Both the position numbers and the translations under genes were made by a program. Positions 1 through 64,000 of a stretch of DNA of 64,000 nt are shown here, in pieces. The stretch spans positions 102,379-166,378 of the forward strand of contig FUZR01000001.1 of the NCBI GenBank assembly GCA_900167895.1, in the 5' to 3' direction. The stretch is from Bacteroidales bacterium WCE2004. GTDB taxonomy: Bacteria > Bacteroidota > Bacteroidia > Bacteroidales > UBA932. How positions within the stretch are numbered: the first letter of the stretch is position 1; the number at the start of each line of letters is the position of its first letter. The notes beneath the pieces are model-generated. The model searched no databases. It worked only from the letters and a program-made list of their open reading frames with translations, and had not been told where the DNA came from.

Positions 1-959
1 CAGACATAGTCTTCCCCGTCAGGACGGAGGTTCACCTCGAATTCCTTGACGGGCACACCATCCTCGCCGAGGACCGGCCAGCCATCCGCCCAGGTCACGG
101 GCTGCAGCGTCGGGATGCGGCCCACGCCGCCGTGGTCCTGGAACATCATCGCGTACCAGTCGCCGCGCTGTGTCTGGACGATGGCGCCCTGCGCCACGCC
201 GTCCTGCCGGCCGTCGAACTTGCCCTGCAGGATGGTCCGGGGCTCATATTCGCCCAGCAGCGTGCGGCTGCGCCAGCAGGTCTCCGTGCGCACGCCGCCG
301 GCGGGCCAGTCGATCACCAGCACGTAGTACCAGTCGCCGATGTGGTAGATGTGCGCGCCCTCGGCCCGCAGCATATAACCCTCGCGCGGGCTGGAGATCA
401 GGAGCTGGTCCACACCGCCGGGCTTGACGCCCGACAGGTCGGGCTCCAGTTCGGTGATGTAGAGGTCGCCGTTGCCCCAGACCACGTACACGCGGCCGTC
501 CTCGAAGAGGAGCGACGCGTCGTGGAAAGGCCGGTCGATGACGCTGCGCGTCCACTTTTCGCCGATGCGCGGCGTAGAATAGATATAGGTCCTGCGCTGG
601 TCATTGGCGATGAACAGCGCCCAGAAGCGGCCGTTCTCATAGCGCAGTGTGGTCGCCCACTGGCCCTTGCCATAGGCATTGGCGCCGCCACGCAGGTTAT
701 AGACGTCGTCGTCCTCCAGGCAGTCGTAGACATAGTCGACGATGCGCCAGTGCACCAGGTCGCGCGAGTGCATGATGGGTGCGCCGGGGCAGTAATACAT
801 CGTGGTGCTTACCATATAGTAGTCCTCCCCCACCCGGATAACATCATTGTCCGGGATGTCGGTATAAGTCAGCGGATTGACGCAGTGCGTCGTCGGCCTG
901 GCGCAAGAAGCCGCCAGCAAGACGGTCAGCGCGAGCGCGAAAAACAGTTTTGTTCTCAT
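1..959 (-). CDS. GH43 family glycoside hydrolase lipoprotein (3' end outside window)
   Basis: Reading leftward from the ATG at 957-959, the frame stays open to the window edge (about 319 codons). The N-terminus is a lipoprotein signal with lipobox LLAASC, so the enzyme is probably anchored at the cell surface or in the periplasm. A five-bladed-propeller GH43 domain follows: the candidate general base lies in YTDIPDND, the pKa-modulating Asp in FHDASLL, and the general acid in RAEGAHIY. GH43 members of this type remove xylose or arabinose from hemicellulose side chains and oligosaccharides. The visible end (GRIPTLQPVTW) suggests that a C-terminal beta-sandwich follows outside the window. It starts 9 bp after the stop of the double GH43 gene, so it is the last seen gene of that leftward operon. 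Exact substrate cannot be told. Confidence 0.85.
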   Translation of the reverse strand, partial: MRTKLFFALALTVLLAASCARPTTHCVNPLTYTDIPDNDVIRVGEDYYMVSTTMYYCPGAPIMHSRDLVHWRIVDYVYDCLEDDDVYNLRGGANAYGKGQWATTLRYENGRFWALFIANDQRRTYIYSTPRIGEKWTRSVIDRPFHDASLLFEDGRVYVVWGNGDLYITELEPDLSGVKPGGVDQLLISSPREGYMLRAEGAHIYHIGDWYYVLVIDWPAGGVRTETCWRSRTLLGEYEPRTILQGKFDGRQDGVAQGAIVQTQRGDWYAMMFQDHGGVGRIPTLQPVTWADGWPVLGEDGVPVKEFEVNLRPDGEDYV

Positions 960-968
960 TTTCTTTTC

Positions 969-3581
969 TTACTTGATCTGCCACCAGTCCCACTCGAAGC
1001 CGCCTTCCGTGAACACGAAATACAGGTCGTGCACTCCCTTGGCGCCGCTCAGGCGGACATTCTGCTTCGTCCAGCCCTTGCCGGGCTTCACTTTGAGCGT
1101 GCCGGCCAGCGGACCGTCCGGCGCATCCAGGCGCACCTCGATCCCGGCCGCCTGCGCAGCCTGCACGCAGGCCGTCAGCGTCCGGGCGCCCCGCGCCCCG
1201 AAATCGACGCCCTTGACGAGCAGGTGCTCGCCCGCGTCGATGTCACTGACCACGATGCCGCGCTCCGCGTCCTTGCGGGTCTTGAGGCCGTAGCCCCAGG
1301 CCATCGTCTCCGCCTCGACGCGGCGATACGGGTCGAAAGGCTCGATCTGCTCCAGGACGTTGTCCAGCCAGTACGGGACCTTGCGGATGGAGCCGTCCGG
1401 CTCGTAGTACATCCGCGCCGCGGACACGCTCCGGCGCTCATGGTGCACGAATGTCTCCAGGTGCATCAGGTCGTAGTTGAGACCGAAGATATAGGACGCA
1501 CCCTTGTAGTCGATGATGCCGGGATGGTTGCCCCGCGTGCGCCAGGTGCGGTCCATGATATGGCCCATCGAGCGCCAGGGGCCCTCGGGGCTGTCCGCCA
1601 TCGCGTAGCCGATGCCCTCCGGGCAGCAGGTGGACGCGAAAGCGAGGTAATAATGCCCGTCGCGCTTGTAGAACCAGGGACCTTCCTGGTAGTGCGCGAT
1701 CTTGTAGTCCAGCATATGGATCGGGCCGTCGAGCGAGACCATGTCCTCATTGAGCTTCGCCCAGTAGACGTTCGGGTTGCCCCAGTACATATAGGCCTGC
1801 CCGTCGTCGTCGATGAACACCGACGGGTCGATGTCGTACCAGTGCTCCTTCTGCCACACCAGCGGCGCGCCTAGCGGGTCTTTGAAGGGCCCGAAGGGCG
1901 AATCGGACACCAGCACGCCGATGCCGTGGCCGTGGATCGGGCAGTACATATACCACTTGCCGCCACGCTCCACCACACACTCGGCCCAGGCGCCGTTCTT
2001 GCCCTCATACCAGGCGAAATCGTCCAGCGAGGCCACCGCGCCGTGGTCGGTCCAGTTGACCATGTCCGTGGAGGTGTAGCACAGCCAGTCGAACATCTCG
2101 AAGCCGTCCGCGCCGTCCTCATCGTGGGTCGTATAGAGATACACCACGCCGTCGTGCACATACGGAGCCGGATCGGCCGTGTATTTGGTCTGGATGAGCG
2201 GCATGTTGACCGTGCGGTTGAACTTCCACCAGTCCAGGTCGAAGAGCTCCCCGTCCCCGCCCCGGAAGAGCAGGTAGAGATCGTGCACGCCGCGGGCGCG
2301 GGCGCTGACCGGCGCCTTGACCATCATGTTGTCATTGTTGACCGTAACGGAAGCGACCGGCCGCCCGGACATCGCGTCCAGGTAGAACTCGATCACGCCT
2401 TCCGACTTGTAGTTCAGCATTTCCACGCTCACCAGCGTGGCCGGCTCCGCGCCGAAATCCACGTTGCGCAGCTGGATCCAGTCGCCGTTGTGGATGGACG
2501 TCACCCAGTGGCGGGCGCCGTCCTCGCGGTCGGTCTTGACGCCCCAGCTGGAGGCCATCGTCTCCGCCTGCGTCAGCTGGTAGGGATCCAGCGTCTGCAG
2601 CGGCGCCACGCCCTCCTGCGTGAACGGGATGAAGGGAATGCTGCCGTCCGCGCCGAACGCGAACTCCTCCACGCAGGTCGCGCGCCGGAAACCGCTTCCG
2701 TTGGGCAGGGCGCCGTTGTGATAGAACATATAATGATGCCCGCGGAAATCGACATTGCCGCCGTGGATGGTGAAGCTGTTGTCCGCTTCGTCCATGATGC
2801 GGCCCCGGTAGGTCCAAGGGCCGTGGATGGACGGCGAGGTGCTGTAGGCCATGTGCTCGGGCACGCCGCCGGCCGGATAGGACAGGTAGTAGAGCCCGTC
2901 GCGCTTGTAGAGCCAGGGACCCTCCTCATAGCCGACCATCAGCTTCTGTCGGCCGCCGTCGGACCAGTCCGGTTTCATCGACGCGGGGCCGAAACAGGCC
3001 GGATCACCCCAGCCGGGCACTTCCCGCCAGCCGTCCGGGAAGGACACCATGTCGTCGCCCAGGCGGCCGTACCAGCAGCCTTTGTTGCCCCAGAAGAGCC
3101 ACGCGGAGCCGTCGTCGTCGACGAAGACGGTCGGGTCGATGAACGCGAAACCAGTCGCGAGCGGGCCGCCGAGCGCGTCGACGTAGGGGCCCTGCGGGTC
3201 GTCCGCGACGGCCACGGCCAGCGCGTCGGCGCGCGTGGCGGCTTCGGTCAGGCAGACATACCAGTACCACTTGCCGCCGCGCTCCACGAGTTGCGAAGCC
3301 CAGGCGCGGTCGCCCTGGAAGGCCCAGGGGAAAGTGGCCGTGGAGACGGGCGTACCGAGATAGGTCCAGTTGGCCATGTCCTCGGTGCTGTAGAGCTGCC
3401 AGTCCTTCATCTTGAAGTACGTGGCGTCGTCCTCGTCGTGGTCGACGGCCAGATAGAGCTTGTCGCCGTGGACGAACGGAGCCGGATCCGGCGTGAAGGA
3501 CGTCCGGATCACGGGGTTCTGCGCGGTGCAGCACAGAGGAACCAGAAGGAGCAGACAACGCAACAAGATTACTCTATTCAT
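969..3581 (-). CDS. Double GH43-CBM6 glycoside hydrolase
   Basis: This 870-residue secreted protein (signal peptide about 1-20, cut near CTA/QNP) has two catalytic and two binding modules in series: GH43 about 24-320, CBM6-like about 330-450, GH43 about 460-745, CBM6-like about 755-870. Both GH43 halves keep the catalytic set: Asp base in TPDPAPFV (D32) and ADPAPYV (D470), Asp in IDPTVFVDDDG and IDPSVFIDDDG, and Glu acid in EGPWLYKRDG and EGPWFYKRDG. The halves match in order and motifs but differ in sequence, so this is an old internal duplication. Likely role is release of arabinose or xylose from arabinoxylan or arabinan. It is the middle gene of a leftward operon, 14 bp after the small secreted-protein gene and 9 bp before the GH43 lipoprotein gene. 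Confidence 0.9.
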   Translation of the reverse strand: MNRVILLRCLLLLVPLCCTAQNPVIRTSFTPDPAPFVHGDKLYLAVDHDEDDATYFKMKDWQLYSTEDMANWTYLGTPVSTATFPWAFQGDRAWASQLVERGGKWYWYVCLTEAATRADALAVAVADDPQGPYVDALGGPLATGFAFIDPTVFVDDDGSAWLFWGNKGCWYGRLGDDMVSFPDGWREVPGWGDPACFGPASMKPDWSDGGRQKLMVGYEEGPWLYKRDGLYYLSYPAGGVPEHMAYSTSPSIHGPWTYRGRIMDEADNSFTIHGGNVDFRGHHYMFYHNGALPNGSGFRRATCVEEFAFGADGSIPFIPFTQEGVAPLQTLDPYQLTQAETMASSWGVKTDREDGARHWVTSIHNGDWIQLRNVDFGAEPATLVSVEMLNYKSEGVIEFYLDAMSGRPVASVTVNNDNMMVKAPVSARARGVHDLYLLFRGGDGELFDLDWWKFNRTVNMPLIQTKYTADPAPYVHDGVVYLYTTHDEDGADGFEMFDWLCYTSTDMVNWTDHGAVASLDDFAWYEGKNGAWAECVVERGGKWYMYCPIHGHGIGVLVSDSPFGPFKDPLGAPLVWQKEHWYDIDPSVFIDDDGQAYMYWGNPNVYWAKLNEDMVSLDGPIHMLDYKIAHYQEGPWFYKRDGHYYLAFASTCCPEGIGYAMADSPEGPWRSMGHIMDRTWRTRGNHPGIIDYKGASYIFGLNYDLMHLETFVHHERRSVSAARMYYEPDGSIRKVPYWLDNVLEQIEPFDPYRRVEAETMAWGYGLKTRKDAERGIVVSDIDAGEHLLVKGVDFGARGARTLTACVQAAQAAGIEVRLDAPDGPLAGTLKVKPGKGWTKQNVRLSGAKGVHDLYFVFTEGGFEWDWWQIK

Positions 3582-3595
3582 TGTGGTTGGAATGG

Positions 3596-4165
3596 TTATG
3601 GTTTCACTAATTGTTCAAAGCCGCCGCTGCCCCGCAGCAAGGCATCGAAGCCCGACTGCCCGCGGGAATAGAGCGTGTCGCACGGATAGCGCGTCAGGCG
3701 GTTGCAGTGCGAGCAGCCCGGCATCTCGAAGAGCGTCCCCTGCGAGCCGCAGAGGAAGAAACTGTCGCGGATGGGGTCATAGCTCAGCGAGCAGGGCACG
3801 ACGTCCAGCACACACGGCACCCCGTTCTCCTTGTATTCCAGCGAACGGGCGCTCCACACCGTGCCCCGGCTGGACACATAGACGCCCAGATGGCCGTCGG
3901 CGTCCAGCCCGGCCACCATCACGGAGCCGCCGCCGGCCGCCACGGCGCGCCAGCGCATCTGCGGATAGAAGCCCGCGTACTGGGCGTTGAAGTCGAACGC
4001 GGTCCAGGTCTCGCCGTCCGCCGAACGCAGGATCTCCCCTGCTTCCGTGACAGTCCAGCGGACGCCGTCCGCATCGACGCAGGAAATCTGCCCGCGGGCA
4101 GCCGGAGCGCCCGCAAGCAGGAAAAACGTCAGGAAGAAAGCAAGATACTTTCGGAAACGGTCCAT
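3596..4165 (-). CDS. Secreted protein of unknown function, first gene of the GH43 operon
   Basis: The protein has 189 residues with a clear signal peptide (about 1-25, ARG/QIS). The ATG at 4163-4165 is chosen over an in-frame TTG one codon upstream. The mature part has repeated short beta-strand motifs (VRWTVTEAGEILRSADG; VYVSSRGTVWSARS) like BNR/Asp-box propeller repeats. It ends in a Cys-rich tail (CGSQGTLFEMPGCSHCNR, CDTLYSRG). I do not recognise a named family. It leads the operon with the two GH43 genes and is divergent from the GH51 gene, so a role in hemicellulose binding or use is only a contextual guess. Its first codons are repeated as a relic at about 8181-8202. Confidence 0.75.
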   Translation of the reverse strand: MDRFRKYLAFFLTFFLLAGAPAARGQISCVDADGVRWTVTEAGEILRSADGETWTAFDFNAQYAGFYPQMRWRAVAAGGGSVMVAGLDADGHLGVYVSSRGTVWSARSLEYKENGVPCVLDVVPCSLSYDPIRDSFFLCGSQGTLFEMPGCSHCNRLTRYPCDTLYSRGQSGFDALLRGSGGFEQLVKP

Positions 4166-4190
4166 CAATTGGTTTTGGCTTGATGCGTCC

Positions 4191-4220
4191 CAAAGGTACG
4201 AACTTCCCTTGCAATTTCAA
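4191..4220 (-). promoter_or_regulatory. Bacteroidota promoter for the leftward GH43 operon
   Basis: On the minus strand the -7 box TACCTTTG (plus strand CAAAGGTA, 4191-4198) is preceded after 19 bp by TTG (plus CAA, 4218-4220). This matches TTG-N19-21-TAnnTTTG. The start codon is 26 bp from the box. Confidence 0.75.
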
Positions 4221-4266
4221 GCGCATTTATGCATCTTTGTCACCTAAACTTATAACCGCCCCTATA

Positions 4267-7200
4267 ATGCACAAACACCACTTCATTGCTTGTCTTGCAG
4301 CTCTCTGTCTCTCCACCTGTGGCTTATTCCTCCACGCCCAGGAACCCGTCCGGCTGGACATCGATTCCCGCCACGTCCAGGGACAGATCGACCCGCTCAT
4401 CTACGGGCAGCTTTTCGAACACATCTATTTCTCCGCCAACAACGGCGTGTGGCAGGAGATCATCTACGGCCGCTCCTTCGAGCCCGAGCATTATCCCGGC
4501 ATCCCGCCGCGCGACGGCTACTTCGACGGCTGGTTCGCCGACGCGGAGGGCGTCCTGCATTCCCCCACCCGCTACGAGCAGCCCATCCCGCTGACCACGG
4601 TCGACACCGACAGCTACGACCTCGAGATGGATGTGGCCTGGCGCGCCTACCGCCTGCCCAACCGGCGCTGGAGCGGCGGCCTGCTGGACCTGCGCTTCGC
4701 GTTCAAGGACCAGGAGAACGGCGAGCCGTATTTCCTGCGCCTCTATGATCCCGCCTTCGAGGGCCAGCGCTTCAACCTGGCGCAGACGGCCGCGCAGGTC
4801 GAGGCCGACAACCAGGCCAAGGCCCTCGCCCAAGCCCAGAAGAAGGCCTCGAGCGCCGAGTTCTCCATCGCCACGCGCGTAGAGAAGGAAGTCACCTTCT
4901 TCGGCAACACCCGCAAGGTCACGGCGCTGGAGCCGCTCGCCACGGCTGCGGCCCAGGAGGCACAGACCGACCAGTCCGCCTGGCACCACCTCAAGATCAG
5001 CTGCCGCAAGCAGAAGGTGGCAGTGTGGTGGGACGGCGTCAAGGTCCTGAACACCAAGCTCCCCACCGGCCGCAAGAGCAATACGCTCACCCTCTGGGAG
5101 AATTATACCGAAGCCCGCTTCCGCAACATCACCGTCCGCGACGCCAGGGGCAAACAGACCTTCTTCGAAGGCCTGCCCGAGGCTGTCGCCATCCCCGACG
5201 TGGCGCCCGAATGGACCGCCTTCGGCGAAGGCCGCTTCAAGCTCGTCAAGGGCGACGCCGTCAATATGGACTATGCCCAGCAGATCACGACGCAGGGTCT
5301 CTCCGGCCTGCAGCAGGGCCCGCAGGCCGTGCGCCCGGGCGACGCCTTCGTAGGCTCCGTCTACGCCAAGGGCGACGGGCGGGCCCGGCTGACCGTCGGC
5401 CTGCGCCGGGACGACCAGTGGGTCGCCCGGCAGGAACTCGGCACCCCGTCCTCCGACTGGAAATGCTATGAATTCACCCTCGACGCCGGGGACTACGAAG
5501 GCGATGCGGACTTCGCCATCGCCGCCTCCGACGGCACGCTCCTGATCGACCAGGCCTCGATGGGCACCCGTTCCGGACAGGCCCTCGGCGGCTTCCGGCC
5601 CGACATTTTCGAGGCCGTCAAGACCCTGCACCCGACCTGCCTGCGCTGGCCGGGCGGCGGCTATGCCGCGCAATACGACTGGCGCTGGGGCATCGGCCCG
5701 CAGAAGGACCGCAAGCGCTGGGACCACTGGATGTGGATGGACTACGACCAGAACTGCTTCGGCACCGATGAATTCATCCAGTTCTGCCGTGCAATCGGCT
5801 CCGAACCCGTCATCGTGGTGAGCGTGGGTTTCGAGCGGCCCGAATCCGAATACGACCAGATCCTGCAGAACGCCGTGGACTGGCTGCGCTACTGCAATGA
5901 GCCCGCCACGGGCGAGTGGGGCGCCGTGCGCGCCGCCAACGGCCATCCTGAGCCCTACAACGTCAAATACTGGGAGATCGACAACGAGATGTGGGAGATG
6001 GGCATCGAGCGCTACGAGCGCTGCGTACGCGACTACTCCGCAGCGTTGCGCGCCGTCGATCCCGACATCAAGATCATCGCCTGCGGCGGTTTCCCGGAGG
6101 ACGAAGCCTTCCTGAAGCGCTCCGGCGCCTGTTTCGACTACCTCAGCCTGCACCACTACGAGCAGGCGGGCGGCTACGCCACGGGCCCCGGCCGCCTCGC
6201 TGAGCAATATAAGAAGTACGCGGAGATGATTGCCGCCTGCCCCAATCCCGACATCAAGCTGTTCATCTCCGAATGGAACCTCAACAGCACCGACTGGCGC
6301 ACGGGCCTGTTCGCCGGCGGCTTCCTCAACGTCTGCGAGCAGCTGGACGTAGTGGCGATGGGCGCCGCCGCGCTCTTCATCCGGCGCACCGACGCGCCCG
6401 ACTGGAACAACGCCTTCATCAACTTCGACTACAAGGACCTCTTCGTCGCCCCCAACTACCAGGTCACGGATCTTTGGTACGACCACTTCGCCCCGAACCG
6501 GCTTGCCGTTTCCGGCGACGCCAAAGAGCTGAGCGTCAGCGCTTCCCGCGCCAACGACAGCGGCATCGTGACCGTAAAGGTCGTCAACCCGACCGACAAG
6601 CCCTACAGCCTTACGCTCGCGCCGGACTGGAATTCCGTCGCCACGGCCGACTACGACTACATCGCGCCGGGCTCGCTCGACGCCGCCAACGACATGGCGC
6701 ACAAACAGGCCGTCCAGCACCAACGCAAGGCCCTGCAGCCCGAGGGCAAGACCGTCACCTTCACCGTCGAGCCCCTCTCCGCCGGCGTCGTCACGCTCAG
6801 CCGGAAGGTTTGGGCCGACATGGAGTTCTACGGCCACGTCTACGTGGATTTGGAGGTCAAAGGGAACGAAGCGCACTTCGTCCTGGATACGGGCGCACCC
6901 GACTCGTTCCCGGACAGCACCTTCGTCGCCCGAGACGGCCTCAAGTACGAACACACATACTTCACCAGGTGGGGCGGCGCCGGAGACGGCATGGTGACGG
7001 TGACGGTCATCAACCATGAATTCACCTATTCGATGGGCGGCAAGGAATACCAGACCGTCATCTCCCCCATCGTCGACCTCAAGGCAATCCTGGGAGACCA
7101 TGCCGACGGCCTGGTCGGCCTGAACGAGGTCGGCGACGCGGCCATTGCCATCGACTTCCAGAATAGAAAGGTCGGCTTCTGGGACAAGGTGGAAGCGGAG

Positions 7201-7917
7201 GACATAGAAGGATTCACGGCCATTCCGGTCGAGTATAAGAACATGCGGATCCTGCTGCCGGTCCGCGCACGGATCCGCGACGGGATCACCGTCGAAGGCA
7301 AGGTCCTGATGGATCTGGGCAGCCCCCATTCGCTTTCCCTGACGCGCGTCACCAGCGAAAAATATGGTCTGGCAGCCGTCCAGCCCTTCCTGGCCACCGC
7401 CTCGCTCGTCGGCGGCATCGGCGGCGGATCAAGCAGCCACAACTTCCGGGCGCTCGGCCTGGACCTCGGCCCGTTCTCGTTCGACGACGTCGTCATGACG
7501 TACAGCCTCAACAAAAAAGGAGCGCTGGCATATGGAGAATGGATCGGCCTCCTGGGCAATGATATCTGGGGCCGGTTCGACTTGATCATCGACGCATCCC
7601 ACGGCAAGCTCTACCTGCGGCCCAACGCCTACTATGACAAACCGTTCTCGGCCCCCACCCGGGGGTTCAGCGCGACTTATCGTTCGCAGACGCTCGGCTA
7701 TTGGCCGGTCAACTCCCTCTACGAGGGCTCCAACGCCCAGAAGGCCGGCCTGCGGCGCGGCGACCGCATCGTCGCCGTCAACGGCCGCGACGTCAAGACC
7801 TACAGCCACGAGGCCTACCGGACCTGGTCCGACGGCCTGCAGTCCGTCACCCTCACGGTCCTGCGCGACGGCCAGGAACTGGAAATCTCCTTCGATTTCG
7901 ACGAGCCGAAAATCTAA
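4267..7917 (+). CDS. GH51 alpha-L-arabinofuranosidase fused to aspartic protease and PDZ domains
   Basis: The protein has 1216 residues from ATG 4267, which opens a signal peptide (MHKHHFIACLAALCL, cut before QEP). About 25-850 is a GH51 enzyme with a carbohydrate-binding-like insert, the acid/base Glu in EIDNEMWEMG (E574) and nucleophile in FISEWN (E669). It should release arabinofuranose from arabinoxylan or arabinan. From about 855 a second protein begins: a retropepsin-like protease with two lobes (FVLDTGA, D874; LMDLGSP, D1016) and a C-terminal PDZ domain (about 1126-1216, AGLRRGDRIVAVNGRDV). This tail is homologous along its length to the next gene. No stop codon or frameshift separates the parts, so it is a true fusion. 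It is divergent from the GH43 operon. Confidence 0.9.
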   Translation: MHKHHFIACLAALCLSTCGLFLHAQEPVRLDIDSRHVQGQIDPLIYGQLFEHIYFSANNGVWQEIIYGRSFEPEHYPGIPPRDGYFDGWFADAEGVLHSPTRYEQPIPLTTVDTDSYDLEMDVAWRAYRLPNRRWSGGLLDLRFAFKDQENGEPYFLRLYDPAFEGQRFNLAQTAAQVEADNQAKALAQAQKKASSAEFSIATRVEKEVTFFGNTRKVTALEPLATAAAQEAQTDQSAWHHLKISCRKQKVAVWWDGVKVLNTKLPTGRKSNTLTLWENYTEARFRNITVRDARGKQTFFEGLPEAVAIPDVAPEWTAFGEGRFKLVKGDAVNMDYAQQITTQGLSGLQQGPQAVRPGDAFVGSVYAKGDGRARLTVGLRRDDQWVARQELGTPSSDWKCYEFTLDAGDYEGDADFAIAASDGTLLIDQASMGTRSGQALGGFRPDIFEAVKTLHPTCLRWPGGGYAAQYDWRWGIGPQKDRKRWDHWMWMDYDQNCFGTDEFIQFCRAIGSEPVIVVSVGFERPESEYDQILQNAVDWLRYCNEPATGEWGAVRAANGHPEPYNVKYWEIDNEMWEMGIERYERCVRDYSAALRAVDPDIKIIACGGFPEDEAFLKRSGACFDYLSLHHYEQAGGYATGPGRLAEQYKKYAEMIAACPNPDIKLFISEWNLNSTDWRTGLFAGGFLNVCEQLDVVAMGAAALFIRRTDAPDWNNAFINFDYKDLFVAPNYQVTDLWYDHFAPNRLAVSGDAKELSVSASRANDSGIVTVKVVNPTDKPYSLTLAPDWNSVATADYDYIAPGSLDAANDMAHKQAVQHQRKALQPEGKTVTFTVEPLSAGVVTLSRKVWADMEFYGHVYVDLEVKGNEAHFVLDTGAPDSFPDSTFVARDGLKYEHTYFTRWGGAGDGMVTVTVINHEFTYSMGGKEYQTVISPIVDLKAILGDHADGLVGLNEVGDAAIAIDFQNRKVGFWDKVEAEDIEGFTAIPVEYKNMRILLPVRARIRDGITVEGKVLMDLGSPHSLSLTRVTSEKYGLAAVQPFLATASLVGGIGGGSSSHNFRALGLDLGPFSFDDVVMTYSLNKKGALAYGEWIGLLGNDIWGRFDLIIDASHGKLYLRPNAYYDKPFSAPTRGFSATYRSQTLGYWPVNSLYEGSNAQKAGLRRGDRIVAVNGRDVKTYSHEAYRTWSDGLQSVTLTVLRDGQELEISFDFDEPKI

Positions 7918-7933
7918 AAACCGCACGGAATGC

Positions 7934-7963
7934 ATGCATTTACGGAAATAATTGATAACTCTG
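7934..7963 (+). promoter_or_regulatory. Decayed copy of the his operon promoter
   Basis: This aligns with the intact his promoter at 9502-9531. The -33 TTG has become ATG (7934-7936) and the -7 box TAACTTTG has become TAACTCTG (7956-7963). Both changes hit consensus bases, so this copy is probably weak or silent. Confidence 0.6.
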
Positions 7964-7970
7964 CAAGAGT

Positions 7971-8012
7971 ATGAAAATGACGCGCGCACATCACCACCAC
8001 CACCGAGTCTGA
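7971..8012 (+). CDS. Relic his leader peptide, upstream copy
   Basis: This 13-codon ORF reads MKMTRAHHHHHRV with five consecutive His codons. It is the duplicated counterpart of the leader ORF at 9539. It sits between the GH51-fusion stop and an attenuator-like hairpin at 8053-8086, followed by a truncated hisG, so any control it gave no longer leads to an intact his gene. Its promoter is damaged. Confidence 0.7.
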   Translation: MKMTRAHHHHHRV

Positions 8013-8052
8013 CAGATCCGGTAGGTCGGCGTGTGCATACTCATCGCAATAC

Positions 8053-8086
8053 AAGGCTTGCCGGGACACCGGGAAGCCTTTTTTTT
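8053..8086 (+). terminator. Attenuator-type terminator, upstream (relic) copy
   Basis: A 12-bp stem with one internal mismatch (AAGGCTTGCCGG / CCGGGAAGCCTT, loop GACA) is followed by eight T. It still looks functional and now probably serves as the terminator of the GH51-fusion gene. Confidence 0.75.
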
Positions 8087-8113
8087 GTATGATTTAAGTT
8101 AGTAGTTTTCGAT

Positions 8114-8221
8114 ATGCTCAGATTAGCCATCCAATCCAAGGGCCGTCTCAACGAAGAGAGCACCGCCAGTCCGGAGACTAGATACTTGTGCAAACAGTTC
8201 ATAGATTGGTTTTCGCTTTGA
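8114..8221 (+). pseudogene. Truncated hisG (first 18 codons) at the duplication join
   Basis: The first 18 codons encode MLRLAIQSKGRLNEESTA, identical in protein to the start of the intact hisG at 9679 and differing only at silent sites. After 8167 similarity stops and an unrelated 17-residue tail (SPETRYLCK onward) runs to TGA at 8219-8221, inside DNA derived from the promoter region of the GH43/GH51 pair. It cannot make an enzyme. Confidence 0.85.
8181..8202 (-). pseudogene. Relic 5' end of the small secreted-protein gene
   Basis: On the minus strand an ATG at 8202 is followed by codons for MNCLHKYL, matching MDRFRKYL of the gene starting at 4165, in the same position relative to the conserved promoter block. 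The similarity ends at about 8181, next to the hisG break. It marks the other side of the duplication join. Confidence 0.6.
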
Positions 8222-8228
8222 TGCGTCT

Positions 8229-8259
8229 CAAAGGTACAAACTTCCGCTTGCAAATTCAA
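8229..8259 (-). promoter_or_regulatory. Duplicated leftward promoter without a gene
   Basis: The minus-strand box TACCTTTG (plus CAAAGGTA, 8229-8236) and TTG 20 bp further (plus CAA, 8257-8259) are kept from the GH43 operon promoter. It now points at the hisG relic, the relic attenuator and the 3' end of the GH51 fusion, so transcripts from it would be antisense to these. Confidence 0.5.
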
Positions 8260-8306
8260 ACACAATTTCGCAACTTTACATTCTAAAATAAATACCTGAT
8301 TTATCT

Positions 8307-9485
8307 ATGCGCAAACACTTCCTCATCGCCATTCTGGCTTCCCTCAGCTTTTTCGCTTCCGCCCAGGAACCCTCAAAATACTTCCCGATGGATTTCTACC
8401 GCCACCTCTACCTCAACGTGACGGTCGAAGGCCGGGAAGCGCACTTCGCCCTGGACACGGGCGCCCCTTATTCGATCCCCGACAGCACCTTCGTGGCCCG
8501 GGAGGGCCTCCAATACAAGAATGTATTCAAGGCCCGGATGGGCGGCACCGGCAACGGCAAGGCCACGGTTCGCGTGATCAACAACGAATTCACCTATTCG
8601 ATGGGCGGCAGGCAGTATAAGAGCAAGATATCCCCCGTCGTCCAGCTGAAAGAGATCCTCGGCGACTACGCCGACGGCCTGGTCGGCCTCTCCGAGGTCG
8701 GCGACGCCGCCATCGCCATCGACTACGTGAACGGCCGGATCGGCTTCTGGGACAAGGTCGAGGCAAAAGACGTGGAAGGTTACACGGCCATCCCGGTCGA
8801 ATACAAGGACAACCGGATCCTGCTGCCGATCCGCGTGCAGGTCCGCGACGGGATCACCGTCGAGGGCAAGGCCATCATGGACCTGGGCAATCCCTATTCG
8901 ATCGATTTCACGCGCGCCGCAGCTGACAAGTTTGGCCTCCTGGCTGTCAAGCCCGTCCTGACGTCCTCGATGGCCGCCGGCGGCATCGGAGGAGGCAGCA
9001 GCAGCGGTGATTTCCGCGCGCAGCGCGCGGAGATCGGCCCGTTCGCGCTGGACGCTCCCATCGTGGCATACAGCTTCAACACCGAGGGCGCCCTTGCCGA
9101 CGGCAAATGGATCGCGCTGCTGGGCAACGAGATCTGGAGCCGCTTCGACATGGTCATCGACGCGGCCCACGGCAAGCTCTACCTGCGGCCCAACGCCACC
9201 TTCGCCGATCCTTTCGACTGTCCCGTCAAAGGTTTCAGCGCCACCTACCGCACGCAGACGCTCGGCTGCTGGACGGTCAACAGCCTCTACGACGGCTCCA
9301 ACGCCCAGAAGGCCGGCCTGCGGGGCGGCGACCGCATCGTCGCCGTCAACGGCCGCGACGTCAAGACCTACAGCCACGAGGCCTACCGGACCTGGTCCGA
9401 CGGCCTGCAGTCCGTCACCCTCACGGTCCTGCGCGACGGCCAGGAACAGGAAATCTCCTTCGATTTCGACGAGCCGAAACTCTAA
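8307..9485 (+). CDS. Secreted retropepsin-like aspartic protease with PDZ domain
   Basis: The protein has 392 residues. A signal peptide (1-19, FASA/QEP) is followed by a two-lobed retropepsin-like region (FALDTGA near 50; MDLGNPY near 194) and a PDZ domain (about 300-392) with AGLRGGDRIVAVNG. The first lobe has the classical DTG; in the second the Thr is Leu (DLG), as in the paralogous tail of the upstream fusion. If active it would cleave peptides in the periplasm or outside; substrate is unknown. The last 190 bp are almost identical to the upstream copy whereas the rest is clearly diverged. It precedes the his leader by about 50 bp and was probably derived from the GH51 fusion by duplication and internal deletion. 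Confidence 0.85.
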   Translation: MRKHFLIAILASLSFFASAQEPSKYFPMDFYRHLYLNVTVEGREAHFALDTGAPYSIPDSTFVAREGLQYKNVFKARMGGTGNGKATVRVINNEFTYSMGGRQYKSKISPVVQLKEILGDYADGLVGLSEVGDAAIAIDYVNGRIGFWDKVEAKDVEGYTAIPVEYKDNRILLPIRVQVRDGITVEGKAIMDLGNPYSIDFTRAAADKFGLLAVKPVLTSSMAAGGIGGGSSSGDFRAQRAEIGPFALDAPIVAYSFNTEGALADGKWIALLGNEIWSRFDMVIDAAHGKLYLRPNATFADPFDCPVKGFSATYRTQTLGCWTVNSLYDGSNAQKAGLRGGDRIVAVNGRDVKTYSHEAYRTWSDGLQSVTLTVLRDGQEQEISFDFDEPKL

Positions 9486-9501
9486 AAAGGGCACGGAATG
9501 C

Positions 9502-9531
9502 TTGCATTTACGGAAATAATTGATAACTTTG
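9502..9531 (+). promoter_or_regulatory. his operon promoter
   Basis: TTG at 9502-9504, a 19-bp spacer and TAACTTTG at 9524-9531 match the Bacteroidota consensus exactly. The leader ORF starts 7 bp after the box. Confidence 0.8.
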
Positions 9532-9538
9532 CCCAAGT

Positions 9539-9580
9539 ATGAATATGAAGCGCACTCATCACCACCACCACCGAGTCTGA
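9539..9580 (+). CDS. hisL: his operon leader peptide (five consecutive His codons)
   Basis: This 13-codon ORF reads MNMKRTHHHHHRV and ends in TGA. It lies just after the promoter and is followed at 9620 by an intrinsic terminator before hisG. By analogy with enterobacterial hisL, ribosome stalling at the His codons when charged tRNA-His is short should favour an antiterminator fold. A possible alternative pairing is TCCGGTA (9585-9591) with TGCCGGG (9626-9632). A perfect 12-bp palindrome (GTGCGTACGCAC, 9601-9612) lies between and may be a pause hairpin. The ORF, stop and terminator are seen directly; the mechanism is inferred. Confidence 0.85.
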   Translation: MNMKRTHHHHHRV

Positions 9581-9619
9581 CTGATCCGGTAGGTCGGCGT
9601 GTGCGTACGCACGCAATAC

Positions 9620-9652
9620 AGGGCTTGCCGGGATGCCGGGAAGCCCTTTTTT
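9620..9652 (+). terminator. his operon attenuator terminator
   Basis: AGGGCTTGCCGG (9620-9631) pairs with CCGGGAAGCCCT (9636-9647) with one internal mismatch and a GATG loop, followed by six T. It lies between the leader ORF and hisG, so readthrough is needed for operon expression. Confidence 0.85.
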
Positions 9653-9678
9653 GTTGAAATAAGTTAGTAGTAAAAGAT

Positions 9679-10530
9679 ATGCTCAGATTAGCCATTCAGT
9701 CCAAGGGCCGCCTCAACGAAGAGAGCACCGCCCTGCTGCGCGAGATCGGCATCGACGTCGATGACTCCCGCCGCAAATTCCTCGCCCAGGCCGCCAATTT
9801 CCCCCTGGAGCTCCTCTACATGCGCGACGACGACATCCCGCAGGTCGTCTCCAACGGCACCGCTTCCCTCGGCATCGTGGGGCTCAACGAAGTCGCGGAG
9901 CGCGGCTTCGACGTGCAAGTCGTGGAGAAGCTCGGCTTCGGCGCCTGCCGCATTTCGCTCGCCGTGCCCAAGACGGTGGACTACGACGGTCCGCAGTGGT
10001 TCAACGGCAAGCGCATCGCCACCTCCTACCCCAACATCCTGCGCAAATGGCTGCAGGAGCAGGGCATCGAGGCCGAGATCGAAGTGATCACCGGCTCCGT
10101 GGAGATCGCCCCGGCCGCCGACATCGCCGACGCCATCTTCGACATCGTCTCCTCCGGCGGCACCCTCGTCAGCAACGGCCTCCGCGAGGTGGAGAAGATC
10201 TTCTGGTCCGAGGCCGTGCTCATCTCTTCCGGCAAGCTCAGCGACGAGGAGCAGAAGGTGCTCGACGAGATGCTGTTCCGCTTCGAGTCCGCCAAGGTCA
10301 GCCGCCACAAGAAGTATATCCTGATGAATCTTCCGCAGGCTTCCGTCGAAGAGGCGACGCGCATCCTTCCGGCCATGCGCAGCCCGACCGTGATGCCGCT
10401 CGCCGCCGAGGGCTGGTGCTCGATGCACTCCGTGGTGGACGAAGCGGATCTCTGGGAGAAGATCCAGCAGCTCAAGGCCATCGGCGCCGAGGGCATCCTC
10501 GTTCTGAATATCGACAAAATCATCCCGTAA
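9679..10530 (+). CDS. hisG: ATP phosphoribosyltransferase (long form)
   Basis: HisG joins ATP and PRPP to give phosphoribosyl-ATP, the first and feedback-controlled step of histidine synthesis. The 283 residues fit the long form: a two-lobed catalytic part (about 1-210, with the phosphate-binding stretch IFDIVSSGGTLVSNGL) and an ACT-like C-terminal regulatory domain (about 211-283, TVMPLAAEGW), so no HisZ partner is needed. It is the first structural gene behind the attenuator. Its first 18 codons are repeated as a relic at 8114. The hisD start follows 4 bp after the stop. Confidence 0.97.
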   Translation: MLRLAIQSKGRLNEESTALLREIGIDVDDSRRKFLAQAANFPLELLYMRDDDIPQVVSNGTASLGIVGLNEVAERGFDVQVVEKLGFGACRISLAVPKTVDYDGPQWFNGKRIATSYPNILRKWLQEQGIEAEIEVITGSVEIAPAADIADAIFDIVSSGGTLVSNGLREVEKIFWSEAVLISSGKLSDEEQKVLDEMLFRFESAKVSRHKKYILMNLPQASVEEATRILPAMRSPTVMPLAAEGWCSMHSVVDEADLWEKIQQLKAIGAEGILVLNIDKIIP

Positions 10531-10534
10531 GCCC

Positions 10535-11815
10535 ATGGAGACCTTTCTGAATCCGTCCCGCGAGCGCTGGGCCGACCTCTGCCGGCGCCCTTCCAGCGCC
10601 AATCCGGTGGTCCGCGAGCGGGTGGAAGCCATCCTGCAGCGCGTGCGCGAGCAGGGCGACGAAGCGCTCCGCCAGCTGTCGCTGGAGATCGACCGCCGGC
10701 CGCTGGAGCAGATTGAAGTGAGCCCCGAGGAGATCCTCGAGGCGGAGGTGCGCGTCAGCCCGGCCGTCAAGCGCGCCGTGGCCGCCGCCGAAGCCAATAT
10801 CCGCGCCTTCCACGAGGCCCAGCGTCCGCGCGAGATCAGCGTGGACACGGCCCCGGGCGTGCGCTGCATCCAGCGCCCCGTACCGATCGAGAAGGTCGGC
10901 CTGTATATTCCGGGCGGCACCGCCCCGCTCTTCTCCACCGTGCTGATGCTCGCCGTGCCGGCGTCCATCGCCGGCTGCGCCGAGGTGGTGCTCTGCACCC
11001 CCACGGGCGCGGACGGCAAGGTCAGCCCGGAGGTGCTCTACACCGCGGCCTACTGCGGCGTGCGGCGCATCTTCAAGCTGGGCGGCGCGCAGGCCGTGGC
11101 CGCCATGGCCTACGGCACGCAGAGCGTCCCCAAGGTGGACAAGATCTTCGGTCCCGGCAACCAATACGTCACCACGGCCAAGCAGCTGCTTTCGGCCGGC
11201 ACCGTCGCCATCGACATGCCCGCAGGGCCGTCGGAGGTGATGGTCGTCGCCGACGGCTCCGCACCGGCCGCGTTCGCCGCGGCGGACCTGCTCTCGCAGG
11301 CCGAGCACGGCGCCGACAGCCAGGTGATGCTCGTCACGCCCGACGAGGCCACGGCGGCGGCCGTCCAGGCCGAGGTGGCCCGCCAGATGGCGACCCTCCC
11401 CCGCGCCGCCTATGTGCAGCAGGCGCTGGACAAGAGCCGCGCCGTCGTGTTCCCGGACGTGCAGGACCGCGTGGACTTCGCCAACGCCTATGCCCCCGAA
11501 CACCTCATCCTCGCCGTCCAGGATCCCTGGGGCTTCGCGGCCCGGATCACGGCGGCGGGCAGCGTGTTCGTAGGTGCCTGGACGCCCGAGAGCGCCGGCG
11601 ACTACGCCTCCGGCACCAACCACACCCTGCCCACCTGCGGCTGGGCCCGCTCCTTCAGCGGGGTCAACCTCGACAGTTTCTACCGCAAGATGACCCTGCA
11701 GGAACTCACCCCCGAGGGCCTGAAAGGACTTGCGGACACCATCGTCACCATGGCGGAAGCCGAAGGCCTCCAGGCCCACGCCGACGCCGTCAATATCCGT
11801 CTGCGCCATGAATAA
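10535..11815 (+). CDS. hisD: Histidinol dehydrogenase
   Basis: HisD oxidises histidinol to histidine in two NAD-dependent steps. The 426 residues are normal for the family. Visible signatures are the zinc-site region [10 protein letters not shown] and the catalytic Glu-His pair in YAPEHL, plus [11 protein letters not shown] for cofactor binding. The stop overlaps the hisC start (ATG at 11808), consistent with translational coupling. Confidence 0.97.
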
Positions 11816-12854
11816 GATCGAAGCATTGGTCCGGCCCAACATCCGGGCCCTATGTCCCTACAGCACGGCGCGCGACGAATACCAGGGCAAGCTCGGCATC
11901 TTCCTGGATGCCAACGAGAGCCCCTACCCGACCGGCTACAACCGCTACCCCGACCCGCGCCAGAAGGCGCTCAAGGAGCAGCTCGGCGCCATCAAGGGCC
12001 TGCCCGCGGACCGCATCTTCCTGGGCAACGGCAGCGACGAGGCCATCGACCTGATGTTCCGCGTCTTCTGCGTGCCGGGTGTGGACAACGCCGTGGCCAT
12101 CAGTCCCAGCTATGGCATGTACGCCGTGGCCGCCGACATCAACGACGTCCAGGTGCGCAACGTCCCCCTCGGGCCGGAGTTCTCGCTCCCCACGCAGGAG
12201 CTGCTGGACGCGTGCGACGAGCACACCAAGCTCCTGTTCGCCTGCAGCCCCAACAACCCTTCGGGCAACGCCTTCGAGCCGGCGGAGCTGGAAGACCTCA
12301 TCCGCCGCTTCCCGGGCATCGTGGTCCTGGACGAGGCGTATGCCGACTTCAGCGACAAGGGCTCGCTGCGCGGCCGGCTGGACGAATTCCCCAACCTGGT
12401 GATCCTGCAGACCCTCTCCAAGGCCTACGGCCTGGCCGGCCTGCGCCTCGGGATGGCCTTCTCCAACCCCTACATCATCCGGCTGATGTCGATGGTCAAG
12501 TACCCCTACAACATCAACCAGGCCACGCAGGAGCTGGTGTCGCGGGCGCTGGCGCAGCCGATCGGCGACAACGTCGCCACGATCGTAGCGCAGCGCGCCC
12601 GCGTGGCCGCCGCCCTCCCTGCCTTCTCCTGCGTCAGGCGGGTCTACCCGAGCGACGCCAATTTCCTGCTGGTGCAGGTGGACGACGCCGACCGGCTCTA
12701 CGCGCACCTCATCGCCGACGGCATCATCGTCCGCAACCGTACGCGGGTGCCGCTCTGCGCGGGCTGCCTGCGCATCACCATCGGACTTCCGTCCGAAAAC
12801 GACAGACTGCTCAAATCTTTCGAAGCATATGAAAAAGGCGATATTCATCGATAG
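11808..12854 (+). CDS. hisC: Histidinol-phosphate aminotransferase
   Basis: HisC is a PLP enzyme that converts imidazole acetol phosphate to histidinol phosphate. The 348 residues from ATG 11808 start [12 protein letters not shown]; an earlier in-frame ATG at 11730 lies deep in hisD and is not used. Fold-type I signatures are present: substrate loop NESPYP, SPNNPSGN, DEAYADF, and the PLP lysine in TLSKAYGLAGLRLG. The gene overlaps hisD by 8 bp and hisB by 26 bp. Confidence 0.96.
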   Translation: MNKIEALVRPNIRALCPYSTARDEYQGKLGIFLDANESPYPTGYNRYPDPRQKALKEQLGAIKGLPADRIFLGNGSDEAIDLMFRVFCVPGVDNAVAISPSYGMYAVAADINDVQVRNVPLGPEFSLPTQELLDACDEHTKLLFACSPNNPSGNAFEPAELEDLIRRFPGIVVLDEAYADFSDKGSLRGRLDEFPNLVILQTLSKAYGLAGLRLGMAFSNPYIIRLMSMVKYPYNINQATQELVSRALAQPIGDNVATIVAQRARVAAALPAFSCVRRVYPSDANFLLVQVDDADRLYAHLIADGIIVRNRTRVPLCAGCLRITIGLPSENDRLLKSFEAYEKGDIHR

Positions 12855-13887
12855 GGACGGCACCCTGCTGCGCGAGCCCGCCGACGAGCAGATCGACGCC
12901 CTGGACAAGGTCGCGTTCGTGCCCGGCGCCATCAGCGGCCTGCGGGCCCTCACGGGCCTGGGCTATGAGCTCGTGATGGCCTCCAACCAGGACGGCCTGG
13001 GGACCGCTTCCTTCCCGGAAGAGAGCTTCTGGCCCGCCCAGAACCTTCTCCTGCAGACGCTGGAGGGCGAAGGCGTCGTCTTCGACGACATCCTCATCGA
13101 CCCTTCGATGCCGGAGGAGCACTCCCCCAACCGCAAGCCCGGCACCGGGATGTTCGGCAAATACCTCGACGGCTCCTACGACCTCGCGGCCAGCTGGGTC
13201 GTCGGCGACCGGGAGACGGACCGCCAGCTGGCGGCCAACCTTGGCGCGCAGGCGCTGCTGGTCGGCGAGCATAGCTGGGCGGAAATCGCGGAGACCATCC
13301 GCAGCAGCGCGCGCAGCGCGGTCGTCGCCCGCAAGACCAAGGAGACCGACATCTACATCCGCGTCGACCTCGACGGCAAAGGCCCGTCCGGCGTGGACAC
13401 CGGCCTGAAGTTCTTCGACCACATGCTCTCGCAGCTCATCACACACGGCGGCATCGCCCTGGAAATCCGCTGCAAGGGCGACCTGGAGGTGGACGAACAC
13501 CACACGATGGAAGATGTGGGCATCGCCCTCGGAGAGGCCCTGCGCGAGGCGCTGGGCGACAAGCGCGGCATCGAGCGTTACGGCTTCGCCCTGCCGATGG
13601 ACGAGACGCGCGCCATCGCGCTGCTCGACTTCGGCGGCCGCAGCGAGCTCGTCTGGGATGTCGAATTCACCCGCGAATACGTGGGTGACGTGCCCACGGA
13701 GATGTTCAAGCATTTCTTCAAGTCCCTCTCCGACGCGATGCGCGCCAACCTCTATGTCCAGGCCCGCGGCGAGAACAACCACCACATCGCCGAGGGTGTC
13801 TTCAAGGCGTTCGCCCGCACGCTGCGGCAGGCGGTGCGGCGCAATGTTTTCTCGTATGACCTCCCTTCCAGCAAAGGACTGCTATGA
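12829..13887 (+). CDS. hisB: Bifunctional histidinol-phosphatase / imidazoleglycerol-phosphate dehydratase
   Basis: The 352 residues hold two enzymes. Residues 1 to about 165 are a HAD phosphatase with nucleophile motif IDRDGTLL (D8, D10) and GDRETD, acting on histidinol phosphate. About 170-352 is the dehydratase with metal-binding His motifs FDHMLSQLITHGG, DEHHTMED and NNHH. The region that carries a Cys-rich zinc loop in the E. coli HisB phosphatase (here PSMPEEHSPNRKPG) has no Cys, so this domain probably lacks that zinc. It overlaps hisC by 26 bp and hisH by 4 bp (ATGA). Confidence 0.96.
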   Translation: MKKAIFIDRDGTLLREPADEQIDALDKVAFVPGAISGLRALTGLGYELVMASNQDGLGTASFPEESFWPAQNLLLQTLEGEGVVFDDILIDPSMPEEHSPNRKPGTGMFGKYLDGSYDLAASWVVGDRETDRQLAANLGAQALLVGEHSWAEIAETIRSSARSAVVARKTKETDIYIRVDLDGKGPSGVDTGLKFFDHMLSQLITHGGIALEIRCKGDLEVDEHHTMEDVGIALGEALREALGDKRGIERYGFALPMDETRAIALLDFGGRSELVWDVEFTREYVGDVPTEMFKHFFKSLSDAMRANLYVQARGENNHHIAEGVFKAFARTLRQAVRRNVFSYDLPSSKGLL

Positions 13888-14471
13888 TCGCCCTGATTGA
13901 CTACGACGCCGGCAACATCCGTTCGGTCGGCAACGCCCTCCGGCGCCTCGGCGCCGAATACGAACTCACCGCGGACCCCGCCCGCATCCTCGCGGCCGAC
14001 AAGGTCATCCTCCCCGGCGTGGGCAACGCCGCGGAGGCGATGGAGCACCTGCGCGAACGCGGCCTGTGCGAGCTCATCCGCGGCCTGCGCCGCCCCGTGC
14101 TCGGCATCTGCGTGGGCATGCAGCTGCTCTGCCGCGACTCCGAAGAGGGGCCGGTGCAGGGCCTGGGCATCTTCGACGCCCACGTACGCCGCTTCCGCGA
14201 AACGCCCGACGCCAAGGTCCCCCACATGGGCTGGAACGCCCTGGGCAACCTCGACGGCAAGCTCTTCAAGGGCATTCCGGGCGGGAGCTTCGTCTATTTC
14301 GTGCACTCCTACCGCGCGGACCTCTGTCCCGATACGATCGCTACCTGCCGCCACGGCGAAGACCTCTTCAGTGCGGCGCTCAAATACGAGAATTTCTACG
14401 GTACGCAGTTTCACCCGGAGAAGAGCGGCTCCACCGGGGCGGCGATTCTCCAGAATTTCCTCGCCTTATGA
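13884..14471 (+). CDS. hisH: Imidazole glycerol phosphate synthase, glutaminase subunit
   Basis: HisH hydrolyses glutamine and passes ammonia to HisF. The 195-residue class I amidotransferase shows the nucleophile elbow GICVGMQLL (Cys) and the His-Glu pair in FHPEKSG. It shares ATGA overlaps with hisB before it and hisA after it. The partner gene hisF is two genes downstream. Confidence 0.97.
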   Translation: MIALIDYDAGNIRSVGNALRRLGAEYELTADPARILAADKVILPGVGNAAEAMEHLRERGLCELIRGLRRPVLGICVGMQLLCRDSEEGPVQGLGIFDAHVRRFRETPDAKVPHMGWNALGNLDGKLFKGIPGGSFVYFVHSYRADLCPDTIATCRHGEDLFSAALKYENFYGTQFHPEKSGSTGAAILQNFLAL

Positions 14472-15211
14472 TCAGCATCATCCCGGCCATCGACCTCATC
14501 GACGGACGCTGCGTGCGCCTGACGCGCGGCGACTACAGCCAGAAGAAAGTGTATGACGGCAACCCGGCGGACCTGGCCCGCAGCTATGCCGACTGCGGCG
14601 TCAAGCGCATCCACCTCGTCGACCTGGACGGGGCCCGCGCCGGCGCGCCCCACAACCTCAAGACGCTCGAGCAGATCGCCAAGGCGGTGGACTGCGAACT
14701 CGAATGGGGCGGCGGCATCAAGGACGACGCGGCCCTGCAGGACGTCTTCTCGGCGGGCGCCTCGCACGCCATCGTCGGCAGCGTGGCCGCCCTGCAGCCG
14801 GAGGTGTTCGCCGGCTGGCTCGGCCGCTACGGCGAGCGGATGATCCTCGGCGCCGACGTGCGCGACGGCTTCGTGGCCGTCAAGGGCTGGCTCGAAGCCG
14901 CCCCGGTCGGGATCGACGAGCTCATCGCCCATTTCCAGCCTGCAGGCCTGAAGGAATGCATCGTCACGGAGATCTCCCGCGACGGCATGCTGCAGGGGCC
15001 CGCGGCGGCGCTCTACGTGCGCCTGCAGCGGGACTTCCCCGACCTGGGCATCACCGTCAGCGGCGGCATCAGCAGCATGGCCGACATCCGCATGCTGGAC
15101 GCCCTGCACCTCGGCAAGGTCATCGTGGGCAAAGCCATTTACGAAAATCACATCACCCTGGAAGATATCAAGACATGGTCGCAAAGCGCATCATCCCCTG
15201 CCTCGATGTAA
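14468..15211 (+). CDS. hisA: Phosphoribosylformimino-5-aminoimidazole carboxamide ribotide isomerase
   Basis: HisA isomerises ProFAR to PRFAR. The 247-residue TIM barrel begins MISIIPAIDLIDGRCVRL with the catalytic Asp in AIDL and the second half-barrel Asp in GADVRDG. The repeated phosphate-binding loops (WGGGIKDD, SGGISSM) are present. The C-terminal 37 bp overlap the start of hisF in another frame. Confidence 0.96.
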   Translation: MISIIPAIDLIDGRCVRLTRGDYSQKKVYDGNPADLARSYADCGVKRIHLVDLDGARAGAPHNLKTLEQIAKAVDCELEWGGGIKDDAALQDVFSAGASHAIVGSVAALQPEVFAGWLGRYGERMILGADVRDGFVAVKGWLEAAPVGIDELIAHFQPAGLKECIVTEISRDGMLQGPAAALYVRLQRDFPDLGITVSGGISSMADIRMLDALHLGKVIVGKAIYENHITLEDIKTWSQSASSPASM

Positions 15212-15930
15212 AGGACGGGCAGGTCGTCAAGGGCATCAACTTCGAGGGGCTCCGCGAAGTCGGGGACGCCGTCGAGATGGGCGTGCAGTACGCCCGCGAC
15301 GGCGCCGACGAGCTGGTCTACCTCGACATCAGCGCCAGCCGCGAAGGCCGGCACACATTCGCGGCGCTCGTGGAGCGCATCGCGCTCGGCATCGACATCC
15401 CGTTCACGGTCGGCGGCGGCATCAGCACGCTCGACGACGCCGCGCGCCTGCTCGACGCCGGCGCCGACAAGATCTCCGTCAACAGCGCCGCCATCGCGGA
15501 CCCGACGCTCATCAGCCGGATCGCGGGCAAATACGGCAGCCAGTTCGTCGTGGTGGCCATCGACGCCAGACAGATCGACGGCCGCTGGACCTGCACCACC
15601 CACGGCGGCAGCCGGCCGACGGACCGCGAACTCTTCGCCTGGGCGAAGGAAGCGCAGGAGCGTGGCGCCGGCGAGATCCTCTTCACCTCGATGGACCACG
15701 ACGGCACCTGCGCGGGCTACGCCGACGCCGCCTACGCCCGCCTCTCCGAGGAGCTCACCATCCCGGTCATCGCCTCGGGCGGCGCCGGAAGCATCGAAGA
15801 CATCCGCCGCGTGCTCACCGAAGGCCGCGCCGACGCCGCCCTGGCCGCCAGCATCTTCCACTACGGGCAGATCCCCATTCCCGCCCTCAAACAGGCGCTC
15901 CGCGCCGCAAATGTCAACGTAAGAATATGA
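15175..15930 (+). CDS. hisF: Imidazole glycerol phosphate synthase, cyclase subunit
   Basis: HisF uses ammonia from HisH to turn PRFAR into imidazole glycerol phosphate and AICAR. The 251-residue TIM barrel starts at ATG 15175 (MVAKRIIPCLDVKDG, catalytic Asp in CLDV) and carries the second Asp in VVAIDARQ. Phosphate loops GGGIST and ASGGAGS are intact. The start lies 37 bp inside hisA, the largest overlap in the operon. Confidence 0.96.
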   Translation: MVAKRIIPCLDVKDGQVVKGINFEGLREVGDAVEMGVQYARDGADELVYLDISASREGRHTFAALVERIALGIDIPFTVGGGISTLDDAARLLDAGADKISVNSAAIADPTLISRIAGKYGSQFVVVAIDARQIDGRWTCTTHGGSRPTDRELFAWAKEAQERGAGEILFTSMDHDGTCAGYADAAYARLSEELTIPVIASGGAGSIEDIRRVLTEGRADAALAASIFHYGQIPIPALKQALRAANVNVRI

Positions 15931-16526
15931 AATTCAGCGATTTCAAATTAGATAAGACCGGCGACGGTCTCCTCCCGGTCATCATCCAGGACGCCACCAC
16001 CCTCAAGGTCCTGATGCTGGGCTACATGAACGAAGAGGCGTTCGAGAAGAGCGCCGCCGAAGGCCGCGTGACCTTCTGGTCGCGCAGCCGCCAGGCGCTC
16101 TGGACCAAGGGCGAGACCAGCGGCAACTTCCTCCACATCGTGGAAATGTTCCCCGACTGCGACAACGACACCCTCCTCATCAAAGCCCGTCCCGACGGCC
16201 CGACCTGCCACCGCGGCACCACCTCCTGCTTCGACACGCCGGAGGACGAGGGCTTCATCCGCACCCTCGCCGCCGTCGTCCGGGACCGCCACGCCAAGAT
16301 GCCCGAAGGCTCCTACACCACCAAGCTCTTCATCAAAGGACCGAAGATCATCGGCAAGAAAGTCGGCGAAGAAGCCGTCGAGGCCGTTATCGAGGCCGTC
16401 GACGGCAACCGCGACCGCTTCGTCTACGAAGCCTCCGACCTCATTTACCACCTCCTCGTCCTCCTCGAACAGCAGGGCGTCTCCCTCTCCGACCTCGAGC
16501 GCGAACTCGCCCTCCGCCACCGCTGA
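15927..16526 (+). CDS. hisI: Bifunctional phosphoribosyl-AMP cyclohydrolase / phosphoribosyl-ATP pyrophosphatase
   Basis: HisIE carries out steps two and three of histidine synthesis. The N-terminal HisI part (about 1-110) has the zinc/magnesium site residues in FPDCDNDT and GPTCHRGTTSCF. The C-terminal HisE part (about 112-199) has the MazG-like helices with KKVGEEAVE. It overlaps hisF by 4 bp and is the last gene of the operon. All ten reactions from PRPP to histidine are covered by the eight structural genes. Confidence 0.96.
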   Translation: MKFSDFKLDKTGDGLLPVIIQDATTLKVLMLGYMNEEAFEKSAAEGRVTFWSRSRQALWTKGETSGNFLHIVEMFPDCDNDTLLIKARPDGPTCHRGTTSCFDTPEDEGFIRTLAAVVRDRHAKMPEGSYTTKLFIKGPKIIGKKVGEEAVEAVIEAVDGNRDRFVYEASDLIYHLLVLLEQQGVSLSDLERELALRHR

Positions 16527-16560
16527 TTCCCCCGGGTCCCCGCTGATCCCCTCCACCGTT

Positions 16561-16589
16561 CCCGGTGTCCCCAAAAACGGGACACCGGG
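16561..16589 (+). terminator. Hairpin after the his operon
   Basis: A perfect 11-bp stem (CCCGGTGTCCC, 16561-16571, with GGGACACCGGG, 16579-16589) lies 35 bp after the hisIE stop. It has no T tract, so termination is plausible but not certain. Confidence 0.5.
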
Positions 16590-16609
16590 CACACTTATGC
16601 CGCCCCCCT

Positions 16610-16697
16610 CCCGGGCACATTTCGGCCCCTTTTTGTGCCCGGCAACCCAAAATTTCACTCCCCGGGCACGTTTGACCCCCTTTTTGTGCCCGGCAAC
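16610..16697. repeat. Two direct repeats, each a GGGCAC...GTGCCC hairpin
   Basis: Two units of about 38 bp (about 16611-16647 and 16660-16696) share CCGGGCAC, a C/T-rich loop ending in CCCCTTTTT, and GTGCCCGGCAAC. Each can fold with an 8-bp stem CCGGGCAC/GTGCCCGG. No coding potential was seen. Confidence 0.6.
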
Positions 16698-16703
16698 CTC
16701 TTC

Positions 16704-17190
16704 CCCGGCCGGGCAGCTACCGCTCTTGTCGGCAACGGGCGTCCGCTCCGAGCCCCCAGAGCTCGGGGCGGACATCGCCCGTAACCGCCGGACGCAACGT
16801 CCGGCGGTGGTGCCAAGTCCTGCCCGGTCCATACCGGTCCCACCAGGTCACCCCTGTGATCGCCGGCGGTGGTGCCAAGTCCTCCCCAGCCTCACCAGGC
16901 TCGTTCGTTTTTCATAAACATCACATCATCAATACCTTGCGCGAACTGACTGGTTCATTTTTCACCCCGTCACTTTCCCTAATCACCCATCCACAAACAA
17001 CTTACGAAAAACACCTACCAACCCTTTCCGGGCAGCTGTCGCTTTTCCCAGCCTCTTTCTTCTACATAATGGGGACGGGCCGTTTTTGTAAGTATTTGTT
17101 AGTGTGAATGTTGTGATTTTGCTTTGGGGCATTTCCCCCTAAGCAAAAATGGGAATTATTGATAATTAACGACATACAAATACGGGGAGT
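16704..17190 (+). repeat. Interspersed non-coding repeat, copy A (direct orientation)
   Basis: Three blocks are shared, in the same order, with the reverse complement of 56560-56778. Block 1 is GGGCAGCTACC with CTTGTCGGCAACGGGCG (16709-16741). Block 2 is TCCGGCGGTGGTGCCAAGTC plus CTGCCCGGT (16800-16828). Block 3 is 17071-17187, with GTTTTTGTAAGTATTTGTTA and an imperfect 32-bp palindrome at 17117-17148. Block 2 is partly repeated at 16863-16883. There is no ORF with convincing coding character. It fills most of the gap between hisIE and the DjlA-like gene. Confidence 0.7.
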
Positions 17191-17324
17191 AGCAGAGGCG
17201 GGGCAATGAAGGGATGGGAGAGGTATGGAGGTCGAGGGGGCGATGGAGGGGGCGCTGGGACAAAATGTCAGCTGGGAAAATGTGGAGCGGAATTTGATAA
17301 GGAAAGGGACCAAAGAATTCTTCT

Positions 17325-18134
17325 ATGGGTAGTATCAAGTGGATTGCGGGGTTCCTCGGCTGGGTGATGGTCGGTCCGATCGGCGGGCTGATCGGCTTCC
17401 TGCTGGGGTCTGCCGCCGAGTCGGGGCTGGGCATGGCCCAGCGGATGTCTGACGGGCAGCAACCCGGCGCAGGCAGTTACAGGCAGCAGGGCGGATACCG
17501 CCAGGGCAGTTATCAGCAGCGCCCGGGCGGCGGGTATTATTCCGCCTCGGAGCAGCGCAACAGCTTCCTGGTCAGCCTGCTGGTGCTCTCGTCGGCCGTC
17601 GTCAAGGCCGACGGGCGCGTGCACGAGTCGGAGATGGACGTCGTACGCCAGTTCGTACGCCAGAATTTCGGCGAAGCCGCCGTGGCGGAGGCCATGCGCA
17701 TCCTGGAAGGCCTCAACCGCCAGCAGGTCAACATCTACGAAGTGGGCACGCAGATCTCCGCCTACATGAACTACTCGCAGCGCCTGCAGCTGTTCCACTA
17801 CCTCGCGCAGATCGCCAATGCGGACGGCGACTTCAGCAAAACGGAAAAAGACGTGCTGGAAACGATCGCGGCGGCCATCCGGCTCAACGCCTCGGACGCC
17901 GCCTCCGTGATCGCAATGTTCTACAAAGACACCGCCTCCGCCTACGCCGTACTGGAGATCTCCCCTTCCGCGACGGACGAAGAAGTCAAGAGCGCCTACA
18001 GAAGGATGGCGATGAAGCACCACCCCGACAAGGTGGCCACGCTGGGCCCCGACGTGCAGAAAGCCGCCGAGGAGAAGTTCCGCCAGATCCAGCAGGCCTA
18101 CGAAACGATCAAGAAGCAGCGGGGGTTGAATTGA
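17325..18134 (+). CDS. DjlA-like membrane-anchored J-domain co-chaperone
   Basis: The 269-residue protein has an N-terminal glycine-rich membrane segment (about 5-28), a low-complexity Gln/Gly/Tyr linker (about 45-70), a TerB/DjlA-type helical domain (about 75-190, with VVKADGRVHESEMD and IANADGDFSKTEKD), and a C-terminal J domain (about 200-269) with the HPD motif in KHHPDKVA. Such proteins stimulate DnaK at the inner face of the membrane. The order matches E. coli DjlA. It converges with and overlaps the 3' end of the pnuT-type gene by 26 bp. ATG 17325 directly opens the membrane segment. Confidence 0.85.
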   Translation: MGSIKWIAGFLGWVMVGPIGGLIGFLLGSAAESGLGMAQRMSDGQQPGAGSYRQQGGYRQGSYQQRPGGGYYSASEQRNSFLVSLLVLSSAVVKADGRVHESEMDVVRQFVRQNFGEAAVAEAMRILEGLNRQQVNIYEVGTQISAYMNYSQRLQLFHYLAQIANADGDFSKTEKDVLETIAAAIRLNASDAASVIAMFYKDTASAYAVLEISPSATDEEVKSAYRRMAMKHHPDKVATLGPDVQKAAEEKFRQIQQAYETIKKQRGLN

Positions 18135-18708
18135 CCATCTTCAGCCACTTGCGGTAGCCGAAAATCGCCACAACCGTATAAAGGCCGTAGATCGCGGCCT
18201 TGAAAGGAATTCCCTTCCGGACATAAAGGATACAGCAGACGACGTCCACCACCAGCCACAGGAGCCACTGCTCGGCATATTTCTGCGCGAGCGCCCAGAG
18301 GGCCACGATGCTGAGGGCGGTGGTGAAGGCGTCCGCCACCGGGACGGTGGAATTGGTCCAGTGCGTGAGCATCCACCAGATCCCGAACCAGAGCAGGAGC
18401 AGCGCGGCTGCCGACGGCAGGATGTGAGCGCGCTTGTAGCGCGTCACCGGCCGTTCGCCGCGCTGCTCCGACCGCTGGTCGGAACGCTTGAACCATTTCC
18501 AGGACATATAGCCGTACACACCGGCCAGGCAGTAATAGATGGCCATGCCGAAATCGGCATACAGACCGGCCTTGAAATATAAGACCATGTCGATGGCCGG
18601 CATGATGATGCTCGCCAGCCAGAGCCAGATGCTCGCCTTGTATTCGAGAATCAGATAGACCAGGCCGACAACGAAGCCGAGGATGTCCAGGAAACGGAGC
18701 GTATCCAT
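18109..18708 (-). CDS. pnuT: PnuC-family transporter, probably thiamine-specific (PnuT)
   Basis: The 199-residue hydrophobic protein has about seven membrane helices and the PnuC-family pattern (LEYKASIWLW, YYCLAGVYGYMSWKWF, QWLLWLVVDVVCC). PnuC proteins carry nicotinamide riboside, riboflavin or thiamine by facilitated diffusion, with trapping by phosphorylation. The substrate is inferred from context: the gene starts 6 bp after a TonB receptor gene that is preceded by a TPP riboswitch. No thiamine pyrophosphokinase gene follows; the next gene is convergent. Confidence 0.85.
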   Translation of the reverse strand: MDTLRFLDILGFVVGLVYLILEYKASIWLWLASIIMPAIDMVLYFKAGLYADFGMAIYYCLAGVYGYMSWKWFKRSDQRSEQRGERPVTRYKRAHILPSAAALLLLWFGIWWMLTHWTNSTVPVADAFTTALSIVALWALAQKYAEQWLLWLVVDVVCCILYVRKGIPFKAAIYGLYTVVAIFGYRKWLKMVNSTPAAS

Positions 18709-18714
18709 AACAGA

Positions 18715-21138
18715 TTAGAATTTCAAAGTGACGTGACCCAGGATCGTGAGCGGAGCCACCGGCACGAAACCGAGCTGATAGTAGCGGTTGTCGGGCATGT
18801 AGCCGGAGCTCTCAGCCACGGCGCTGTAGACCCAGCCGTTCTGCGCCACGCGGGCGGAGAAGACGTTGTTGAAATCCAGACCGAAGACAATCTCCTTCAT
18901 GCCGCGGCGCGGGATGAAGCGGTAGTTGAACGACAGGTCGGACAGGCTGTAGGCCGGCAGGGAGCGGAGCTCGTTCTCGCTGTTGTCCAGATACATCCGG
19001 CTGACATAACCCGTGTGCCAGACGGCGCTGAAGGGGCCGAAATGGAAGTTCGCGAAGCCATTGAGGATCGCCGACGGCGAGAAGGCCAGAGCCTTGTTTT
19101 CGTGATGGAAAGAACGTGCCTCATCTTCGTTGCCGTCGCAATGGTACAGGGCGAAATCAGGATTGCCCTCCCAGTCGTCCCAGTCGTCGATGACTTCGTC
19201 GAAGTCGATCAGGCGGTTGCGGCTCAGGGCGGCGTTGGCCTCGAGGGTCAGCCAGCGGGTAACGTCCCAGCCGGCGGTCAGCTCGGCGCCGAGACGGTAG
19301 GAATCCGGGATATTGGCGGTCAGATACTCGCCGATCTCGGTCTTCTGGCCGGTCTGGACCAGCTGGTCCTTGTAGCGCATGTAGTAGAAGGTGACGCCGG
19401 CGCGGAAACGCCGGGTGTCGAACTGGTAACCGGCCTCCCAGTCGAAGACGCGCTCGGCGTTCGGGGCGGGATACAGGCAGTTGTCCGTGAAGTTGTTGCG
19501 CTCCGGTTCGCGATGGGCCATCGCGAACGACGCGAACGCCCGGTGACCGCCGCGGCGGAAGTTGACACCCGCCTTGGGATTGAAGAAATTGTACTTCACG
19601 TCGACATCCAGCATGTGCTTGCTCGGGATGTCCGTATACTTGTCGATGATGTACTTGTCGTTGTAGCCGTCGGTCTTGTAGCCGACGTGGCGGTACTGCA
19701 GGTCGCCGAACACGCTCCAGGCTTCGTCAATGGCGTAGGAAGCCTTGACGAAGGCGCTCAGGTCGAGCTTGGACGCGTCGGAATCATAATACTGCAGGGG
19801 CTTCTCCCTGGAGATGCCGTACTTCTCCGCGACAGCCTGGCTGCTGGTATAGGTCAGGTAGCCGAAGTGGTTGCCCACGAACTGCTGCCAGGACAGGCCG
19901 CCGATGACGTCCCAGGCGTCCTTGCGGAACGTGACGTTCGCCACGGCGCCCCAGGCGTCCTGCAGGAGGCCCTTCTGGCGGACGAAGTCCACCTTCTTGA
20001 CCTTGTTGCCGTCGGCGTCCTTGAAGTACTCCAGGCCGTATTTGATGATCTTGTTGTTGAAGCGGAACTCGTCGTAGTAGCCGTAACCGTGGGTGTAGTG
20101 CGGCGAGACGGAGAGCTTCCAGTAATCGTTGATATCCCACGCGAAGTTCAGGATGTGGTGGGTCTGCCAGAAGTTGTCGGTGGTGCGGGGCCAGTAGCTG
20201 CCGTCGCTGAGCTGGTGGCGCGCGACGGTCCACGTGCCGTCAGCAATGACCATCCGTTCATAGAGCGAGTTGAACTGCCCCAGTCCGGCCTCGCACATGT
20301 CCGCATAGGTCAGGATGCCGGTCTTGCCCAGGGACATGCCGTCCATGATGGAATTGTCGTCGTCGCCGGCGGTCACGCCGTTCCAGGCCTGGCCGGTGGT
20401 CTCGAAGTTGCCGACGAGCTTGTAGGAAAGCTTCCAGTCGCGGCCGAGCCAGGTCAGGCCGCCATAGTAGCTGCCCGAGCGGCCGGCGGTGCCGTGCAGG
20501 TAGCCGTCGGTCGTGGTCTGGCGGTAGGCGGCCTCGATGATGAGGTGGTTCCAGAGCAGGCCCGTGGAGGCGCTGGCGCCCAGATTCATCGTATTCCAGG
20601 AGCCGTACGCGAAGTTCAGTTCGGCCGCAGGAACGAGCGACGGGGCCTTGGTGCCCAGGGCGATGGTGCCGCCGAAGGCGCCGTCGCCGTTGGAGGAAGC
20701 GCCCACGCCGCGCTGGATCTGCACGCTGCCCATCAGGGAGCCGTAGGAGTTCATGTTGGCCCAGAAGACCGTCTGGTCTTCGGGGGAATTGAGGGGCACG
20801 CCGTCAAGCGTGACGTTGATGCGGGAACCGCCCGCACCGCGGATGCGCATATAGGAAGTACCCGTACCCACGCCGTTCTCGCTCCAGGCGAGGATGCCCG
20901 GCGTGCGGGCGAAGAGCATCGGGAGCTCGATGCCGGTCGTGGAAAAGGTCTGCAGCTCGCTGCGGGAAATGTTGGCAACGGCAAAAGGCGCGTTCTTGGC
21001 AGCGCGCACGGCGCTGACGACGACCTCCTGCAGCTGCTCGACCTGGAGGGAATCCTGCGGGGCCTGGGCGGCGGCAGGCACGGCGCCGGCGGCCGCCAGG
21101 GCAGCGGCAAAAGCGGCGTTCAACAAACGTTTGGACAT
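18715..21138 (-). CDS. TonB-dependent outer-membrane receptor, probably for thiamine
   Basis: The protein has 807 residues from the ATG at 21138 (MSKRLLNAAFAAALAAAG, signal peptide to AAA/QAP); an upstream in-frame ATG at 21171 would spoil the signal peptide. The plug domain (about 30-150) has SRSELQTF and MRIRGAGGSRINVTLDGVPLN, followed by a beta-barrel ending in Phe (HVTLKF). It should import a ligand across the outer membrane using TonB energy. A TPP riboswitch in its leader and the pnuT-type gene behind it point to thiamine or a thiamine derivative. Confidence 0.9.
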   Translation of the reverse strand: MSKRLLNAAFAAALAAAGAVPAAAQAPQDSLQVEQLQEVVVSAVRAAKNAPFAVANISRSELQTFSTTGIELPMLFARTPGILAWSENGVGTGTSYMRIRGAGGSRINVTLDGVPLNSPEDQTVFWANMNSYGSLMGSVQIQRGVGASSNGDGAFGGTIALGTKAPSLVPAAELNFAYGSWNTMNLGASASTGLLWNHLIIEAAYRQTTTDGYLHGTAGRSGSYYGGLTWLGRDWKLSYKLVGNFETTGQAWNGVTAGDDDNSIMDGMSLGKTGILTYADMCEAGLGQFNSLYERMVIADGTWTVARHQLSDGSYWPRTTDNFWQTHHILNFAWDINDYWKLSVSPHYTHGYGYYDEFRFNNKIIKYGLEYFKDADGNKVKKVDFVRQKGLLQDAWGAVANVTFRKDAWDVIGGLSWQQFVGNHFGYLTYTSSQAVAEKYGISREKPLQYYDSDASKLDLSAFVKASYAIDEAWSVFGDLQYRHVGYKTDGYNDKYIIDKYTDIPSKHMLDVDVKYNFFNPKAGVNFRRGGHRAFASFAMAHREPERNNFTDNCLYPAPNAERVFDWEAGYQFDTRRFRAGVTFYYMRYKDQLVQTGQKTEIGEYLTANIPDSYRLGAELTAGWDVTRWLTLEANAALSRNRLIDFDEVIDDWDDWEGNPDFALYHCDGNEDEARSFHHENKALAFSPSAILNGFANFHFGPFSAVWHTGYVSRMYLDNSENELRSLPAYSLSDLSFNYRFIPRRGMKEIVFGLDFNNVFSARVAQNGWVYSAVAESSGYMPDNRYYQLGFVPVAPLTILGHVTLKF

Positions 21139-21189
21139 AGAGAAAACCTTAATTGTAAGTAAATTATACAATAAGGGGAAATGGGAAGA

Positions 21190-21275
21190 TAGCGTTTCCT
21201 ACGCGGGCATTACCCCGATCAGGTATGAGGGTATCATCTCAGCCTCGGCCCCTGCGGGCCCCAGCACCCCTTAGC
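21190..21275 (-). promoter_or_regulatory. TPP (thiamine pyrophosphate) riboswitch
   Basis: On the minus strand the conserved THI-box parts are in order: AAGGGGTGCT, then GGCTGAGATGATACCCT, then ACCTGATCGGGGTAATGCC and GCGTAGGAAA. These match the P2/J3-2 core CTGAGA and the P4/P5 CCTGATC...TAATGCC...GCGTAGG of TPP riboswitches. It lies between the promoter and the TonB receptor start, about 50 bp upstream of the ATG. Binding of TPP should lower expression of the receptor and transporter. Confidence 0.95.
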
Positions 21276-21295
21276 CTGCACCCTGCAAGCCGGCG

Positions 21296-21325
21296 CAAAG
21301 ATACAGTTTTTGCCGGTTTCAGCAA
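21296..21325 (-). promoter_or_regulatory. Promoter of the thiamine uptake operon
   Basis: The minus-strand -7 box TATCTTTG (plus CAAAGATA, 21296-21303) and TTG after 19 bp (plus CAA, 21323-21325) fit the consensus. Transcription would begin just before the TPP riboswitch. Confidence 0.8.
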
Positions 21326-21367
21326 AAATAATTCGCTGATATCCCTGTGACCGGAGAGGCGGGCAAG

Positions 21368-21398
21368 TTGGGAAATTGGGGTTTTCTGCGTACCTTTG
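21368..21398 (+). promoter_or_regulatory. Promoter of the CotH-like gene, very close to its ATG
   Basis: TTG 21368-21370, a 20-bp spacer and TACCTTTG 21391-21398. The ATG starts only 4 bp after the box, so the transcript would have almost no 5' leader. Confidence 0.7.
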
Positions 21399-21402
21399 CC
21401 AC

Positions 21403-22899
21403 ATGAATTGCCAATCTATCTTCCGGAACGCCGCGACGCTCTTCCTGGCGGCCGTTCTATTCTCTTTTACAGCAGGATGCGACAAGGTCGGGAAGCCCGA
21501 AGAGGAGCGCGTCCCGGTGCCCGGAAACGTCCCTGCACCCACCGTCAGCTTCGACGGGAAAAACATCGATTTTGACAAGAACTCCGAAACTTTCTCGGCG
21601 GTCTACCCGACCCGGACGGACTTCTCCGCCGTGCTGGTGAAGCTCGGCACGAAGGCAGGCCGCGTCCTGCTGGACGGGAAGGAAGTGGACCCGGAAGGGT
21701 TCACCGCCGACCTGAGCCGGCCGAAGACGCTCCGCCTGATCTCCGACTGGATCTACCATGACTTCACGCTGGGCGCGTCCAACACGGGCCTGCCCGTCGT
21801 GCGCATCAAGACCCTCGCCCCCATCGACAGCAAGGAAGTCTGGCAGGAGGGCGCCACGCTACGTATCGAACTGCCCGACGGGACCGTCGACTACGAGGGC
21901 ACGATGAGCATCCGCGGCCGCGGAAATTCCACCTGGGGCTATCCCAAGAAGCCTTATGCCATCAAGCTGGACGAGAAGGCGGAGATCCTCTCCATGCCTT
22001 CCCACAAGCGCTGGGTGCTGCTGGCCAACTGGAAGGACCGCACCCTGATGCGCAACGACGCCACGTTCTGGCTTTCGCGCCATTCCGGCCTGCCCTACAC
22101 CGTCCGCGGCCAATACGTCGAGGTGGTGCTGAACGGCAAGCACGCCGGCAACTACTACCTCTGCGAGCAGATCAAGATCAACAAGAACCGCGTCAACGTC
22201 GCGGACGGCGGTCTCCTGCTGGAACTGGACACGTATTTCGACGAAGTCAACCGATTCAAGTCGGAGGATTTCCAGCTGCCCTGGATGGTCAAGGAACCGG
22301 ACGAGGAGGAGCTGACGCCGGAAGCGTTCGCGGAATTCCAGCAATGGATTGCGGACCTGGAGAAGCTCCTGAAGGATCCGGAGCGTGTGCAGGCGCACGA
22401 ATACGAGCAGTATATCGACGTGGACACCGCCATCGACTTCCTGCTCGTACAGGAGCTGACCGGCAACAACGATTTCTTCAACTACTGGCCTGAGACGGGC
22501 CCGCACAGCGTCTATCTCTACAAGCAGCCGGGCGGCAAGCTCTATACCGGCCCGGTGTGGGATTTCGACTTCCACACCTTCATCCCGGACCGGACGAAGT
22601 TCTGGGCCGGCGCCGACAAGACGATGTACTACCCCGCCCTGCTCAAGGACCCGAAGTTCCGCGCGCGGCTGGTCGAGCGCTGGGACGCGCAGAAAGACAG
22701 TTTCAAGCAGCTCGCGGACTACATCGACGAGACCGCGGAGCGCATCCGCGTGTCGGAAGGATACAACCAGGAGCTCTGGCCGATCACCAACCGGGAGAAC
22801 GGCGACGAGGAAATGACGTTCCAGAAGGCCGTGGACCGCATGCGGAAGGCCTTCCTGGACAAATGGAACTGGATGGACACCAATATCCGGAAACTGTAA
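21403..22899 (+). CDS. CotH-kinase-family lipoprotein
   Basis: The 498-residue protein starts at ATG 21403 (MNCQSIFRNAATLFLAAVLF); an in-frame TTG at 21376 is rejected. The lipobox is FTAGC near residue 25. An N-terminal beta domain (about 35-150) is followed by the CotH fold (about 160-480) with SIRGRGNSTWGYPKKPY, WVLLANWKDRTLMRN, GKHAGNYYLCEQIKINK and PVWDFDF. CotH proteins are atypical protein kinases in spore coats and fungal surfaces; in Bacteroidota they are surface lipoproteins of mostly unknown function. It is 7 bp upstream of the GH3 gene and probably co-transcribed with it. Confidence 0.85.
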   Translation: MNCQSIFRNAATLFLAAVLFSFTAGCDKVGKPEEERVPVPGNVPAPTVSFDGKNIDFDKNSETFSAVYPTRTDFSAVLVKLGTKAGRVLLDGKEVDPEGFTADLSRPKTLRLISDWIYHDFTLGASNTGLPVVRIKTLAPIDSKEVWQEGATLRIELPDGTVDYEGTMSIRGRGNSTWGYPKKPYAIKLDEKAEILSMPSHKRWVLLANWKDRTLMRNDATFWLSRHSGLPYTVRGQYVEVVLNGKHAGNYYLCEQIKINKNRVNVADGGLLLELDTYFDEVNRFKSEDFQLPWMVKEPDEEELTPEAFAEFQQWIADLEKLLKDPERVQAHEYEQYIDVDTAIDFLLVQELTGNNDFFNYWPETGPHSVYLYKQPGGKLYTGPVWDFDFHTFIPDRTKFWAGADKTMYYPALLKDPKFRARLVERWDAQKDSFKQLADYIDETAERIRVSEGYNQELWPITNRENGDEEMTFQKAVDRMRKAFLDKWNWMDTNIRKL

Positions 22900-22906
22900 G
22901 AGGAAT

Positions 22907-23956
22907 ATGACGAAACGCCCGGAAGCCATCACCCTGCGGGAAAAAGTCGGACGGCTTTTCATCGTCCGCCCCGAGTCGCTGGAGCCCGCGATCCGCTACG
23001 CGTCAGACGCGGAACTCCCGCCGTACCGCCTCCAGGCGGTGAGCGGCGGGATGCGGGAGCGTGCCCGGGAGTATCCCGTCGGCGGCATCTTGCTGTACGG
23101 CCACAACATCCTGGACGCAAGCCAGTTGCGCACATTCATCCGGGATCTGCGCGCCCTGCCGGGGACTCCCCTGCTGAGCATCGACGAAGAAGGCGGGCGG
23201 GTCAGCCGCCTGGCGGCGAACCCGGCCTTCGACGTGCCGCGGTATGAGAGCATGGCCGCCGTGGCGGCCGGAGGCCCGCAGGCGGCCTGCGAGACTGCGG
23301 AAAGCATCGGGAAATACCTGAAGGAATACGGCTTCGACATCGACTTTGCGCCGGTGGCGGACGTCAACACCAATCCCGACAACATCGTCATCGGGACGCG
23401 CGCGTTCAGCGACGACCCCGGCGCGGCCGCGCCGCTGGTCGCCGCCTATGTGCGCGGCCTCGCGCAGACGGGCGTCCGGGGCTGCCTGAAGCATTTCCCC
23501 GGCCACGGGGACACCCGCACCGACACCCACTACGATTTCGCCTCCACCGCCAAGAGCTGGGAGGAGCTGCTCGCCTGCGAGCTGGTCCCCTTCCGCGCCG
23601 GCATCGAGGCAGGCGCGCCGCTCGTGATGGCGGCCCACGTCGCCGCCCCCGCCGTGACGGGCGGCGACGAGCCCGCCACCCTGTCCCGCACGCTGCTGAC
23701 CGACAAGCTCCGCGGCGAGTTCGGTTTCGACGGGATCATCATCACGGACGCGCTGGAGATGGGCGCCATCACGCGCCGCTACGGCAGCGGCGAGGCCGCC
23801 GTCCGCGCCCTCGAAGCCGGCGCGGACTTCCTCCTCTGCCCGCTCGACTACTGCGCGGCGTTCGACGCCGTGGTCGCAGCCGTCGGCAGCGGGCGCATCG
23901 CGGAAGCACGGCTCGACGAGAGCCTCCGCCGGATCGCGTCTTGCTTTTCAGCATAA
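22907..23956 (+). CDS. GH3 beta-N-acetylhexosaminidase (NagZ-like)
   Basis: The 349-residue protein is a single-domain GH3 enzyme. KHFPGHGDTRTDTH holds the His that acts as acid/base in NagZ-type GH3, and the nucleophile Asp is in IITDALEMGAI. SIDEEGGRVSRL and DIDFAPVADVNTN are further family motifs. NagZ cleaves GlcNAc-anhydroMurNAc in peptidoglycan recycling; other members act on different GlcNAc glycosides. No signal peptide is seen, so it probably works in the cytoplasm. It follows the CotH-like gene by 7 bp. Confidence 0.88.
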   Translation: MTKRPEAITLREKVGRLFIVRPESLEPAIRYASDAELPPYRLQAVSGGMRERAREYPVGGILLYGHNILDASQLRTFIRDLRALPGTPLLSIDEEGGRVSRLAANPAFDVPRYESMAAVAAGGPQAACETAESIGKYLKEYGFDIDFAPVADVNTNPDNIVIGTRAFSDDPGAAAPLVAAYVRGLAQTGVRGCLKHFPGHGDTRTDTHYDFASTAKSWEELLACELVPFRAGIEAGAPLVMAAHVAAPAVTGGDEPATLSRTLLTDKLRGEFGFDGIIITDALEMGAITRRYGSGEAAVRALEAGADFLLCPLDYCAAFDAVVAAVGSGRIAEARLDESLRRIASCFSA

Positions 23957-23970
23957 TTCGGCTATATTTG
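23941..23970 (+). promoter_or_regulatory. Promoter of the nitroreductase-like gene
   Basis: TTG 23941-23943 lies inside the GH3 3' end, then 19 bp, then TATATTTG 23963-23970. The ATG follows after 5 bp. Confidence 0.75.
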
Positions 23971-23975
23971 TCGGT

Positions 23976-24611
23976 ATGAAAACCCGTTTCGCATTTATTG
24001 CAGGCATCGCCGCAGCGGTGATGCTCCTGCCTGGATGTACGCCCAGATTCTCTTTCTCGAGGCACGTCACCGTCACTCAGGGCATCGACGACCTCTTCGC
24101 CTCGCGCCGCAGCGTCCGCAGCTACGACGCCACCAAGAGCATTTCCGAGGAGGAAGTGCGCACCCTGCTCGCCGCCTCGCAGCAGGCGCCGTCCTGGGCC
24201 AACCGCCAGCCTTCGCGCTACTACGTGGCCATCAGCCCGGAGAAGCTCGCCGCCGTGCGCGAATGCGTCGGTGAGCGCAACGCGCAGAACGTGGCCGGCG
24301 CGCCCGTCCTGATCGTCTCCACCTTCGTCAAGGGCCAGTCCGGCTTCGGCCGCGGCGTCGCCACCAACGAGATCGGCGACGGCTGGGGCGCCTATGACAA
24401 CGGCCTTGCCAACGCCTACCTCATCCTGAAGGCGCGCGACATGGGTTTTGACACGCTGATCATGGGCTATCGCGACAGCGACAGGCTCCGCTCCATCCTG
24501 GCGATTCCCGACAGCGAGGAGGTCCTCGCCGTCATCGCGCTGGGCTACCGCGCCCAGGAGCCCGGCACGCCCAACCACCTCGCCCTCGACGAGATCGTCA
24601 AGTTCTACTAG
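23976..24611 (+). CDS. Nitroreductase-family protein with a lipoprotein signal
   Basis: The 211-residue protein begins with a lipoprotein signal (lipobox LLPGC near residue 28) and continues as an FMN-dependent nitroreductase-fold protein: RRSVRSYDATKSISEE, QQAPSWANRQPSRYYV and GFDTLIMGYRD. Nitroreductases are normally cytoplasmic FMN/NAD(P)H enzymes, so an exported lipoprotein form is odd. It has its own promoter and converges on the kinase-like gene with a 5-bp gap. Export is inferred from the N-terminus only. Confidence 0.85.
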   Translation: MKTRFAFIAGIAAAVMLLPGCTPRFSFSRHVTVTQGIDDLFASRRSVRSYDATKSISEEEVRTLLAASQQAPSWANRQPSRYYVAISPEKLAAVRECVGERNAQNVAGAPVLIVSTFVKGQSGFGRGVATNEIGDGWGAYDNGLANAYLILKARDMGFDTLIMGYRDSDRLRSILAIPDSEEVLAVIALGYRAQEPGTPNHLALDEIVKFY

Positions 24612-24616
24612 GACGG

Positions 24617-25273
24617 TTATTTGCCGTTGGCACGGATATAAGCGAGGATGACCTCTACGGCTTCATCCTCGCTTATTCCGTCCATATTGATCACCAGGTC
24701 ATAATTGCGGGCGTCGTACCGGCTCTTGCCGGTGAAGCGCCTGACATAGTTGTCCCGGGTCCGGTCCACCTTGTCGATCACACGCTCGGCCTCCTCGCGC
24801 GACAGCTCCTGCTTGCGCATGACCCGCGCGATGCGGCGCTCGCGGGGCGCCGTGATGAATACGTCGACCTTGTTGGGGCCGTCCTCCAGGACGAAGAAAC
24901 CTGAACGGCCGGCGATCACGCACGGGCCCTGTCCCGCGATGTCGCGCAGGATCTGCGACTCGGCCCGGAAAACGTCGTCCGGCGTGAGGTCCGGACGGAA
25001 CTCCTGCACGTGCATGGGATCCCGGTCGACGAACATCCCCATCTTGGGCACGGGCGCCACCAGGTGGATGACCTCGGCGAGCCAGTTCTTCTTCTCCCCC
25101 TTCAGCTTCTCGATGCCGGAAGCCGTCAGGTTGAATTTGCGCATCAGGGAATGGATCAGTTCTTTGTCGCTGTAGCGGACGCCCAGCTTCTCCGCGAGCT
25201 TGCGCCCCACGGTACGGCCGCCGGAGCCCAGCTCCCGGCTGATCGTAATGACGAAATCTCCTCTGGTATCCAT
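24617..25273 (-). CDS. Cytidylate-kinase-like P-loop protein
   Basis: The 218-residue protein resembles the cytidylate kinase-like family: ITISRELGSGGRTVGRKLAEKLG is a modified P-loop, and later segments include GRSGFFVL, FITAPRERRIARVM and RDNYVRRFTGKSRYDARNYDLVIN. These proteins are related to Cmk but are found beside a separate Cmk, and their substrate is mostly unknown. It is monocistronic and divergent from the Hdr-like operon. Confidence 0.8.
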   Translation of the reverse strand: MDTRGDFVITISRELGSGGRTVGRKLAEKLGVRYSDKELIHSLMRKFNLTASGIEKLKGEKKNWLAEVIHLVAPVPKMGMFVDRDPMHVQEFRPDLTPDDVFRAESQILRDIAGQGPCVIAGRSGFFVLEDGPNKVDVFITAPRERRIARVMRKQELSREEAERVIDKVDRTRDNYVRRFTGKSRYDARNYDLVINMDGISEDEAVEVILAYIRANGK

Positions 25274-25362
25274 GGCAATGGTTATTAGGCGGTTTCTATG
25301 ATTTCACCTCAAATTTAGGCTTTTTTTCCATAATCAGATAGCCCCCTTTGTATTTGTTTTTG

Positions 25363-25370
25363 TAACTTTG
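25363..25370 (+). promoter_or_regulatory. -7 box of the Hdr-like operon
   Basis: TAACTTTG lies 6 bp before the ATG at 25377. No clear TTG is found at the standard distance; the upstream region is T-rich. Confidence 0.6.
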
Positions 25371-25376
25371 CATGAA

Positions 25377-26078
25377 ATGGGACGACTGTTTGACGAACTC
25401 AGCAAGGACTACCGCTTCAAGGAGGGCCTCAAGACCTGCATCAACTGCGGGACCTGCACGGCCATCTGCCCTGCCGCGGAATTCTATAAATACGATCCCC
25501 GCAAGGTCGTGGACACGGTCCAGCGCAAGGACGACGGCGAGATCGAGGCGCTGCTCCGCAGCGAGACCATCTGGTACTGCGGCGAGTGCATGTCCTGCGT
25601 GACACGCTGCCCGCGCGGCAACGGCCCGGGCCTCGTGATCATGGCCCTGCGCAACCTCTCGGCCCGGCTGGGCTACTTCACGGACTCCGAGAAGGGCCGC
25701 CAGCTCTGGCCGCTCACCAAGACCCTCAACAACAACATCCTGCATACCGGCTACTGCATCCACCCGAGCACCTTCGACTGCGACGAATACCCCGAGGCCG
25801 GTCCGATCACCCGCTGGGTGATGGACAACAAAGAGGAGGTCTTCGGCCGTCTCGGCGCCAACTACGAAGGCAAGGGCCCGGGCGTGCTGCGCCGCATCCC
25901 GCAGGCCGACCTCGACGAGCTGCAGGCCATCTTCGACGAGACGGGGGGCACGGAGCGGATGGAGGCCGTGGAGCGCGCTTCGCGCGACAAGGCCGCGGAG
26001 CTGGGGATGGACTTTGACGAATACACGAAATACACCTTCGAGCATTGCTCCGTCGGGCATTTCAACAACGAAGAATAG
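25377..26078 (+). CDS. HdrC-like iron-sulfur protein
   Basis: The 233-residue protein from ATG 25377 (MGRLFDELSKDY) carries two [4Fe-4S] motifs, CINCGTCTAICP and CGECMSCVTRCP. This matches the C subunit of heterodisulfide-reductase-like complexes, here with a C-terminal extension of about 130 residues. An in-frame TTG at 25368 is part of the promoter box and was not used. It starts a five-gene operon and its stop directly abuts the next ATG. It should pass electrons between the flavoprotein and HdrB-like subunits. Confidence 0.85.
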   Translation: MGRLFDELSKDYRFKEGLKTCINCGTCTAICPAAEFYKYDPRKVVDTVQRKDDGEIEALLRSETIWYCGECMSCVTRCPRGNGPGLVIMALRNLSARLGYFTDSEKGRQLWPLTKTLNNNILHTGYCIHPSTFDCDEYPEAGPITRWVMDNKEEVFGRLGANYEGKGPGVLRRIPQADLDELQAIFDETGGTERMEAVERASRDKAAELGMDFDEYTKYTFEHCSVGHFNNEE

Positions 26079-27149
26079 ATGATTTATCAAGGCAAGCAGA
26101 AGATCTGGGCGGACTACCAGAAAGAGATTCCGGACGACCATTGGTTCTATGTCCGGAGCTGCATCCGGCAGAATTTCTTCCCGGCTTCCGAGAAATATTT
26201 CCTGAAGATCTGCCGCGACCTGCTCGGACGCGACATCTACGAGTCCGAGCACCATACCACCTGCGCGGGCATCGCCTACCACTGCGACACCATCCCGCAG
26301 GAGACGGCGATGACCGTCGTGGCGCGCCAGTTCGCGCTGATGACCGAGGCGGGCTACGACAACCTCGTGACCTCCTGCATCACCTCGTTCGGCAACTACA
26401 CCGAGATCCTGGAGACCTGGCGGCAGTTCCCCGAGCTGGAGGCGAAGATCCGCGAGCACCTCTGGAAGGCCTGCCGCCGCGAATTCAAGACCCCCAAATA
26501 TGTGGCACACGCCAGCGACCTGATGTACAGGCTGCGCGGCGAGATCGCCGAGCGCGCCCGCTTCCACCTGGTGGACCGCGCGACGGGCGAGCCGCTCCGC
26601 GTGGTGGAGCACATCGGCTGCCACTATTCCAAGATGTTCCCCCACAAGGGCGTGGGCGGCGCCGAATACCCCTGCGTACTCAGCGGCATGGCCGAGTCCT
26701 GGGGCGGCCGGGTAATCGACTACCCGGAGCGCCGGCACTGCTGCGGCTTCGGCTTCCGGCAGTATTTCGTCAAGGCCAACCGCGGCTATTCCCTCTCCAA
26801 TACGCACAAGAAATTCGAGTCCATGGAGCCTTTCCATCCCGATATGATCATCACCAACTGCCCGGGCTGCCCGTATTTCCTGGACCGCTGGCAGTATGTC
26901 ATCTCCGAGATGGAGGGCAAGACCTACGGCCGGAACGGTTACGGCATCCCGGTCTTCACTTACGAAGAGCTCGCCGGGCTGGTGCTGGGCGTGGATCCGT
27001 GGGACCTTGGCCTGCAGATACACCAGGTGGCCGTGGAGCCGCTCCTGGACAAGATGGGCGTCCCCTACGACCCCGCCCGCAAGTACCTCGGGATGGACGA
27101 GAAGAAGATTATGACCCCGGGACTCCCCACGTCCCTCAAATGTTGTTAG
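26079..27149 (+). CDS. HdrB-like CCG-domain protein
   Basis: The 356-residue protein has the cysteine-rich domain pattern of HdrB. The first set is reduced (HHTTCAGIAYHC) and the second fuller (HIGCH, RRHCCGFGFRQ, TNCPGCPYF). In true HdrB these bind noncubane [4Fe-4S] clusters that reduce disulfides. The organism shows no sign of methanogen cofactors, so the disulfide or other substrate here is unknown. It starts directly at the stop of the HdrC-like gene. Confidence 0.85.
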   Translation: MIYQGKQKIWADYQKEIPDDHWFYVRSCIRQNFFPASEKYFLKICRDLLGRDIYESEHHTTCAGIAYHCDTIPQETAMTVVARQFALMTEAGYDNLVTSCITSFGNYTEILETWRQFPELEAKIREHLWKACRREFKTPKYVAHASDLMYRLRGEIAERARFHLVDRATGEPLRVVEHIGCHYSKMFPHKGVGGAEYPCVLSGMAESWGGRVIDYPERRHCCGFGFRQYFVKANRGYSLSNTHKKFESMEPFHPDMIITNCPGCPYFLDRWQYVISEMEGKTYGRNGYGIPVFTYEELAGLVLGVDPWDLGLQIHQVAVEPLLDKMGVPYDPARKYLGMDEKKIMTPGLPTSLKCC

Positions 27150-27152
27150 CCT

Positions 27153-28175
27153 ATGGTCAACCGCAATCCCGTCATCGCCGTCATCGGCGCCGGCATCGCC
27201 GGTCTGGAAGCCGCCAGGCTGCTCGCCGCCCTCGGCTACACCCCGGTCCTGATCGAGAAGGCGCCCGCCGTGGGCGGCCACGTGGCCGAATGGAACCGGC
27301 TGTTCCCGGACATGAGTCCGGCCGCCGACATCATCGAACGGCTGAAGAAAGACACCGCTGGGGTGCGCACGATGCTGAACACGCAGATTGCCAGCATCAA
27401 CCGGCTCAAGGACGGCTACAACCTGGTGCTCTCCGACGGCAGCACGCTGTTCTGCGAGGCCGTCCTCTTCGCCACGGGCTTCCGGCTTTTCGACGCCGCC
27501 CGCAAGGAAGAATACGGCTACGGCATCTATGACCGCGTCATCACCAACCGCGACCTGGAGAGATGGTTCAACACCCGCAAGGACGCGCGGGTGGACCACC
27601 CGAAGGCCGTGGGATTCGTGCACTGCGTGGGTTCGCGCGACGTCAAGGCCGGCAACACCCAGTGCTCCAAGGTCTGCTGCATCACGGCCATCAAGCAGGC
27701 CATCGAGATGAAGGAAGAATTCCCCGACGCGGAGGTCTATTGCTTCTATATGGACCTGCGCCTGTTCGGCAAGAAATACGAAGATTTCTATATCAGGGCC
27801 CAGCGCGACTGCGGCATCCATTTCATCCGCGGACGCGTGTCGGAGGTCGGCGAGGCCATCGACGGCCGCGTGGTGGTCAAGGCGGAGGACACCCTCAGCG
27901 GCAAGCCCGTCAAGGTCACCCTCGACCTGCTGGTCCTGATGGCCGGCATCGTCTGCAATCCCGACGCACAGCATTTCGCGCAGCAGATCGGCGTGAGCGT
28001 CGACGACGACGGCTTCCTGAAGAGCCGGGACAACCTCGCCGCCGTCACGGAATCTTCGCGGCCCGGCGTTTTCTACGCCGGCGCCTGCACCGGCGCCAAG
28101 ACCGTCCCGGAGACGCTCGCCGAGGCGCGCAGCGCCGCCCTGTCCATCCACCACTATTTCAACAAGCGCAAGTAA
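27153..28175 (+). CDS. HdrA/QmoA-like FAD oxidoreductase
   Basis: The 340-residue protein opens with an FAD-binding Rossmann motif (VIGAGIAGLEAARLL) and carries the HdrA-type motif VHCVGSRD with CSKVCC, which ligates an iron-sulfur cluster in HdrA. A second dinucleotide-binding region and GVFYAGACTGAKTVPE complete the fold. It lacks the extra ferredoxin domains of full-size HdrA and is closer in size to QmoA. It should be the flavin hub of the complex. Confidence 0.85.
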   Translation: MVNRNPVIAVIGAGIAGLEAARLLAALGYTPVLIEKAPAVGGHVAEWNRLFPDMSPAADIIERLKKDTAGVRTMLNTQIASINRLKDGYNLVLSDGSTLFCEAVLFATGFRLFDAARKEEYGYGIYDRVITNRDLERWFNTRKDARVDHPKAVGFVHCVGSRDVKAGNTQCSKVCCITAIKQAIEMKEEFPDAEVYCFYMDLRLFGKKYEDFYIRAQRDCGIHFIRGRVSEVGEAIDGRVVVKAEDTLSGKPVKVTLDLLVLMAGIVCNPDAQHFAQQIGVSVDDDGFLKSRDNLAAVTESSRPGVFYAGACTGAKTVPETLAEARSAALSIHHYFNKRK

Positions 28176-28178
28176 GGG

Positions 28179-28517
28179 ATGGATTTCGGTTTCAAGCTCT
28201 CCCCCAGCTCGGCGGTCAACCTCGACACGGTGGACCGCGCGCGCTATGACCGGCTGGTGCAGCTGGAGCCCGATGCGCTCACGTGCATCGGCTGCGGCAG
28301 CTGCAGCGCCACCTGCACGGCGGCGCCCTGGTCCGGGATGAGCGTGCGCAAGGTAATCCTGGGCCTGCAGCGGGGCCGGGACGACGAAGTGGAACGGATG
28401 CTGTCCCGCTGCATGCTCTGCGGCAAGTGTACGATGGTGTGTCCGCGCGGGATCAACACGCGGCACCTCATCCTGACGCTCTGCCGCCTCGACCGCAAGG
28501 GGGAGGTCGTGCGATGA
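28179..28517 (+). CDS. Small HdrC-like ferredoxin subunit
   Basis: The 112-residue protein has two [4Fe-4S] motifs, CIGCGSCSATCT and CMLCGKCTMVCP, in the HdrC arrangement. The first lacks the usual Pro after the last Cys. It is the second HdrC-like protein in the operon and is placed next to the membrane subunit, with a 4-bp ATGA overlap. This suggests that it links the soluble flavoprotein to the membrane module. Confidence 0.85.
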   Translation: MDFGFKLSPSSAVNLDTVDRARYDRLVQLEPDALTCIGCGSCSATCTAAPWSGMSVRKVILGLQRGRDDEVERMLSRCMLCGKCTMVCPRGINTRHLILTLCRLDRKGEVVR

Positions 28518-30322
28518 GAGAACGTTTCGCGGACGCGTTCCACCCTTTCGTCATTCCGTTCCTCATCGGAATGCTGTTCGTGCTTTCCTATTGCTTCATC
28601 GCGATGGTGCGCGTCATCGCGCAGCTGCCGAAGGCGGACCGCAAACGTTTCCTGCTATCGCTCGTCACCCCGAAGTACATCTGGATGAATGTCCGGGACA
28701 TCTTCCTCAACTGCCTGCTGCACGTCAAGCTCTGGAAGCGCAACAGGGTTCTGGGCTACATGCATTCCAGCATCGCTTTCGGCTGGTTCATGATCATCCT
28801 GCTGGGGCACCTGGAGGTGATGCTCTTCCTGCCGCACCGCATCCATTTCTTCTACTATCCGATCTTCTTCAACTATTTCGTGGCGGAGACCGAGACCACG
28901 CTGGAGGGGGCCCTGCTGATGTTCCTGATGGATTTCTTCCTGCTGATGGTGCTCAGCGGCATCGTGATCGCCGTCATCAAGCGTTTCGCTTCGCGCATCG
29001 TGGGCATGCGGCGCACCACGCGCCTGAGCCTGCTCGACCGGGTGGGACTCTATTCGCTGTGGGCCATCTTCCCGCTGCGTCTGCTGGCCGAGAGCTTCAC
29101 GGCGCACATCAGCGGCGGCAGTTTCCTCACGATCCCGATGAACTGGATCTTCCGGCAGTTTCTGGGCAACGACCTCCACGCCCTGCCCACGTGGTGGGCG
29201 TATTCGATTGTCCTGTGCATCTTCATGTGCGTACTGCCGTTCACCCGCTATATGCACATCCCTGCGGAGATGCTGCTGATCCCGATGCGCAACGCCGGGA
29301 TCCGCATCCGCCATCCGCGCAAGGGATTCGCGCTGCTGGAGGTGTATTCCTGCCCGGGCTGCGGCGTCTGCATCGACGCCTGCCCGATGAGCGTCCGCAA
29401 GGTCAACTGCAAGGATGCCACGGTCTACCTCAACCGCCAGCTGCGCCGCGGCAACGAGCGGCGCATCGAGGAGATCTCCGACAAATGCCTGCTCTGCGGC
29501 AAATGCACGGCCGTCTGCCAGGTGGGCGTGCAGGGGCCGGAGCTGCGCATTGCGCAGCGGGAGCGGCGCAAATACGCGGTCGCGCCCTCCTACGCCGGCA
29601 TCGACGTGGAGCCGATGGCTGCGGCCGTCGCCGGCAAGGGCGGCGTGCTCTATTTCGCCGGGTGCATGACCCGGCTCACGCCCGCCATCAGGCGCGCGAC
29701 AACGTCCCTGCTGGACAAGGCCGGGGTACGCTGGACGCTGATGGACGAGGACGAAGGACTGTGCTGCGGCCGGCCGCTCATCATGGCGGGCCGCCCGGAG
29801 CAGGCGCGCGAGCTGATCGACAAGAATGTCGCGATCATCCGCGCGAGCGGCTGCGACACGCTGCTGCTTTCCTGCCCGATCTGCTACCGCGTCTTCAAGG
29901 AAGAATACCCGCTGGAGGGCATCCGGGTGGTGCACCACAGCGTCTATTTCCAGGAACTGATCGCCGCAGGCAAGCTGCGGGTGCAGCGGAACGGAGCGGA
30001 GAAGCTCGTCTGGCACGACCCGTGCGAACTGGGCCGCGGCTGCGGCATCTATGACGAGCCGCGTGCCGCCCTCGCCGCCGCCGGCGAACTGGTCGAGGCG
30101 GGCAAGAGCCGCGCCGAGAGCATCTGCTGCGGCGGCTCGCTCGGCAGCATCACGCTGGGCTTCGACCAGCGCCGCGCCATGACGCAGAACGCCCTGGCCA
30201 ACCTCACGGTCGCGGATCCCGCGCAGATCGTCACCGGCTGTCCGCTCTGTCTCGCCACCTTCGGCCGCTTCGCCGACCGTCCCGTCCGCGACATCGCCGA
30301 AGTCCTGGACTCCCGCTGCTAG
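28514..30322 (+). CDS. Membrane cytochrome-b-type / iron-sulfur / CCG-domain fusion (HdrE-HdrD, DsrMK-like)
   Basis: The protein has 602 residues from ATG 28514. Residues 1 to about 270 have five or six membrane helices with His residues placed as in NarI/DsrM cytochrome b. About 280-370 hold two [4Fe-4S] motifs (CPGCGVCIDACP, CLLCGKCTAVC). About 375-600 hold two CCG domains (FAGCMTR, GLCCGRPL, CPICYRVF; WHDPCELGRG, ICCGGSLG, TGCPLCL). HdrE and HdrD, or DsrM and DsrK, are usually separate proteins. The whole operon may join quinone and cytoplasmic thiol/disulfide or flavin redox; direction and substrate are unknown. A strong hairpin follows. Confidence 0.85.
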   Translation: MRERFADAFHPFVIPFLIGMLFVLSYCFIAMVRVIAQLPKADRKRFLLSLVTPKYIWMNVRDIFLNCLLHVKLWKRNRVLGYMHSSIAFGWFMIILLGHLEVMLFLPHRIHFFYYPIFFNYFVAETETTLEGALLMFLMDFFLLMVLSGIVIAVIKRFASRIVGMRRTTRLSLLDRVGLYSLWAIFPLRLLAESFTAHISGGSFLTIPMNWIFRQFLGNDLHALPTWWAYSIVLCIFMCVLPFTRYMHIPAEMLLIPMRNAGIRIRHPRKGFALLEVYSCPGCGVCIDACPMSVRKVNCKDATVYLNRQLRRGNERRIEEISDKCLLCGKCTAVCQVGVQGPELRIAQRERRKYAVAPSYAGIDVEPMAAAVAGKGGVLYFAGCMTRLTPAIRRATTSLLDKAGVRWTLMDEDEGLCCGRPLIMAGRPEQARELIDKNVAIIRASGCDTLLLSCPICYRVFKEEYPLEGIRVVHHSVYFQELIAAGKLRVQRNGAEKLVWHDPCELGRGCGIYDEPRAALAAAGELVEAGKSRAESICCGGSLGSITLGFDQRRAMTQNALANLTVADPAQIVTGCPLCLATFGRFADRPVRDIAEVLDSRC

Positions 30323-30335
30323 TTGCAGCAAACAT

Positions 30336-30379
30336 TTACGGAACGACCCCCGGCACGGATACCGGGGGTCGTTCCGTAA
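30336..30379. terminator. Long bidirectional hairpin between convergent genes
   Basis: A perfect 18-bp stem (TTACGGAACGACCCCCGG, 30336-30353, with its complement at 30362-30379) and 8-base loop lie between the Hdr-like operon and the GH8 gene. There is no long T tract, but its position between convergent stops fits a shared terminator. Confidence 0.7.
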
Positions 30380-30395
30380 TGTATTCGTTTTCAGC

Positions 30396-31691
30396 TTACC
30401 TGGCCGGTTCGATCACCCGGTAGTTGCCGCTTAAGTGCATAAAGGCAAACAAGCGCAGCAGGCCGTCGTAGTAGGCGTCGAAGTAGCCGTCGGCGTAGGG
30501 CTCGTTCTTGCTGTTCCACAGACGCTCGACGAACTCGCGGGAGATCTTGTTGTCGGCGGCGAGGCTGGCGGCGGCGAGGGTGGAGACGAGGCCCACGGAG
30601 TGGCGCGTGCCCTTGCCCTGCATCTCGCCCATGCCGGCCGGCATGGCGAAGTCGACGTCGGTGCCGTCCACGTTGTACTGGTCGGCGAAGGTGTCGATGC
30701 CCTTGGAATAGAAGAAGGCCTGGATAGTGTTGGCGTAGTTGGTCTGCCACTTGCGGTCGGCGCAGGACCAGGAATAGTCGAGGGCGATGTTCATCGGGAC
30801 GCGCCAGGAGTCGAAGCGGAAGGCCGGCTTCATCCGGCGGCCGAAGAAGGCCGGAGTCTCGATGAAGGAACCGTCGAAGTTGTTGGTATCCGGGTTCAGG
30901 CCTGTCTCGGGGTTGATGCTCTTGTGGAGATACTCGCGGCTGGCCTGCGCGCAGGCGAGGTAGAAGTCGGCGCGGCCGTCATAGGCCCAGCGGGCCCAGA
31001 CTTCGTAGAAGGCGGGCAGGTGGTAGGACGGATCGGTGTAGCCGACGCCGCGTCCTTCGGGCGTGAAGGCGATCAGGTGCGTGTCCTTGTCGATGAAGTG
31101 CCGGATGCCGTCGGTGCCGTCCTTGGCCCAGGCGAGGTTGAGGATGTTCTGCGCCTCGGCGAGATAGTTGATCGAGCCGTCGTTGCCCCAGCGGTTGGAC
31201 GCGAAGATGAGGGCGGTCACGAAGTAGAGTTCGCCGTCGGAGGCGGGACCCTCGGCGCGGTGCGTGCCGTCAGGATTGAGGCTCCAGGCGAAATAGCCCT
31301 TCATCGGGCCGTCCTGGTGCTGCATGTATTTCTTGCTCCAGCGCCACAGGCGGTCGAAAACGTCCTTCTTGCCGAGCTGCACGGCAATCATCAGGCCGTA
31401 GGACATTCCTTCCGTGCGGACGTCGAAGTTCTTGACGTCGGAGATATAGGCCATGTCGTCCCCCACTTCGAAGTAGACCTTGTCCGGACCGCAGAAGACG
31501 TCCTTGTAGACCTTCTCCAGACGGGCGTCGATCTCTGCTTGCGGATACCCCATCTCGGCGAAGACGTTGCGGTACTGGCCGGTCTCGAATCCGCCTTTCT
31601 TGCAGGGCTTAAGTGTAGGTTGGGCTGAAGCGGCCAGGGAAAGACAGAGTGCGGCCGCGAAAATGAGGGGTTTGAGGAAGCGGTTAGCCAT
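30396..31691 (-). CDS. Secreted GH8 glycoside hydrolase (xylanase / exo-oligoxylanase type)
   Basis: The 431-residue protein starts at ATG 31691 (MANRFLKPLIFAAALCLSLA, signal peptide to ASA/QPT); upstream in-frame ATGs would precede the promoter. The (alpha/alpha)6 barrel family GH8 is shown by the acid Glu in VRTEGMSYGLM (E94), the conserved ASDGELYF (D152), and PSYHLPAFYEVWA. Bacteroidota GH8 enzymes of this size are mostly xylanases or reducing-end xylose-releasing enzymes, which fits the GH43/GH51 genes in this window. It is divergent from the P-type ATPase gene. Confidence 0.88.
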   Translation of the reverse strand: MANRFLKPLIFAAALCLSLAASAQPTLKPCKKGGFETGQYRNVFAEMGYPQAEIDARLEKVYKDVFCGPDKVYFEVGDDMAYISDVKNFDVRTEGMSYGLMIAVQLGKKDVFDRLWRWSKKYMQHQDGPMKGYFAWSLNPDGTHRAEGPASDGELYFVTALIFASNRWGNDGSINYLAEAQNILNLAWAKDGTDGIRHFIDKDTHLIAFTPEGRGVGYTDPSYHLPAFYEVWARWAYDGRADFYLACAQASREYLHKSINPETGLNPDTNNFDGSFIETPAFFGRRMKPAFRFDSWRVPMNIALDYSWSCADRKWQTNYANTIQAFFYSKGIDTFADQYNVDGTDVDFAMPAGMGEMQGKGTRHSVGLVSTLAAASLAADNKISREFVERLWNSKNEPYADGYFDAYYDGLLRLFAFMHLSGNYRVIEPAR

Positions 31692-31727
31692 AAATACTGT
31701 AATTAACGGTTGAATTGGTCGATTGGA

Positions 31728-31758
31728 CAAATATAACAACAAATGCGAAACTTTGCAA
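31728..31758 (-). promoter_or_regulatory. Promoter of the GH8 gene
   Basis: The minus-strand -7 box TATATTTG (plus CAAATATA, 31728-31735) and TTG after 20 bp (plus CAA, 31756-31758) fit the consensus. Confidence 0.7.
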
Positions 31759-31780
31759 CCCGGTTGCACCTGGCACCAGC

Positions 31781-31788
31781 TACCTTTG
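31781..31788 (+). promoter_or_regulatory. -7 box of the P-type ATPase gene
   Basis: TACCTTTG lies 26 bp before the ATG at 31815. The -33 position is not clear. Confidence 0.55.
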
Positions 31789-31814
31789 CAACAGGAAATC
31801 AAAACGTACTATAT

Positions 31815-33770
31815 ATGGCTCACGAACATCATCATCACCACGAGCACGAGCATCACGAGCATGTCGAATGCCACGAGTGCCACACTCACGAGCACCATCA
31901 CCACCACGGCGAAGAGGAAGGCGGCGTGCGGAAGAGCATCATCAAGATCGTGTCCGCCGCCGTCCTGCTGGCGGCCGCAGTCATCATCGAGAAAAACACG
32001 GACTGGGCCACCTGGCAGTACCTCCTGCTCTACCTGGTCCCCTACCTCATCGTCGGCTGGGACACGCTCAAGGAAGCCGCCGAGGCGCTCGCTGAAGGCG
32101 AGGCGCTGGACGAGAACTTCCTGATGAGCGTCGCCACGCTCGGCGCGCTCGCGATCGGCTTCCTGCCGGGCGCCGAGACGCAGTTCCCCGAAGCGGTCTT
32201 CGTCATGCTGTTCTTCCAGGTCGGCGAGCTCTTCGAAGGCATCGCGGAAGGCCGTTCGCGCCGCTCCGTGGCCCATCTGATGGACATCCGGCCCGACACG
32301 GCACACGTGGAGCGGGACGGGCGGCTGCAGACCGTCGCCCCGGACGAAGTCGCCGTCGGCGAGACCATCCTGGTCAAGCCCGGCGAGAAGGTTCCGATGG
32401 ACGGCGTCGTGCTGGAGGGCGATTCGTCGCTGGACACCGTGGCCCTGACGGGCGAAAGCGTGCCGCGCAGCGTGCATCCGGGCGACGAGATCCTGTCCGG
32501 CTGCGTCAACCTCAGCGGCGTGCTGCGCGTGCGGACGGTCCGCCTGTTCGGCGAATCCACCGCATCGCGCATCCTCGAGCTGGTGGAGAACGCCGCCGAA
32601 AACAAGTCGCGCAGCGAACATTTCATCACGCGCTTCGCGCGGGTCTATACGCCCATCGTCGTCGGCCTGGCCGTGCTGCTGGCCGTCGTCCCGCCCCTCT
32701 TCACGGGTGCCTGGGCCACCTGGATCTACCGGGCGCTGATGTTCCTGGTGGTCTCCTGTCCCTGCGCGCTGGTCATCTCCGTGCCGCTCACTTTCTTCGG
32801 CGGCATCGGCGGCGCTTCGCGCAAGGGCATCCTCATCAAGGGTTCCGCCTATATGGACACCCTCTCCCGCGTGCAGACCGTCGTCTTCGACAAGACGGGC
32901 ACGCTGACCGAGGGCGTCTTCGCGGTCACCGCCGTGCACCCCGAGGAGCTGGACGAGACGGAACTGCTGCACCTGGCCGCCCACGTGGAGCGCCACTCCA
33001 CGCACCCGATCGCCCAGGCCCTGCTGCTGGCCTACCCCAACGAGCAGGACGGCTGCGCGGTCTCGGACATCCAGGAATACGCGGGCAAGGGCCTGACGGC
33101 CAACGTCGAAGGCCGCGTCGTCGCCGTCGGCAACGACAAGCTGATGACGCAGGTCGGTGCCGCCTGGCACCCCTGCACGCACACCGGCACCATCGTCCAC
33201 GTGGCCGTGGACGGCACCTACGCCGGCCACATCGTCATCTCCGACCGCATCAAGGAAGACGCTGCGCAGGCCATCGCCGACCTGCACGCCGCCGGCATCC
33301 GCAAGACCGTGATGCTGACCGGCGACCAGGCCTCCGTGGCCCAGGCCGTCTCGTCCACGCTCAAGCTGGACGAGACCCACGCCGGCCTCCTGCCGGCCGA
33401 CAAGGTCGCCCGCGTGGAAGCGCTGCTCAAGGAGGGCACGCTCGCCTTCGTCGGCGACGGCATCAACGACGCGCCGGTACTCGCCCGCGCCGACCTCGGC
33501 ATCGCGATGGGCGCGCTCGGCTCGGACGCCGCCATCGAGGCCGCGGACGTCGTCCTGATGGACGACAAACCGTCCAAGGTGGCCGCGGCCGTGCGCATTG
33601 CACGCCGCACGTTGCGCATCGCCCGGGAGAACCTCTGGTTCGCCGTCGGCATCAAGCTGCTGGTGCTCGCGCTGGCCGCCTGCGGCGTCGCCACGCTCTG
33701 GATGGCGGTCTTCGCCGACGTCGGCGTCACGGTTCTCGCCGTCCTCAACGCCATGCGCGCCCTGCGGTAA
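31815..33770 (+). CDS. P1B-type metal ATPase, Zn/Cd/Pb type, with His-rich N-terminus
   Basis: The 651-residue pump starts MAHEHHHHHEHEHHEH; the first 35 residues are almost all His, Glu and Cys and replace the usual ferredoxin-like metal-binding domain. Then come two helices, the actuator domain (TGES), the CPC motif of the ion path (C315, P316, C317), the phosphorylation site DKTGTLT (D359), the HP motif ERHSTHPIAQ, and GDGINDAP. CPC with a C-terminal DVGVTVLAVLNAMR helix is typical of ZntA/CadA exporters. Zinc is the most likely ion. A strong hairpin follows. Confidence 0.9.
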   Translation: MAHEHHHHHEHEHHEHVECHECHTHEHHHHHGEEEGGVRKSIIKIVSAAVLLAAAVIIEKNTDWATWQYLLLYLVPYLIVGWDTLKEAAEALAEGEALDENFLMSVATLGALAIGFLPGAETQFPEAVFVMLFFQVGELFEGIAEGRSRRSVAHLMDIRPDTAHVERDGRLQTVAPDEVAVGETILVKPGEKVPMDGVVLEGDSSLDTVALTGESVPRSVHPGDEILSGCVNLSGVLRVRTVRLFGESTASRILELVENAAENKSRSEHFITRFARVYTPIVVGLAVLLAVVPPLFTGAWATWIYRALMFLVVSCPCALVISVPLTFFGGIGGASRKGILIKGSAYMDTLSRVQTVVFDKTGTLTEGVFAVTAVHPEELDETELLHLAAHVERHSTHPIAQALLLAYPNEQDGCAVSDIQEYAGKGLTANVEGRVVAVGNDKLMTQVGAAWHPCTHTGTIVHVAVDGTYAGHIVISDRIKEDAAQAIADLHAAGIRKTVMLTGDQASVAQAVSSTLKLDETHAGLLPADKVARVEALLKEGTLAFVGDGINDAPVLARADLGIAMGALGSDAAIEAADVVLMDDKPSKVAAAVRIARRTLRIARENLWFAVGIKLLVLALAACGVATLWMAVFADVGVTVLAVLNAMRALR

Positions 33771-33796
33771 ATCTTGTAAATAGTTGTGAATTAATA

Positions 33797-33825
33797 GAAA
33801 AAAGCGGGATTTTCCCGCTTTTTTC
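33797..33825. terminator. Terminator after the P-type ATPase gene
   Basis: A perfect 13-bp stem (GAAAAAAGCGGGA / TCCCGCTTTTTTC) with a TTT loop. The A tract and T tract make it usable in both directions. Confidence 0.85.
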
Positions 33826-33826
33826 G

Positions 33827-33834
33827 TATCTTTG
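33827..33834 (+). promoter_or_regulatory. -7 box of the DUF5686-type gene
   Basis: TATCTTTG starts 1 bp after the terminator stem and 40 bp before the ATG at 33874. Confidence 0.6.
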
Positions 33835-33873
33835 CGGACTTTTTCGGCGAGCCCCGCCATTTATGATGTTTTA

Positions 33874-36453
33874 ATGAGAAGATACGCAGTTATTTTATTG
33901 ATGCTTTTGACGACGGCCGTAGCCGTTGCCCAGACCCGTGTGAGCGGCGTCGTGACGGACGCCTCGACGGGTGAACCCCTCCCCTACGTTTCCATCTATT
34001 TCCCCGGCACGCAGATCGGCACCATGTCCGATCTCGAAGGCCACTTCGCGATCGAGGCGGCCGGCAGCTACTCCAATGTCTGCTTCCAGATGCTGGGTTT
34101 TGAGACCTACATCTACAACATCCGCCCCAATACGACGACCCACGACGCCCACATCAAGATGAACCCCGACACCTACGGGATCCAGGCCGTGGTCGTGAAG
34201 CCCAAGCGCCGCCGCGACCGCGTCTACCGCCGCCGCGGCAACCCGGCCGTCGAGCTGGTCCGGAACGTGATCGCCCACAAAGAGGAGAACCACGTCCAGT
34301 CCACCCCGGGCTACAAGGTGGAGAACTACGAGAAACTGATCATGTCCCTCGACAAGTTCGACGTCGATTTCAAGAACAACCGCTTCTGGAGCAAGTTCCC
34401 CTTCATGGAGAAATACGTGGATACGGCGCAGTTCAAGAAAACGCCCGTGCTGACCGTCTCCCTGCGGGAAAACCTCTCCACGACCTGGTTCCAGAATGAC
34501 CCCAAGCGGGTGCGCACCTGGGTGGAGCGCCGCCGCAGCCTCGGCCTGGACGAGCCGCTGGACGCCGGTGGATTCGGCACCAACATCAAGGCCATCTTCG
34601 CCGATTCCGACATCTACGAAGACAACATGGAAGTGCTGCTCAACCGCTTCGTCAGCCCGCTCTCCAGCACGCTGGCCACCACCTACTACAAATACTACAT
34701 CTCCGACACGCTCATGGTGGACGGCGTCCAATGCATCGACCTGACCTTCGTGCCGTTCAACAGCGAAAGCTTCAGCTTCACCGGCCACCTCTACGTGGTC
34801 AACGACAGCACCTACGCCGTCAAGAAATATTCCCTCGGCATCCCGGCCCACATCAACCTCAACTTCGTCAGCAACCTCGCCATCGAGGAGACCTTCGAGA
34901 AGATGGAGAACGGCACCTGGGCCTCCAAGGAGAAGAACACCTACGCCCGTTTCTACATCTTCAAGTGGATGCGCGAGCTCTACGCGCACAAGAAGATCGT
35001 CCACCACGGCTACGATTTCACGCAGACCCACGTCCCCGACAGCCTGCTGAGCCAGCCCGACGAGGTCCTGGCCAACAAGGACTGGTGGCGTCCGGACGAG
35101 TGGTGGGCGGAACGCCGTCCAGTGCCCCTCACAGGCAAGGAATCCATCCTGGACAGCCTGATGACGGACATCTATTCCGTGCCGCGCTTCCGCCGCATCG
35201 CCACGACCGTCGAGTCGCTGGCTTCCGAATACTTCCCCACGACGCCGACCAACCGCATGGCCAGTCCGCAGGATCGCGTCAAGAGCAAGTTCGACATCGG
35301 CCCGGTCACCAACATGATGCACTACAACACGCATGAAGGGTTCCGCCTGCGCATCGGCGGCATGACCACGGCCAACCTCAACAAGCAGAATTTCCTGAAC
35401 GGCTACGTGGCCTACGGCTTCCGCGACCGCCATGTCAAGGGTCAGCTGACCTATATCCACTCCTTCGCGCCGAAGGACTTCCATCCTTTCGAGCCGCTCC
35501 GCAACAACCTGTCGCTCACGCTCAGCCACGACCTCGAGGCCCCCGGCCAGAGCTTCTCGCTGCTCGACCGCGACAACGTGCTGATGTCCAACTTCGGGCC
35601 GCAGCCGCTGCAGTATGTGTCCCGCGCCCAGCTGCGCTACGAGCGCGAATGGCTGTCCCGTTTCTCGATCAACACCTACCTGCGCTACGACTACGTCGTC
35701 CCGGCCGGGACGCTCTCCTACAGCCGTTTCAATCCGGACGGCAGTTCCTCGCCCGTCTCCCACTTCACGGACGCCAGCTGGACCCTGCGCCTGCGCTACG
35801 CCCCCGGGGAGCCGCTCTTCTCCAACCGGCTCGGCAAGGAATCCCCCATCACGCTGGCAAAGGACGCCCCGATCGTCAGCCTGACGCACACGACCGGCTG
35901 GTTCGACAACCGCTTCTTCTACAACAAGACGGAATTCAACGCGCAGAAGCGCATCTGGCTGTCCTCCTTCGGACATATCGACGCTTCCGTGTCGACCGGT
36001 TTCATCTGGAACCGCGTCCCGCTGCCGAAGCTCTTCGCCCCCAACGCGAACCCGTCCATCCTGCTCGTCGCCGATGCGTTCAACCTGATGCAGCCGATGG
36101 AGTTCGTGATGGACCAGTATGCCGAGGTCTTCGCTACGTACTACCTCAAGGGATGGATCCTCAACCGGATTCCGCTCATCAACCGGCTCAAGCTCCGCGA
36201 GGTGGTCTCGTTCCGCGCCCTCACCGGTTCGCTGTCCGAGAAGAACAATCCGCTCTTCGGGGCCGAGCACCTGTACGCGCTGCCCGAAGGGACGCGCATG
36301 ATGACCAAGATTCCGTATATGGAATACTCGGTCGGCCTCGAAAATATTCTGAAATTCATCCGAATCGATTATATTCGCAGAATCAGCTACACGGAAGGGC
36401 TGAGCGAATCGGAGAAACACGGCTTCAAGATTTCTTTCCGCTTCACCATCTAG
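33874..36453 (+). CDS. DUF5686 outer-membrane protein with carboxypeptidase-like N-terminal domain
   Basis: The 859-residue protein starts at ATG 33874 (MRRYAVILLMLLTTAVAVAQ, signal peptide). About 22-100 is a carboxypeptidase-D regulatory-like beta-sandwich (VSGVVTDASTGEPLPYVSIYF), common at the front of Bacteroidota outer-membrane proteins. The rest matches the DUF5686 pattern and ends in a beta-barrel with a C-terminal Phe motif (HGFKISFRFTI). Function is not established; the family is widespread in the phylum. The next gene, 12 bp downstream, encodes another outer-membrane protein. Confidence 0.8.
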   Translation: MRRYAVILLMLLTTAVAVAQTRVSGVVTDASTGEPLPYVSIYFPGTQIGTMSDLEGHFAIEAAGSYSNVCFQMLGFETYIYNIRPNTTTHDAHIKMNPDTYGIQAVVVKPKRRRDRVYRRRGNPAVELVRNVIAHKEENHVQSTPGYKVENYEKLIMSLDKFDVDFKNNRFWSKFPFMEKYVDTAQFKKTPVLTVSLRENLSTTWFQNDPKRVRTWVERRRSLGLDEPLDAGGFGTNIKAIFADSDIYEDNMEVLLNRFVSPLSSTLATTYYKYYISDTLMVDGVQCIDLTFVPFNSESFSFTGHLYVVNDSTYAVKKYSLGIPAHINLNFVSNLAIEETFEKMENGTWASKEKNTYARFYIFKWMRELYAHKKIVHHGYDFTQTHVPDSLLSQPDEVLANKDWWRPDEWWAERRPVPLTGKESILDSLMTDIYSVPRFRRIATTVESLASEYFPTTPTNRMASPQDRVKSKFDIGPVTNMMHYNTHEGFRLRIGGMTTANLNKQNFLNGYVAYGFRDRHVKGQLTYIHSFAPKDFHPFEPLRNNLSLTLSHDLEAPGQSFSLLDRDNVLMSNFGPQPLQYVSRAQLRYEREWLSRFSINTYLRYDYVVPAGTLSYSRFNPDGSSSPVSHFTDASWTLRLRYAPGEPLFSNRLGKESPITLAKDAPIVSLTHTTGWFDNRFFYNKTEFNAQKRIWLSSFGHIDASVSTGFIWNRVPLPKLFAPNANPSILLVADAFNLMQPMEFVMDQYAEVFATYYLKGWILNRIPLINRLKLREVVSFRALTGSLSEKNNPLFGAEHLYALPEGTRMMTKIPYMEYSVGLENILKFIRIDYIRRISYTEGLSESEKHGFKISFRFTI

Positions 36454-36465
36454 CTTGACGACGCC

Positions 36466-37167
36466 ATGAAAAGATTTTTCCTGTTCATCCTGCTGGGATT
36501 CGCCTGCGCGCAGACGCTGCAGGCGCAAGACGCTGACAGTCTGAAGTTCAAACCCGTCCACATCGGCGTCCTGCTGCAGGGCAACTATTCCGGCGAATCG
36601 ATGTATATCGCCGAATTCCGGATGTCCGCCTACCCCGACCTCGGATTCGAGGCCGGCACCTTCGTCGACTACCATCTCACGCGCGACCTGTTCATCGAGG
36701 TCCAGCTCCTCCTCGCCCTCCAGAACGGCACCTACGTGGCCACGGACTACGATCCCGGCTTCCTGTTCTGGAACCAGCGCAAGCTCACCAACCTGGCGGA
36801 CATGAGCCTGATCGGAATGGACATTCCCCTCTATCTGAGCGGGCAGCTCCCCATCGGCACCGGACACCTCCGGCTGGGTGCGGGCCCCTATACGCATTTC
36901 ACGTTCGACTCCTGGTCGCCCGGAGACAAGGATTTCGTCACCCCGTACAAGCGGATCGTCTCGGAAGACGAGGCGACGGGCGCGCCGCGCTATGCGCTCA
37001 GCGACTCCCACGCCGGCTTCGGCCTGTTCGCCGGCTACCAGTTCGAATCCGGCCTCCAGTTCAACCTGGGTGTCAAATACAGCATCCTGGACATCATCAA
37101 CTACGAAAGCTCGTACTCGCACGCCCATCCCTACAAGCTCACCTTCGGGGCCGGCTGGCGTTTCTAG
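36466..37167 (+). CDS. Small outer-membrane beta-barrel protein
   Basis: The 233-residue protein has a signal peptide (MKRFFLFILLGFACAQTLQA/QDA) and alternating hydrophobic strands ending in Phe (KLTFGAGWRF). This fits the 8-stranded PorT/OmpW-like barrel family seen in Bacteroidota. It is 12 bp after the DUF5686-type gene and 11 bp before the CDF gene, so the three may be one transcript. Function unknown. Confidence 0.75.
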   Translation: MKRFFLFILLGFACAQTLQAQDADSLKFKPVHIGVLLQGNYSGESMYIAEFRMSAYPDLGFEAGTFVDYHLTRDLFIEVQLLLALQNGTYVATDYDPGFLFWNQRKLTNLADMSLIGMDIPLYLSGQLPIGTGHLRLGAGPYTHFTFDSWSPGDKDFVTPYKRIVSEDEATGAPRYALSDSHAGFGLFAGYQFESGLQFNLGVKYSILDIINYESSYSHAHPYKLTFGAGWRF

Positions 37168-37178
37168 ACTTCCTGACA

Positions 37179-37808
37179 ATGAGTCACGTGCACACTCATA
37201 CCGACGGGCCGGCCGACGCCGCCAACCGTCCGCTCAAGCGGGCTTACGGCGTCGCCATCGCCCTCAACTTCGCCTTCGTCGTCCTCGAATTCATCCTCGG
37301 GCGGACCAGCCATTCGGTCGGCCTGGTGTCCGATGCCGGCCACAAGCTGCTGGACGTCCTGATGCTGGTCCTCGCCCTCGTCGGCTTCCGCCTGGCGCGG
37401 CGGCCGGCCGCGGACGCCCGCCGCATCTCCGCCGTCATCGCCTTGATCAACACCGCCGTGCTGCTTTTCGCCGTGGTGATGATCGTCTTCGAGAGCATCG
37501 GCAAGCTCGCCGAACCCGCCCCCGTGGACGGTGCCGTCGTGTCGTGGACGGCCGCCGCGGGCATCATCGTCAGCGGCGCAAGCGCCTGGCTGCTGATGCG
37601 CCACCGCGGCGACATCAACACGCGCGCCGCCTTCCTGCACATGGCGGCCGACTCCCTGCTGTCGCTGGGCGTCGTGGTCGCCGGCGTCGTCATCAGCCGC
37701 ACCGGCTGGGCCATGATCGACCCGGCCATCAGCCTGGTGATCGCCGCCGTGATCCTCTTCAACACACTCAAGCTCCTCGCGGACGCGTTCCGCTCGCTGC
37801 GGGGCTGA
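37179..37808 (+). CDS. Short CDF-family cation exporter
   Basis: The 209-residue protein has six membrane helices and the two metal-site motifs of cation diffusion facilitators, DAGHKLLD in helix 2 and HMAAD in helix 5. The N-terminus MSHVHTHTDG may bind metal. It ends straight after helix 6 and lacks the cytoplasmic C-terminal dimer domain of about 80-90 residues, so it is shorter than the usual 290-330 residues. Zinc is likely. Its 3' end overlaps the convergent AraC-type gene by 41 bp. Confidence 0.82.
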   Translation: MSHVHTHTDGPADAANRPLKRAYGVAIALNFAFVVLEFILGRTSHSVGLVSDAGHKLLDVLMLVLALVGFRLARRPAADARRISAVIALINTAVLLFAVVMIVFESIGKLAEPAPVDGAVVSWTAAAGIIVSGASAWLLMRHRGDINTRAAFLHMAADSLLSLGVVVAGVVISRTGWAMIDPAISLVIAAVILFNTLKLLADAFRSLRG

Positions 37809-38202
37809 GCTTCAGCTGCTTCTCCCGCCACATCCGTGGCGGCATCCCGACCACCTCGGCGAACTGGCGCTTGAAGTTGGACTTGTCGTCGATCCCGACC
37901 AGCTCGCCGACCGTGGCGACGGGCAGCTCGGGATACTCCACCAGCAGCCGCCGGGCTTCCAGGATCCGGAGATCCTTGCGCCAGGCCAGCACGGTCTTGC
38001 GAGCGCTGATCCGGACGAAGACGTTCAGCTGGTCGGCCGGAATGCCGATGTCGGCGGCGACCTGCCCCACCGTGGGCAGGGGTTTCGTGAAGCCCTTCTC
38101 CCGCACCCATCGCTCCACGGACAGGCCGATCCGGCTGAAGAGCATTTTCTGCGCAGCGGAGAAGCCGCTGCGGGGAAACAGTTTTCTAAAGAATTTGTTC
38201 AT
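37768..38202 (-). CDS. Small AraC-type DNA-binding protein
   Basis: The 144-residue protein starts at ATG 38202 (MNKFFRKLFPRSGF). The C-terminal half is an AraC-type double helix-turn-helix (AWRKDLRILEARRLLVE, VATVGELVGIDDKSNFKRQFAEVVGMPPRMWRE). There is no sensor domain of known type in the first 50 residues. It is convergent with and overlaps the CDF gene, and is divergent from ffh. Its targets are unknown. Confidence 0.78.
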   Translation of the reverse strand: MNKFFRKLFPRSGFSAAQKMLFSRIGLSVERWVREKGFTKPLPTVGQVAADIGIPADQLNVFVRISARKTVLAWRKDLRILEARRLLVEYPELPVATVGELVGIDDKSNFKRQFAEVVGMPPRMWREKQLKLSPAASGTRPRGA

Positions 38203-38210
38203 ATTTTCAT

Positions 38211-38218
38211 TATCTTTG
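38211..38218 (+). promoter_or_regulatory. -7 box of ffh
   Basis: TATCTTTG lies 22 bp before the ffh ATG, in the 38-bp gap shared with the divergent AraC-type gene. Confidence 0.65.
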
Positions 38219-38240
38219 CAAACCAAAAATTGCATGCTGT

Positions 38241-39563
38241 ATGTTTGAGAATCTGTCTGACAGACTGGAACGCTCCTTCAAGATCCTGAAGGGCGAAGGG
38301 AAGATCACGGAAGTCAACGTGGCCGAGACCATCAAGGATATCCGCCGGGCGCTGCTCGACGCGGACGTCTCTTTCCGGGTGGCCAAGGATTTCTGTGCGC
38401 GCGTGAAGGACAAGGCGATGGGCGCCAATGTGCTGACGGCCGTCAAGCCGCAGCAGATGATGGTCAAGATCGTCCACGACGAGCTGGCCGAATTCATGGG
38501 TTCCGAGCATGCAGAGATCAACCTCAAGGGCTCCCCTGCCGTCGTGCTCGTCGCCGGTCTCAACGGTTCCGGCAAGACGACCTTCAGCGGCAAGCTCGCC
38601 CTGCACGTCAAGAGCAAGCGCGGGATGAAGGTCCTCCTTGCCGCCTGCGACACCTTCCGTCCGGCCGCCATCGAGCAGCTCAAGACGCTGGGCGCCCAGG
38701 TCGGGGTCGAGGTCTACTCCCAGGACGGAGAGAAGGATCCCGTGAAGGTGGCCAAGGATGCCATCCAGTACGCCCGCCAGCAGGGCTACAGCGTGGTGAT
38801 CGTCGATACGGCCGGCCGCCTGACGGTGGACCAGGAACTGATGGAGGAGATTTCCACCCTGCACAAGGCCGTCTCACCGACCGAGACCCTCTTCGTCGTG
38901 GATGCGATGACCGGCCAGGATGCCGTCGAGTCCGCCAAGGCCTTCAACGAAGCCATCGACTACGACGGCGTCGTGCTGACCAAGATGGACGGCGACACGC
39001 GCGGCGGTGCTGCGCTCTCGATCAAGGCCGTCACCGGCAAACCCATCAAGTTCGTCAGCTCCGGCGAAAAGATGGAGGCGCTCGACATATTCTATCCGGC
39101 CCGCGTGGCAGACCGGATCCTCGGCATGGGCGATGTAGTCTCCCTCGTGGAGAAAGCCCAGGAGCAATATGACGAACAAGAAGCACGGGCCCTTAAAAAG
39201 AAGATCGCGCATAATCAGTTTACGCTCAACGACTTCTATAACCAGCTCAAGCAGGTCCAGAAAATGGGTAGCATGAAGGACCTGGCAGGGATGCTGCCGG
39301 GCATGGACAAGGCGCTCAAGGATGTCGACATCCCTGATGACGCCTTCAAGCCGACCGAAGCCATCATCCAGTCCATGACTCCCTACGAGAAGGAACACCC
39401 GGAATGCATCAACGGGTCCCGCCGCAACCGCATTGCGAAAGGATCCGGAACCACTGTCGCGGATGTCAACAGACTGCTCAAGCAGTTCGAACAGACCCGC
39501 AAGATGATGAAGATGGCTGTGGACGGTTCGCTCCAGCAGCGTCTTAAGGGATTCAGAAGATAA
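38241..39563 (+). CDS. ffh: Signal recognition particle protein Ffh (SRP54)
   Basis: The 440-residue GTPase binds SRP RNA and signal sequences and brings ribosomes to FtsY at the membrane. The N domain (1-85), G domain with GLNGSGKTT, DTFRPAA, DTAGR and TKMDGD, and a Met-rich M domain (about 300-440, SMTPYEKEHPECINGSRRNRIAKGSG) are all present. The G1 loop reads GSGKTTFSGKL where many bacteria have GSGKTTTxxKL. Its stop overlaps the convergent nucleotidase gene by 11 bp. Confidence 0.97.
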   Translation: MFENLSDRLERSFKILKGEGKITEVNVAETIKDIRRALLDADVSFRVAKDFCARVKDKAMGANVLTAVKPQQMMVKIVHDELAEFMGSEHAEINLKGSPAVVLVAGLNGSGKTTFSGKLALHVKSKRGMKVLLAACDTFRPAAIEQLKTLGAQVGVEVYSQDGEKDPVKVAKDAIQYARQQGYSVVIVDTAGRLTVDQELMEEISTLHKAVSPTETLFVVDAMTGQDAVESAKAFNEAIDYDGVVLTKMDGDTRGGAALSIKAVTGKPIKFVSSGEKMEALDIFYPARVADRILGMGDVVSLVEKAQEQYDEQEARALKKKIAHNQFTLNDFYNQLKQVQKMGSMKDLAGMLPGMDKALKDVDIPDDAFKPTEAIIQSMTPYEKEHPECINGSRRNRIAKGSGTTVADVNRLLKQFEQTRKMMKMAVDGSLQQRLKGFRR

Positions 39564-41268
39564 GGTTCATATCTTCCCGGATCATCGGATCCGCAATCTT
39601 CTCCGGCACGAAGTGCCATTCGCCGATCAAGGCACGGTCCCCGATAAGCGCGGCATCCACGGTGCCGTGCTCCTTGAAGTATTGGTAGACCAGCTCGCGG
39701 ATCTCGGGATATCGCCCGACGATACGCTCCTCGATCTCTTCCTTGCTCAGTCCGGCGCCCGCGATCAGGTGACCGCCGCCACCGCTCGCGCGGTAGGACG
39801 TCATCGCGACGCGGTACCAGGCGTCCGGGTCGAAGGCGCTGCCGTCGGCCAGGGACTGGATCTGCACACGGCTGCCCGCAGGACGGGTCACGTCCACGGT
39901 ATAGACCAGGCCGGCAGCAGAATCAAAATTGTAGGTACGGCCCTCGAACGACCAGCGTTTCGCGCCCGTGCGGGGGTCCGGCTCGTCGTTGATACGCAGG
40001 ACATGACTGCCCGCCGTCCGGATCCAGCCGTCGTAGGAGAACTCCAGATAATCTTTGATCTCGGATCCCTTGAGCTTCACCACATAGAGCTGGTTCTCAT
40101 AGGGATAGACCGTAAACATGTCGTTGTAGATCACCTCACCCGCCTTGACGGTGCCGTCGAAGGTCAGGGGCGCCGCAAACGAGAGCTGCACGTCCGGGGT
40201 CCCAAGCTGGACCGAGTGGATGAGATTGAGGTAATCGCACATGCCGCTGTAGGCGTCGCGCGTGCGGAGCTCCATCGCGAGCCGCCCGACGGGCTGCAGC
40301 GTGAATTCGCGCACCCGCTCGAAGACGGGGCGGAAATGCGCCTTCATCGCCTCGTCCACCTTGTCCTTGTCCATCCGGACGACCTCCGCCTCCATCGTGC
40401 GCTCCCGGCCCTTGGGCTGGCGGATGACAGCATGGCCGACATTGCCCGCGCGGGCGCCGCCGTCGACCATCCAGCAGCCGTCTTTCTCGGCGACGGCCGG
40501 ACGATGGTCGTGCGAACAGACGAGCAGGTCCACGCCCTTCAACGTCTGCAGCAGGTCGAGGCCCTGGCTCTCGAGGACCTGTCCGTCGCCGTCGCCGACG
40601 CCGGAATGCGTCAGGACGACCATCACGTCAGGGCGCTCCTTGGCCCGGATCCTGTCCACCCACTCCTGTGCGCAGGGAATCAGCGACTTGAAGTCGATGC
40701 CGCTCCAGACCGGCTCGGAGAGCCAGGCCTTCATGTTGGGGTTGGTCAGGCCGAGGACGGCCACCTTGTAGCCGCCGCGGCGGAAGACCTTGTAGGTGGG
40801 GAAATAGGGGGCGCCGTTGTCCTTGCGGACGGCATTGGCGCCCAGGAAGGGGATGCCGTGCGCGGAAAGCTGCGCCGCGACCTTGTCATAGACCGGATGG
40901 CCGGTCTCGATGTCGTGGTTGCCCACGGCCACGGCGTCGTATTTCATATAGGAGATGAACTGGACGAAGGGATGCTCCCCTTCGGTGTCCACGTAGTTGT
41001 AGTAATAAGGCGCATTGTCGCCCTGCAGGCAGTCGCCGGCATCGAGCAGGAGGACGTTCTGCCGGCCCACGGCGCCACGCAGGCTGTCCACCCAGGCGTG
41101 GACGGACATGAGGCTCGTCTTGTTGGACTGGCCCTCGACGTAGGGTTCGTCGAACCAGTTGCCGTGGACGTCTCCGGTGGTGACGATATGGAGGACACGC
41201 TCCTGCGGGGTGCAGGAAAACGCGAGGAACAGGGCAGTGAGAAAAAGCGGAATACTACGGTATTTCAT
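39553..41268 (-). CDS. 5'-nucleotidase / metallophosphoesterase lipoprotein (UshA-like)
   Basis: The 571-residue protein starts at ATG 41268 (MKYRSIPLFLTALFLAFSC), with lipobox AFSC near residue 19. The metallophosphatase domain (about 25-310) has the metal-site blocks GDVHGN, DAGDCLQG, GNHDIE, THSGVGD and CSHDHRP. The C-terminal 5'-nucleotidase domain (about 340-540) has NLIHSVQLGTPDVQLSF and SGGGGHLIAG. It should remove phosphate from extracytoplasmic nucleotides or cyclic nucleotides. It is divergent from the GSCFA gene with only 31 bp between the starts. Confidence 0.9.
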   Translation of the reverse strand: MKYRSIPLFLTALFLAFSCTPQERVLHIVTTGDVHGNWFDEPYVEGQSNKTSLMSVHAWVDSLRGAVGRQNVLLLDAGDCLQGDNAPYYYNYVDTEGEHPFVQFISYMKYDAVAVGNHDIETGHPVYDKVAAQLSAHGIPFLGANAVRKDNGAPYFPTYKVFRRGGYKVAVLGLTNPNMKAWLSEPVWSGIDFKSLIPCAQEWVDRIRAKERPDVMVVLTHSGVGDGDGQVLESQGLDLLQTLKGVDLLVCSHDHRPAVAEKDGCWMVDGGARAGNVGHAVIRQPKGRERTMEAEVVRMDKDKVDEAMKAHFRPVFERVREFTLQPVGRLAMELRTRDAYSGMCDYLNLIHSVQLGTPDVQLSFAAPLTFDGTVKAGEVIYNDMFTVYPYENQLYVVKLKGSEIKDYLEFSYDGWIRTAGSHVLRINDEPDPRTGAKRWSFEGRTYNFDSAAGLVYTVDVTRPAGSRVQIQSLADGSAFDPDAWYRVAMTSYRASGGGGHLIAGAGLSKEEIEERIVGRYPEIRELVYQYFKEHGTVDAALIGDRALIGEWHFVPEKIADPMIREDMNLIF

Positions 41269-41283
41269 AATGCGCGAATTTAC

Positions 41284-41291
41284 TAAATTTG
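41284..41291 (+). promoter_or_regulatory. -7 box of the GSCFA gene
   Basis: TAAATTTG ends 8 bp before the ATG at 41300, within the 31-bp divergent gap. Confidence 0.55.
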
Positions 41292-41299
41292 CAAGGAAT

Positions 41300-42199
41300 A
41301 TGAAACTGTTTACCGAGGTCACCTGCGAGAAATTGACACCCCTTTCCCGGGGAGAGCGCATCTGCGTGCTGGGGAGCTGTTTTGCCGACGCCATCGGCGA
41401 AAAACTCGCCGCGGCGGGCTTCGACGTGCTCCGCAATCCCTTCGGGACACTCTACAATCCGGCGTCGGTCGCCGCGGCGGTGGAGCGCCTGGACAGCGGG
41501 CGGCCCTTCACGCACGACGAGTGCGTGGAGATGGGCGCCGGCGCGGGGCTGGTGTGCAGCTTCGCGCACCACACCCGGTTCGCGCGCCCGACGGCGGCGG
41601 AGTTTCTCGACGCGGCCAACGCGGCCCTCGCGGCGGATGCCGCGGCCTGGACCGGCTGCCGCCGCGTCCTCGTCACCCTCGGCACCGCCTGGGTCTGGCG
41701 GGCGCAGGAACGGCCCGGCCAGCCGGTCGTCGCCAACTGCCTCAAGCGCCCCGCCCGCGAATTCGCGCATGAGCTGCTCGGCGTCGACGCCTGCGCCGCG
41801 CTCCTGCGCGCGCTGGTGAAGGACCACCCCGACAAGCAGTTCCTTTTCACCGTCTCCCCCATCCGGCACCTCGGCGACGGCGCCCATGCCAACACCCTCT
41901 CCAAGGCAACCCTCCAACTCGCCGTGCAGCAAGCGCTTGCCCCGGAACCCGATTTGCCGTCATGCCCGGCTGCGACCGGGCATCTCCCCCGCGCCGAGTA
42001 CTTCCCCGCCTACGAGATCCTCCTGGACGAACTCCGCGACTACCGCTTCTACGCCGACGACCTCGTCCACCCCGCCGACACCGCCGTCCAGCTCATCTGG
42101 GAGCGTTTCCTGGACGCCTGCACCGACCCCGCCGACCGCCCTGCCATCCTGGCCGCCGAGCGCGCCTCCCGGGCCGCCGCCCACCGTCCCCTCCGCTGA
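41300..42199 (+). CDS. GSCFA-domain protein
   Basis: The 299-residue protein carries the family signature near the N-terminus (CVLGSCFADAIGEKL), then NPFGTLYNP, TLGTAWVW, FTVSPIRHLGDGAHANTLSKA and YFPAYEILLDELRDYRFYADDLVHP. The Ser in the GSCFA motif, the SPIRH block and the DLVHP block resemble an SGNH-hydrolase-like arrangement, so an esterase role is possible but unproven. It has no signal peptide. ATG 41300 follows a promoter box by 8 bp. Confidence 0.82.
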   Translation: MKLFTEVTCEKLTPLSRGERICVLGSCFADAIGEKLAAAGFDVLRNPFGTLYNPASVAAAVERLDSGRPFTHDECVEMGAGAGLVCSFAHHTRFARPTAAEFLDAANAALAADAAAWTGCRRVLVTLGTAWVWRAQERPGQPVVANCLKRPAREFAHELLGVDACAALLRALVKDHPDKQFLFTVSPIRHLGDGAHANTLSKATLQLAVQQALAPEPDLPSCPAATGHLPRAEYFPAYEILLDELRDYRFYADDLVHPADTAVQLIWERFLDACTDPADRPAILAAERASRAAAHRPLR

Positions 42200-42410
42200 T
42201 TGCCGACGACCGCCGCTTCCGCAGTCCCGGACCGGCCGTGAGCGGCAAATAGCTGTCGGCATCTTGATTGATGGAACACTACACCCCGATATCAGCGCAT
42301 TAGCATACCAGGCGGCCGGACACGGGCGCGGGCGGGCACGCGTATAAGTTGATGGAAAGCAATGTGCAAAAAAATTTTGCGAAAAAATTTGGAAGTTTGA
42401 TTTTTTCTCG

Positions 42411-42418
42411 TACCTTTG
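42411..42418 (+). promoter_or_regulatory. -7 box of the ABC transporter operon
   Basis: TACCTTTG lies 33 bp before the ATP-binding gene's ATG. The preceding 60 bp are A/T-rich; the -33 element is not clear. The 210 bp between this region and the GSCFA gene hold no recognised feature. Confidence 0.65.
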
Positions 42419-42420
42419 CG

Positions 42421-42442
42421 GTGTACTATTGAACTAATACAC
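42421..42442. promoter_or_regulatory. Operator-like dyad, probable YtrA-type repressor site
   Basis: The 22-bp sequence begins GTGTACTA and ends TAATACAC; 16 of 22 positions are symmetric. It covers the expected transcription start, 2 bp after the -7 box. GntR regulators of the YtrA group repress their own ABC-transporter operons from such GTGTA...TACAC sites, and such a regulator is the third gene here. Confidence 0.6.
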
Positions 42443-42451
42443 TACAAAACG

Positions 42452-43282
42452 ATGATAAAAATCCAGAATTTAGCTTTCAGCTACGGCAAGAACGAGGTCC
42501 TTCGGAACATCTCGATGGAACTCCAGCCTGGCAGGATTTATGGCCTGCTCGGCGAGAACGGCGTCGGCAAGACCACGCTGTTGACTCTCCTCTGCGGTCT
42601 GAAGAAGACCCAGTTCGGTATGATCGACACGGACGGCCACAACCCCTGGAACCGTGAGCCGGTCCTTCTCCAGGATCAGTACTACCTCCCCGACGAGGTG
42701 GCGCCGATCAACGACAGGGCCTTCTCCTGGGCCAAAGCCACCGGCAAATTCTGGCCGAACTTCAGACTCGAGCAGTTCGATACCATCCTCCGCGAATTCG
42801 AGGTGAGCCCGATGCAGAAGATGAACGCGATGTCCGCCGGCCAGCTCAAGAAGACCTACATCGCCTTCGCCCTCGCCTGCGGTTGCCGTTACCTCTATCT
42901 CGACGAGCCGACCAACGGCCTGGACATCCCGTCCAAGGCCCAGTTCCGCTCCGCCCTGATGAAGTATACGGCCGAAGACTCCACCATCGTGATCTCCACC
43001 CACCAGGTGCGCGACCTCGAGAACATCATCGACCCGATCATCATCCTGGACCGCCGCGACGTCCTGCTCAACGCCACGATCGAGCAGATCTCCGAGAAGC
43101 TCTTCTTCGACTACGGCACGACCATCCACCCGGACGCCCTCTACTCCGAGCAGCTGCCCGGCGGCTTCATCCAGGTCCTTCCCAACACGGAGAAGCTCGA
43201 CAGCAAGGTGAACATCGAAGCGCTCTTCAACACCGTACACAAGCACAAAGACCTCGTCAAAAAACTCTTCAGCAATGAATAA
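42452..43282 (+). CDS. ABC transporter ATP-binding protein
   Basis: The 276-residue ATPase starts at ATG 42452. Walker A is GENGVGKTTLL, the signature is MSAGQLKKT (one residue different from LSGGQ), Walker B is YLYLDEPTNGLD, and the H-loop is ISTHQVRDLE. A C-terminal extension of about 60 residues follows the ATPase core. It overlaps the permease gene by 8 bp. With the GntR/YtrA gene in the same operon, it belongs to the YtrB/BcrA-like export group; cargo is unknown. Confidence 0.88.
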   Translation: MIKIQNLAFSYGKNEVLRNISMELQPGRIYGLLGENGVGKTTLLTLLCGLKKTQFGMIDTDGHNPWNREPVLLQDQYYLPDEVAPINDRAFSWAKATGKFWPNFRLEQFDTILREFEVSPMQKMNAMSAGQLKKTYIAFALACGCRYLYLDEPTNGLDIPSKAQFRSALMKYTAEDSTIVISTHQVRDLENIIDPIIILDRRDVLLNATIEQISEKLFFDYGTTIHPDALYSEQLPGGFIQVLPNTEKLDSKVNIEALFNTVHKHKDLVKKLFSNE

Positions 43283-44069
43283 CATCTTCAACATAAAGCG
43301 TTTCTGCAACTACTTCCTGTACGATCTGAGGAACGCCAAGAACAACTACGGCCTCAGCCTGCTGATCCTGGGCGTCATGCCCGTCGTGCTGTACATCATC
43401 GTCCAGCTCTTCTCCCTGATCTTCACCCAGGACGTCACCAATATCCCTCTCGGCGTCAAATACGCCGAACTGTCCATCGTCACCTTCGTCGCCACGATCG
43501 GCGCCGGCGCCAAGATCTACGGCAAGCTGACCGAGAAGCAGTCCGGATCCAACTTCCTGATGATCCCGGCGTCCACGCTGGAGAAATGGCTCTCGATGGC
43601 CCTGATCGTCTGCGTCGTCGTACCCGTCGTGCTCTACACCCTGCAGTTCGTGACTGACGGCGCGATGAGCCTCCTCTTCCCCGTGACCTATGGCGAACGT
43701 CTGTTCCAGTTCGATGAGATCAGCTCCGGGCTCGAATCCTTCGCGGAACGTGGCGTACGGATCAACGTCTTCGGCCTGCTCACGCTGACCTGGGCAGAAA
43801 GCATCCTGACCTTCACCCTCGGTGCCATCTGCTTCAAGAAGAGCAAGGTCGCCAAGACCATCCTCGTCCTCATCGGCTTCAGCTTCCTGCTCTCCATCGG
43901 CATGGTGGCCTTCAACATCAACAATCTGAATTATCCGAGCTACATCGGATTCTCCAACGTCAGCGAGTTTGTCTCCTACATCAACTGGACATCGAACCTG
44001 TACTACGCCATCTTCATCGGAGGCATCCTCTGCGCGATCTACTTCCGCCTCAGGACACTTAAACATTGA
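43275..44069 (+). CDS. ABC transporter permease-like membrane protein
   Basis: The 264-residue protein has about six membrane segments (for example LSLLILGVMPVVLYIIVQLF and LYYAIFIGGILCAIYF) and no other recognised motif. It overlaps the ATPase gene and is followed by the regulator gene after 4 bp, so it is the likely partner of the ATPase. Such systems often respond to envelope stress or cationic peptides; that role is only an analogy here. Confidence 0.75.
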   Translation: MNNIFNIKRFCNYFLYDLRNAKNNYGLSLLILGVMPVVLYIIVQLFSLIFTQDVTNIPLGVKYAELSIVTFVATIGAGAKIYGKLTEKQSGSNFLMIPASTLEKWLSMALIVCVVVPVVLYTLQFVTDGAMSLLFPVTYGERLFQFDEISSGLESFAERGVRINVFGLLTLTWAESILTFTLGAICFKKSKVAKTILVLIGFSFLLSIGMVAFNINNLNYPSYIGFSNVSEFVSYINWTSNLYYAIFIGGILCAIYFRLRTLKH

Positions 44070-44073
44070 AATT

Positions 44074-44412
44074 ATGGAATTTGACAGCAACAAACCCATC
44101 TACATCCAAATCGCGGACAATATCTGTGAGCGGATCCTTTCCGGGGAATTCAAGCCCGGAGGGCGCATCTCCTCGGTCCGGGAATGGGGCGCGCAGATCG
44201 GGGTCAATCCCAATACCGTAGCCCGTTCCTACGAGATCCTCACGGACCGGAAGGTTATCTTCAACCAGCGCGGCATCGGTTTCTTCGTCGCAGACGACGC
44301 CATCGACGTGATCCGCGACACCGAGCGCCGGAAATTCATCGACGAAGAGCTCCCGCTCTTCTGCAACCGGGCCGCACTGCTCGGAATAGACCTGAAAGAC
44401 TATATCAAATAA
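44074..44412 (+). CDS. GntR-family regulator, YtrA type
   Basis: The 112-residue protein has a winged-helix GntR domain (about 5-75, YIQIADNICERILSGEFKPGGRISSVRE, NPNTVARSYEILTDRKVI) and a short C-terminal helical tail instead of a ligand domain, the YtrA layout. ATG 44074 is chosen; earlier in-frame starts lie in the permease gene. It probably represses the operon through the dyad at 42421-42442. Confidence 0.88.
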   Translation: MEFDSNKPIYIQIADNICERILSGEFKPGGRISSVREWGAQIGVNPNTVARSYEILTDRKVIFNQRGIGFFVADDAIDVIRDTERRKFIDEELPLFCNRAALLGIDLKDYIK

Positions 44413-44425
44413 AAATCGGACAGAA

Positions 44426-45160
44426 ATGAAAAAGATGACATACATCCTCGCTGCAGCCATGCTGCTCCTCCTCCCCTCCTGCAAGTTCATCAAGGTGGAC
44501 AAAAATCTGCTGGACGACCTCGACGAAAAGGTCGACGTCTTCCAGGGTGGCAGCGACAAGGTCACCGCCAGCGACAACTACATCACCCGCAAGGACACCA
44601 CCGGCGAATTCCACGCCATCTCCTGCAACCTGCCCGCCGACGTAATCTACGTCCCCGGCGACTGCAGCATCACGATCTACGGACCGGACAACATTGTCGA
44701 GAAGGTCAGCGTCAAGAACGACAACGGCCTGCTGGAAATCAAGAGCGGAGTGCAGCGCATGCGCAACATCAAGAAGGGATTCACCGTCACCGTGTCCAGC
44801 CCCGTCCTGGAGGCTGTCACCATCAACGGTGCCGGCACGTTCAAAGCCAACGACGGCATCACCGCCCTCAACTTCAGCGCCACCCTCAACGGCGCCGGCG
44901 ACTTCTTCATCCACGGCCTGCAGGCCAGCGAAGCCAAGGTCACCGTCAACGGTGCAGCGGACGCGGACATCAAGGGCATTGACTGCGACCTCCTCAAGAT
45001 CGACATCTTCGGCGCCGGCGACGCCGAGCTGAGCGGCAAGGCCGGCCGTGCCAACCTGTCCATCACCGGAGCCGGCGACATCGACGCCCGGAAACTGGAA
45101 TGCGCCGACCTGAACAGCTCCGTCCACGGGCTCGGTTCCATCAAGAAACCCAATTCATGA
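44426..45160 (+). CDS. GIN-domain (DUF2807) lipoprotein
   Basis: The 244-residue protein has a lipoprotein signal (lipobox LLPSC near residue 19) and a right-handed beta-helix-like GIN domain with repeats of the form INGAGTF, LNGAGDF, VNGAADA, IFGAGDA and ITGAGDI. Such proteins are common in Bacteroidota and are often found with stress or transport operons. It is 13 bp after the regulator gene, so it is the last gene of the ABC operon. Confidence 0.85.
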   Translation: MKKMTYILAAAMLLLLPSCKFIKVDKNLLDDLDEKVDVFQGGSDKVTASDNYITRKDTTGEFHAISCNLPADVIYVPGDCSITIYGPDNIVEKVSVKNDNGLLEIKSGVQRMRNIKKGFTVTVSSPVLEAVTINGAGTFKANDGITALNFSATLNGAGDFFIHGLQASEAKVTVNGAADADIKGIDCDLLKIDIFGAGDAELSGKAGRANLSITGAGDIDARKLECADLNSSVHGLGSIKKPNS

Positions 45161-45205
45161 GAAACTTTTCATAAGCTACTTTAACTATATTCTATGCTAA
45201 CAAGG

Positions 45206-45241
45206 CAAAGGGCAACCTGAGACAGGCTGCCCTTTGTTTTT
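45206..45241 (+). terminator. Terminator of the ABC/GIN operon
   Basis: CAAAGGGCAACCTG (45206-45219) pairs with CAGGCTGCCCTTTG (45223-45236), one mismatch, 3-base loop, followed by five T. Confidence 0.85.
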
Positions 45242-45290
45242 CGGAGCGTTTGGTTAAACTAAATTATTCCTATAAACTAATCTGTATTAA

Positions 45291-45860
45291 TTAAAACTTG
45301 GGGATTTCAAACACGGAGGCCGGGATCTCGACGTTCTCTTCGAACTTCACGGCTTCATTGCCGAAGGTGAACTGGCCGCCGTCGGTGAGGGTCTTGAAGG
45401 GGATGCCCTGCCAGACCCACACGGTCTGCGTCATCGTCATACCCATCTGGGAAGCCTCCATCGTGTACTTGGTGCACTCCTTGCCAAGGATCGTCTCCTT
45501 GCCGGCTTCCTTGATCTTGTTGGCGGACTTGACCGCATCGGTCAGGTTCAGGAAGTTGATGTCGTTGCCACCCATGCCGCCGGCAGGCATTTCCTGCACC
45601 TGCTTCTCGGTGGCGTTGATCATGTAGGTCTTGCCATCCTTGCGGAGAATGGTCATCTCCATCTCGTTGCCCATGAAGTTCATCTTCATCTTCTGGGCCT
45701 CGAGGGCACCGTAATTGTCGAAATAGACGGTGGTCTCGCCCATCTCGGACTTCTGGGTCAGGATGCCGGACTTGACGCCGTAGCGCTGTCCGTCCTGGGC
45801 CGTCGCCACTCCTGCCGCTGTCGCGAGCAAGAGGATCAGAGTAAGAAATTTTTTATGCAT
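45291..45860 (-). CDS. Secreted DUF4412-like protein
   Basis: The 189-residue protein starts at ATG 45860 (MHKKFLTLILLLATAAGVATA/QDG, signal peptide). The mature part is a single beta-rich domain with YGVKSGILTQKSEM, Met-rich turns (KMKMNFMGNEMEMTIL, AGGMGGND) and GKECTKYTMEASQMGMTMTQTVWVWQGIPFKT, which recalls DUF4412. No enzymatic motif is seen. A box TATGTTTG (plus CAAACATA, 45896-45903) lies upstream. Function unknown. Confidence 0.7.
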   Translation of the reverse strand: MHKKFLTLILLLATAAGVATAQDGQRYGVKSGILTQKSEMGETTVYFDNYGALEAQKMKMNFMGNEMEMTILRKDGKTYMINATEKQVQEMPAGGMGGNDINFLNLTDAVKSANKIKEAGKETILGKECTKYTMEASQMGMTMTQTVWVWQGIPFKTLTDGGQFTFGNEAVKFEENVEIPASVFEIPKF

Positions 45861-45904
45861 CGTTTTAAGGTTATGATGTTGCGTGGTTACGCCTGCAAAC
45901 ATAA

Positions 45905-45934
45905 AAAAACCGGGCCTTTACAGGTCCGGTTTTT
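45905..45934 (-). terminator. Terminator of the yebC transcript
   Basis: AAAAACCGGGCCT (45905-45917) pairs with AGGTCCGGTTTTT (45922-45934), one wobble pair, 4-base loop. On the minus strand it ends in a T tract 28 bp after the yebC stop. Confidence 0.75.
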
Positions 45935-45962
45935 CGACGAATGAGCCTTTTTCTTCGACGAA

Positions 45963-46715
45963 TTACTCCTCGGCGGGCTTCATCGTAGTATAGACATTGG
46001 TCACGTCCTCATCGTCCTCGAGCATGCCGATCAGCTTGTCGAGGGTGGCGCGCTGCTCGTCGGTGACATCCTTCAGGTCCACATTGGGAATCTGCTCGAA
46101 GCCGCCGGAGATGAGTTCGTAGCCGTTCTCTTCGATGTATTTCTGGATCTGGCCGTAGGAGCTGTAGTCGCCGTACATCACGACCACGGGGGTCACGTTG
46201 CCGTCCTTGTCCTCCTCCTCCTGGCGGAAGAGCTCCTCCACGCCGAAGTCGATGAGCTCGAGCTCGAGCTCCTCCAGGTCGACGCCTTCCTTCTCCTTGA
46301 CGCGGAAGGTGCACTTGCGGTCGAACATGAAGCTCACGGAACCGGTGGTGCCCAGCGAGCCGCCGCACTTGTTGAAGTAGCTGCGGACGTTGGCCACGGT
46401 GCGGGTGTTGTTGTCCGTGGCGGCCTCCACGAGGACGGCGATGCCGAAGGGGCCGAAGCCCTCGTAGATGATCTCCTTGAAATCGCCCTGCTTGCTCTCG
46501 GTGGCCTTCTTGATGGCGCGCTCGATGTTCTCCTTGGGCATCTGCTCGGAACGGGCCTCTGCCATAAGGGCACGCAGACGCGGGTTGCCGGTCACGTCCG
46601 GACCGCCCTGCTTGACGGCGATGGTGATTTCCTTGCCCAGCTTGGTGAACGTACGGGCCATGTGGCCCCAGCGCTTCAGTTTGCGCTCCTTGCGGAATTC
46701 AAATGCTCTTCCCAT
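45963..46715 (-). CDS. yebC: YebC/PmpR/TACO1-family protein
   Basis: The 250-residue protein has the full YebC pattern: GRAFEFRKERKLKRWGHMARTFTKLGKEI, NPRLRALMAEARSEQMPKENIERAIKKA, EGFGPFGIAVLVEAATDNNTRTVANVR and CGGSLGTTGSVSFMF. Members act as DNA-binding regulators or help ribosomes through difficult sequences. It follows the TPR gene by 3 bp. Confidence 0.93.
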   Translation of the reverse strand: MGRAFEFRKERKLKRWGHMARTFTKLGKEITIAVKQGGPDVTGNPRLRALMAEARSEQMPKENIERAIKKATESKQGDFKEIIYEGFGPFGIAVLVEAATDNNTRTVANVRSYFNKCGGSLGTTGSVSFMFDRKCTFRVKEKEGVDLEELELELIDFGVEELFRQEEEDKDGNVTPVVVMYGDYSSYGQIQKYIEENGYELISGGFEQIPNVDLKDVTDEQRATLDKLIGMLEDDEDVTNVYTTMKPAEE

Positions 46716-46718
46716 AAC

Positions 46719-47396
46719 TTACTCGGATACTCTGGCGATGTGTTTTGCGACGTCATAGGCCTCGAGGGAAGACGGGTAGTCGTTCTCGATGGTCTTGTAG
46801 CAGGCCAGCGCCTCAGCCTTCTGGCCCAGGGCCTCGTAGGCGGAAGCCTCCTTGAGGAGGTATGCGGGAGCAAAGATGTTGTCGGCGGTGGAGACGGCAG
46901 CCTTGTAGCTGCGGACGGCGGCGGCGTAGTCGCCGAGGGCGACATAGGCGTCGCCTTCGCAGGACTTGGCGCGGGCGGCCAGGATCGGCTCCTTGCCGTT
47001 GTACTTCTTCAGGTAAGAAAGAGCCTCCTCGTTGTTGCCGAGCTGCAGCTCGCAGATACCGGCGTAGAGGTAGACGGCCTTGCCGGCCTTGGAGCCATAC
47101 TCGGAGATGATCTCGGCGAAACCGAGGACGTTGCCGTCGCCGTTGAGCGCAAGCTCATAGTCGCCCTCCTGGAAGCTTGCCTCGGCAGGATAAGCCTGCT
47201 GCATCGCTTCCGCGCACTTGGGCTGATAGACGAACTTGCCATAGGCGAGGACGCCGAGGCCGATCACGAGGACCGCACCGACGACGCTCCAGATCGTTTT
47301 CTTGTTTTTGCTGTAGAACTGCTCGGTGGCGGAGACGGTCTGCTCGATGTTCTCCTGCCGCAGGGCTTCCTTGTCGTTCTGATTTTTCTGAGCCAT
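46719..47396 (-). CDS. Membrane-anchored TPR protein
   Basis: The 225-residue protein has a cytoplasmic N-terminus, one membrane helix (about 35-53, TIWSVVGAVLVIGLGVLAYG) and four or five TPR-like helical pairs. This is like YfgM/BamD-type scaffold proteins. The partner is unknown. It is divergent from recF, with a -7 box TAATTTTG on the minus strand (plus CAAAATTA, 47433-47440), and co-transcribed with yebC. Confidence 0.8.
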   Translation of the reverse strand: MAQKNQNDKEALRQENIEQTVSATEQFYSKNKKTIWSVVGAVLVIGLGVLAYGKFVYQPKCAEAMQQAYPAEASFQEGDYELALNGDGNVLGFAEIISEYGSKAGKAVYLYAGICELQLGNNEEALSYLKKYNGKEPILAARAKSCEGDAYVALGDYAAAVRSYKAAVSTADNIFAPAYLLKEASAYEALGQKAEALACYKTIENDYPSSLEAYDVAKHIARVSE

Positions 47397-47452
47397 ATTG
47401 GATATTATTTGATATTCGCTTTAAATAGCCCGCAAAATTAGAAAAAATCCTT

Positions 47453-47460
47453 TAACTTTG
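47453..47460 (+). promoter_or_regulatory. -7 box of recF
   Basis: TAACTTTG ends 7 bp before the recF ATG at 47468. The divergent TPR promoter lies just upstream. Confidence 0.65.
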
Positions 47461-47467
47461 CAATACA

Positions 47468-48568
47468 ATGGCCACATTACAGAAGATCGTCATACAGGAC
47501 TTCCGCAACATCCAGCTGCAGGAACTTACCTTCTCTCCCAATATCAACTGCATCAGCGGCGGCAACGGCGAAGGCAAGACCAACCTGCTTGACGCCATCT
47601 GGTATCTGTCCATGACCAAGAGCGCTTTCTCCACCTCCGACCGCTTCAATTTCCGCCACGGCACGTCCGCCTTCGCCCTGTCCGGCACCTACGAGATGCC
47701 GGGCGGCAGCACGGCGCGCTTCAGCGTCCGCGTGCAGGACGGCGGGCAGAAGAGCGTGCGGCGCGACGACAAGCCCTACGGGCGCATCTCGGAGCACATC
47801 GGCGTGCTGCCGATCGTGATGGTCTCCCCCGCCGACATCGCCATGGTGAGCGAGTCGGGCGACGAGCGCCGCAAGTTCGTCAACGCCGTGCTCTCGCAGA
47901 TGGAGCAGCCCTACCTGGCCGACGTCCAGCAATACAACCGTCTGCTGCTGCAGCGCAACAAGCTGCTCAAGGCAGGCGTCTGCGACGAAGACCTGCTGTC
48001 CACCTTCGACGAGCGGCTCTCCGTGCTGGCGCAGCCCATCTTCGAGCGGCGCAGCGCCTTCTGCGAGCGGCTCGTGCCCGTGGTGCAGCAGTACTACGCG
48101 GAGATCTCCGGCGGCCGCGAGCAGGTCGGGATCGAGTATCGCTCCGACCTGCAGAAGGGCAGCCTGGCAGAGATCCTGCGCGAGAAGCGCGACCGCGACC
48201 AGGTCTTCAAATTCACCACGGCAGGCGTCCAGCGCGACGATTTCCTCTTCACGATGGACGGCCACCCGATCCGCCGCTGCGGCTCGCAGGGGCAGCAGAA
48301 GTCTTTCCTGGTCGCCCTCAAGTTCGCCCAGTACGAGGTGATGAAGGCCGCCTGCGGCTTCCCGCCCATCATGCTGCTGGACGACCTCTTCGACAAGCTC
48401 GACATGAACCGCGTGGGCAACCTGCTCCGCGTGGTCGCGGACAAGGAATTCGGCCAGATTTTCCTGTCCGACTCCAACAAGGTCCGTACGGAGTCCATCG
48501 TGGACAAGCTCACCGCGGACCGCAGCTATTTCGAGACGGCAGGAGGCGTCTTCACTCCCAGACAATGA
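47468..48568 (+). CDS. recF: DNA replication/repair protein RecF
   Basis: The 366-residue SMC-like ATPase has Walker A GGNGEGKTNLLDAIWYL, the family block ISEHIGVLPIVMVSPADIAMV, signature CGSQGQQKSFLVALKFAQ and Walker B IMLLDDLFDKLD. RecF helps load RecA at gaps. It overlaps the DciA-like gene by 4 bp (ATGA); the recF-DUF721 pairing is common in bacteria. Confidence 0.96.
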   Translation: MATLQKIVIQDFRNIQLQELTFSPNINCISGGNGEGKTNLLDAIWYLSMTKSAFSTSDRFNFRHGTSAFALSGTYEMPGGSTARFSVRVQDGGQKSVRRDDKPYGRISEHIGVLPIVMVSPADIAMVSESGDERRKFVNAVLSQMEQPYLADVQQYNRLLLQRNKLLKAGVCDEDLLSTFDERLSVLAQPIFERRSAFCERLVPVVQQYYAEISGGREQVGIEYRSDLQKGSLAEILREKRDRDQVFKFTTAGVQRDDFLFTMDGHPIRRCGSQGQQKSFLVALKFAQYEVMKAACGFPPIMLLDDLFDKLDMNRVGNLLRVVADKEFGQIFLSDSNKVRTESIVDKLTADRSYFETAGGVFTPRQ

Positions 48569-48891
48569 GCCGCGTCGCCCGCAAAACCGCCGTTTCCCTC
48601 TCCGAGGCCATCCAGGAATACCTCAAGGTCGCCAAGCTCTCCGCCGGCCTCAACACCCAGCGGATCTTCGCCGCCTGGGACGCCGCGTCGGGCGCCGGCC
48701 GCTACACGGTCCGCCGCTTCTTCCGCGACGGCAGGCTCTACATCACGGTGGACTCCTCCGTGGTACGCAGCCAGCTTTCGTTCCAGCGCGACGTCCTGAT
48801 CGAGAAAATCAACGCCCTGCTTGCGCAGGACGAACTGTTTACCCGGGACGACGCCCGCGTGGGCATCGTCAAAGAACTCATTCTGAAATGA
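48565..48891 (+). CDS. DUF721 / DciA-like protein
   Basis: The 108-residue protein matches the DUF721 pattern (LSEAIQEYLKVAKLSAGLNTQRIFAAWDAASG, LYITVDSSVVRSQLSFQRDVLIEKIN), with a KH-like fold. In many bacteria lacking DnaC, DciA assists loading of the DnaB helicase. It overlaps recF and pdxB by 4 bp each. Confidence 0.88.
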   Translation: MSRVARKTAVSLSEAIQEYLKVAKLSAGLNTQRIFAAWDAASGAGRYTVRRFFRDGRLYITVDSSVVRSQLSFQRDVLIEKINALLAQDELFTRDDARVGIVKELILK

Positions 48892-49922
48892 AATTCGTCA
48901 TCGACAAGGCCATCCCTTTCATCGAAGGCGTCTTCGAGCCGTTCGGCGCCGAAGTGATCTATAAAGAAGGCCCCGACATCGTCCACGCCGACATCGTGGA
49001 CGCCGACGCGCTCGTCATCCGCACCCGCACGCGCTGCGATGCGGCGATGCTGGAGGGGACTTCCGTCAAGCTCATTGCCACAGCGACCGCGAGCATGGAC
49101 AACATCGACCAGGCCTGGTGCAAGGAGCACGGCATCTTCGTGCAGAACGCCTCCGGCTGCAACGCCGGCGGCGTGACCAACTACGTCTTCTCCGCCCTCT
49201 TCGGGACGGCTTCGCGCAAGAGCATTCCCCTGATGGGCAAGAAGATCGGCATCATCGGCCTGGGCGCCGCCGGCCAGCGCGTCGAGGAGATGGCGCTGGC
49301 CCTGGGCTTCAAGACGCTCCGCTACGACCCCCTGCGGGCCGAGAAGGAGGGCCCGGCCGAATTCCATGATCTCGACACCGTCCTCTCCGGAGCCGACATC
49401 GTCACGATGCACATTCCCGTCAACGACACCACGCGCGGCATGGCGGACGCCGGTTTCTTCGCCCGGATGAAACCCGGCGCCTTCTTCATCAACACCGCGC
49501 AGGGCGAGCTCGTCGTGGAGCAGGACCTGATCGACGCCATCCCCCGCCTCGGACCGGTGGCCCTCGATACCTGGTGCCACGAACCCGACATCAACCGCCA
49601 GCTGCTCGACCTGGTGGACATCGCCACGCCGCACATCGCCGGCTACACGCTGCAGGGCAAGCAGATCGGCACATCGATGGCCATCCGCGCCGTCGCACGC
49701 TTCTTCTCGCTGAGCGCCCTCTATGACTTCTTCCCGACCACGGAGATCGTCGAATACCAGGCCGTGCACATCGACGCCCACGAGAAGACGCAGGGCGAGA
49801 TCGCTTCGGTCATCCAGTACAACTACCCGATCTTCACGGACGACTTCATGTTCCGGATGAATCCGGACCGCTTCAAGGAGCTGCGCATCAACTACAGCTA
49901 CCGGCGCGAATTCTATTTCTGA
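48888..49922 (+). CDS. pdxB: 4-phosphoerythronate dehydrogenase
   Basis: The 344-residue D-2-hydroxyacid dehydrogenase oxidises erythronate-4-phosphate in the DXP-dependent route to pyridoxal phosphate. NAD-binding GKKIGIIGLGAAGQRVEEMA, the substrate block TATASMDNID, ASGCNAGGVTNYV, and the catalytic Arg/Glu/His arrangement ending in ALDTWCHEPDI are present. GYTLQGKQIGT and the C-terminal dimer domain fit PdxB. It follows the DciA-like gene with a 4-bp overlap. Confidence 0.93.
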   Translation: MKFVIDKAIPFIEGVFEPFGAEVIYKEGPDIVHADIVDADALVIRTRTRCDAAMLEGTSVKLIATATASMDNIDQAWCKEHGIFVQNASGCNAGGVTNYVFSALFGTASRKSIPLMGKKIGIIGLGAAGQRVEEMALALGFKTLRYDPLRAEKEGPAEFHDLDTVLSGADIVTMHIPVNDTTRGMADAGFFARMKPGAFFINTAQGELVVEQDLIDAIPRLGPVALDTWCHEPDINRQLLDLVDIATPHIAGYTLQGKQIGTSMAIRAVARFFSLSALYDFFPTTEIVEYQAVHIDAHEKTQGEIASVIQYNYPIFTDDFMFRMNPDRFKELRINYSYRREFYF

Positions 49923-49943
49923 ACCGCAAATCAATGACACGAT

Positions 49944-51437
49944 ATGGACAAAGCTACCCTGAACGCACAGCTTGAACGCTTCCGCAAGGGCTTCCCCTGG
50001 CTGAAGATCATCGCTCCCGCCACCCCGGCGCACGGCATCGAAGTCCTGACCGAAGCGGGCCAGGAAGCCGCCATCCGCTACGCGGACGAGGCGGAAGTCC
50101 ACGGCCGCTGCAAGTTCGTGCCGGCTTCCGGCGCCGCTTCCCGCATGTTCAAGGACATCTTCGCGGGGCTGGAGACGCCCAACGCCGCCACGGAGCAGCT
50201 GGCCGCCCACCTCAACTATTTCCCGTTCTACACGCCCGAAGTGTTCGGCACGGCCCCCTTCGACCCGGTCAAGACCGCCCGCAGGCTGCTGACGGACGAG
50301 GGTCTCGGCTACGGCAGCAAGCCCAAGGGCGTGCTGAAGTTCCACCGCTATCCGGACGAGACGCGCACCGCACTGGCAGAGCACTTCGTCGAAGGGCAGG
50401 CCTACATGCGCAACGCCGACGGTTCCGTGGACTTGGTCGTGACCATCTCCCCGGAGCACCGCGCGCTCTTCGAGGCCGCCGTGGCGGAGATCCAGGCGGA
50501 CTACGAGCGGCGCTACGGCGTGAAATACAACATCACGTTCACCTACCAGTCCAAGGACACCGACACGGTGGCCGTGGACGCGGACGGCAATCCGTTCCGC
50601 AAGGACGACGGCGAGATCCTCACCCGCCCGGCCGGTCACGGCGCGCTGATCTACAACCTCAACGCACTGGACGCCGAGCTCGTATCCATCAAGAACATCG
50701 ACAACGTGTGCGTGGAGCGCATGCAGCCGCTCACCTACCGCTGGAAGAAGATCCTGATGGGCCGCGCGCTGGAGCTGCGCGACCGCATCTTCGGCTACAT
50801 TTACGCGCTCGACCAGCTCACGCAGGTGCGCAAGGAGATGGCGGACTTCTCCTATATCCCCGTCTACAACATAGGTCAGGACGATCCTTTCGCCACGCCC
50901 GAATGCCAGGAGCTCTGCAACGAGATCGAGACCTTCCTGCGCGACGAGCTCAGCATCGGGATTCCCGAGCCCAGGGACAGCCGCGACCGCGCCCAGCTGC
51001 TGCGCGCCAAGCTCGACCGCCCCATCCGCGTGTGCGGCATGGTCAAGAACCAGGGCGAGCCGGGCGGCGGCCCCTTCATCGTCCGCGGCAAGGACGGCTC
51101 CACTTCCCTGCAGATTCTCGAAAGCGCCCAGATCAATCCGGACGACCCGCAGGCCGTGGCCGCGCTGAAGGACGCCACGCACTTCAACCCGGTGGACCTG
51201 GTCTGCTGCCTGCGCCGCCACGACGGCACGAAGTTCAACCTGCTCGACTACGTCGACGAGGAGACGGGCCTGATCAGTGCCAAGAGCTACCAGGGCCGCG
51301 AGCTGCGCGCCCTCGAGCTCCCCGGCCTGTGGAACGGCTCGATGTCCGACTGGAACACCCTCTTCGTGGAGGTCCCGGTCGAGACTTTCAATCCGGTCAA
51401 GGTCGTGCTCGACCTGCTCCGCGAAGCACATCAGTAA
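49944..51437 (+). CDS. DUF4301 family protein
   Basis: The 497-residue protein has nucleotidyltransferase-like features, including FVPASGAASRMFKDIF near residue 55 (a GxxSRM sugar-nucleotide-type loop), HRYPDETRTALAEHFVEG, RPAGHGALIYNLN and VCGMVKNQGEPGGGPFIV. This is the DUF4301 pattern of Bacteroidota; function is not established. It follows pdxB by 21 bp and may share its transcript. Confidence 0.85.
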   Translation: MDKATLNAQLERFRKGFPWLKIIAPATPAHGIEVLTEAGQEAAIRYADEAEVHGRCKFVPASGAASRMFKDIFAGLETPNAATEQLAAHLNYFPFYTPEVFGTAPFDPVKTARRLLTDEGLGYGSKPKGVLKFHRYPDETRTALAEHFVEGQAYMRNADGSVDLVVTISPEHRALFEAAVAEIQADYERRYGVKYNITFTYQSKDTDTVAVDADGNPFRKDDGEILTRPAGHGALIYNLNALDAELVSIKNIDNVCVERMQPLTYRWKKILMGRALELRDRIFGYIYALDQLTQVRKEMADFSYIPVYNIGQDDPFATPECQELCNEIETFLRDELSIGIPEPRDSRDRAQLLRAKLDRPIRVCGMVKNQGEPGGGPFIVRGKDGSTSLQILESAQINPDDPQAVAALKDATHFNPVDLVCCLRRHDGTKFNLLDYVDEETGLISAKSYQGRELRALELPGLWNGSMSDWNTLFVEVPVETFNPVKVVLDLLREAHQ

Positions 51438-51506
51438 TGTCATTCTGAACGCCAGCGAAGAATCTAATTATTTTTAAAAAAGATTAGACTTTTCCGAAAA
51501 ATTGAC

Positions 51507-51514
51507 TATCTTTG
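51507..51514 (+). promoter_or_regulatory. -7 box of the tRNA gene
   Basis: TATCTTTG lies 19 bp before the mature 5' end of the tRNA. Confidence 0.7.
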
Positions 51515-51533
51515 CAATCCCTTTCGAGGGCAT

Positions 51534-51606
51534 CTGGGTGTGGCGCAGTTGGTAGCGCACCTGGTTAGGGACCAGGAGGTCGCTCGTTCAAGTCGAGTCA
51601 CCCAGA
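51534..51606 (+). tRNA. tRNA-Pro, anticodon AGG
   Basis: A complete 73-base cloverleaf folds: acceptor CTGGGTG/CACCCAG, D stem GCGC/GCGC with loop AGTTGGTA, anticodon stem CCTGG/CCAGG, loop TTAGGGA, T stem GCTCG/CGAGT with loop TTCAAGT, discriminator A. The anticodon at positions 34-36 (51567-51569) is AGG. Identity as Pro is supported by C1-G72, A73 and G35-G36. CCA is not encoded. A34 is unusual for bacterial tRNA-Pro. Confidence 0.93.
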
Positions 51607-51611
51607 CAGCG

Positions 51612-51644
51612 AAAGCCGCAGGAATGCATCCTGCGGCTTTTTTT
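51612..51644 (+). terminator. Terminator after the tRNA
   Basis: A perfect 12-bp stem (AAAGCCGCAGGA, 51612-51623; TCCTGCGGCTTT, 51629-51640), loop ATGCA, and a run of seven T starting in the stem end. Confidence 0.88.
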
Positions 51645-51772
51645 ACTGTCCGGGTGACTCCGCTCCGCTTCATGGACGAGGGGGTGTTCCCCCTCGTGCT
51701 CCCCTGCGTCGGCCTGCGGCCTCCGATAATCACACCTCATAAAGATGCGGTTTATCTTTTCCGCTTGTACAT

Positions 51773-52972
51773 TTATTCCCTGACCGGACGGATGGTGTAT
51801 CCAAAACAACGTCTCGTTTCCCCGATGCCCAGCGTATTTTTTTTCGGACTGACCGTCAGCATCCAAGCGAACGGCGCAACATCATAGCCGGTCCGGCCCC
51901 AGTAGCAGGCCAGGGGATTATCGCCCTCCGTATCGTCGAAACCTCTCGGCGCGGGCAGGAAGATCCAGTTTTCGGGATTCTTCCGGCCATAGAGCTTCAA
52001 ACCGGGCATACCGTCTATCGTAACATGTTCCCTGCTCAAGGAGAACAGTTCATACAGCTGCTCTGCGGTCGGCATACACCAGCCATCCCCAAGAATCTGC
52101 ACGGCCGCATCGTCTTCCGGCAGAAGATCCTTGATTCCGTCTCCGGTCCCACCATTATGGTTATACACGAAGTACTTGGTCGGCGAATCCGGGTCGCCGC
52201 TATAAAACCTGTAATTCTCCTCGGTGAATTCCTTCTTCGGTTCCACTTCGCCCCAGGCAAAGAAGTCACCGGCGTCGGAGCACTTGGCCGCACCGAGATT
52301 GATGTTGGCCCATTTGACGGAAAGTCCCAGGTCCACCATCACAGGGACACCCGGCTTCTCCGGCGCCTGTTTGACGGTGACGATCCGTTCGATATCGGCC
52401 AGGGACTTGTCCGCCTGGATGACAATCGAAGCCGTACGCTCGGTGCCGCTCAGGTTCGCGTTGACGTTAAATACGACTTTCGAGTCCGACATCGCTTTCG
52501 TCTCGATCCGGGAAAGCCAGGAGCCATCGACCTGGACGGAGTAGTCGAGTGTCGACTGGACTTCCAGCTCGAACTGCTGGGAATCGGCGCTAATCTCGTA
52601 GACCGCCTGCTTAGGCTGGAGGACCGGCACACTCATCTGCGAGATATACACGATCCGCTTGATCCCTTCCGCTTCGATCGCGACCCACGCAGTTCGCTTG
52701 TCGTAGGACTGATTGGGGTCGCAGGTCACGCTGATCGTTTGCTGCTCACTGGACGCGGTGCCCGAAACCGGGCTCAAGCGGACCCAGTCCTGGTTTGTGG
52801 TCGCCACCCAGTCCTGGTTCGAGATAAAGGTAATGATCCTATCACTGCCACCCTGGGCGGTATATTCTATGGGAAAATTGCTGGTGACCGTCATCATGGG
52901 TTCTTTCTTACAAGAAGCGAAGAGAACCGCGGCGCCTGCAAGAAGCGAGGCCATACGAAGGAGTACTTTCAT
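51773..52972 (-). CDS. BACON-domain lipoprotein with C-terminal FISUMP-like domain
   Basis: The 399-residue protein has a lipoprotein signal (lipobox LFASC near residue 21). Two BACON-type beta-sandwich domains follow (about 27-115 with NQDWVATTNQDWVRLSPVSG; about 118-205 with TLDYSVQVDGSWLSRI). The C-terminal half (about 210-399) starts VDLGLSVKWANINLGA and has FAWGEVEPK, GWCMPTAEQLYEL and CFGYTIRPVRE, as in the major paralogous domain common in Bacteroidota and Fibrobacter. It is likely surface-exposed and may bind glycan; no catalytic site is seen. A -7 box TATATTTG (plus 52995-53002) lies upstream. Confidence 0.85.
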   Translation of the reverse strand: MKVLLRMASLLAGAAVLFASCKKEPMMTVTSNFPIEYTAQGGSDRIITFISNQDWVATTNQDWVRLSPVSGTASSEQQTISVTCDPNQSYDKRTAWVAIEAEGIKRIVYISQMSVPVLQPKQAVYEISADSQQFELEVQSTLDYSVQVDGSWLSRIETKAMSDSKVVFNVNANLSGTERTASIVIQADKSLADIERIVTVKQAPEKPGVPVMVDLGLSVKWANINLGAAKCSDAGDFFAWGEVEPKKEFTEENYRFYSGDPDSPTKYFVYNHNGGTGDGIKDLLPEDDAAVQILGDGWCMPTAEQLYELFSLSREHVTIDGMPGLKLYGRKNPENWIFLPAPRGFDDTEGDNPLACYWGRTGYDVAPFAWMLTVSPKKNTLGIGETRRCFGYTIRPVRE

Positions 52973-53026
52973 AATTTGATTGGTATTTATGGTGCAAATA
53001 TACGGAATGCCGGCGTGAATTCAAAC

Positions 53027-53064
53027 AAAAAAGAGGCGCCCGCGATCGCAGGAGCCTCTTTTTT
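53027..53064. terminator. Terminator between the DUF3828-like gene and the BACON gene
   Basis: AAAAAAGAGGC (53027-53037) pairs with GCCTCTTTTTT (53054-53064). It lies 15 bp after the stop of the leftward DUF3828-like gene. Confidence 0.8.
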
Positions 53065-53079
53065 GTTTCCTTTCGGAGT

Positions 53080-53595
53080 CTATTCGCCGGCGGATTCGCC
53101 GTCGATGAAGCTCTGGAGGTACTCCCGGAGGTTGCCACCGAAGTCGTCGACGAACCAGTCGCCGGACTCATAGACGAGCTGGAGGGTGAGCTGGCCGGCA
53201 TAGCCGAAATTCTCCGTGGCCAGCGTGACGGTGGCGGTGGAGTCGGTGACGGCGTCCACGGACTTGACCGAGCAGGTGAACTCCACGTCGTCCTGCGACT
53301 GGGTCCAGGGATCGCAGTCCAGGACGATGTAATCCTCGCCCGCAGCATCCTGCGCCCGGGCCAGCAGAGATTTGAAGCCCGCGGAGCAGTAGGTGTCCGT
53401 CAGGTCGGTATTGTCCGCGAACACCCGCATGCCGTTCTCGTCGAGTTCCTTCGTCAGATAGCGGCTGTAGATGGTCTCGACGCGCTCGCGGATGTAGGCG
53501 TCGGTGTGCTTGGCGGCGTCGGCCTTCTTCGCCCCGCCGTTGCAGGCCGTCAGCAGCAGGACTGCCGCGGCAAAAACAAATACGCGATTTTTCAT
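53080..53595 (-). CDS. DUF3828-like lipoprotein
   Basis: The 171-residue protein has a lipoprotein signal (LLLTAC, Cys near 18) and a small alpha/beta domain with YIRERVETIYSRYL, DPWTQSQDD and GDWFVDDFGGNLREYLQSFI. This recalls the DUF3828/NTF2-like group. Function unknown. A box TATTTTTG on the minus strand (plus 53600-53607) lies 4 bp from the ATG. Confidence 0.7.
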   Translation of the reverse strand: MKNRVFVFAAAVLLLTACNGGAKKADAAKHTDAYIRERVETIYSRYLTKELDENGMRVFADNTDLTDTYCSAGFKSLLARAQDAAGEDYIVLDCDPWTQSQDDVEFTCSVKSVDAVTDSTATVTLATENFGYAGQLTLQLVYESGDWFVDDFGGNLREYLQSFIDGESAGE

Positions 53596-53692
53596 ATCAC
53601 AAAAATAGCATTTTTCACGGATAAGTGTTTGAAAGCCAGCCAGCGTTTTGTATATTTACGAGTTATATTTAACCAATACTACGATTTAAGCG

Positions 53693-55288
53693 ATGAAAAG
53701 AATCCTTTCCGCAGCGGTCCTGCTGCTTGCCTCCCTCTCCGTGGCTTTCGCCCAGACCGGCACCTGGTCCGGCGACGTCGAGGTCCAGGGGATGAAACTC
53801 GGTATCGTTTTCCACTTTGAAGAAGAGAATCCCACGATGGACGTCCCTGACCAGGGTGCCAAGGGGCTTCCCATCCAGCTCACCCGGCCCGAGGAGGGCA
53901 AGGTGAGCGTCAAGATCCCGTCCATCGCCGCCTCCTACGAGGGGCAGCTCCAGGACGGAAAGATCGTGGGCAGTTTCTCGCAGATGGGCGCTTCCCTGCC
54001 CCTTACCCTCACGCCGGGTCTGCGGAAGCTGAACCGGCCGCAGACCCCCGTCGGGCCGTTCCCCTACGCACAGGAGGAGGTGACCTTCAACAACGGCGAT
54101 GTCGTCCTGAGCGGCACGCTGACGCTGCCGGAGGGCTATTCCCGCAAGACCCTCGCCCTCGTCATGGTGACGGGCAGCGGCCAGCAGAACCGGGATGAAG
54201 AAATCTTTGAGCATAAACCCTTCGCGGTCATCGCGGACGCCCTCGCACGCGCCGGCTTCGCCACGCTCCGCTTCGACGACCGCGGCGTCGGCGGCTCCAC
54301 CGGCGACCCAGAGGCCGTCACGACTGACGACGTCCGTGACGACGCCCTGGCCGCCGTCAAGCTCCTCCGGGAGCGCTTCGACATGGTCGGTGTCCTCGGC
54401 CACAGCGAAGGCGGCACCGTCGCGCTGATGCTGGCCGAAGACAAGCTGATCGACTTCGCCGTGAGCCTGGCCGGCATGGTCGTTTCCGGCGAGGAGACGC
54501 TGATCTGGCAAACCGCGCAGGCGCTCGCAGGCGCCGGCGTCGACCAGGATGGCGTCGACAAATACAGTCAGCTGCTCCGCGAGGCCTATGCCGCGCTTCG
54601 CGAAGGCGGCGAAATCCCCTCGCCCGAAGGGCGCGGCCTGCCGGACATGCTGAAGCAGTCCTACTACGGCGTCCAGCAGCAGTTGCGGACCCCGTTCCTC
54701 AAGCGCTTCGTCACGCTTGACGTGCGTCCCCGGCTCGCCGAAATCAAGTGCCCCGTCCTCGCCCTCAACGGCACGAAGGACCAGCAGGTCGAACCGGAAA
54801 GCAACCTGGGCGCGCTGCGCAAAGGCCTGAAGAACTACGACCATCAGATCAAGACCGTCGAAGGCCTGAACCATTTCTTACAGCACTGCGCCACCGGCTC
54901 GCCGACGGAATACCGCGAGATTGAGGAGACCGTCGCCCCGGAAGTCCTCGACGAGATCGTCTCCTGGCTGGAGCTCCACGAGCCCCTCGACGTCAAGCCC
55001 ACTTTCAAAGGAAAGGATGCGAACGCTTTTTCGCGTTGGGTTTCTGAAAGGCTGGTTTATCCCGCGAAGGCCCGCAGAAATGGGATCACCGGCACAGTCA
55101 TGGTTGCGTTCACCGTCGACCAGAACGGCAAGGTCGGCAACGTCGAGGTGGTCGACAGCGTGGACCCGCAATTGGATGCAGAGGCCGTCCGCGTCATCTC
55201 GTCCTCCCCTCGCTGGAAACCGGGCGTCAAAGATGGCCAGCAGGTCATCGTCCATTACACCTTCCCCGTCATCTTCCAGTTAAGATAA
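53693..55288 (+). CDS. Secreted alpha/beta hydrolase with a C-terminal TonB domain
   Basis: The 531-residue protein has a signal peptide (MKRILSAAVLLLASLSVAFA/QTG), a beta-rich N-terminal domain (about 22-115), an alpha/beta hydrolase domain (about 120-425) with nucleophile elbow GHSEGG (S238), acid in NGTKDQQV and His in GLNHFLQH, and a TonB C-terminal domain (about 440-531, RLVYPAKARRNGITGTVMVAFTVDQNGKV). Hydrolases of this type act as esterases. A TonB domain on a secreted enzyme without a membrane helix is odd; it may bind an outer-membrane protein. No frameshift or stop separates the parts. Confidence 0.88.
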   Translation: MKRILSAAVLLLASLSVAFAQTGTWSGDVEVQGMKLGIVFHFEEENPTMDVPDQGAKGLPIQLTRPEEGKVSVKIPSIAASYEGQLQDGKIVGSFSQMGASLPLTLTPGLRKLNRPQTPVGPFPYAQEEVTFNNGDVVLSGTLTLPEGYSRKTLALVMVTGSGQQNRDEEIFEHKPFAVIADALARAGFATLRFDDRGVGGSTGDPEAVTTDDVRDDALAAVKLLRERFDMVGVLGHSEGGTVALMLAEDKLIDFAVSLAGMVVSGEETLIWQTAQALAGAGVDQDGVDKYSQLLREAYAALREGGEIPSPEGRGLPDMLKQSYYGVQQQLRTPFLKRFVTLDVRPRLAEIKCPVLALNGTKDQQVEPESNLGALRKGLKNYDHQIKTVEGLNHFLQHCATGSPTEYREIEETVAPEVLDEIVSWLELHEPLDVKPTFKGKDANAFSRWVSERLVYPAKARRNGITGTVMVAFTVDQNGKVGNVEVVDSVDPQLDAEAVRVISSSPRWKPGVKDGQQVIVHYTFPVIFQLR

Positions 55289-55292
55289 AAGA

Positions 55293-55318
55293 AAAGCCGC
55301 GACGCTTGTCGCGGCTTT
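55293..55318. terminator. Shared terminator between convergent genes
   Basis: AAAGCCGCGAC (55293-55303) pairs perfectly with GTCGCGGCTTT (55308-55318), loop GCTT. It lies between the hydrolase-TonB stop (55288) and the SDR stop (55326). Confidence 0.85.
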
Positions 55319-55325
55319 CTTTATT

Positions 55326-56459
55326 TTATCCCAACAGGGATTGCAGGTCGGCGATCCAGCCGTGGATGGTGCGGCTGTGCTCCTGCCGCTTCTGCGGGTC
55401 CTTTTCGAACGATTGGAGCAGCTGGTCCTGGCGCTGCCAGTAGCGGACCAGCGCCTCCAGGAGCGGGCGGTCGTCGGCGGCCAGCAGGCCGCCGGACTGC
55501 GCCAGCTCCTGCATCCGCGCCTGGACTTCGTCCGCCGGGCGCCCGACGCATTTGCGGAAGTCCCGCAGGACCCACTGCCGCTCGAAGACGTTGCGCTCCT
55601 TCCAGCCTTGGTACTGCTCGCTGAAGGTCCGCGCGACGCGGCCGAGAACCTCGGCGTCCACGCGCTCGGCGGCGCCCTCCTTCGGCGCCAGGCCGCCGAG
55701 CACCTGCAGGGAGCCGATCTCCTGGCCGTTGTATTCGTCCGCGTGCAGGACGGACAGGGCGAACCCCAGCGCGGCGTCCTCCACGCTGATGATGTGGTCC
55801 TTGTTCATCTCATAGAAGGCCTCCTCGGAGAGGTTCATCTTCGCGGCCACGACCGCGATCGATTTGCGCGCCGTCTCGGTCTTGACCAGGCCGGGGCCGA
55901 TCGTGTAGGAACGGATCCCCGTGCCCTCCAGCTCCTGCGCCAGCGTGCCGGCCAGCTCGCCCTGGGCCGTCTTGAAGATCTCGTACGCGCCCATATAGGC
56001 GGCTGCGCCGGAGCTCGACACGAACACGAACGTGCCCGAATCGCGCCGTTTCATCTCCTCGAGGAAACAATTGACCAGCAGGACGGGCGCCTTGAAATTG
56101 ACGCGGTAGCCGTGGTCCCAGTCCTGGCTGCAGATCGCGCCGACAGCACCCAGATGCAGGACCGCGGCGTTGTTGAAGACGATGTCCGGACAGCCGTATT
56201 TCCCGAGTACGAAGGCCTTCATCGCGGCGAAGCTGCCTTCGTCGGCCAGGTCGATGTAGTAGTAGTCGGCCACCGCGCCCGGAATGGCCCGCAGGGCCGC
56301 TTCCGCGCGCTCGCCCTTCTCCCGGTCGTTGTCCAGGACGATGACCTTGGCGCCCATCGTGACGAAGCAGCGGGCGGTCTCGAGGCCGATGCCTCCCCCC
56401 GCCCCGGTAATCAGCGCCACCTTGCCGGCCAGCGCGCCTTTGTATTCTTGAATATCCAT
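55326..56459 (-). CDS. Short-chain dehydrogenase/reductase with a C-terminal helical extension
   Basis: The 377-residue protein starts at ATG 56459 (MDIQEYKGALAGKVALITGAGGGIG). The Rossmann part (about 8-255) has TGAGGGIG, FNNAAVLHLG, the Ser in VFVSSSGAA and the YxxxK motif as YEIFK. About 120 further residues are charged and helical (WKERNVFERQWVLRDFRK), which ordinary 250-residue SDRs lack. Substrate unknown. A promoter box TATCTTTG (plus 56488-56495) lies 28 bp upstream. Confidence 0.82.
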   Translation of the reverse strand: MDIQEYKGALAGKVALITGAGGGIGLETARCFVTMGAKVIVLDNDREKGERAEAALRAIPGAVADYYYIDLADEGSFAAMKAFVLGKYGCPDIVFNNAAVLHLGAVGAICSQDWDHGYRVNFKAPVLLVNCFLEEMKRRDSGTFVFVSSSGAAAYMGAYEIFKTAQGELAGTLAQELEGTGIRSYTIGPGLVKTETARKSIAVVAAKMNLSEEAFYEMNKDHIISVEDAALGFALSVLHADEYNGQEIGSLQVLGGLAPKEGAAERVDAEVLGRVARTFSEQYQGWKERNVFERQWVLRDFRKCVGRPADEVQARMQELAQSGGLLAADDRPLLEALVRYWQRQDQLLQSFEKDPQKRQEHSRTIHGWIADLQSLLG

Positions 56460-56559
56460 AGAAGTCTTTCCGTTGATTCCTGAAATCCAAAGATACACAA
56501 TCCGGAAGCGATATCCAACGCCCCTCCGTCATCCCACCGTATCCCTTATGCCCCGCGCA

Positions 56560-56778
56560 CCCCGTTTTTGTATATTGATGACTATCAATTATTTCCAATT
56601 TTGCTTAGGGGAAATTTCCCCTAAGCAAAACCACAATTAACTCATTAATAAACACTTGCAAAAACGCCCCTCCGGAAATTCCGACTCCGTCAGGGATAAT
56701 AACGTGGTACCGGGCAGGACTTGGCACCACCGCCGGACATCGCCCGATGCCGACAAGCGAGGTGGCTGCCCGGGAAAG
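56560..56778 (-). repeat. Interspersed non-coding repeat, copy B (inverted relative to copy A)
   Basis: On the minus strand this carries the same three blocks as 16704-17190: block 1 (56741-56771), block 2 (56710-56737) and block 3 (about 56560-56675). Block 3 centres on a perfect 32-bp palindrome at 56599-56630, whose half is TTTTGCTTAGGGGAAA. The spacer between blocks 2 and 3 is about 40 bp, against about 240 bp in copy A. The rest of the 520-bp gap (56460-56981) shows no gene. Confidence 0.75.
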
Positions 56779-56981
56779 ATGTGTTAGGGTATCTTAAGAT
56801 ATTATCCCAACCTCAAAATCGGCAAGGATAAAAGCTCAAGAAGCTAATAATCAGCATCTTACAACGCGCGGCTCGACAAGGCAGAAAAAGACTGTGGGAT
56901 GCATCCGGACGAGCATTTTGTTGCTCGGGCGGATGCACCCCACAGCCTCTGCCGGAGGAGCCGGGTCGTGCCCGGGAGAGA

Positions 56982-58124
56982 CTAGGCACCGAGCCAGGTG
57001 AGGTGGCGCCAGAGGGTCTCGAGCGGGCCGCGCTGGTGGGTCTTCGCCCACTGGCGCAGGAGGACGATCTGCAGGACCACGATGGCGATGCCCACGAGCA
57101 GCGACCAGGTCGTGCCCAGGACCTTGTACATCCCCAGGCCCCAACCGTAGAAGATGAAGCTGCCGAACAGCGACGACATCAGATAATTGGTCAGCGACAT
57201 CCGCCCGAAGAAGCAGATGTGCGCGAGACTGCGGCGGAAGCCCGCAAAGCGGTACCAGAGCAGCGCCACACCCGACACGATCATCAAGAGGATGGCCAGG
57301 TTGAAGAGCGGATGCAGCAGGGTGTCGAGCGCACCGAAAGAGACGGCGCCGTCGCCCATCAGGCCGACAAAGATGCCGGCCAGGACAAACGCCACGGAGA
57401 CGACCAGCACCCTGCGCCAAATCTTGAGGTGGTTGCCCTCGTCATAGAACAGGCGCAGCCGTCCGATCAGGATGCCCAGGAAGAACAGGCCCAGCGTCTG
57501 CGTGATGCGCCCCTTGGCCACGAACCAGAGCAGCGAGCTCAGGAAACCATAGCGCAGGCTGGCGCCGGCGGCCTCCAGGAAGGTCCCCTCCCCGCAGGCC
57601 TGTCCCATCTTGAAGTAATAAGGCCCCATGGCGGAGACATCCGGCTTCCAGCCCGAGACCAGACTGTAGATCTCCACCGGCTGCGCCAGCAGGAAGATGG
57701 TGACCGCCCACAAGGCGGGCGTCGACAGATAGCCCGCCGGGATCATCAGCAGGCCCAGGATGGCGTAGAAAGTCAGGATGTCACCGTTATAGAAGACCAG
57801 ATTGACGACGCCGAAACCGAACAGCAGCACCATCCGCCAGGCGAAGCGGGCGGAGAAGTCCTTCCCCTTCTGCTCCTGGTTGTCGCGCATGATGAAGAAA
57901 CTCAGGCCGAAAAGCAGGGCGAAGATGCCGTACATCTTGCCGGAGAGCAGGACGGTGAGCACGTTGAAGACCGCTCCGTCGAACGGGAGCGAGCAGGACG
58001 CCGCCGGACCGCCGAGGTTGAAATGCTCGACGGCATGATAAAGGATGATGCCGACGACGGCAAGCCCGCGCAGGGCGTCAGCCACCTCGATGCGGCTGTT
58101 CTTGCGTCCTTGTGTCTTGTACAT
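56982..58124 (-). CDS. DUF418-family membrane protein
   Basis: The 380-residue protein starts at ATG 58124 (MYKTQGRKNSRIEVADALRGLAVVGIILYH) and has about nine or ten membrane helices. The DUF418 block at the C-terminus (CFFGRMSLTNYLMSSLFGSFIFYGWGLG, LLRQWAKTHQRGPLETLWRHLTW) is clear. These proteins resemble acyltransferase-type membrane enzymes but lack a proven role. It is 4 bp after the S46 peptidase stop and probably co-transcribed. Confidence 0.87.
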   Translation of the reverse strand: MYKTQGRKNSRIEVADALRGLAVVGIILYHAVEHFNLGGPAASCSLPFDGAVFNVLTVLLSGKMYGIFALLFGLSFFIMRDNQEQKGKDFSARFAWRMVLLFGFGVVNLVFYNGDILTFYAILGLLMIPAGYLSTPALWAVTIFLLAQPVEIYSLVSGWKPDVSAMGPYYFKMGQACGEGTFLEAAGASLRYGFLSSLLWFVAKGRITQTLGLFFLGILIGRLRLFYDEGNHLKIWRRVLVVSVAFVLAGIFVGLMGDGAVSFGALDTLLHPLFNLAILLMIVSGVALLWYRFAGFRRSLAHICFFGRMSLTNYLMSSLFGSFIFYGWGLGMYKVLGTTWSLLVGIAIVVLQIVLLRQWAKTHQRGPLETLWRHLTWLGA

Positions 58125-58128
58125 AGGG

Positions 58129-60198
58129 TCAGTCAGTAAAAACCATCTCGTCGAAGAGCCAGTCGGCATGGCCGACCTCGCGGATGACGAAAAGCAGATA
58201 ACGGATGTCCAGGGAAATGTTGCGGCAATACTCCGGGTCGAAGACGATGTCGCTCATCGTCCCTTCCCACACACGGTCGAAATTGATGCCCACCAGATTG
58301 CCGTCGGCATTGATCACCGGGCTGCCGGAATTGCCGCCGGAGGTGTGGTTGGTGGCCAGGAAACAGACCGGCTGGTCGTCGTGGCCGCCCGCGGCGTAGA
58401 TGTCGCGCAGCACCTGCGGGATGTTGTAGTCGTAGATGTCGGGATTGTCCTTCTCGATGATGCCCTTGAGCGTGGAGACGGGGCTGTAGTAGACCGCGTC
58501 AGCGGGGCTGTAGCCCGCCACGTGGCCATACGCCACGCGCAGCGTCAGGTTGGCGTCGGGATAAAACGCCTTGTCCGGCTCGAACTCCATCTGCGCCTGC
58601 ATATACTCGCGGTACGCGAGGTTGAGCGCAGACGAAGTCTCCGTGATCACGGGGCGCAGTTCGCTCTGGTAGAACTGGACGAAGGCGAGCCCCAGCTGCA
58701 CGGCCGGGTCCGCCTGGACCTGCTCCAGGTCGTCCGGCGTCAGCGCGGCCACGCGGTCGCGGTCGACAAACAGCGACTGCGCGTACAGCGCGTCCCGCCA
58801 GGCCGCGGCGCTGCCGTAGGCCGCCAGCTGCTCGCAGAACCACGCCGGCTTGAACTCCGCCGACAGGTTGCGGTCCAGGGCCTCGACCATCGCCACGAAA
58901 ATCTCCTCGTCGATGGGCTGATAATAGTCCTTATAGAACTCCTCTACCATCTCCCCTACCGGATGGGAGACGCGCAGGGCATTCGCCACATCGGTGGCGA
59001 ACGAAAGCAGTTCGACGGTATAGACCGTCTCGCGGAAATACTCATAGGCGCGGTAGGACGGCAGGCGCTGCGCGTAGATGCCAGCGATCCGGTCCAGCAG
59101 GCCCTCGTAGTGCGTGCCCTTCGCCCATGCGGCGAAGCGGCGCTCGTAGGCCTGCTTGGCGGCCACCGTCCCCAGGCGCGCGATGCCCTTCGCCTCGCCC
59201 TGCCATTTCTTCCAGGCATTGGCCACGCCGGCGTTCTTGGACGCATACTGGATGCGGACCGCCGGATCCTGCGCCATGTATTTCTTCTGGATGTCCAGCC
59301 GGAGCGTGCGCAGGGCGATCTTCTCCGGATCGGAGACCTCGCCCACATAGCGGACGGCGTCCGAAGTCACATACTCCTGCGTGCTGCCCGGGCAGCCGTA
59401 GACGAAGGTGAAATCCCCCTCCTTCACACCCGCACGCGAAATGCTGAAGAAGCGCTTCGGCGTGAAGGGGACGTTGTCGGGCGAATAGTCCGCCGGCTCG
59501 TTGTCGCGGCCCGCGTAGACGCGGAAAATGGAGAAGTCCCCCGTGTGGCGGGGCCACATCCAGTTGTCGGTGTCGCCGCCGAACTTGCCGATCGACGAAG
59601 GCGGGGCGCCCACCAGACGGACGTCGCGGTAGACCTTATAGACGAAAAGGAAATACTGGTTGGCGTAGTAAAGCGCCTCCACGCGGGCCTGGATGCCCTT
59701 GTCGGGATCGGCCACCTGCTTCACGATGGCGTCGCCGTTGGCCTTGACCAGCGAGTCGCGCTGTGCCTCGGTCATCATCGGTTCATAGCCGCGCAGGACT
59801 GCGGCCGTGACGTCGTCCATCCGCTCCAGGAAGCTGACGGTCAGCCCCGGATTGGGCAGCTCCTCGCTGCGGGACATCGCCCAGAAGCCATCCTTGAGAT
59901 AGTCGTGCTCCACACTGCTGTGGCGCTGGATCTGGCTGAAGCCGCAATGGTGGTTGGTAAAGAGCAGGCCGTCGCGCGAGACGAGCTCGCCCGTGCAGCC
60001 GGAGCCGAACAGCACGACGGCGTCCTTGAGCGACGCCTGGTTGATGCTGTAGACATCTTCGGCCGTGAGCCGGAACCCGTGCGCCTGCATGTCGTCGATG
60101 CGCTGCGAGATCAGCACCGGGAGCCACATGCCCTCGTCGGCACGCAGCGGCAGGGCCGCAACCAGCAGGAGTGCGGCCAGGATCAAGTTTTTCTTCAT
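58129..60198 (-). CDS. dpp11: S46 family dipeptidyl peptidase, probably DPP11-type
   Basis: The 689-residue protein has a signal peptide (to about residue 20) and the chymotrypsin-like S46 fold. Catalytic His is in LFTNHHCGF (H84) and Ser in GGNSGSP (S624); GDTDNWMWPRHTGDF is a strong family block. Position FDRVWEG has Arg (R642), which in the Porphyromonas enzymes marks DPP11 (Asp/Glu at P1) while DPP7 has Gly; this assignment rests on memory of the family. It would release dipeptides in the periplasm. It is 10 bp after rmuC. Confidence 0.92.
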   Translation of the reverse strand: MKKNLILAALLLVAALPLRADEGMWLPVLISQRIDDMQAHGFRLTAEDVYSINQASLKDAVVLFGSGCTGELVSRDGLLFTNHHCGFSQIQRHSSVEHDYLKDGFWAMSRSEELPNPGLTVSFLERMDDVTAAVLRGYEPMMTEAQRDSLVKANGDAIVKQVADPDKGIQARVEALYYANQYFLFVYKVYRDVRLVGAPPSSIGKFGGDTDNWMWPRHTGDFSIFRVYAGRDNEPADYSPDNVPFTPKRFFSISRAGVKEGDFTFVYGCPGSTQEYVTSDAVRYVGEVSDPEKIALRTLRLDIQKKYMAQDPAVRIQYASKNAGVANAWKKWQGEAKGIARLGTVAAKQAYERRFAAWAKGTHYEGLLDRIAGIYAQRLPSYRAYEYFRETVYTVELLSFATDVANALRVSHPVGEMVEEFYKDYYQPIDEEIFVAMVEALDRNLSAEFKPAWFCEQLAAYGSAAAWRDALYAQSLFVDRDRVAALTPDDLEQVQADPAVQLGLAFVQFYQSELRPVITETSSALNLAYREYMQAQMEFEPDKAFYPDANLTLRVAYGHVAGYSPADAVYYSPVSTLKGIIEKDNPDIYDYNIPQVLRDIYAAGGHDDQPVCFLATNHTSGGNSGSPVINADGNLVGINFDRVWEGTMSDIVFDPEYCRNISLDIRYLLFVIREVGHADWLFDEMVFTD

Positions 60199-60208
60199 AT
60201 TGACGGTA

Positions 60209-61567
60209 TCAATCGGTAATCAGTTCGTCGTCTCCCTCCGGGAGCGGTTTCTTGGGATTCTTCGGCACGCCCAGCTTGATCAGCTGCCGGGCCGAGGTCA
60301 GGATGGACTGGCCGCTCTCGCTGATCTTGGCGGAGACGGCGTCGTATTGCTTCAGCGCGTCGTGGAGCTTGTCGCCCATCAGGGCGTGCGCCTTGGAGAA
60401 ATCGTACACGCGGTCCACCATGGCCTGCGCGGCCTTGATGATCTTCTCCTGGTTGCGGGCCTGGTCGTAGTTGGTCCAGGCGATGCGGATCATCCGCAGG
60501 AACGGCATCAGCGTCTCCTCGCTGGCGAGCAGGACGCCCTGGCCGTAGGCCTCGTTGAAGAGATTGGGTGCCAGCGACTTGGCGAGCTGCAGCGAACCAT
60601 AGTTGGGTACGAACATCACCACGTAGTCGAGGCTCTTGTAGCCCTCGCGGATGTATTGGGGATAGCGCTTGCCGGAGAGGTCCTTGATCTGGGCGCGGAT
60701 GGCCTGCAGGTTGCGCTGCGCGGCATTCTCCTTGGCCAGCGGATCCTCCGCCGCGAACCAGTCGGAATAGGCGTCCAGCGAGACCTTGGCGTCGATGATG
60801 ACTTCCGTGTGGTCGGGATAATGGAGGATATAGTCCGGACGCATCCGTTTGCTGCTGTCGTCGTTGTGGACCGTCTGCCCGAGGGCGTCGCGGAGCGTCT
60901 CCTCGCGGTCGAAGTCGCGGCCCTCCACCATGCCTTCGTTGACGAGCATGTTGTAGAGGATGACCTCGCCCCAGCCGCCGGCCGTCTTGTTCTGGCCCTT
61001 GAGGGCCGAGGCCAGGTTGTCGGCCTTGGCGCCGATGCTGGAGGTCTGCTGCTGGAGGTTCTTGACGGCCTGCTCCATCGCTTCCTTCAGCGAAGCGGCG
61101 CCTTCCGTCTGGGATTTCTTCTGGGCGTCGAAGGCCTCCTGCATCGTCTTGATGTCCTTGCCCAGGTTGCCGGACAGGCTCTTGAAGGTCTCCTCGGCCT
61201 TCTTGCTGATCGCCTCCTCGCGCTGCTTGAGGAGCTTCTCCGTCTCGGCGGTCATCTGCGCGCGGATGGCCTCGATCTGCTGCTTGAGCGCAGCGTCATT
61301 GGCTTCGCGCAGCTGCTTTAGGGCCGCTTCATTGGCCTCCCGCTGCTGCCGGAGGGCGGTCTCGCCGGCCGCACGCTCCTGCCGGAGCGCCGCTTCGCCG
61401 GCCTCGCGCAGCTGCTGCAGGGCCTTCTCCCCCGCCTCGGCGTCGCTCCTGCGGAGCGCCTCGGACGTGCGGACCTCGCCGGCCTTGCGGACCAGCAGGA
61501 ACGCCAGCACCAGGATGACCAGCGCCGCCAGGCCGATGATGATGTATAATGTCGTCTCCATACTCAT
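60209..61567 (-). CDS. rmuC: RmuC-family DNA recombination protein
   Basis: The 452-residue protein starts MSMETTLYIIIGLAALVILV at 61567 (or at the second Met, 61561). An N-terminal membrane helix (about 7-28) is followed by a long coiled coil with 10-11-residue repeats (AGEAALRQERAAGETALRQQ, about 45-125) and the RmuC nuclease-like domain (about 205-420, GGWGEVILYNML, RPDYILHYPDHTEVIIDAKV). E. coli RmuC limits inversions at short inverted repeats. It leads a three-gene operon with the S46 peptidase and DUF418 genes. Confidence 0.92.
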   Translation of the reverse strand: MSMETTLYIIIGLAALVILVLAFLLVRKAGEVRTSEALRRSDAEAGEKALQQLREAGEAALRQERAAGETALRQQREANEAALKQLREANDAALKQQIEAIRAQMTAETEKLLKQREEAISKKAEETFKSLSGNLGKDIKTMQEAFDAQKKSQTEGAASLKEAMEQAVKNLQQQTSSIGAKADNLASALKGQNKTAGGWGEVILYNMLVNEGMVEGRDFDREETLRDALGQTVHNDDSSKRMRPDYILHYPDHTEVIIDAKVSLDAYSDWFAAEDPLAKENAAQRNLQAIRAQIKDLSGKRYPQYIREGYKSLDYVVMFVPNYGSLQLAKSLAPNLFNEAYGQGVLLASEETLMPFLRMIRIAWTNYDQARNQEKIIKAAQAMVDRVYDFSKAHALMGDKLHDALKQYDAVSAKISESGQSILTSARQLIKLGVPKNPKKPLPEGDDELITD

Positions 61568-61586
61568 TGTAAATCTACAAAAACTC

Positions 61587-62165
61587 CTACCACGCCCTGA
61601 CGAGCGCGAGCGCCTCCTCCACACAGGCGTCGATCTGCGCCTGCACCTCCGCGGGCGAAATGTAGTCCATGTTCCATGCGGCGACCGTCGTCAGCTCGCC
61701 GAGATTCCAGAGCAGGCCGAGGGCGCGCAGGTAGGGCGTGGCCTGCTCGCGCGGGTCGCCCGTGGGGATGTCCATCCCGCGCGTGGTGATGAAAAGGACC
61801 TTCGGGGCCTTGCAGAGGCCGACGCAGGTCGTGCCGTTGTCGGTGAAGGTCACGTCGAAAAGCGAGGTCTGCTCGAAGAAGGCCTTCAGCACGGCCGGGA
61901 TGCCCATGTCCCAGAACGGGGCCGCGATGAGGATGCGGTCGGCGGCCGCTATCTCGCGCGCGGCAGACGCGGCCCAGGCGGGAACGTCCCCCGCCCCGCG
62001 CGCCGCGAACAGCGCCGGCGTCAGCGGGACGATGCCTTCCATCTCCGGAAGGTCATAACGGACCGTCTCATAGAGCTCGGCAAGCGCCTGGATGACAGGT
62101 TCCGCGATTTTCAGGGTCCGGGAATCTCCCTGCCGGACGCAGGCGTTGATGACCACGAGCTTCAT
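61587..62165 (-). CDS. Flavodoxin-fold NAD(P)H oxidoreductase (azoreductase-like)
   Basis: The 192-residue protein starts MKLVVINACVRQGDSRT at 62165. It has the flavodoxin-like fold of FMN-dependent NADH-azoreductase/quinone reductases: RILIAAPFWDMGIPAVLKAFFEQ and VLFITTRGMD. An in-frame ATG at 62186 would add 7 residues and lie 5 bp from a -7 box (plus CAAAGATA, 62192-62199), so the longer form is possible. It is divergent from another flavodoxin-fold gene. Confidence 0.83.
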   Translation of the reverse strand: MKLVVINACVRQGDSRTLKIAEPVIQALAELYETVRYDLPEMEGIVPLTPALFAARGAGDVPAWAASAAREIAAADRILIAAPFWDMGIPAVLKAFFEQTSLFDVTFTDNGTTCVGLCKAPKVLFITTRGMDIPTGDPREQATPYLRALGLLWNLGELTTVAAWNMDYISPAEVQAQIDACVEEALALVRAW

Positions 62166-62221
62166 CTCTTTCGTCGTTTTTCGCATAAGTACAAAGATAA
62201 GGATTCTCCCCGATCTTTTGT

Positions 62222-62229
62222 TATATTTG
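62222..62229 (+). promoter_or_regulatory. -7 box of the flavodoxin/hydrolase pair
   Basis: TATATTTG lies 23 bp before the ATG at 62253. A divergent -7 box for the azoreductase-like gene lies at 62192-62199. Confidence 0.65.
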
Positions 62230-62252
62230 TCTATCTGAAAACACACTCTTTT

Positions 62253-62894
62253 ATGGTCAGAAGAACATTTCTCAAAAAGGTCCTGCTCATCAACGGCAGT
62301 CCGCGCCCGGACGGCAATACCTTCTGCGCCCTGCAGGAGATTGCGACGCAGCTGGAGAAGCACGGCATCGAGGCCGAAATCTTCCAGATCGGCAACAAAC
62401 CCGTGCGGATGTGCATCAGCTGCGGCGGCTGCCGGCGCGGCAAGGGTTGCGTATTCAACGACGACCCGTGCAACGAGATCGCAGCGAAGCTCGCCGGAGC
62501 GGACGCGCTGGTCGTCGGCTCGCCCGTCTATTATGGGCAGCCCAACGGCGGCGTCCTGGCGGTGATGCAGCGGCTCTTCTACTCCAACGGCCAGCTGGTG
62601 CAGAACAAGCCGGCGGCGGCCGTGGCCGTGTGCCGGCGCGGCGGCGCCACGGCGTCCCTCCAGACGCTCAACATGATGTTCGAGATGATGAACATGCCGG
62701 TCGTGACCTCCCAATACTGGAACATCGCCTACGGTGCCGCCAAGGGCGAGGTCAAGCGCGACGCCGAGGGCATGCAGACGATGCGCACGCTGGCCGACAA
62801 CATGGCCTGGCTGCTCGACAAGATCCACGCCGAAGGCGGCAAACCGGCCCCCGACCGCAACGAACCGCATACATTCACCAATTTCATACGCTGA
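62253..62894 (+). CDS. NADPH-dependent FMN reductase-like flavodoxin-fold protein
   Basis: The 213-residue protein has the iron-sulfur flavoprotein / FMN reductase pattern: VLLINGSPRPDGNTFCAL (FMN phosphate loop), CISCGGCRRGKGC with a four-Cys cluster, ALVVGSPVYYGQPNGGVLAVMQR and CRRGGATASLQ. The Cys cluster resembles that of iron-sulfur flavoproteins, so a [4Fe-4S] cluster is possible. Its stop overlaps the ATG of the hydrolase gene (TGATG). Confidence 0.85.
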   Translation: MVRRTFLKKVLLINGSPRPDGNTFCALQEIATQLEKHGIEAEIFQIGNKPVRMCISCGGCRRGKGCVFNDDPCNEIAAKLAGADALVVGSPVYYGQPNGGVLAVMQRLFYSNGQLVQNKPAAAVAVCRRGGATASLQTLNMMFEMMNMPVVTSQYWNIAYGAAKGEVKRDAEGMQTMRTLADNMAWLLDKIHAEGGKPAPDRNEPHTFTNFIR

Positions 62895-63640
62895 TGACTT
62901 TCCATTCCTACGGACAACCCGGACGCCCGCGCCTGCTGCTCATCCACGGCCTGGGCGTGACCCACGAGATCTTCCTGCCCTTGATCGGACTGCTCAAGGG
63001 CGAGTACGACATCACGGCCGTCGGTATCGACGGTTTCCTGCTGGGAGAGAAATCCCGCTACACGTCCGTCGACAACCAGGCCGGGCAGATCATCGCCCAC
63101 GTCCGGGAGCATTTCGACAGCCATCTGGACATCGCCTACGGTCTCTCGCTGGGCGGCAAGATCCTATCCCGCGTGCTGGAGCGCAACGAAATCGTCATCG
63201 ACCACGCGATCCTGGACGCCGCGCCGCTGCTCCCGCTCCCCAGGTGGAGCGTTGACCCGCTGCGCTACTACCAGAACTTCAACGTCTGGACCTGCTACCA
63301 TTGCACCGGCTTCTGGAAATGGGTGTTCCATTCGCACTATATCAACGCGATGCTGGACGAATGCAAGAAAGCTTGGCCCTCCGGCAAGGGAAAGGCCGTC
63401 CGCGATGGCTACAAGGACATCTACACCCACAAGCTGGAATCCATCCACGGCGCCGACATCCACTTCTGGCACGGGACCAAGGAGGGCTTCGTCGCCCGGC
63501 CGCAGGCCCGGCACCTCCTCGCCCTCTGTCCGGAAGCCCACATCGAAGTCTTCCCCGGCATGAACCACGGACAGCTGCTGATGGACCGCCCGGACGAGGT
63601 CGCCGCCCGGATCCGCCGGATGACCGTTTCAGAGAACTGA
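62894..63640 (+). CDS. Alpha/beta hydrolase
   Basis: The 248-residue cytoplasmic protein has an alpha/beta hydrolase core: oxyanion region LLIHGLGVTHE, nucleophile elbow YGLSLGGK, and a C-terminal His in PGMNHGQLL. The acid is likely in FWHGTKEGF or nearby. Substrate unknown. It is translationally coupled to the flavodoxin-fold gene. Confidence 0.82.
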   Translation: MTFHSYGQPGRPRLLLIHGLGVTHEIFLPLIGLLKGEYDITAVGIDGFLLGEKSRYTSVDNQAGQIIAHVREHFDSHLDIAYGLSLGGKILSRVLERNEIVIDHAILDAAPLLPLPRWSVDPLRYYQNFNVWTCYHCTGFWKWVFHSHYINAMLDECKKAWPSGKGKAVRDGYKDIYTHKLESIHGADIHFWHGTKEGFVARPQARHLLALCPEAHIEVFPGMNHGQLLMDRPDEVAARIRRMTVSEN

Positions 63641-63667
63641 TTTTCAAGCAATAACGATTCCCAATAA

Positions 63668-63701
63668 AAAGGAGGCTGGCCCCATCGGACCAGCCTCCTT
63701 T
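63668..63701. terminator. Shared terminator between convergent genes
   Basis: AAAGGAGGCTGG (63668-63679) pairs perfectly with CCAGCCTCCTTT (63690-63701), 10-base loop. Confidence 0.85.
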
Positions 63702-63718
63702 CGTATAGTCATATCTGA

Positions 63719-64000
63719 TTACTCGACGAAATAGAGTCTCAGCGGAGTGTAACCGGAGCCGGTGAAGAGCAAGTGCTCGACGTCCATGCTCGCAGCCAGT
63801 TCGGTGTCCTTGAGGTTGATCTCGACCGAGTAAGTACCATCGCCGTTGTCGATGAGCATATCGGTCAGGTAGGAAGGCGTGATGTCCTTCTCCTTGCCCT
63901 CAGGCCACTGGCAATTCCACCAGCCGGTGACGATGCGCACCTGGAACCAGTCGTCGTGCGAGAAGGTGATGTAGAACTTCTCAGTCTTCATCTTCTCCCA
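63719..64000 (-). CDS. C-terminal part of an unknown protein (5' end outside window)
   Basis: The frame is open to the window edge (94 codons seen, first WEKMKTEKFYITFSHDDW). The segment is beta-rich with aromatic residues (VRIVTGWWNCQWPEGKE) and a calcium-loop-like IDNGDGTYSVEINLKDT. It ends GSGYTPLRLYFVE. This resembles a beta-sandwich module at the end of a Bacteroidota surface protein. An internal Met at 63991 is not taken as a start because the frame continues. Confidence 0.6.
   Translation of the reverse strand, partial: WEKMKTEKFYITFSHDDWFQVRIVTGWWNCQWPEGKEKDITPSYLTDMLIDNGDGTYSVEINLKDTELAASMDVEHLLFTGSGYTPLRLYFVE

Follow-up and report, generated by a model that had tools for sequence, protein, structure and literature searches.

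How did one stretch of a Bacteroidales chromosome come to carry two his leaders, one ahead of an intact hisG and the other behind a gene for a fused glycoside hydrolase and protease? The window that we analysed is 64,000 nt of Bacteroidales bacterium WCE2004 (UBA932; GCA_900167895.1, FUZR01000001.1:102,379-166,378, forward strand). An earlier note, which read the locus as a tandem duplication, had claimed that a block occurs here twice in direct orientation. A blastn search of 8141-9900 against 3501-8175 established both halves of that repeat: 6820-8167 aligned directly with 8388-9732 (1355 columns, 80.4%, E = 0.0), as did 4143-4238 with 8180-8277 (98 columns, 80.6%, E = 3.6e-19). A third match of 35 nt, exact, was left out as the overlapping ends matching themselves. 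The two copies are adjacent, on the same strand and in the same order, and they hold a secreted protease gene, a his leader/attenuator and the start of hisG, GH51 being confined to the left copy, in agreement with the note's brackets. Nucleotide similarity was also found outside the protease region, in the promoter block, the leader (86.8-87.9% between copies) and the hisG piece (94.4%). When the evenness of divergence along the repeat unit was tested, it proved uneven, at 73.5% identity in the body of the proteases A and B versus 87-98% in the PDZ tract, leader and hisG piece.

Protein A (4267..7917, + strand; 1216 aa) comprises, according to Pfam and its relatives, a signal peptide, a GH51 part that reaches about 6798, a retropepsin-like aspartic protease and a PDZ domain. 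The GH51 ASD1 domain scored 52.6 bits against a curated Pfam cutoff of 22.2, PDB relatives of this part include 3s2c and 6zps, and the NE and SEWN contexts, which we take to be catalytic, are invariant across 7 sequences. The GH51-protease fusion has four relatives (P0050-P0053), making the architecture of GH51, secreted aspartic protease and PDZ common to at least four other proteins, and a literature search did not find a GH51-retropepsin-PDZ architecture described. Protein B (8307..9485, + strand; 392 aa) has a signal peptide, a retropepsin-like protease and a PDZ domain, with relatives (P0001-P0009) at 85-99% identity; other Bacteroidales hold protease relatives at about 50%. The Asp_protease_2 domain and the DTG motif are present in A and B, and the DTG and DLG motifs are invariant across 16 retropepsin-like sequences. 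Synonymous divergence between the A and B bodies (dS 0.67) exceeds the 0.10-0.21 between the window and RUG544, the nearest relative found, and lies far above the level implied by how little the hisG piece has changed. A dN/dS of the GH51 part rested on 9 codons and was disregarded.

At the join, hisG is cut after codon 18, as the earlier note had it: the fragment (8114..8167, + strand) differs at 1 position from the RUG544 hisG and at 3 from the hisG at 9679, and runs on past the join as a 35-codon chimeric ORF. The breakpoint falls in a microhomology (8156..8167) at which hisG (GAGAGCACCGCC) and the RUG544 GH3 gene (GAGAGCGCCGCC) agree at 11/12 nt. We read 8168..8202 (- strand; MNCLHKYLVSGL) as the start of a GH3 gene, of which the window holds the first 11-12 codons only, because RUG544 carries that gene intact (MNCLHKYLVTGL, L043:708-4502; 1 difference in 35 nt), with Glyco_hydro_3 N-terminal (193.3 bits, cutoff 31) and C-terminal (120.2 bits, cutoff 27) domains. 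The leftward fragment had previously been assigned to the small gene at 3596-4165, an assignment that we dropped, since RUG544 shows the GH3 gene. The claim that intact copies of both cut genes lie on the outer sides holds for hisG (9679..10530, + strand; Pfam HisG and HisG_C), which starts the his operon; it fails for GH3, for which no ortholog was found in the organism's own genome (best match 43%), and what lies on the outer side is the small gene with GH3-like first codons.

The small secreted gene (3596..4165, - strand) matched no family in a Pfam search. Its first ~8 codons (MDRFRKYL) resemble GH3 gene starts, and the rest corresponds to the relatives' small gene, which in RUG544 begins MMFRRFFLLTFFLLAG immediately 3' of the GH3 stop. 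Downstream in the same leftward group lies the gene of a GH43 enzyme (969..3581, - strand), in which Pfam recognises two stretches each of GH43 and CBM6. Window positions 1-4139 match RUG544 contig C46 at 93.7%, and the match ends at 4139. The 98-column match links the divergent promoter blocks PA (4143..4266) and PB (8203..8306). PA has a leftward -7 element TACCTTTG at 4191-4198 and a rightward -7-like element CATCTTTG at 4232-4239; in PB the leftward TACCTTTG (8229-8236) is intact and the rightward CAACTTTA (8271-8278), the own -7 box of B, is degenerate.

The earlier note had called for the unduplicated arrangement to be sought in related genomes, and it was found in G298, without the protease. 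There GH3 and GH51 diverge from a promoter, and the GH51 stop is followed by the leader MKQTRAYRHHHHRV and hisG, with identities of 90% for GH3 (first 271 residues), 80% for GH51 and 91% for hisG; the small gene is not seen because the G298 contig ends inside GH3. A carbohydrate-enzyme gene thus leads straight into the his attenuator at an unduplicated locus, contrary to the suggestion that the duplication placed the leader behind such a gene. The legacy of the duplication is instead a spare leader whose promoter is broken. Of nine GH51 regions retrieved, six have GH3 and GH51 in divergent orientation; in all nine, as well as in P0055 and P0060, GH51 stops at the point where the fusion begins. 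RUG544 has B beside the intact GH3 gene and A beside the leader and hisG, the opposite of the window, on two contigs that do not meet; the hisG/GH3 join was found on none of its contigs, nor was a second assembly with the join found. Its HisG protein is 100% identical after rounding, with about one replacement by count. Scanning the genome collection with B alone gave no matches; with alignment A3 the scan gave 36 loci, and in flanks of up to 9 kb, several of them shorter, hisG was present at 1 (RUG544) and absent at 35. A second genus sample, centred on G189, added no new close relative among the matches listed, all of which were already known.

We consider it probable, with roughly three chances in four, that the locus arose by tandem duplication and subsequent reshuffling of a region in which GH3 and a GH51-protease gene diverged from a promoter, the latter followed by his leader and hisG. 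The direct order, the intact outer hisG, the cut hisG and GH3, the 11/12 nt at the breakpoint and G298 bear out the proposed tandem-duplication signature. A single event without exchange does not fit, because two similarity age classes and the opposite gene order in RUG544 require at least one recombination beyond the duplication. We infer the following order of steps. (1) The ancestor would have had the G298 arrangement. (2) A protease gene would have been fused in frame to the final GH51 codons. (3) After duplication one copy would have lost its GH51 body, leaving protease B to use the GH51-side promoter and probably also the GH51 signal peptide. (4) Codon 18 of hisG would have been joined to GH3 codon ~12 at the short microhomology. 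(5) The GH3 gene would have lost its body, so that the small gene came to lie beside a GH3-like start, and (6) sequence would have been exchanged between the PDZ ends of the two proteases.

On whether the fusion gave rise to B or was itself derived from a B-like gene, the trees disagree: FastTree on residues 26-200 placed B among the fusions, IQ-TREE on residues 28-320 grouped B with P0053 (support 75), and IQ-TREE on residues 28-200 united all the fusions in one group (77) among B-type proteins. These trees, the reversed A/B order in RUG544, the lack of the join on its contigs and the A-B dS count against the favoured history.

A two-step alternative comes close to even odds. In it, A and B lay side by side beforehand in the RUG544 order (GH3-B ... 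A-hisG), and the window arose by a recent duplication, bounded by GH3 codon ~12 and hisG codon 18, and two later deletions. It takes the RUG544 contigs without change and agrees with a hisG piece nearer to RUG544 than to the window's own hisG, with the single difference in the GH3 piece and with an A-B divergence above that between the two genomes; however, three events in one lineage are required, and the B-A neighbourhood in RUG544 is assumed, the stretch between them being unassembled. We find it rather doubtful that one old tandem duplication, the model of the earlier note, was followed by gene conversion over the PDZ tract, leader and hisG piece and by loss of GH51 (copy 2) and GH3. The window order would follow directly, and a PDZ tract (7707..7870, + strand) 97.6% identical in A and B beside a body at 73.5% shows that A and B exchange sequence, but the order is reversed in RUG544 and the GH3 and hisG pieces are equally young, a result that conversion by copy 2 alone does not give. 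An assembly artefact, in which a 12-nt overlap led to the fusion of sequence from two strains or loci, is very unlikely: the join does lie at a short near-repeat and was not found in a second assembly, but the copies are 73-98% alike and not identical, the genome is in 5 contigs, RUG544 aligns collinearly with positions 1-4139 and with the his side as far as 16524, and the copy-1 promoter has decayed as expected for a leader without a gene to serve.

Both copies of the his leader in the window have a His-run ORF ahead of hisG or its piece. Copy 2 (9502..9655, + strand; folds and motifs) has promoter elements TTG at 9502-9504 and TAACTTTG at 9524-9531, the leader peptide MNMKRTHHHHHRV at 9539-9580, and an attenuator. 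In copy 1 both promoter elements (7934..7963, + strand) are broken, the -33 element by TTG to ATG at 7934-7936 and the -7 element by TAACTTTG to TAACTCTG at 7956-7963. The leader peptide MKMTRAHHHHHRV (7971..8012, + strand) is followed by an attenuator (8018..8085, + strand; folds and pair counts) with a putative antiterminator arm at 8018-8027, a shared arm at 8055-8064, a terminator 3' arm at 8069-8078 and then a T-run. Across the leader-hisG stretch, 22 changes are found in copy 1 alone, 3 in copy 2 alone and 0 in RUG544 alone (22 versus 3, binomial p 1.6e-4). In copy 1, none of the 54 positions that make up the His codons and the antiterminator and terminator arms has changed (p 0.0006; 0.016 for His codons and antiterminator arm alone), p-values that are soft because the elements were set by anatomy after the sequences had been seen.

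When 31 hisG loci were scanned by script, a His-rich ORF was assigned to 27 and none to 4; of the 27, the L073 ORF is spurious, and at L069 the script picked a wrong ORF although the locus visibly has one with a His run. The terminator stem covaries across 16 leaders, with 19 cells changed on both sides and 0/500 shuffles scoring as high. In the antiterminator stem 90% of cells are paired (core helix 95.5%), with mostly one-sided changes, and 73/500 shuffles reach the covariation score. A -7 box lies 6-9 nt ahead of the leader ATG in 12/16 genus leaders.

Judged by its sequence, the copy-1 leader lacks a working promoter and has a complete attenuator; it lies behind A as an attenuator without a promoter of its own, and the A transcript should end at, or traverse, a structure presumably of histidine-responsive type. 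That this spare attenuator has been retained as a working histidine switch for protease B seems improbable to us. If it had been, GH51-protease transcripts would stop at the copy-1 attenuator when histidine is plentiful and read through into B and towards the his operon when it is scarce, coupling secreted protease output to histidine need. The locus offers a natural experiment on an amino-acid attenuator: a single genome carries two copies of a leader, one with promoter and operon and one lacking both, and an unduplicated relative serves as reference.

Duplication of this sort is commonplace, and the novelty lies in two variants, the fusion and the stranded attenuator. Protein A shares the ASD1 domain and the NE/SEWN contexts with GH51 alpha-L-arabinofuranosidases and differs from them in its C-terminal retropepsin-PDZ fusion. 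A and B share the DTG and DLG motifs with secreted retropepsin-like PDZ proteases (PF13650 + PF17820), whereas the protease of A has no signal peptide of its own and is fused behind GH51. In the enterobacterial hisL type, his operon attenuation is ribosome-mediated. The window leaders resemble it in their short His-run peptide, terminator stem with a putative alternative antiterminator, T-run and downstream hisG, although copy 1 differs in having neither an intact hisG nor a working promoter; both are unlike it in their Bacteroides-type promoter boxes and in Rfam, whose covariance models gave 0 matches in 7000-10000 up to E = 1. With tandem duplication or unequal exchange at microhomology the locus has in common its direct order, the genes cut at the join and the intact outer hisG, and it goes beyond plain tandem duplication in the loss of GH51 from one copy, the loss of GH3 and the exchanged PDZ ends.

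The window carries two direct copies of one block, which begins where a leftward gene starts and extends as far as hisG codon 18. Blastn aligned both the promoter blocks (4143-4238 and 8180-8277; 80.6% alike, E 3.6e-19) and the protease-to-hisG parts (6820-8167 and 8388-9732; 80.4% alike over 1355 columns), with GH51 confined to the left copy, which bears out the two-copy direct repeat described in an earlier note. By Pfam, rightward protein A (4267-7917) carries ASD1 (GH51), Asp_protease_2 and PDZ domains, and rightward protein B (8307-9485) carries Asp_protease_2 and PDZ. One his leader (copy 1, 7934-8085, with a hisG fragment at 8114-8167) lies behind A, and the other (copy 2, 9502-9655) precedes the intact hisG.

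At the join lies a leftward GH3 gene fragment (8168-8202) reading MNCLHKYLVSGL. The matching start in RUG544, an uncultured Bacteroidales assembly (G189) and the nearest relative found, is MNCLHKYLVTGL, and it opens a 1264-aa gene (L043:708-4502) with both Glyco_hydro_3 domains present (Pfam). No ortholog of that gene was found in the window's own genome, where the closest among 15 matching pieces reaches 43% identity, and from this we infer that the GH3 gene has been lost there. The loss would account for how the small leftward gene at 3596-4165, which has no Pfam family, now opens beside PA, the divergent promoter block at 4143-4266: its first codons, MDRFRKYL, adjoin PA and resemble GH3 starts (MNCIRKVF and MNIIRKYF in relatives). 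The RUG544 counterpart of this small gene sits directly behind the GH3 stop. Read onward, the hisG piece forms a 35-codon ORF (8114-8221) that crosses the GH3 fragment and enters the promoter block. Farther left, a GH43 gene (969-3581) contains both a GH43 and a CBM6 stretch twice over, and its DNA repeats about 1.3 kb apart mark an internal duplication.

GH51 was detected at E <= 1e-120 in 34 of 300 genus genomes, including the window's own and RUG544. Its surroundings were fetched for nine of the other 32, and the remaining 23 were read as open frames, 10 with flanks of at most 1.5 kb. In all nine fetched regions GH51 ends at the position where the fusion starts, and in six GH3 is divergent beside it. 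In one of these nine, the unduplicated relative G298, the his leader and hisG directly follow GH51 and the contig end falls inside GH3; this was the only case of hisG beside GH51 among 19 GH51 loci with flanks up to 1.5 kb. Judged by eye, the 330 nt upstream of hisG in 31 hisG loci were, beyond the leader, unlike the window except in the window itself and RUG544. The protease family was found at E <= 1e-8 in 14 of 400 genus genomes, exceeding 60% identity only in the window's genome and RUG544, and hisG was nearby in one of 36 protease loci from public genomes, that of RUG544. In 5 of 18 genus matches the distant protease (30-40% identical; L033, L034, L035, L040) has one stop within the matched stretch, where the gene may have decayed or may just be shorter and end there.

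The two copies differ unevenly. Window A and B are 73.5% identical in the protease body (A of the window and of RUG544, 90.7%) and 97.6% in the PDZ tract, and copies 1 and 2 are 86.8-87.9% identical in the leader and 94.4% in the hisG piece, which is 1 nt off RUG544 hisG and 3 nt off the window's own. At synonymous sites the bodies of A and B diverge by 0.67; between the window and RUG544 the figure is 0.10 (hisG), 0.14 (A-A) and 0.21 (B-B, first 199 codons). In RUG544 the order is reversed: GH3 adjoins B on contig C46, and hisG adjoins A on contig C73. The sequence between these two contigs is missing, and no RUG544 contig has the hisG/GH3 join. These data fit a history of two steps with the RUG544 order as the earlier one, which is the history we lean to. 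One old duplication followed by conversion fits as well. The single tandem duplication proposed earlier, taken without later exchange, does not fit two age classes of similarity, given a body at 73.5%, PDZ, leader and hisG at 87-98%, and the contrast in synonymous divergence.

The fusion architecture is common to several proteins of other sources. Four further fusions (P0050-P0053) are 1188-1216 aa long, with protease parts 69-90% identical, and the fusion proteins have a common junction, in which V or E and then W come after TLSRK; the standalone GH51 proteins P0055 and P0060 terminate there. Sixteen sequences have invariant DTG and DLG motifs in the protease, and seven have invariant NE and SEWN contexts in GH51, which we take to be catalytic. 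FastTree (residues 26-200) nested B among the fusions. IQ-TREE joined B with P0053 at a support of 75 and the five other fusions with one another at 94 (residues 28-320), grouped all fusions among B-type proteins (28-200; 77), and placed P0053 outside the remaining sequences (201-320; 70). The homology of B's promoter block to A's favours, but does not prove, that B is a fusion copy minus GH51.

By motif match, all six relatives in which GH3 adjoins GH51 have a perfect TAnnTTTG in the segment ahead of GH51. The rightward -7 reads CATCTTTG in PA and CAACTTTA in PB (8203-8306; RUG544, CATCTTTA). Because PB departs from the relatives' perfect motif, B's own promoter looks weak. The leftward -7, TACCTTTG, is an intact match in both PA and PB; in PB this box of the lost GH3 gene (8229-8236) now faces back across the hisG piece, over the copy-1 attenuator and into the 3' end of A, antisense to all three.

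Copy 1, copy 2 and RUG544 were compared from the protease gene end through the hisG piece, and private changes numbered 22, 3 and 0, respectively, with one site different in all three. Both promoter elements of copy 1 are lost (-33 from TTG to ATG, -7 from TAACTTTG to TAACTCTG); the consensus TAnnTTTG / TTTG is given for B. fragilis in PMC7366714. Five functional leaders agree at 105 columns; copy 1 departs from them at 6, two each in the promoter, the linker and the stretch immediately upstream of hisG, and none of these changes falls in the His codons or antiterminator arm. Against RUG544, in the leader without hisG, 0 of 54 positions changed from the His codons to the stop and in the antiterminator, shared and terminator arms, compared with 22 of 136 elsewhere (Fisher 0.0006); the His codons and antiterminator arm alone gave 0 of 34 (p 0.016). 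One outer terminator pair of copy 1 changed on both sides, from G-C to A-U. The terminator of copy 1 folds at -20.1 kcal/mol and that of copy 2 at -22.2 kcal/mol, and the stem has covariation support in 16 leaders; for the antiterminator, 90% of cells are paired and covariation is not significant. Given the unchanged arms, the folds and the terminator covariation, the copy-1 attenuator probably still folds, and it might respond to histidine in its new place.

Across the genus (window 9524-9541 and hisG loci L044-L061 and L074), the -7 box ends only 6-9 nt before the leader ATG in 12 of 16 hisG loci with a leader ORF (eight perfect, four with one mismatch); three further genus loci have no leader. 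The distance is 19-20 nt in L057 and L058, and by script no box lies near the ATG in L060 or L061. Because the spacing is so short in those 12 loci, the transcript that encodes the leader peptide may be nearly leaderless.

In the accessible parts of the literature on his attenuation and Bacteroidetes, GH51-protease fusions, Bacteroides promoters and leaderless genes, and duplicated attenuators, we found neither this locus, nor the fusion, nor a Bacteroidales his leader. The portion available of PMC8305728, on the his genes of Bacteroidota, mentions attenuation once, regarding S. enterica among others. We conclude that the duplicated locus is real, is explained in outline and is ordinary in mechanism, and that it has two unusual products: an arabinofuranosidase-protease fusion and, behind this fusion, a his attenuator that lacks a promoter.
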